Positions 1-21,161 of a stretch of DNA of 21,161 bases are shown one piece after another. Source of the DNA: a virus. The notes beneath the pieces were generated by a model. It did not search any database, had not been told where the DNA came from, and saw only the letters and a list, made by a program, of their open reading frames with translations. Numbering within the stretch: position 1 is the stretch's first letter; each line of letters begins with the position of its first letter. The stretch spans positions 1 through 21,161 of IMG/VR virus record IMGVR_UViG_3300044640_000457. One strand, given 5' to 3'. Position numbers and translations under genes: made by a program.

Positions 1-225
1 CACACAATCCCGACAATCCTGCACTGTGCCCAAGCCCATTGCCACCCCCGCAAATATCCCATGCTCCTACGTCGCCCATGCACCGCCCAATCACCCCACG
101 CATCACCCCATGCCGTAGCTCACGCCCCCGTCGCCTATCGCCTAGCCTATCCCCTTCCCGCCCTGTTATAAATTCCCCTATTTCCGCCAGCTTATCCCCT
201 ATTATCAAACACTTAGGGGGGTAGG
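1..225. other. C-rich non-coding leader with strong strand bias
   Basis: No convincing gene is present. The + strand is strikingly rich in C with many CCCC, CCCATGC and CCCCTAT runs (CCCCTATT near 175 and CCCCTATT near 196) and very little G until about 205, where it flips to G-runs (GGGGGG near 206, GGCGGGGGG near 236). Short reading frames on both strands give only low-complexity Pro/Ser/Arg or Gly translations. Its position immediately upstream of the small terminase gene is where many phages keep a packaging-recognition (pac or cos) region or the late promoter region, but no specific site can be named from sequence alone. Confidence 0.5.
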
Positions 226-458
226 TCAAGCCGGAGGCGGGGGGTTGTATACGGGCTGTTTATGGGCATAGCAGCTCCCTGCGTGTGCCCTTAATCCAAA
301 CTGCTACCCCGATCCAGCCAAAAGTAGGTATGAATGTGCTAGCAGTTTGGAAGGGATAACTGCTAGGAGTTGGGAAAAGTGGGGCTTCGACAACGCGCTT
401 GACGGGTCGGGCGAAAAATGGCAGGGATGAGGGATAGGTCGGCGATGTAGAGGTAGTT
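226..458. other. Intergenic region with repeat cluster upstream of terminase genes
   Basis: This stretch holds no gene that can be supported. It contains a widely spaced inverted repeat (296-306 and 340-350) and an extra copy of the same core at 358-367. A TTGACG-like hexamer lies at 400-405 but there is no good TATAAT-like partner at the usual distance, so a sigma70 promoter is only possible. The last bases hold the ribosome binding site of the small terminase gene (AGAGG at 449-453, five bases before the ATG). Confidence 0.4.
296..350. repeat. Inverted repeat CCAAACTGCTA / TAGCAGTTTGG
   Basis: The arms 296-306 (CCAAACTGCTA) and 340-350 (TAGCAGTTTGG) are perfect 11-base reverse complements separated by 33 bases. 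A further direct copy, AACTGCTAGG, follows at 358-367. The same CCAAACTGCTA string recurs at 18999-19009 beside the lysis genes. The long spacer argues against a simple terminator; a protein-binding operator or a duplicated and diverged hairpin is as likely. Confidence 0.6.
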
Positions 459-1097
459 ATGACAGAAGTTCCAGAAGGGTTTATAGCGAAGAAGGATTAT
501 TACTCGCTTGATAGCGAGCGGTATCAGGGTATTGGGGCGGCGAAGGGCTATGACCAGTCTCATGCTCGGATACAGAAGACCCGATACACACATGAGGCTA
601 TGATTGATATCATCATAGCCGAGCCGGGGGTGAAGCAGAATGAGCTCGCGACTCGCTTTGGCGTGACGGTTCCTTGGATCAGCCGAATTATTGGCTCGGA
701 TGCTTTTCAAGGCGCACTGGCGAAGCGGAGGGAGGAGCTCACCGACCCTTTTCTCGTAGCGACTCTGGAGGAGCGGATGACCGGAGTCGCAATGCAGGCG
801 CTTGATGTGATTGGGGAGAAGCTTGCTCTAACGCAGAACGTCGATGTGGCGTTGAAGGCTTATGATATTTCGATGAAGGCTCTAGGCTTCGGCGCAAAAA
901 CAGGCTCGAATACGTCTATTCAGAATAACTTTGTAGTCGCCCTCCCGCCGAAGGCGCTTAACTCCACCGACTGGGCGAAGTCTCACGGCGGAGGCGACGG
1001 GCATACGATTGAACGTAAATCTTTCACATCCACGACCAATCACGACCCGCTTGAGCAGCCGGAGGCTATGAAGATCGTGAAAGACTCCGATGTCTGA
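459..1097 (+). CDS. Terminase small subunit (212 aa)
   Basis: Small terminases bind the packaging site on the phage DNA and hand it to the large subunit. The protein has a helix-turn-helix region at about residues 58-78 (GVKQNELATRFGVTVPWISR), followed by a charged helical segment (about 83-115) that would suit ring oligomerisation, and a polar, probably disordered C-terminus. Length is normal for the family. The start at 459 is supported by AGAGG five bases upstream. The stop overlaps the large terminase start by eight bases (1090-1097), pointing to translational coupling. The assignment rests on the HTH, the size and the position directly before an unmistakable large terminase; sequence families of small terminases are very divergent. 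Confidence 0.85.
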   Translation: MTEVPEGFIAKKDYYSLDSERYQGIGAAKGYDQSHARIQKTRYTHEAMIDIIIAEPGVKQNELATRFGVTVPWISRIIGSDAFQGALAKRREELTDPFLVATLEERMTGVAMQALDVIGEKLALTQNVDVALKAYDISMKALGFGAKTGSNTSIQNNFVVALPPKALNSTDWAKSHGGGDGHTIERKSFTSTTNHDPLEQPEAMKIVKDSDV

Positions 1098-2586
1098 TCA
1101 AACTGTTCTCTGGTCTCCCCAACCCGGCCCTCAAACCGCGTTGCTGGAGTGCCCGATATTCGAGGTCTTTTACGGCGGAGCTCGAGGCGGGGGGAAAACA
1201 GAATCCTCCATCGGTGACTGGCTACAACACTCTTCCGAATATGGCGAAGGCGCGATTGGCATCTTCGTCCGGCGGAAATTCAAGCAGCTTGCCGAAGTCA
1301 TCGCTCGGACGAAGCAGATATTTCCAAAACTCGGCGCGAAGTATAACGAGCAAAAAGCTGAATGGCGGATGGGAAATGGCGCTCGGCTCAAATTCGTCTA
1401 TTTAGAAAGAGACTCTGATGCGGAAGAATACCAAGGACATAACTACACCCGAGTCTACGTGGAGGAGGTTACTAACTTCCCTTCACCATCTCCTGTTGAT
1501 AAGCTGCGCGCTACTCTTCGATCTGGCACTGGTGTTCCTGTCGGTATGCGGCTTACTGGTAACCCTGGAGGTCCTGGGCATAACTGGGTGAAAAAGCGTT
1601 ACATTGACCCCTGCAAAACAGGGTTTAAAGTCATAGCGGAGGAGTGCGAAATTGAAATCGACGGGGTTAAGCAAACTGTCAAACTCGAAAGAGTCTTCAT
1701 CCCGTCAAAACTTGGTGATAACGTCTTACTAATCCGAAATGACCCGACTTACGTCCTACGCCTCCGACAGTCCGGTTCGGAGCAGCTTGTCAAGGCATGG
1801 TTAGAAGGTAACTGGGACATTGTAGACGGAGCATTTTTCGATGAATTTAGTGAAGCCCTTCACGTTAAGCCAAATTCAATCATTTCAGCCATTACTCCGC
1901 AGACTATCCGGTTCCGATCTTTCGATTGGGGTTCCGCCCGACCGTTTTCGGTGGGATGGTATGCGATATGTGATGGACTCTGGCCTCGGGAAAACCCCCT
2001 TCCCCATGGAGCTATTTTTAAATACCGAGAATGGTATGGAGCCAAGGGCCCAAACATCGGATTAAAAATGACCGCTCGCGAGGTCCAAGAAGGCGTAACA
2101 GAGGGCGGAGTTCGCATCTCCGACGGTATACTTCAAATGGAAGAGGGCGAGCGCATCCGCTACGCAGTTGCCGACCCTGCAATCTTCATCCGTAACGGCG
2201 GACCCTCCATCGCCGAGAGTATGGCTAAATGCCGCTGGCGGCGGGCGGATAACAAACGCCAAGCAGGTTGGGAAGCCGTGCGACAACGACTTGCCGGCGA
2301 AGACGGAGTTCCGATGCTGTATTTCTCCGACCAGTGCGAAGATACTATCCGGACTCTGCCCACCCTCCAGCATGAAGAGAAGAATATCGAAGACCTCGAC
2401 ACCGATGCAGAAGATCACGCGGCGGACGAGCTCCGTTACGCCTGCATGTCCCGTCCTTGGAAGCCCGCCCCTCCAGTCATCGCACAAGGGCTACAAATGC
2501 CTCTACTCCCAAATCAAATGACGATAAGCCAACTTGTAGAGCGAAATCGTCAAACTCGTATATTGAAGGAAATAGAAAATGCTTGA
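1090..2586 (+). CDS. Terminase large subunit, ATPase and nuclease (498 aa)
   Basis: This is the DNA-packaging motor, which hydrolyses ATP to drive DNA through the portal and cuts the concatemer. The N-terminal ATPase shows a Walker A loop at about residues 28-38 (YGGARGGGKTE), a Walker B at 121-127 (RVYVEEV, catalytic Glu adjacent) and a TGNPGG coupling motif at 156-161. The C-terminal RNase H-like nuclease shows acidic residues in FDWG (Asp279), VADPA (Asp362) and HAADELRY (about Asp446), the usual order for the metal-binding triad. Length is typical for a full enzyme. The start at 1090 overlaps the small subunit gene, and the end overlaps the portal start by eight bases, so the three are probably translated in a chain. 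Confidence 0.96.
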   Translation: MSDQTVLWSPQPGPQTALLECPIFEVFYGGARGGGKTESSIGDWLQHSSEYGEGAIGIFVRRKFKQLAEVIARTKQIFPKLGAKYNEQKAEWRMGNGARLKFVYLERDSDAEEYQGHNYTRVYVEEVTNFPSPSPVDKLRATLRSGTGVPVGMRLTGNPGGPGHNWVKKRYIDPCKTGFKVIAEECEIEIDGVKQTVKLERVFIPSKLGDNVLLIRNDPTYVLRLRQSGSEQLVKAWLEGNWDIVDGAFFDEFSEALHVKPNSIISAITPQTIRFRSFDWGSARPFSVGWYAICDGLWPRENPLPHGAIFKYREWYGAKGPNIGLKMTAREVQEGVTEGGVRISDGILQMEEGERIRYAVADPAIFIRNGGPSIAESMAKCRWRRADNKRQAGWEAVRQRLAGEDGVPMLYFSDQCEDTIRTLPTLQHEEKNIEDLDTDAEDHAADELRYACMSRPWKPAPPVIAQGLQMPLLPNQMTISQLVERNRQTRILKEIENA

Positions 2587-4615
2587 AGAAAACGGGTCAG
2601 ACAAGGCCAAGGATTTCCACAAAAAATGGATGGCGGAAATCTCCGACGCTTTAAAGCGCGAAAAGGCCTATCGCAAGGCGGGACAGGAGTCTGTCGATAT
2701 TTACGAAGCCAAGCATCCGGAACAAGTCCCGTTTAATATCTTATATTCCAACGTCGAGGTGCTCCAGCCCGCACTTTACAACGCCAAGCCCATTCCTATC
2801 GTAACTCGGAAATACAAAGACCCAGACCCTGTAGCCAAGGTCGCGGCGGAGGTTTCTACTCGGTTGTTGAAATACCTCCTCGAAAGCGAGTCCGCTACTT
2901 GTGACAGCTTTGACGAGGGGACTCAGGCCGCGGTCCTCGACTGCATCGTGACCAATCGCGGGCTTAACCGCTTCAAATACATGGAAGATAAGTCCTACGC
3001 AGGAGAAGGCGTTTACGCCGAGTCAGTCCGATGGGACAAGTTCATTCACGGCTACGCGCGGACTTGGAAAAAAGTCCCTTGGATCGGCTTCGAGTGGGAT
3101 ATGACAAAGGAAGAAGTTGCGGAGAACTTCCCCGACGCTCAGGGCGTAGATTTCAGCAACCTCGCAGAGGATGAGGACGAGTCCAACGACAAGACCGAAA
3201 CCCACGAGCAACGCTCGGGCGTAAAACTCGCCAAGGTTTACGAGATCTGGGATAAAAACACTCGGACCATGTTCTTCATCTCTGCAATCTTCCCTAACGG
3301 CGTTTTACGCTGGACGGAGGACCCTTTAGAACTTGTAAACTTCTACCCTATTCCAAAGCCCCTCAATCTATTCCGCAAAATCACGACTTTAATCCCAACA
3401 CCTTTATACGAGGTTTACAAATCCCAAGCCCAGGAACTGAACGAAGTCACCCGACGGCTTAAAGCCATTGTAAAAGCCATGAAGGTTCGCGGGATGTATA
3501 ACAGCACTATTGAGGGAATTGAAAAAGTCCTCATGGCAGAAGACAATACCTTCACACCGGTCGAAAACATGGGCTCTATGCCTGATGGCAGCACCATCGA
3601 CAAGATGCTCTGGTTCATGCCTTTACAAGAGCTCTCAACCACGGCACAGAACTTATTCTCCGATCGTGAGCGGGTTAAGCAAGTAATCTACGAGATCACC
3701 GGCATCTCCGATATTCTTCGCGGAGCTTCTGTAGCTTCCGAAACCGCAACGGCTCAGAATATTAAAAACCAATGGGGGTCTTTGCGGCTTAAGAAAATGC
3801 AAAAGGAGGTCCAACGCTATTGCCGTGATGCTCTTGCAATTATGCTGGAAATCGCAGTTACTTCTTTTGACGACAAGACCATCGCAGCCATGACGGGGCT
3901 TCCTTTAATGTTTGAGGAAGATAAGAAGAGAATCCAACTCGCCCTTGAACAGGCGCAAACACAACCAACCGATTCACCTCCTCCAGAAGTCGAAAAGGCT
4001 ATGGCGGCTCCGAGTTGGGAAGTGGTCCTAGAACTCCTCCGTGATGATAAACTCCGGTCATACAAGATTGATATCGAGACTAATTCAACCATCGACGCCG
4101 AGGCCGCTCAGGATAAGCAAGACATAGCGGAGTTGCTTAATTCCGTTTCTCAATTCCTAAACGGAGTCGCTCCGCTCATCGAAAAAGGCGTCTTGCCATT
4201 CGAGATCGCGAAAGAGATGCTTCTATCAGTCTCCCGCCGCTATACCTTCGGCCCTCAACTCGAAGATGCTCTTCAAATGATGGCAGCGCCTCCAAAACCT
4301 GAGGAAGGCCCAGACCCCGCAGAGCAGGCTAAACTTCTCCAACTACAGGAGCAAGCCAAGATCGACCAGCAAAAAGCTCAACTAGAGATGCAAATCATGC
4401 AGATGGAGGTCGAGTCGAAAAAAGAACTAGCTCAGCTAGAGTCCCAAATTCAGAGAGAAGAATTTGCGATTAAACAAGCCGAACTCCAACTCCAAAAGGC
4501 CGCACTGTCCATGAAACTTCAAGTCCAAGAGCGCCAGCATAAGCTAAAAATGGAAGCCATGAACTCCCAACATGAAGCTTCGGAAAAGAAGGAAGAGTCC
4601 GATGCCTCTGTATAA
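2579..4615 (+). CDS. Portal protein, P22-like (678 aa)
   Basis: The portal is a dodecameric ring at one capsid vertex through which DNA enters and leaves, and on which the tail is built. Size (678 residues) and the central segment at about 368-410 (YEITGISDILRGAS, then ETATAQNIKNQWGSLRLKKM) are those of P22-type portals. The C-terminal part, about residues 577-678, is almost entirely Gln/Glu/Lys-rich helix and would form a long coiled coil; in P22 a comparable C-terminal helix makes the barrel that reaches into the capsid. The gene starts inside the end of the large terminase gene and ends 14 bases inside the next gene, so co-translation is expected. Confidence 0.93.
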   Translation: MLEENGSDKAKDFHKKWMAEISDALKREKAYRKAGQESVDIYEAKHPEQVPFNILYSNVEVLQPALYNAKPIPIVTRKYKDPDPVAKVAAEVSTRLLKYLLESESATCDSFDEGTQAAVLDCIVTNRGLNRFKYMEDKSYAGEGVYAESVRWDKFIHGYARTWKKVPWIGFEWDMTKEEVAENFPDAQGVDFSNLAEDEDESNDKTETHEQRSGVKLAKVYEIWDKNTRTMFFISAIFPNGVLRWTEDPLELVNFYPIPKPLNLFRKITTLIPTPLYEVYKSQAQELNEVTRRLKAIVKAMKVRGMYNSTIEGIEKVLMAEDNTFTPVENMGSMPDGSTIDKMLWFMPLQELSTTAQNLFSDRERVKQVIYEITGISDILRGASVASETATAQNIKNQWGSLRLKKMQKEVQRYCRDALAIMLEIAVTSFDDKTIAAMTGLPLMFEEDKKRIQLALEQAQTQPTDSPPPEVEKAMAAPSWEVVLELLRDDKLRSYKIDIETNSTIDAEAAQDKQDIAELLNSVSQFLNGVAPLIEKGVLPFEIAKEMLLSVSRRYTFGPQLEDALQMMAAPPKPEEGPDPAEQAKLLQLQEQAKIDQQKAQLEMQIMQMEVESKKELAQLESQIQREEFAIKQAELQLQKAALSMKLQVQERQHKLKMEAMNSQHEASEKKEESDASV

Positions 4616-5015
4616 TTTTATCTGCGAGTCCGGTCATAAGTTCGAGCGCATGGTCCGGTTAGACGACTTTGACGACTTACAACATTGTGCTTGTCAATCC
4701 CCCGCAACCCGCGTTATTAGTCCGGTTAGGTTCTCTGTCGAGAACGTAGGTTACGACTGCCCCGTGACAGGAGAGTGGATTGGCTCTAAAGCTCAGCATG
4801 AAAATAACCTTGCAAAACATGGTTGTAGGGTTTACGAGACTGGAGAGACGGAGCAAGCAAAGAAGGCAAAGGCAAGTGCCGATGCGGAATTTGAGAAAGA
4901 GTTAGACAAGACAGTGGAAAAAGAGTTTGAGTCCCTATCCTCGGCGAAAAAGGAGGCACTGGCAACAGAGCTTACCGCAGGGGCTGATCTCGGCTACAGC
5001 AGGAGTGCCCTATAA
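4602..5015 (+). CDS. FmdB-type zinc-ribbon phage protein (137 aa)
   Basis: I place the start at 4602 (MPLYNFICE), not at an in-frame ATG at 4572, because GGAAGAG at 4591-4597 is correctly spaced and the MPLY-aromatic beginning is the hallmark of FmdB-type zinc ribbons. Possible metal ligands are Cys8, His12, Cys29 and Cys31; the first knuckle is unusual in having Cys-x3-His in place of Cys-x2-Cys. A second motif at 50-79 (GYDCPVTGEWI, then KHGCRVYE) is common in phage proteins between portal and capsid genes. The C-terminal half is charged and helical (KKAKASADAEFEKEL). The role in head assembly is unknown. It overlaps the portal gene by 14 bases and the scaffold gene by one. Confidence 0.75.
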   Translation: MPLYNFICESGHKFERMVRLDDFDDLQHCACQSPATRVISPVRFSVENVGYDCPVTGEWIGSKAQHENNLAKHGCRVYETGETEQAKKAKASADAEFEKELDKTVEKEFESLSSAKKEALATELTAGADLGYSRSAL

Positions 5016-6076
5016 TGCCGCCTTTTAATGATGATGTAAACCTTGACGACACCAATTCAGAAGAGTTGGACATCTCCGCCGGTTTGGCGGATATAGCCTC
5101 AGAGCTTTTTGGGCAGAGTGACGACGCCGAAAGTTCGACTCAACTGGAAGGGGAGGACGCGACTTCGGGGGTCACGCCGACGGAAGCTGATGGCGCTCCT
5201 CCCCAAACCGAGTCTGAGGTGAAAGGAGGTGAGCAGCAATCTACTGTAGACGGTGCGGAAACTGGAACGGAAACCCCCTCTGCACCGTCTACTTGGTCTA
5301 AAGAAGCCGCAGGAAAGTGGGATAGCGTCGACCCGTCTATCAAGGCGGAAATCCTCAAGCGTGAACAGGATATGTTTAATGGTTTGGAAGCTTACAAAGG
5401 TCGAGCCGAAGTCGGTGATCGGTATGAAGGCGTCATTGCTGAGTTCAAGCCCATACTCGAGAGTGAGGGCATCGACCCCGTTGAGATGTTCGGTAATTTC
5501 GCGGCCAACCACTATCTGCTCAGTCGAGGGACTGCCGAGCAAAAGCTAACCATAGCAACTAACCTGCTCAATCACTACGGCATCCATCCGAATCTTGTTG
5601 CCGAGAACATGGCCAATACTCCAGCGGTCAATCCAGAGGTCGAGGCTTTGAAAGCCAAGATCGCGGAACTCGAAACCGGCGTTAAGTCCATAACCAATCG
5701 CGAGCATGAACAAGTTCGCCAATCCTTCGCGCAGCAGGTCAATAACTTTGCCGCCGACCCCGCCCATCCACATTTCGAGGAAGTCAGCGAAGACATAGCG
5801 ATCTTCCTCAAATCGGGGGTTTGCAAAACCCTCGCCGAAGCCTACGATAAGGCAGTCTACGCCAATCCTGTTACTCGGCAGAAGGAGATCGAACGGATAA
5901 CATCCGAGACGGTTACCTCCGCACAAGCTCAGGCGCAAACCCGCGAAGATACTAAAGCCCGTCGAAACGCTTCAAATGTGACTGCCATTCCCAAGTCCGC
6001 GAACGGAACGGTTCCGGTCGGAACGATGGACGACACGCTCGCAGCTACTCTGGCCGCTATCGAGGCCCGTGGCTAA
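5015..6076 (+). CDS. Capsid scaffolding protein (353 aa)
   Basis: Scaffolds guide capsid protein into a correctly sized procapsid and then leave or are degraded. The layout fits: an acidic, disordered N-terminus (residues 1-95, rich in Asp, Glu, Ser, Thr), the motif PSTWSKEAAGKW about residues 91-102 followed by a REQDMFNGLEAYKGRAEVGDR stretch seen in many such phage proteins, a helical middle with a short coiled coil near 205-235, and a helical, basic-spotted C-terminus that would contact the coat. It sits directly before the capsid gene. The start overlaps the previous stop (TAATG at 5013-5017). Assignment is by character and position; no catalytic protease motif is seen. Confidence 0.8.
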   Translation: MPPFNDDVNLDDTNSEELDISAGLADIASELFGQSDDAESSTQLEGEDATSGVTPTEADGAPPQTESEVKGGEQQSTVDGAETGTETPSAPSTWSKEAAGKWDSVDPSIKAEILKREQDMFNGLEAYKGRAEVGDRYEGVIAEFKPILESEGIDPVEMFGNFAANHYLLSRGTAEQKLTIATNLLNHYGIHPNLVAENMANTPAVNPEVEALKAKIAELETGVKSITNREHEQVRQSFAQQVNNFAADPAHPHFEEVSEDIAIFLKSGVCKTLAEAYDKAVYANPVTRQKEIERITSETVTSAQAQAQTREDTKARRNASNVTAIPKSANGTVPVGTMDDTLAATLAAIEARG

Positions 6077-6083
6077 TTATCAT

Positions 6084-6092
6084 ATAGAAAGG
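6084..6092 (+). promoter_or_regulatory. Strong ribosome binding site of capsid gene (ATAGAAAGG)
   Basis: ATAGAAAGG lies seven bases before the capsid ATG in an AT-rich leader. Nearly the same leader (ATAGAAAGGAAATATAATG) precedes the decoration gene at 7131, and related forms precede the genes at 7945 (GAAAGG) and 17937 (ATAGAAAGA). These genes start after a real intergenic gap, unlike most others here, which overlap their neighbour. The shared leader suggests high, independent translation initiation for abundant products. Confidence 0.55.
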
Positions 6093-6099
6093 TAACATT

Positions 6100-7074
6100 A
6101 TGCCAAGTCCTAGTGCAACCTTCACCGAGCTGGTTTCCACAACTTTCCGGAACCACTCGAAAGACGTGAAGGACAACATCACCCGCAACAATGCGCTTTA
6201 TGCGTATATGATGAAAAAGGGTAATTATCGTAAGGAAGATGGCGGTCTGACCATCACAACCCCACTCGATTACAACACAAACGGAACATACCAGCGCTAC
6301 TCCGGTTATGACGTATTGAACATTCAGCAAAGTGATGTCATCACTGCCGCTGAATACCAATGGCGTCAAATCGCGCTTAACGTCGTAGCTTCTGGCCTTG
6401 AAATGCGGGTGAACTCAGGCTCAAATAAGATCTTGTCGCTAGCGAAAGCTCGCATCAAGAACGCTATGCGGACCTTCAAGAACAACTTCTCCTATGACCT
6501 TTACAGCGATGGAACCTTGCCAAACCAGATTAACGGTCTGCAAGCTCTAGTCTCCGACACAGGCACAGGTTCAGTTGGCGGTATTGACTCCTCAGCTTGG
6601 CCTTTCTGGCAGAATGCTGTTCAATCCGCAGCGGCTCCGTTGCAAGGCGGTGGTGCGATTACGGTATCAGCGACAACGATCGAAGCAGGCATCATGCTTC
6701 CATTGTGGTTGAACCAAGTTCGTGGTGACGACAAGCCAGATATCATCCTCGCGTCAAATGACTGGTTCAGCTTCTATGAGGCTTCACAGGTGTCTTTAAA
6801 GCGTTATACTGACGATAGCTCTGCTAGCGGTGGCTTCACGACTTTGAAGTATAAAGGCGCTGACGTGATCTTCGACGGCGGTTCGGGCATTCCCGCAGCT
6901 CATATGTATTTCCTAAACACAGACTACCTCGAACTTGTAGTTCACAAGGACGCGGACCTGTCGATACAGGAAGATATGAAGCCTTACAACCAAGACGCTG
7001 TGGTAATTCCAGTGCTTTGGATGGGTAACTTGTCCGCTACCAATCGTCGCCTCCAAGGCGTAGCGAAAGCGTAA
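6100..7074 (+). CDS. Major capsid protein (324 aa)
   Basis: This protein should form the icosahedral shell. Evidence is the position after portal and scaffold, the length (324 residues, usual for HK97-fold coats), a strong leader with its own ribosome binding site, and sequence character: an N-terminal helical stretch (residues 1-45), a TITTPLDYNTNG segment near 54-65, a QWRQIALNVVASGLEM strand region near 87-102, a DLYSDGTLPNQINGLQALV segment near 130-148 recognisable from phage capsid proteins of this type, and a C-terminal domain ending VVIPVLWMGNLSATNRR. There is no N-terminal prohead protease site or delta domain, consistent with a separate scaffold. Codon use and composition match the neighbours. 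Confidence 0.88.
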   Translation: MPSPSATFTELVSTTFRNHSKDVKDNITRNNALYAYMMKKGNYRKEDGGLTITTPLDYNTNGTYQRYSGYDVLNIQQSDVITAAEYQWRQIALNVVASGLEMRVNSGSNKILSLAKARIKNAMRTFKNNFSYDLYSDGTLPNQINGLQALVSDTGTGSVGGIDSSAWPFWQNAVQSAAAPLQGGGAITVSATTIEAGIMLPLWLNQVRGDDKPDIILASNDWFSFYEASQVSLKRYTDDSSASGGFTTLKYKGADVIFDGGSGIPAAHMYFLNTDYLELVVHKDADLSIQEDMKPYNQDAVVIPVLWMGNLSATNRRLQGVAKA

Positions 7075-7076
7075 TC

Positions 7077-7108
7077 TGATAGCAGTTATCTTCGAATAAC
7101 CACTATCA
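7077..7108 (+). other. Interrupted hairpin after the capsid gene
   Basis: TGATAG (7077-7082) pairs with CTATCA (7103-7108), then a CA/CA internal loop, then GTTAT with ATAAC around a CTTCGA loop. There is no U-tract; the next gene's leader follows at once. It may protect the 3' end of the capsid message or mark an RNA processing point. It also contains TAGCAGTTAT, resembling the repeated core seen near 340 and 19033. Confidence 0.4.
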
Positions 7109-7130
7109 ATTTCAATAGAAAGGAAATATA

Positions 7131-7859
7131 ATGCCTTATTCAGCATTAGACAGTCTGGCAGGCTTGCAGCAAATTGCGCTGTTTGGTCTGCCGGATACCA
7201 CAAGCCGCCAGCAACCCGGAATGCTTATCACTGCTGTTGATAACTATTGGGGAGCTGGAGAGTTTATCTATGTTCGGGCTGCGGCGACTATTCGTCAAGG
7301 TGCGACTTGTGCGCTCACTCCGGCTGTAGCCAGTGGTGCTTACCGCTTTGACGCAACGGAAGTCAGCAACACGGCTAACCTTGGCCAGATGGTTGGTATC
7401 GCAATGACTCCAATGACTGTCGGCCAGTTTGGCTGGCTTTGCATTTCGGGTGTAGTTCCAGCACTTGCCAACGCTACTGTAGCAGCCAACACTGCTACAG
7501 GTATCGTGGCCGCTGGCCAGCTTGGTGCTAACTCCGCCGGTAAGCAGATCGTCAACGCTCGCGTTGTTGCTCCTGCGACTACCACGGTTGTTAAAGCCAA
7601 CTCGGTCGCAAACTCCGGTTCGAACCGTTTGCAGGTAACAAACTCCGATGGCTGGTTCATCGGTGCTTACCTGTCCGGCACTGGTATCGCGGCAGGGACT
7701 ACCATAACCGACATCTCGCCGGACGGGACTCAGGTGACGCTAAGTGCTGCGACAACAGCCGCTGTCAACGGCTCGGTCACTGCGACTTACAACAACGCGA
7801 CAATCTTCTACAACGTGTTGCACATTAACCGTCCATTCGCTCAGGGTGCAATCACCTAA
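7131..7859 (+). CDS. Probable capsid decoration (head fibre/cement) protein (242 aa)
   Basis: Position right after the major capsid gene, with the same strong leader, suggests a highly made head protein. The translation is rich in Ala, Thr, Val and Gly and poor in charge, typical of beta-sandwich cement proteins. The N-terminal half (to about residue 130, with GQMVGIAMTPMTVGQFGWLCISGVVP) resembles the decoration/stabiliser domains of phage heads. After an Ala/Thr-rich linker, residues about 163-225 (DGWFIGAYLSGTGIAAGTTI, then DGTQVTLSAATTAAVNGSVT) read as a separate small beta domain of a kind found scattered in phage surface proteins. The function is inferred, not demonstrated. Confidence 0.6.
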   Translation: MPYSALDSLAGLQQIALFGLPDTTSRQQPGMLITAVDNYWGAGEFIYVRAAATIRQGATCALTPAVASGAYRFDATEVSNTANLGQMVGIAMTPMTVGQFGWLCISGVVPALANATVAANTATGIVAAGQLGANSAGKQIVNARVVAPATTTVVKANSVANSGSNRLQVTNSDGWFIGAYLSGTGIAAGTTITDISPDGTQVTLSAATTAAVNGSVTATYNNATIFYNVLHINRPFAQGAIT

Positions 7860-7875
7860 GCGATGTCAAAGGCGA

Positions 7876-7913
7876 CTGTGGTGGAGGTTTTTCCCTTTAA
7901 TTCTCCACCACAG
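7876..7913 (+). terminator. Perfect 11-bp hairpin, possible partial terminator
   Basis: CTGTGGTGGAG (7876-7886) and CTCCACCACAG (7903-7913) form a perfect GC-rich stem with a 16-base loop. It lies in the gap between the decoration gene and the next gene. There is no U-tract after the stem, so full intrinsic termination is unlikely; attenuation or stabilisation of the head-gene message is more plausible. Confidence 0.45.
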
Positions 7914-7944
7914 CGTCACTTTCCAGCCCTGAAAGGTATTTAAT

Positions 7945-8538
7945 ATGGAACAACAAGTAAGACCTCCTTATGTCACTTTCGAAGTTCGGTCTATTGAAGA
8001 TCGTGCAGCAAGTATGGCAGCAGGACATTTCGTCGGCAAAGACGTTAATTACGCCATAGTCACTCCGAGCGGGTCTAAAGATCGCATTGAGAAGGTCGCA
8101 GAGGAATGGCTAGACGGCATGGCTGAAGGTGTTCGGCAAGAACGTATTCCGGGAGAGTGGCTTGAAGCCTACACTCGGAAATATAAGATTTGGTGTGAAA
8201 CTCGTGAAGTTCCCGAGGACGGGACTCCTATCATGAGTTGGCCAGCGCTCAGCCCTTCACAGGCCAAGGCCATTCTCGACGCCAACGTGCGGACTTTGGA
8301 AGATCTAGTCGCGGCGAATGAGTCTACCCTAACTGCGATAGGTATGGGATCTCGATCTTTGAAAGAGAAAGCCAAGGCTTGGCTCGACTCAGCCGACACC
8401 ACAGGCAAAACGGCGGAAGAGTTAAATGACCTCCGCCAGCAAGTTCAAACACTAACCAAATCAGTCGAAACCCTTACAAAAGCGAAGGAAAAGGCTGAAG
8501 CCGCTTTGGAAGCTTCACAGGACGAAAAGGACTCTTAA
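7945..8538 (+). CDS. Conserved-position head/connector protein with HhH-like and coiled-coil parts (197 aa)
   Basis: I do not recognise a named family for the whole protein. The N-terminal part (1-75) is mixed alpha/beta and polar. Residues about 95-150 (SPSQAKAILDANVRTLEDL, then ESTLTAIGMGSRSLKEKA) look like a helix-hairpin-helix fold of the kind that in other proteins binds DNA or partners. The C-terminal 45 residues (LNDLRQQVQTLTKSVETLTK and a Lys/Glu-rich tail) form a clear heptad coiled coil. It lies between head and tail-adaptor genes, so a neck, completion or assembly role is a reasonable inference. Start is supported by GAAAGG upstream and the 85-base gap before it. Confidence 0.55.
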   Translation: MEQQVRPPYVTFEVRSIEDRAASMAAGHFVGKDVNYAIVTPSGSKDRIEKVAEEWLDGMAEGVRQERIPGEWLEAYTRKYKIWCETREVPEDGTPIMSWPALSPSQAKAILDANVRTLEDLVAANESTLTAIGMGSRSLKEKAKAWLDSADTTGKTAEELNDLRQQVQTLTKSVETLTKAKEKAEAALEASQDEKDS

Positions 8539-8540
8539 CC

Positions 8541-9260
8541 ATGTCGCTGCTGACTGTGATACAAGATCACTGCCGGATACATGCACTTAATGTGCCTAAT
8601 TCAGTAATCGATGGAGCTGACACCACTGTCCAGCAGCTTCTCGGCATCGCTCAGCAGCTTGTTGATGATATAACAGACGAGTCGAAATTTCAAGGCATTA
8701 CGCGCGAAGGTAACTTCACAATGATCGCCTCGGAAAGTCAGGGGAAGCTCACAACTCTCGCAAATACAGAAGGGTTTATGTATGCCTACACAGGAACTTT
8801 TTTCGACAGAACCCTCCGCCGGCCTCTTTACGGACCTTTGACAGAGATAGAGTGGCAGCAGGTCAAGGCCATACCTAATCCCGGACCTTTCTATAAATTC
8901 CGCTTAAGGGGGGATGAGATGCTCATCAATCCCGTCCCCTCCACTCCTTTCAGTCAGGTTTACTTCGAATACGCAAGTTCATGGGCTATTCTCGACAATG
9001 ACGGAGTTACTTACAAACCTCGATTTGTCGAGGATAGTGACACTTTCGCCCTTCCAGAGAAAATCTTACTTCGTGGTATTATGTATCGCTGGAAGCAGAT
9101 CAAAGGTCTGCCGTATCAAGCAGATGAGGAGAAATTCTACTCCATGCTGAATAATCACATAGCGCGGAATAAGGTTCCAAGGGATTACAACATTTCCCAA
9201 ACATCTTTGCCAGATATAAGTCCGGGGATTTTTGTCCCTTCCGGCAACTGGAACGTATAA
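8541..9260 (+). CDS. Head-to-tail adaptor, P22 gp4-like / tubular A-like (239 aa)
   Basis: This protein is expected to bind the portal ring and extend the DNA channel, like P22 gp4 or T7 gp11. It shows the usual features of the group: an N-terminal helical region beginning LLTVIQDHCRIHALNVPNSV, a central DRTLRRPLYGPLTEIEWQ segment near 93-110, an LRGDEMLINPVPS turn, a beta strand with FEYASSWAI near 143-151, and a C-terminal helical part (LPEKILLRGIMYRWKQIKGL, then a second helix) ending in a proline-rich tail. Size fits. It starts two bases after the previous stop, and its stop overlaps the next start (TAATG at 9258-9262). Confidence 0.8.
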   Translation: MSLLTVIQDHCRIHALNVPNSVIDGADTTVQQLLGIAQQLVDDITDESKFQGITREGNFTMIASESQGKLTTLANTEGFMYAYTGTFFDRTLRRPLYGPLTEIEWQQVKAIPNPGPFYKFRLRGDEMLINPVPSTPFSQVYFEYASSWAILDNDGVTYKPRFVEDSDTFALPEKILLRGIMYRWKQIKGLPYQADEEKFYSMLNNHIARNKVPRDYNISQTSLPDISPGIFVPSGNWNV

Positions 9261-10846
9261 TGCGCGGTCCGAGGCGAGGGCCTTCCCAGCGATCAGGGTA
9301 TAAGTCAATACCCCAAAACGAAGCTACGGCGCGGACTACTACTGTTCCGGCCCCTGTCGGCGGATGGAATGCAAGGGACTCATTAGCTTCTATGCCTGCC
9401 CTTGATGCTGTGGTTATGGATAACTTTTTTCCGGGAACTTCTGACGTGAGTCTACGCCCAGGCTCAAGTAACTGGCTAACCGGACTCCCCTCAAACGCTC
9501 GTGCGTTTTTACCTTATAACAAGCCGATTGGGGGCACTCTATTTGTTTCCACCAGCACAGGCATCTATAATGCAACTTCCTCAGGCCCAGCGGGTTCAGC
9601 AGTAACTACTTGCACTAATGGGGAATGGAACTCCGTCAGCTTCATCAACACCGCAGGGGCTTTTCTCGTAGCTGTGAATGGGGTAGATAAGCTAAAACTC
9701 TACAATGGAACTTCTTGGACTGACGTAGATGCTGTCTCCACGCCAGCTATTTCGGGGGTTGTGACAAGTAATCTCGAAAACCTCTGCATACACAAAAGGC
9801 GGCTATGGTTCACAGAAAAATCCTCTATGGACCTTTGGTATTTGGCGACTGATGCTATTGGAGGGGCCGCAACTCGGTTCCCTGTCGGACCTTTATTCGC
9901 CCGTGGCGGTAGGGTTGTTGCGGTAGCCAGTTGGACAATCGACGGTGGCAAGGGTGTGGATGACTTGCTCGTTATAGTAAGTTCGGGAGGGGAATTGGCG
10001 GTATACCAAGGCACTGATCCAGCATCCACAGCTAACTTTGCTTTAGTCGGTATTTACTATGTTGGGGAGCCTATTGGTAAAAGGTGCCTGACTCGCTATG
10101 GTGGAGATTTATTGTATCTCTCAAAACAAGGCTGCTTCCCGCTGTCTAAGCAATTACTATCCGCTACCATTGACAGATCACAAGCAATCAGCTTCAAGAT
10201 CGACGGAGCATTTTTAGCCGCTACTTCAGCTTATGGAGGTGTTAGTGGTTGGGAGGCTGTGACTTATCCTGACGCTAATGCTCTTATAGTTAATGTGCCT
10301 ATATCGGCTGATAACGTATCTTATCAATACATAATGAATAATATCACCAAAGCTTGGTGCAGATTTGTCGGTTGGAATGCTCGATGCTTTACGGTATTTA
10401 ACGGCGAATTATACTTTGCCGGCCAGACTGTTGTAAAAAAAGCTTGGGGAGGGTTGAGTGACTCTGGCTTGCCAATAACCGGACAGATTGCACAGGCTTA
10501 TAACAAGCTAGGAGTAGGTGGGCAGAAAAATGTAAGCTTGGCGAGAGCAAACGTAGCGGTTGAGGGACAAGCTACGCTGGCCTTAAGTCTCGACGTAGAT
10601 TATAAAGACAACACATCCTCTACCCAAAATACCTATCTCCCCTCGCTGAATATGAGTCTATGGAACACAAGTTTGTGGGATACAGCTGTCTGGTCTTCGG
10701 GTATAAACTCCGTTGAAAGTAAATGGCTGACTGTTCCGAACGATCTCGGATATTTGTATTCACTGAAGATGCAGCTTGTAACTTCCGCTGCGAGGTTTTC
10801 GTGGACCTCCACCGACTTCGCCGTCAGGCCCGCAGGGATTTTATGA
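9260..10846 (+). CDS. Tail hub / DNA-stabilisation protein, P22 gp10-like propeller (528 aa)
   Basis: The protein probably caps the adaptor and closes the tail channel, as P22 gp10 or T7 gp12 does. After a basic N-terminus (1-30), the segment PAPVGGWNARDSLASM, then AVVMDNFFPGTSDVSLRPG (about 31-70) is a strong signature of this family. The rest is a run of beta-rich repeats with NGVDKLKLYNGTSW, LCIHKRRLWFTEKSSMDLWY and DLLYLSKQGCFPLS segments, in keeping with a multi-blade propeller. The start is inside the previous gene's stop codon and has only weak ribosome binding, so translational coupling is likely. The end overlaps the acetyltransferase start (ATGA). Confidence 0.82.
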   Translation: MRGPRRGPSQRSGYKSIPQNEATARTTTVPAPVGGWNARDSLASMPALDAVVMDNFFPGTSDVSLRPGSSNWLTGLPSNARAFLPYNKPIGGTLFVSTSTGIYNATSSGPAGSAVTTCTNGEWNSVSFINTAGAFLVAVNGVDKLKLYNGTSWTDVDAVSTPAISGVVTSNLENLCIHKRRLWFTEKSSMDLWYLATDAIGGAATRFPVGPLFARGGRVVAVASWTIDGGKGVDDLLVIVSSGGELAVYQGTDPASTANFALVGIYYVGEPIGKRCLTRYGGDLLYLSKQGCFPLSKQLLSATIDRSQAISFKIDGAFLAATSAYGGVSGWEAVTYPDANALIVNVPISADNVSYQYIMNNITKAWCRFVGWNARCFTVFNGELYFAGQTVVKKAWGGLSDSGLPITGQIAQAYNKLGVGGQKNVSLARANVAVEGQATLALSLDVDYKDNTSSTQNTYLPSLNMSLWNTSLWDTAVWSSGINSVESKWLTVPNDLGYLYSLKMQLVTSAARFSWTSTDFAVRPAGIL

Positions 10847-11304
10847 AGATAATAGTTACCGGCTACGACAATATCTTCGGCCCGTGGCTGATGGATAAGG
10901 TTGAAGGCCATTGGATGCTCAATAAAGGCATTACTATCGGACTTTACGATACAGTGCTTGACTCGCCAGTCGCAGCGGTTTATTACGAGGGATGTAATGG
11001 AGCTTCGATCATGCTTCACTGCGCAGGGGAAGGGAAAGCATGGTTAAATAGAGAATTCCTCTGGTATGTTTTTCATTACCCTTTTGAAGAGTTAAAAGTA
11101 AACAAAATCATGTCGCCGGTAGAAAGCGACAATACCGATAGCCGAAGGTTTATAGAGCATATTGGATTTAGTCTAGAGGCCACCCTTCAAGACGCCAGCC
11201 CGAAAGGGGATTTACTGATTTACACGATTGCTAAATCAGACTGTAAATGGCTTAATTTGAAGGATAAGTATCGTGGGCAAGCCAAAGGCTCCAGCAGCGC
11301 CTGA
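10843..11304 (+). CDS. GNAT-family acetyltransferase-like phage protein (153 aa)
   Basis: I choose the ATG at 10843, overlapping the preceding TGA, because AGGGA lies five bases upstream; a longer in-frame version starting at 10723 would overlap the hub gene by over 120 bases and has no support. The C-terminal half has the GNAT end motif, SPVESDNTDSRRFIEHIGFS (91-110), followed by a strand and a hydrophobic ending. GNAT enzymes transfer an acetyl group from acetyl-CoA to amines of proteins or small molecules. The classic CoA pyrophosphate loop is not clear (the AGEGKAWLN segment at 61-69 is the best candidate). Target unknown. Placement between tail hub and ejection genes recurs in podoviruses, suggesting modification of a virion or host protein. 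Confidence 0.68.
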   Translation: MKIIVTGYDNIFGPWLMDKVEGHWMLNKGITIGLYDTVLDSPVAAVYYEGCNGASIMLHCAGEGKAWLNREFLWYVFHYPFEELKVNKIMSPVESDNTDSRRFIEHIGFSLEATLQDASPKGDLLIYTIAKSDCKWLNLKDKYRGQAKGSSSA

Positions 11305-12562
11305 TTACACAGCAGCGGCTCAAAAGCAGGGCGAGGCGAATCTTAACTCCGCTCTCGCAACTAATTACTTAAACCAGCCTAATCAGGTCGGTCCGGATGG
11401 AAGTTTAACTTTTTCATACGATTATGAGAATGGGCAGAGGCTTCCAGACGGGACAGTAATTCCCCGCACGACTGCGACCACGGCGCTTAGTGAGTCACAG
11501 CAAAAGCTGTATGACCAGAACAATCAAATCGCCACAGCATTGAATGACCTTGCGTCGAGAGGGATTGGGTATGTAGACCAAGCCAGTGCAACTCCTGTTG
11601 ACGTTGGAAGCTTGCCGAAGATGGCGACAGGTCCGCAAGTCCAGTCTATGGATGGCTCGATAACCCCGACAAATCTTACCGGAACTATAGCAAGTGCGGG
11701 ACCTTTGGCCGGTAGGGTCTCAAATGCCGACTTCCAAAACCAGTATGATTTCTCCAAAGCCTCTCGTGCGCCTACATTTGATGACTTCGCAACGGACAGA
11801 GATCGGGTAACCGAAGCTCTTATGTCCCGTATGCGTCCGGAGCTGGAACGGCAGCGACAGTCTCGCGAAACTGTTCTAGCCAATCAAGGGCTCAACATGG
11901 GCTCTGATGCCTACCGACGCGAGCAAGAAATTCTCGGCCAAAACGACAATGATGCCTTTATGCAGTCGATACTTGCAGGGACTGGGGAGCAGCAGAGACA
12001 ATTTACCAATGCTATGAACTTACGTAACCAAGGCGTTGGTGAGGCCATGTCGCAGGGGAGTTTGTTTAACACCGCACAGGCGTCTAAGTTTGGTCAGGAT
12101 ATGGCCGCGGCGGAGCTTACAAACGCACAGCAGCAACAGCAATTCGGGCAGAACGCGGCACAAGCACAGTTTGGTAATGAAGCCGCTGTGCAGGATTTTG
12201 CACAGAAACTTCAAGCTCTGCAAGCCGGAAATCAAGCTAGAGAGTCTACGTTTAATCAAGGACTTGCCAGCGGACAGTTCCAAAACCAAGCCAGGGCACA
12301 GGCACTTCAGGAAGCGGATTACCTCAAAAATCAGCCACTGAATATGCTGAATGCTCTACGCAGTGGTAATCAGGTTTCAATGCCTCAGTTCGGGAATGTC
12401 TCTACAGGAGCTCAAGTAGCCGCAGCCCCTGTCTACGCCGCCACGAACGATCAATACGGAGCGCAGATGGATGCCTATAAAGCCAAGATGGCTAACTTCA
12501 GCGCGATGCTTGGGGGGCTTGGTTCCCTCGGCGGGGCGGCTATTGGCAAGTGGGGGAAGTAA
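11273..12562 (+). CDS. Virion protein, probable DNA-ejection/internal protein 1 (429 aa)
   Basis: This begins with GTG (MGKPKAPAAPDYTAA); AAGGAT lies eight bases before and the start overlaps the acetyltransferase gene by 32 bases. The pattern is that of a conserved phage protein found after the tail hub: an N-terminus with NLNSALATNYLNQPNQVGPD and SLTFSYDYENG (about 23-54), a central SRMRPELERQRQSRETVLAN, then NQGLNMGSDAYRREQE segment (about 182-214), a long Gln/Ala helical region with loosely repeated FGQNAAQAQFGNEAA-like units (about 280-340), a QPLNMLNALRSGNQVS motif (about 352-367) and a Gly-rich hydrophobic end (LGGLGSLGGAAIG) that could insert in a membrane. Role in ejection is inferred from context. 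Confidence 0.68.
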   Translation: MGKPKAPAAPDYTAAAQKQGEANLNSALATNYLNQPNQVGPDGSLTFSYDYENGQRLPDGTVIPRTTATTALSESQQKLYDQNNQIATALNDLASRGIGYVDQASATPVDVGSLPKMATGPQVQSMDGSITPTNLTGTIASAGPLAGRVSNADFQNQYDFSKASRAPTFDDFATDRDRVTEALMSRMRPELERQRQSRETVLANQGLNMGSDAYRREQEILGQNDNDAFMQSILAGTGEQQRQFTNAMNLRNQGVGEAMSQGSLFNTAQASKFGQDMAAAELTNAQQQQQFGQNAAQAQFGNEAAVQDFAQKLQALQAGNQARESTFNQGLASGQFQNQARAQALQEADYLKNQPLNMLNALRSGNQVSMPQFGNVSTGAQVAAAPVYAATNDQYGAQMDAYKAKMANFSAMLGGLGSLGGAAIGKWGK

Positions 12563-12568
12563 ATAACT

Positions 12569-13894
12569 ATGCTTAAAGATAATGAAACTCCTACCCTAGC
12601 GAATAAAGGGCAAACTCCTTACATCCCTACAGGGTATGAAAGCCTGCAAGGCAGCGTTGCCCGCAAACGTCGTATTGGAGAAGCCCTCATGCAGCAAGGT
12701 CTAGCAGGACCGCAGGGCGATGTTCGGTCGTGGGCACAGCTTCTCGGCAGCCTCGCGCAAACATGGGCAGGTAAGTCGATACAGAAAGATGCTGATAAGG
12801 AAGAAGCTAGTATTCAAGAGCAGATAAAACAAGAAGTCACTAGAGCCAATCAGGGGTTTGAAGCCGACCTTGCAGCGGGGTTGGAACCTGCACAGCTTGT
12901 CCAGAAATGGGGAAGCAATCAGTGGTTGAGAGCTAGACTCGATCCTTATGAGAAAGCACTTGGAGAAGGGCTGAAGAATAAACAAGAATTCAATACTCCG
13001 GTTGAGATGCTCGGAGCAGACGGTAAGCCTGTTACTGTTCAAACAAATAAGGCAGGGGACATCCGTCCGGCGACTGGAGGCTTTCAACTCCCTCCTGTTA
13101 TTACCAATGTTAATGATGTGGCTGTGGCGCTGCAAAGACAGACTCCGGGCACTGTTCTACCACAGAACCTTACCGAGTCCGTCATTCGCGGTCCGGATGG
13201 TAAGCCTGTAGTTAACCCCGAGGCACTCTCGGCAAAAGTCAAAGTCGCGGCTGCTGGCGCACCGAACTCTCAAGTTACGGTTAATACCGGCAAAGAGCTC
13301 GGCGCTGAAATGGCGACAATGCTGTCGACGAGTTTTGGGCAGGCAGAAGGTGCGATCTCTACCCTCGGGGCTACTGACCGAATAGAAGCTGCCTTGAATA
13401 CCGGAAAGGCCCGGACTGGTCCTTGGACCGGCTGGAAGAATTACGTAGAGAAAGCCTTTGGAATTAACGCGGAAGGCGTGGCACAGCGTCGAGCGATTGA
13501 GCAGGGTATAGCGCAGCTTGGTATTGACGCTAGAAAGGTTCTCGAAGGTCAAGGTGCTGTGTCTAACTCCGAAGCTACAGCTGTGGAAAAAGCCTACTCT
13601 GGCAATATTGATGAGATGACGGAAGGTGAAATTCGCATAGTCATTGACGTAGCGCGGAGAGGGGCTAAGTCTAAAGTCGATGCGCATAATCGGCAACTTG
13701 AAGCCGCTAGTCGTATTCCCGGAGCGGGAGACTTTATCCCGTCCTTCGAGCTTCCGGAAAAGTATCGCCAGCGGAAAGTTGTTCCGACGAAGCGGACAGA
13801 CTCCTCGCCAGCGCGAACGGGCCTGCCTCCGAAAGGGGCAACATTGACGTCGAAGTATTCTAAGCTTCTCCCACCACCTAGAGGGAGTCAATAA
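12569..13894 (+). CDS. Probable internal virion / ejection protein 2 (441 aa)
   Basis: No named domain is certain. The N-terminus has SLQGSVARKRRIGEALMQQG and a GDVRSWAQLLGSLAQTWAGK segment (about 26-68), then charged helix (69-130), a middle with GADGKPVTVQTNKAGDIRPA, and a helical C-terminal half with ARKVLEGQGAVSNSEATAVE, a short motif I have the impression of seeing in other phage virion proteins. The last 50 residues are basic and proline-rich. Mostly helical, soluble and lacking a signal peptide, it suits a protein packaged inside the head. Position between two other ejection candidates supports the call. GGGGGAAG lies upstream of the ATG, six bases after the previous stop; its own stop overlaps the next start (TAATG at 13892-13896). 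Confidence 0.55.
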   Translation: MLKDNETPTLANKGQTPYIPTGYESLQGSVARKRRIGEALMQQGLAGPQGDVRSWAQLLGSLAQTWAGKSIQKDADKEEASIQEQIKQEVTRANQGFEADLAAGLEPAQLVQKWGSNQWLRARLDPYEKALGEGLKNKQEFNTPVEMLGADGKPVTVQTNKAGDIRPATGGFQLPPVITNVNDVAVALQRQTPGTVLPQNLTESVIRGPDGKPVVNPEALSAKVKVAAAGAPNSQVTVNTGKELGAEMATMLSTSFGQAEGAISTLGATDRIEAALNTGKARTGPWTGWKNYVEKAFGINAEGVAQRRAIEQGIAQLGIDARKVLEGQGAVSNSEATAVEKAYSGNIDEMTEGEIRIVIDVARRGAKSKVDAHNRQLEAASRIPGAGDFIPSFELPEKYRQRKVVPTKRTDSSPARTGLPPKGATLTSKYSKLLPPPRGSQ

Positions 13895-16248
13895 TGTTGT
13901 TATCGCCTACAGCCAATGGCCCTGCCGCGTGGCAATCTGGCCCTATTGAAGCTTCTGTCGTGGAGGAAAACCTTCGCAAGATGGCTACGATTGAGGACCA
14001 GAATGCCTATCTAGAATCCCTTCCACCAGAAGCTGTGGAGGGTTGGGCGTCATGGAAGGCTTCAGTCGGCCAGACTGAGGGAGTTCCGGCTGACCAGGCT
14101 CCACCAGTGTTTGAAGGGACTAATGTTTCTAGACTAGCGCCTCGACGGATGCCGTATATCGAGGCTAATCAAGCTGTTGCTGATGGGCTTGAGTCTACGG
14201 TAGACCCTCAACAGCTTAATCAGATGAAATCCATGCAAGCTGCGGCAGATGCAGCTAGCGGTAAACCTTCGAAAGAGCCGGAAGGACTTCCAAGCAAGGG
14301 ATTGCTCGACAACGACCTTGGAATGTATCTTCGTGCAGCCGCCACAGGTGCTACGGCTTTGCCTGCGCTGCCTATTAACCTGTTCACGAGTATGCTGCCC
14401 TTCGGCGGGGATGGGGATGCCGTGGGGGCTATTATAGATCAAACAGGGGCTAAAAGGCCTCAGACCAGAGATGAGCGGATAATGTCCGACATTATCGCAG
14501 GGGTTGCGGGTTCGGGGGCGGTTATAGGGGGCGGAAAAGCTCTTGGCAGTTTAGGCTTCAAGGGAGCAGAAAAAAGCCTTGTCGGCAGTCCGGTCTCGCA
14601 GCTTATCGGTGGAGGCACTGGAGCGGCTGCGGCAGGGACTGTTCGGGAAGAAGGCGGAAGCCAGACCGAGCAGATTATTGCAGCTTTGCTCGCGGGCGGC
14701 ATACCTGCAGGAGCCTCGATGGCGAATAGAGCCGCTTTTACGCGAGGGGTTGATAGACCAGCTATGCAAGAGCGTATGGCTAATTTTGAAGCTGCGGGAA
14801 CTACTCCAACGATCGGACAACTCACTGGCGGGGATAAGGCCCAAGGAACCGAGGCGTTCCTAGCCCAGTTCTACGGCTCAAGTCCGGTGATTAAAAGCCG
14901 ACTTGCCGCGCAGGAGGAAGCAGTTCTTGGCGCTAACCAAAAGGTCGCGGACAGTCTCGCGCCGCTTGACCTCGCAACGGGCGAACCAGTCCGAATGTCT
15001 AAGGCAGAGCTTAATAATCTTATTGAAAATACTTGGAATAACTCCGGCAAGAAAGCCATTAGCCAGACCCGAACGGACTTTGCGAACAACTTAGCGGATA
15101 AAGTTAGCCCCCGCGCGGGCGTAGGTATGAGTAGTTTTCAGGATATTACAGATGAGCTTACGGCTATAGACCCCGGAGCCAAGAACTTATCAAAAAATCC
15201 TGTATTTAATCCGAATTTGAAGCAGTTTACAGAACTTAAAAATGACTTGAAAAAAGACCTTGCCGCAAGTATAAAATTACAGATCGCTGGCGGCGTTCCC
15301 CTAGAACTTGCAAAAGGCAAACTTCCTTTTGAGGCTGTTAGGAAACTTAAAACCCAACTGGGTGCTCAGATGGACAATTCAACTTTTGGGGCACAGAACG
15401 TCTCTGAGGCGGAGCAGAGAAGGCTTTTCGGCGCTATTGCAGAGGATATTAAGGCCTTCATTAAAACGCAAGGTGTTGACGCTGAAGCAGCTTTTAATGA
15501 TTGGAATAAGTGGGAAATTAACTATCATAAAGAAGCGGCTGCCTTGCGATCCGTCTTAGGCAAGAATGGCGGCCGCGACAAGGTATACAAAGCCGCTTTT
15601 GCTGGAGTGAATGAAGGTCCTACAATTATTAAATCGGTCTATAACAACCTTGACAAGGGTGCTAGAGATGCTTTAACTAGCGCTTGGCTTTCCAGGGCTA
15701 TGAAAGTTGTGAATAAAAGCGATCCGGATGAGACTAGCCTTGGCCAAATGTTTGGCAATTATCGCAATATGAGTGATGAAGCTAAGGAAGTTATGTTTGC
15801 GCCGGAAGTGCGGGAGCAGCTTGATAAGCTAAACTCTGCTGCACGGACCATCCTGAAATCGGAAAAAGAATTTGGAATGAAGGCCGGAGGACGCTCCGGA
15901 AGTCTGGGAGGTCAAGGGCCTATTTACGCAGGAGGGAGTCTAATCTCGTCTGGAATTGGACTTGCCTCTGGGACTACAAGTCTTGCTGCGGGTGCGGAGC
16001 CTGCAACAGCCCTCTTTAACACTCTTGCGGCAATCGCAGGAACGGCTGTGGGCGCAAACATCCTCGCCCGTTACATGACCAACCCTAAGACAGTCCGCTG
16101 GATGGCGTCTAACGCAAAACTGCCTCCCGCCGCCCTGCCTATCGCAATCAACCTTCTAGGCCAAGAAGCCCGCAAATCACAAGACCCTGATATGATCGAA
16201 TTTGCAAGGCTCATGGAAGAAGCCTCACAAGATAACGGAGAAGAATAA
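13894..16248 (+). CDS. Large membrane-active ejection protein, P22 gp16/gp20-type role (784 aa)
   Basis: This is the largest protein here. It has several Gly/Ala-rich hydrophobic stretches able to enter membranes: about residues 146-170, 198-222, 235-250 and 259-275, and a further pair near the C-terminus, about 680-700 and 708-727. Between them is a long soluble helical region (about 285-650) with FGNYRNMSDEAKEVMFAP, a motif I believe recurs in phage ejection proteins. No lytic transglycosylase or peptidase motif is visible. In P22-like and T7-like phages the third of three such genes makes part of the trans-envelope conduit; that role is inferred from size, membrane segments and order. The stop is followed by the fibre gene in a TAATG overlap. 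Confidence 0.7.
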   Translation: MLLSPTANGPAAWQSGPIEASVVEENLRKMATIEDQNAYLESLPPEAVEGWASWKASVGQTEGVPADQAPPVFEGTNVSRLAPRRMPYIEANQAVADGLESTVDPQQLNQMKSMQAAADAASGKPSKEPEGLPSKGLLDNDLGMYLRAAATGATALPALPINLFTSMLPFGGDGDAVGAIIDQTGAKRPQTRDERIMSDIIAGVAGSGAVIGGGKALGSLGFKGAEKSLVGSPVSQLIGGGTGAAAAGTVREEGGSQTEQIIAALLAGGIPAGASMANRAAFTRGVDRPAMQERMANFEAAGTTPTIGQLTGGDKAQGTEAFLAQFYGSSPVIKSRLAAQEEAVLGANQKVADSLAPLDLATGEPVRMSKAELNNLIENTWNNSGKKAISQTRTDFANNLADKVSPRAGVGMSSFQDITDELTAIDPGAKNLSKNPVFNPNLKQFTELKNDLKKDLAASIKLQIAGGVPLELAKGKLPFEAVRKLKTQLGAQMDNSTFGAQNVSEAEQRRLFGAIAEDIKAFIKTQGVDAEAAFNDWNKWEINYHKEAAALRSVLGKNGGRDKVYKAAFAGVNEGPTIIKSVYNNLDKGARDALTSAWLSRAMKVVNKSDPDETSLGQMFGNYRNMSDEAKEVMFAPEVREQLDKLNSAARTILKSEKEFGMKAGGRSGSLGGQGPIYAGGSLISSGIGLASGTTSLAAGAEPATALFNTLAAIAGTAVGANILARYMTNPKTVRWMASNAKLPPAALPIAINLLGQEARKSQDPDMIEFARLMEEASQDNGEE

Positions 16249-17549
16249 TGCCATTTGACGGTTCTGGAACTTACGCACCTCCAAGTGCTCCGAACTTCCC
16301 AGCAATTCCCGGAGCGGTAATAACTGCGGCTTATTACAACACGGTAATCAACGACATATCCAGTGCGCTTACTCTGTGCTTAACTCGCGACGGGCAAAGC
16401 AGCCCTTCCGGAGCTGTGGGATGGGCGAATAATAATCTCACTGCGGTAGCAACCTTTGGGGCAGTTACTGGTAATTTCTCCGGAGCCGTTACAGTTGGCG
16501 GGACTTTAACCGCCATCGGAAACATCGGGCTTGGCACGTCAACGCCGTCGCTGTATGGCCGCTTTGCAGTTTATCCAGTTACTAGCGCAGGCTCTGAAAA
16601 CCACATATCAACCGTCGCTGGCTCCGCTGGCGCGTTTACAAGCAATTTGCGTTTGGGTGTGTATTCGCTCAATGGTGCGCTTGGGTGCAGCATTTCGGCA
16701 ATTGTCAATTATCCATTTAGCACGGCCACGTCGCTTGCATTTGGCACGGCTCCGGGAGGCGCGGCCATTACCGATAGCCCTACCGAAAGAATGCGTATTA
16801 CTAGCGAAGGCAACGTCGGGATTGGCACGAGTGCGCCGAATTATCGGCTTGCTATAGCATCTAACGATACGACACCCGGCCTCGGATATGCCTTAAGTAT
16901 CCATGCTAACGCAACTGCGGCAGCAGGTGGGATACAATTTACTAACAGTGGTGCTACTACTCAATGGGGTTTTTTGTCTGCTACGGCGACCTCAGTAACC
17001 CTTGACGCCTCCAGCAGCAGCAACTTGGCTTTCCGCACTAACTCTACAGAACGAATGCGTATTACTAGCGAAGGTCAGTTCAGGTGGGGTGCTTCGGCTA
17101 CTATTGACACGGTATCGTTCCTGCCCTTCCAAGTCACAGGCGGTATAGCGATTGATACGAATACCACAGCCCTCACTACCGCCATATCTTTCTTTAACGG
17201 GCAGGGGCCGAACACTCGCGTCGGTTGGATTGGGACAAGTGGCTCTTCGACCAGTTACAATACGTCATCGGACTATCGCCTCAAGAACATTGACGGACCA
17301 CTGCAGAACAGCGGCGCTTACATCGACGCGCTTAACCCAGTGCAAGGTAACTGGAAAGCAGATGGTAGCCGCTTCATTGGTCTATTGGCTCACGAAGTTC
17401 AGGAAGTCTCCGAAACGCCAATCGCCGCGGGTGAGAAGGACGGTAAGGAAATGCAGGCTATGGATTACTCTGCACCTGAACTAATCGCCAACCTTATCGC
17501 AGAAATTCAATCGCTCCGTGCCCGCGTGGCACAACTAGAAGGGAATTAA
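16248..17549 (+). CDS. Tail fibre with S74 self-cleaving chaperone (433 aa)
   Basis: The N-terminus (MPFDGSGTYAPPSAPNF, then PGAVITAAYYNTVINDISSA) is the adaptor sequence often seen on phage fibres and should attach to the tail. The shaft (about 80-330) is beta-rich with NIGLGTSTPS and NVGIGTSAPN motifs and two copies of TERMRITSEG (179-188 and 267-276). The C-terminus is an intramolecular chaperone of the peptidase S74 type: SDYRLKNID starts at Ser341, the likely cleavage residue (codon at 17268-17270), with a conserved-looking His382 in GLLAHEVQ and a terminal coiled coil (IAEIQSLRARVAQLEG). Such a domain folds the trimer and then is released, leaving about 340 residues in the virion. No depolymerase catalytic domain is evident. 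Confidence 0.85.
   Translation: MPFDGSGTYAPPSAPNFPAIPGAVITAAYYNTVINDISSALTLCLTRDGQSSPSGAVGWANNNLTAVATFGAVTGNFSGAVTVGGTLTAIGNIGLGTSTPSLYGRFAVYPVTSAGSENHISTVAGSAGAFTSNLRLGVYSLNGALGCSISAIVNYPFSTATSLAFGTAPGGAAITDSPTERMRITSEGNVGIGTSAPNYRLAIASNDTTPGLGYALSIHANATAAAGGIQFTNSGATTQWGFLSATATSVTLDASSSSNLAFRTNSTERMRITSEGQFRWGASATIDTVSFLPFQVTGGIAIDTNTTALTTAISFFNGQGPNTRVGWIGTSGSSTSYNTSSDYRLKNIDGPLQNSGAYIDALNPVQGNWKADGSRFIGLLAHEVQEVSETPIAAGEKDGKEMQAMDYSAPELIANLIAEIQSLRARVAQLEGN
16789..17074 (+). repeat. 22-base direct repeat inside the fibre gene
   Basis: Bases 16789-16810 and 17053-17074 are identical over 22 bases and encode the shared ERMRITSEG part of the shaft. Identical DNA, not only protein, suggests recent duplication or recombination between fibre modules. 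The stretch between them (about 240 bases) could be lost or exchanged by recombination. Confidence 0.75.
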
Positions 17550-17552
17550 GAT

Positions 17553-17882
17553 ATGGTAATCACAAACACTTGGGCTGTAGTTCAGATGGACGCATACCCA
17601 GAACTCGACGGCGAAACCGATGTGGTCTTCACTGTGCACTGGACATTAAAGGGCACGGACGGAACATACGCAGGTAGCGTATACGGTTCACAAGGTATCA
17701 CTATTGATCCAGATGTCCCGTTCACGCCATATGCGTCGCTCACGCAAGCGCAGGTCGTTGGTTGGGTCCAAGATGCACTTGGCGAGGAGCAAGTTGCAAG
17801 CTATGAAGCAAATGTGGCGCAGCAGATTGCAAACCAAATCAATCCCCCTGTCGTCACTCTGCCATTACCTTGGAGCAAATAA
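17553..17882 (+). CDS. Small conserved phage protein following the fibre (109 aa)
   Basis: I do not assign a function. The first two thirds form an antiparallel beta pattern (TNTWAVVQMDAYPEL, then DVVFTVHWTLKGTDG and TYAGSVYGSQGI), ending in a helix (YASLTQAQVVGWVQDALGEE) and a short proline-rich tail. Small proteins of this shape are often found next to tail-fibre genes in phages; a fibre-assembly or virion role is possible. It starts three bases after the fibre stop; GGGAATTAAG upstream is a weak binding site, so coupling with the fibre is likely. Confidence 0.65.
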   Translation: MVITNTWAVVQMDAYPELDGETDVVFTVHWTLKGTDGTYAGSVYGSQGITIDPDVPFTPYASLTQAQVVGWVQDALGEEQVASYEANVAQQIANQINPPVVTLPLPWSK

Positions 17883-17886
17883 TAAT

Positions 17887-17914
17887 GAATATCAACCTCC
17901 TGATGTTGATATTC
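17887..17914 (+). other. Perfect 10-bp AT-rich hairpin before the lysis genes
   Basis: GAATATCAAC (17887-17896) and GTTGATATTC (17905-17914) form a perfect stem with an eight-base loop. There is no U-tract after it. It sits between the fibre-associated genes and the lysis cassette, where a drop or delay in expression would be useful, and may be an attenuator, RNase site or mRNA stabiliser. Confidence 0.45.
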
Positions 17915-17936
17915 AAATAGAAAGATTGATACTATC

Positions 17937-18218
17937 ATGATGCCTACGACGGAACAAACTTTAATAGAAGTGGCACTTGCAAAAATGGAAGGCAAACTGG
18001 ACGTCCTTGTAGCAGGACTTGATCACATTCGCGAGGATTTTCAGCAAAGCCGAACGCAATCAGCTATGCTTGAAAGTCGCGTATCATCGCTTGAGAAGCA
18101 GTCGTATATAGACTCTGGCGAAAAGACGGGCATTGCCAAGGTGGTTAAAGTTGTCTACGCTACTTGCGGGCTTGTTGGAACCTCCGCCATCGCGGCTATA
18201 GCTAAGTATATATTTTAA
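17937..18218 (+). CDS. XhlA-like coiled-coil membrane protein, lysis cassette (93 aa)
   Basis: Residues 8-56 are a heptad coiled coil (IEVALAKMEGKLDVLVAGL, then a second charged stretch ending SRVSSLEKQ), followed by one hydrophobic C-terminal segment (about 70-93, VVKVVYATCGLVGTSAIAAI) with no charge after a lone Lys90. This is the layout of XhlA-type proteins and of some accessory holins. It opens a three-gene lysis group with an endolysin and a second membrane protein. Two ATGs stand in tandem (17937 and 17940); the ATAGAAAGA leader is 12 to 15 bases upstream, an unusually long spacing that may keep expression low. Role inferred. Confidence 0.6.
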   Translation: MMPTTEQTLIEVALAKMEGKLDVLVAGLDHIREDFQQSRTQSAMLESRVSSLEKQSYIDSGEKTGIAKVVKVVYATCGLVGTSAIAAIAKYIF

Positions 18219-18229
18219 GGAGAATTACT

Positions 18230-18712
18230 ATGCCGAAGTTTAGTGTGATCTCTACGCAACGATTGGCAACTTGTAAACCAAAGTTGCGGGAAGTTATGGA
18301 AGAAGTTATGAAAACCTTACCGGATGGTATGGATTTCATCGTCTTGGAAGGAGTTCGGTCACGGACTCAGATGATGACGAATTACGGCAAAGGTCGCACG
18401 GCAGCACAGCTTGCGGCTAAAGGTATACCAGCCTCCTTCGCTAATCCTAAGGCGAATAGAGTGACTTGGTTGAAAGATCCTTTTGCAAGCTCCCATGCAG
18501 CCGACCCGAAGGACGGGTTGTCAAGGGCTGTTGATATTGCACCCTTTCCGATTGATTGGAATGACTCGGAGGGTTTTAACAAACTTGGTAAACATGTTCT
18601 AGCCACCGCGAAGCGGTTAAAAATTCCCTTGCGTTGGGGTCGAGACTGGGATATGGATGGCAGGTATGAAGAGAAGGGTGAGACTGATGGTCCGCACTTT
18701 GAATTGGTTTAA
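18230..18712 (+). CDS. M15-family peptidoglycan peptidase, endolysin (160 aa)
   Basis: Enzymes of this zinc family cut peptide bonds in the murein stem peptide (L-Ala-D-Glu or D-Ala-D-Ala type), here to release progeny. The zinc ligands can be read from the two conserved motifs: SSHAADPKDGLSRAVDIAP supplies His89 and Asp102, and TDGPHFELV supplies His156. An upstream LEGVRSRTQ segment (39-47) matches the usual EGyRS strand. The protein is a single compact domain without signal peptide, so it needs a holin. AAGGAG at 18217-18222 overlaps the previous stop and is well spaced. The exact bond cut cannot be told from sequence. Confidence 0.93.
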   Translation: MPKFSVISTQRLATCKPKLREVMEEVMKTLPDGMDFIVLEGVRSRTQMMTNYGKGRTAAQLAAKGIPASFANPKANRVTWLKDPFASSHAADPKDGLSRAVDIAPFPIDWNDSEGFNKLGKHVLATAKRLKIPLRWGRDWDMDGRYEEKGETDGPHFELV

Positions 18713-18726
18713 TAAGGAGATTTGAT

Positions 18727-18996
18727 ATGATTACTGTAGATTCGAGTGCAAAAAAGACTCTGGCGAAAACCGCTGTGCGGTATGTTGTCGTAGCTGCTGG
18801 CGGGGCTTTAGTAGCTCGCGGAGCTATTAGTCAAGACGTAGCAGCGCAACTAGCAGCTCCGGTTACAGAGGTAATCGTGGGCGGGTTAATGGCGCTTGCG
18901 GGTTTAATCGGAGGATTGTTTGCGAGTAAGAAGCGGCATTCGGAAGTAAAACTCTTGGCCGATCTGGTTCCAGACGCCGTTGCAAAAATTAAGTAA
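18727..18996 (+). CDS. Two-helix phage holin, Pam3-gp28-like (89 aa)
   Basis: Two hydrophobic segments (about 14-30, KTAVRYVVVAAGGALVA, and 44-66, PVTEVIVGGLMALAGLIGGL) are joined by a short loop, RGAISQDVAAQL, and followed by a basic patch (SKKRH) and a charged C-terminal helix. The size, the loop wording and the KR patch match a common family of phage holins which form membrane lesions that let the endolysin out. AAGGAG at 18714-18719 gives a strong start. Two membrane proteins around one endolysin suggests that the first regulates or assists. Confidence 0.82.
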   Translation: MITVDSSAKKTLAKTAVRYVVVAAGGALVARGAISQDVAAQLAAPVTEVIVGGLMALAGLIGGLFASKKRHSEVKLLADLVPDAVAKIK

Positions 18997-19000
18997 TTCC

Positions 19001-19040
19001 AAACTGCTAGGGGTTTGAAATTAATAACCCCTAGCAGTTT
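19001..19040 (+). terminator. Perfect 15-bp hairpin after the lysis genes
   Basis: AAACTGCTAGGGGTT (19001-19015) and AACCCCTAGCAGTTT (19026-19040) are perfect reverse complements around a 10-base loop. The stem ends in only three Us, so it is an imperfect intrinsic terminator, possibly bidirectional. It closes the lysis block. The outer part is the same AAACTGCTA sequence as the inverted repeat at 296-350 upstream of the terminase genes. Confidence 0.6.
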
Positions 19041-19063
19041 CCTAAACTATAAGGATTAAAGCT

Positions 19064-19333
19064 ATGCCGACTCCAGTAACAGAAAGCTATACACCACTCC
19101 CCCTTGCGATTAATTTTGATGGGGCTGTCTCTAGCGCAAGTTGCACTCTAGCCGGATTTACTTGCGTAATTTCGGGAAGTTTGACTTTGAGGGACAGGGC
19201 CGCAGGGTCGGTGTTCGTGGACGCTCTTCCGGTCAGTGCTGGAGTGTATCATCCTTTACCTTATTCCATGCCGAATGGTGCGTATGTAACTCTTACCGGA
19301 GGGGCTAAGGGCACGATTGCGTGGACAAGTTAA
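19064..19333 (+). CDS. Small beta-rich phage protein of unknown function (89 aa)
   Basis: No certain family. The translation is a compact beta pattern beginning TESYTPLPLAINFDGAV, with a LTLRDRAAGSVFVDAL strand pair in the middle and ending GAYVTLTGGAKGTIAWTS. It has its own good ribosome binding site (AAGGA at 19051-19055). Its stop codon is immediately followed, in the same frame, by the ATG of the large downstream gene. It could be a stand-alone fibre-tip or assembly protein; a fused product by stop readthrough is conceivable but unsupported. Confidence 0.65.
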   Translation: MPTPVTESYTPLPLAINFDGAVSSASCTLAGFTCVISGSLTLRDRAAGSVFVDALPVSAGVYHPLPYSMPNGAYVTLTGGAKGTIAWTS

Positions 19334-21028
19334 ATGTTGTTGCTTTTGCGTCTACAGACGAGAGCGAGTCCGCCGGTCAACACCGCGCTTCCCGTAATTT
19401 CGCAGACTGGTTCGGTGCTATCGGTGACAACGGGCACATGGACGGGCGATGCGCCGATTGCGTATGCGTATCAGTTCACGCGCAACGGAACGCCTATTAG
19501 CGGCGCGACGGCTTCAACTTACACCATCCCGGACGCTGACTTGAACGCCTTGTTTGGCTGTATTGTCACGGCGACAAATGTGCACGGCAATGCCAGCGCG
19601 GCGGCGGCGCTTCTTTATGTTGGCGTGATGGATGTATTGTCCGTGGCTCCAGCGGTCAATTATGAGTTGCGCCGTGAAAGCCGCAGCTACACTGGCCTCA
19701 ATAAACGTGTGCGTCGTTCGAGTGACAATGCGGAAGCCAATTTCGGCTTTGCTACGGCAGCGCAAACACGCACGAACCTTGCGGCGATTCCGATTAACGA
19801 TAATAGTGGCAGCACGATTTCCGGCGTCACGAGGACGACGATTGGCACGGGCACCGAGTTTGGGCAGCCGTATATTGATGTTCGCTGGCAAGGCACGGCT
19901 GGTGGTGCTGGGGCCTTACAGTTTATTCACGGCGCAATAAACGTTCCGTTTAACCCGGCAATTCACGCGCCTGCTACGCCGGGGCTAACTTATACGACTT
20001 CGGTTGGGTTTCGCTTAGTAAGCGGGACAGCACCAGTTGGAACACCTACGCTCCGGGCTATGATGATAACTAATGGCGGTAGCTTTACGTCCGGCACATC
20101 CCGCGCGATTTCAAACCCAACCGCAACATTACAGAGAAACGCATCAGTAGATATTGCTACGGCTAATACGGCCTATATCGCGCCTAACATTAATTTTCCA
20201 GTCGGCAATGGCGAGGTCGTTGATTTCACCGTGCGCTTTTACGCCGCCAATGTCGAACTTGGTGTTGGCAATGCGCGCCCGCTTTTGCAGCGCAATGTTC
20301 CGGAAACGATTGCCGATATTGGCGAACTTGACGCCGAGGCGCTGCTTAATTTTGTCGGTAATGGCAACGGCTTTATCACCATTTTGCATGACAAAAGCGG
20401 CAATGGTCGCAATGCCACGCAAACGACGCCAGCTAATCAGCCGCGCATTGTCAGCAATGGGGCGATGATAACTGCGGGCGGAAAGCCTGCCATATTGTTT
20501 GATGGCGTGGATGATTATTTAGCTGCCCCTGTTCCGCTTATTGACACAACGCACAGTCTGTTTGCTCTATTCACACCGACGATTGAAAATGTAACCGGGT
20601 CTTTGTTTGGGCAGTGGTCTGCTGGCCAAACTGGCCGTTTTACAATTCTTGTAAACCAAATTTCAAGCGGAGTTGCGTCGGCTGGGTTTTTGAACCTATT
20701 CAACTCTTCAGCGACGCAAGGCGGAGGCAGTGGTGGTCTCGCCACAGAGGTTGCTATTTCAAATACACCCACTTTAATCACGTCTATATCAACCACCGGA
20801 AGCGAGCAGTGGAAACTGTTTAAGAACGGCGCGGAATGGGATAGCGCAACAATTACGTCCGTCTTTACGGGGGTCAATAGCGCGATAGGTTCGTTGAATG
20901 GACTTGGATCATCGTTACCATTTGACGGCACTTTTTCAGGATTGACTTCGTTCCCCTCCGTCCTTTCCACCGACCGCCAAACCCTTGAGCGCAACCGTGG
21001 CGCTTATTACGGCATACCAATCACATAG
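19334..21028 (+). CDS. Modular receptor-binding candidate: Ig-like, split arabinofuranosidase-B-like and LamG-like domains (564 aa)
   Basis: Residues about 14-96 are an Ig-like domain (PVNTALPVISQTGSVLS, then YQFTRNGTPISGATASTYTI). Then comes YELRRESRSYTGLNKRVRRS (110-129), the opening of the arabinofuranosidase-B-type sugar-recognition/catalytic module common in phage tail proteins. That module breaks off after DNAEANFGF and resumes at IADIGELDAEALLNFVGNGN (326-345) and LHDKSGNGRNATQTTPANQP (351-370). The insert, about 141-328, is beta-rich and contains EFGQPYIDVRWQGTA. A LamG/jelly-roll end follows (397-564, closing RQTLERNRGAYYGIPIT). It probably binds or trims surface glycan. The usual WYDQSGNG wording is changed to LHDKSGNG, so catalysis is doubtful. 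The ATG touches the previous stop and lacks a near ribosome binding site; GCG/GGC codons are frequent, unlike most neighbours. Confidence 0.7.
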   Translation: MLLLLRLQTRASPPVNTALPVISQTGSVLSVTTGTWTGDAPIAYAYQFTRNGTPISGATASTYTIPDADLNALFGCIVTATNVHGNASAAAALLYVGVMDVLSVAPAVNYELRRESRSYTGLNKRVRRSSDNAEANFGFATAAQTRTNLAAIPINDNSGSTISGVTRTTIGTGTEFGQPYIDVRWQGTAGGAGALQFIHGAINVPFNPAIHAPATPGLTYTTSVGFRLVSGTAPVGTPTLRAMMITNGGSFTSGTSRAISNPTATLQRNASVDIATANTAYIAPNINFPVGNGEVVDFTVRFYAANVELGVGNARPLLQRNVPETIADIGELDAEALLNFVGNGNGFITILHDKSGNGRNATQTTPANQPRIVSNGAMITAGGKPAILFDGVDDYLAAPVPLIDTTHSLFALFTPTIENVTGSLFGQWSAGQTGRFTILVNQISSGVASAGFLNLFNSSATQGGGSGGLATEVAISNTPTLITSISTTGSEQWKLFKNGAEWDSATITSVFTGVNSAIGSLNGLGSSLPFDGTFSGLTSFPSVLSTDRQTLERNRGAYYGIPIT

Positions 21029-21033
21029 GAGGT
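21027..21033 (+). promoter_or_regulatory. Consensus Shine-Dalgarno AGGAGGT
   Basis: AGGAGGT overlaps the TAG stop of the large preceding gene and lies four bases before the ATG at 21038. It is the most complete Shine-Dalgarno seen in the window and supports the start of the edge gene. Confidence 0.7.
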
Positions 21034-21037
21034 CCAG

Positions 21038-21161
21038 ATGAAAATCATCCAATTTATTCTGCTTCACGCAGAGACCGCAGAAGAGCTAAAACAGCGCATT
21101 CTGCATCAAGCAAACATATGGGCAGGTTTCAATTATCTGCGCGAAGATGACCCAGACTATT
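21038..21161 (+). CDS. Unknown protein, 3' end cut by the window (41+ aa)
   Basis: An open frame starts at ATG 21038 with a perfect AGGAGGT ahead and stays open to the last base. The visible part is MKIIQFILLHAETAEELKQR followed by ILHQANIWAGFNYLREDDPD and a Tyr. It begins with a short strand and continues as an amphipathic helix. The function cannot be told. Position directly after the receptor-binding candidate suggests a fibre chaperone, a tail-associated small protein, or the first gene of another module. Confidence 0.6.
   Translation, partial: MKIIQFILLHAETAEELKQRILHQANIWAGFNYLREDDPDY

Follow-up and report, generated by a model that had tools for sequence, protein, structure and literature searches.

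An AbfB-like domain split by a nested module is encoded on the plus strand at 19334–21028 of the window, the 21,161-base stretch analysed here (IMG/VR virus record IMGVR_UViG_3300044640_000457), which derives from an uncultivated freshwater phage. The 564-residue product consists of an Ig-like domain followed by the interrupted domain. It is probably a non-catalytic virion-surface adhesin, most likely tail-associated, in which a lectin-type scaffold derived from GH54/AbfB carries a nested CBM-type module. We favour this reading because of an uninterrupted close relative (locus L003), the 221 uninterrupted copies of the domain, the PF09206 and 1WD3 matches of the scaffold, and the AlphaFold2 and Foldseek results. 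The adhesin function is proposed on the basis of tail fiber, minor tail and tailspike relatives, of gp49 of Azospirillum phage Cd and of gene position. The resemblance of the Ig-like part to head decoration proteins and the filing of PHROG 10356 under head and packaging were counted against this reading.

The interrupted gene and its uninterrupted relatives

The window encodes a terminase, a portal protein, a major head protein, an amidase, a tail fibre with an S74 chaperone, an endolysin and a holin. The best match in a search with the portal protein was 40%, and no close cultured relative was found. The ORF at 19334–21028 is a real gene, the last complete one in the window. Its Ig-like domain spans residues 14–92 (19373–19609, plus strand, as are all parts of the gene). 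The first part of the AbfB-like domain covers residues 98–139 (19625–19750) and is recognized by its motifs, SYTG at residues 118–121 and RVRRSSDNAE at 125–134, the latter running on to a GF pair. The second part, defined by alignment, profiles and the structural model, covers residues 329–564 (20318–21025) and contains IGELD (329–333), LHDKSGNG (351–358) and QPRIV (369–373). Between the two parts, alignment with relatives delimits an insert of 189 residues, 140–328 (19751–20317), which bears the motif EFGQPYIDVRWQGTA at residues 175–189. The preliminary description had proposed an AbfB-like domain split by about 190 residues at roughly 141–328, and this is borne out with a shift of one residue at the start. 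Pfam matches of the 564-residue protein to DUF1202, and of neighbouring genes to SPV1_VP10 and CTP_transf_1, were below cut-off and were discarded.

The nearest uninterrupted relative, L003, shares 85.0% DNA identity with window positions 19369–19750 and 85.2% with 20310–21028. The matching pieces are contiguous in L003 (3006–3390 and 3389–4110). Because both flanks, each about 85% identical, lie side by side in this locus, the interruption is more than a chance juxtaposition. A scan of viral contigs yielded 57 loci, in about 30 of which the flanks corresponding to residues 139 and 329 are joined without an insert. In another, automatic scan some apparent slot-1 inserts were tandem copies misread by the aligner, and the counts that follow come from stricter scans. 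Among 253 non-redundant ORFs with an AbfB-like domain, the full uninterrupted copies number 221, nested ones included. A further scan used as its key only the block that precedes the slot and hence was unbiased by downstream sequence. Of the 102 units it returned, 66 continued directly to the YDQ motif under a strict criterion; those with slot 2 occupied formed the main other class, and the module of the window protein was present in only 3. In matches to cultured phages, the alignments across the insertion site are single unbroken pieces. The opening and closing motifs are thus usually close together, as had been supposed, and the uninterrupted form, whose existence had been put forward as a check, predominates.

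These data bear on whether the two motif blocks are instead two small domains strung one after the other, with the beta-rich segment as a mere stretch between them. The packing of the halves against each other is deduced from model confidence and homology, which leaves some room for this explanation. We nevertheless consider it hardly credible, given the contiguous AbfB homology, the empty allele of L003 and the 221 uninterrupted copies. Moreover, L005, L007 and L016 contain duplications in which the two blocks stay together as a unit, and the 42-residue first part is modelled with high confidence once the alignment has sufficient depth for the second half to be modelled.

The GH54-related scaffold and its nested module

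The Pfam family PF09206 (ArabFuran-catal) is matched by all 13 uninterrupted members tested, and wherever positions were printed the matches cross the insertion site unbroken. In L003 the match is one continuous stretch across the insertion point, scoring 30 bits against a cut-off of 25. The 564-residue window protein gave no PF09206 match in the Pfam scan, and a standard domain search misses it because the insert breaks the match. A profile built from 67 diverse uninterrupted phage copies aligns without a break to residues 16–87 of the fungal AbfB 1WD3 (E = 3.3e-9). With the scaffold model as query, Foldseek listed GH54 AbfB structures first (1WD3, E = 4.4e-7, probability 1.00), in agreement with a beta-sandwich fold; the tailspike of Cyanopodophage Pan3 was also listed (E = 3.3e-4). 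The kinship of the scaffold to the AbfB catalytic fold, which the preliminary description had recognized from the motifs, therefore stands.

The scaffold resembles the GH54 catalytic domain (PF09206; 1WD3) in its fold and, over the first 70 residues or so, by homology that runs across the insertion site. It differs from AbfB in that the window copy is interrupted, in that similarity fades after residue ~87, and in that the window protein shows neither a sign of the catalytic acids nor the C-terminal CBM42 typical of AbfB. Glu221 is the catalytic nucleophile of GH54 enzymes. This residue is named in PDB entry 6SXR, an E221Q mutant. The AbfB region that aligns with the phage family stops at residue 87, ahead of the Glu221 region, and the active site therefore cannot be mapped by sequence. 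Beyond YDQ, one second-half acid is near-invariant among the 67 phage copies, a Glu conserved in 93–96%, and this position is Gly536 in the window protein.

An active, depolymerase-like glycoside hydrolase guided by its nested CBM to a substrate on the host surface would fit the relationship of the scaffold to a catalytic domain and the annotation of some phage relatives as alpha-L-arabinofuranosidases, although these names were transferred by similarity. We regard such an enzyme as quite improbable: the similarity to AbfB ends before the Glu221 region, the only near-invariant second-half acid is replaced in the window protein, and the second half varies strongly among relatives. Enzyme activity of the window protein thus appears unlikely from its sequence, since the single near-invariant acid of the phage copies is a glycine there. 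The earlier suggestion that the domain was once catalytic finds no support for the protein's own line, as the second half shows no pair of conserved acids across the phage family and Gly536 occupies the position of the near-invariant Glu.

The insert belongs to a family, termed A5, with the signature GTGTEFGQPYIDVRWQGT. Besides the window, 18 viral contigs and a single bacterial genome, that of Bacteroidetes bacterium UKL13-3, were found to carry members, whose identity to the window's copy is 46–97% in the aligned part of the insert. Every strong match directly follows the DxGF strand, that is, lies in slot 1. More distant relatives are found elsewhere, in a linear arrangement in gp49 of Azospirillum phage Cd and, in L243, at another slot. 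Sequence searches of Pfam, PHROG and PDB returned no match for the family and no membership of a named CBM family. Its predicted all-beta structure was placed by Foldseek near CBM4 (1GUI, 9.1e-7), CBM16 (2ZEX, 2.8e-6) and CBM22 (4XUP, 1.1e-5), in agreement with a jelly-roll beta-sandwich, and near tailspike TSP4 of CBA120 (1.1e-6). The TM scores against the CBM4, CBM16 and CBM22 structures are moderate, 0.45–0.50 of the target. The resemblance to carbohydrate-binding modules suspected from the sequence is thus found at the level of fold and extends to phage tailspike domains. Both the insert and the scaffold may bind carbohydrate; sugar-binding residues were not recognized in the insert.

The UKL13-3 protein (L157:4779–8648; CP012155.1) has the same scaffold and, in the same slot, an A5 insert with 60% identity to that of the window. 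Unlike the window protein it is bacterial, begins with an apparent signal peptide and carries a T9SS sorting domain (PF18962, Por_Secre_tail, E = 4.6e-11). The surrounding 10.6 kb showed no phage genes. The occurrence of the same architecture in this secreted protein suggests exchange between phages and bacteria. Transposase-like remnants lie upstream of the bacterial gene.

When the full-length protein was modelled by AlphaFold2 from 32 sequences, the result was confident for the insert only, with a pLDDT of 50 elsewhere. With residues 91–564 and an alignment of 90 sequences, the mean pLDDT rose to 86.5 (pTM 0.78). The first part of the scaffold then reached mostly 95–97 and the second half mostly exceeded 80, with weaker loops at 54–74. 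The insert is predicted as a separate all-beta unit between low-confidence linkers at about residues 141–160 and 311–320 (pLDDT ~53–75). Structure prediction, proposed earlier as a check, thus gives two confident halves with the insert set apart from them. Model confidence and homology together suggest that the scaffold halves pack against each other.

In the arrangement we propose, the GH54/AbfB-related, concanavalin-like beta-sandwich would serve as a scaffold, probably a lectin rather than an enzyme. A complete jelly-roll module of carbohydrate-binding type would have been inserted in the loop that follows the RVRRSSDNAExxxGF strand. The two sequence halves would still build one scaffold, from which a pair of linkers would hold the module outwards; the module may add avidity or alter the specificity for host-surface glycans.

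Slots, self-nesting and exchange of segments

The phage AbfB-like domain accepts modules at three loop slots, after profile positions ~47, 62 and 74, all within the conserved N-terminal 80 residues. Slot 2 lies between LLAFVG and NGFVTTWYDQ. Its occupants in relatives include modules of the NLLxRSEEF type (A4), which match PHROG tail proteins and have no detectable sequence similarity to the insert. As hhalign found no similarity between the A5 and A4 families, a common origin is not claimed. Slots 1 and 2 are both filled in L042, L044 and L045. All three are filled in L047:2902–5364 and L048, where one AbfB-like domain holds three modules in a protein of 821 residues.

In five loci, slot 2 is occupied by a complete copy of the AbfB-like domain itself, always at profile position 62/63 (L193:3899–5605, L183:3710–5326, L156:1–2391, L242:2887–4587 and L249:178–2625). 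The order is that of an outer N-terminal part up to position 62, a full copy, and the outer remainder from positions 60–64, with linkers of 0–9 residues. The inner copy carries a module of its own in L258:2878–6144 and L056:1044–3176. In L243:2926–5175, an inner copy occupies slot 2, and slot 3 holds a module related to the insert of the window protein. Judging from this order of parts, the self-nested proteins would be nested in three dimensions as well. In L134, L087 and L149, AbfB-like domains are found in each of several neighbouring genes of the same phage, and a single protein can contain tandem copies.

Exchange also affects the second half of the domain. The window protein and L002 share 97% of the insert and just 36% of the last ~190 residues. 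The latter are 79–84% shared with the uninterrupted L006, L007, L008 and L039. At the DNA level, identity to L002 is 98.0% over 19649–20466, after which the two sequences are unmatched until the 3′ end. The insert-bearing N-terminal part and the second half are therefore exchanged independently of each other, and the alignments place the change-over near the conserved GNGRNATQ...QPxIV stretch. The preliminary description had noted that the usual WYDQSGNG is altered to LHDKSGNG (20384–20407, plus strand). The variant is present but is not tied to the insert. LHDKSGNG is common to the window, L001, L002, L064 and also L004, which lacks a slot-1 insert, whereas the insert-bearing L062, L065 and L066 keep WYDQ. 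L003, without an insert, has LYDK. We therefore rejected LHDK as a consequence of insertion, its distribution following lineage rather than insert.

These observations raise the possibility, which we hold about evenly balanced, that the AbfB-like domain of phages serves generally as a frame for insertions. Its three slots would repeatedly take modules of carbohydrate-binding type, slot 2 would also take whole copies of the domain to give matryoshka proteins of two to three levels, and the second half would be swapped independently. With such a frame, adhesins could be diversified, in phages and in at least one Bacteroidetes surface protein, while their termini stay undisturbed. The recurrent slots and the self-nested copies are the most interesting part of the analysis and were found outside the window. 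The natural empty, single, double, triple and self-nested alleles form a series with which the effect of nested modules on surface recognition could be tested.

Virion location and comparison with known systems

The Ig-like part matches PHROG 26223 over residues 14–91 and the Hoc-like PHROG 2973; Ig matches of this kind occur in many phages. Its best match in PDB is a tail protein (9c2d, E = 3.4e-6, residues 28–107), with further resemblance to head decoration proteins. The second half matches PHROG 10356, a family filed under head and packaging. A capsid-surface adhesin, whose module would make the particle sticky towards surfaces or mucus-like glycans rather than choose a receptor, would account for this filing and for the Hoc-like and decoration-protein matches. 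Such a location seems unlikely to us, though less so than an enzymatic role. The best PDB match of the Ig-like part points to the tail, most relatives of the scaffold are minor tail, tail or tailspike proteins, and the gene sits after the tail-fibre and lysis genes. Viral structure matches of the scaffold are named tail fiber and minor tail protein, and its cultured relatives are annotated as minor tail or virion structural proteins. With these relatives and this gene position, a receptor-binding role for the tail-associated adhesin is plausible. Both the location on the virion and the effect of the module, as added avidity or altered specificity, are deduced from such comparisons.

Three other genes of the window deserve mention. 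Directly upstream, 19064–19333 encodes an 89-residue beta-type protein. An ORF with 36% identity to it lies ahead of the same gene in L001 and L162, and the gene pair therefore travels together. The 784-residue protein encoded at 13894–16248, just before the S74 tail fibre, had no PHROG and no significant Pfam match. An Acyl-CoA N-acyltransferase-like gene (10723–11304, PHROG 4470) lies among the structural genes and overlaps the end of the PHROG 5107 'amidase'.

Shuffling of fragments in phage proteins of host interaction is well described (PMC10684548). Nesting within an AbfB-like phage domain was not found in the literature covered, to which most subscription journals did not belong. In gp49, a tail protein of Azospirillum phage Cd, the distant insert relative GSGTEDGIPYVDVRFSGT (tblastn 3e-3, profile 37 bits) adjoins an NLL-type module. 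Unlike in the window protein, the arrangement there is linear, and the AbfB scaffold was not detected in gp49.

The closest precedent is provided by the evolved Dits (evoDit) of lactococcal skunaviruses, in which a carbohydrate-binding insert within the protein has been demonstrated to allow adsorption to EPS-bearing hosts (PMC10688798). By analogy, the nested module of the window protein would, on our best reading, work in the same way. The two systems are alike in that a module of similar size (168 residues in one evoDit group; PMC10688798) lies inside a phage protein, and in that an uninterrupted form aligns with both ends, as L003 does for the window protein. They differ in the protein interrupted, which is the distal tail protein in evoDit and here an AbfB-like domain whose relatives have three slots and self-nesting; Pfam and PHROG scans gave no Dit match for the window protein. 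What is new with respect to the evolved Dits is nesting at defined slots in a large, mostly unannotated family of phage domains related to glycoside hydrolases.
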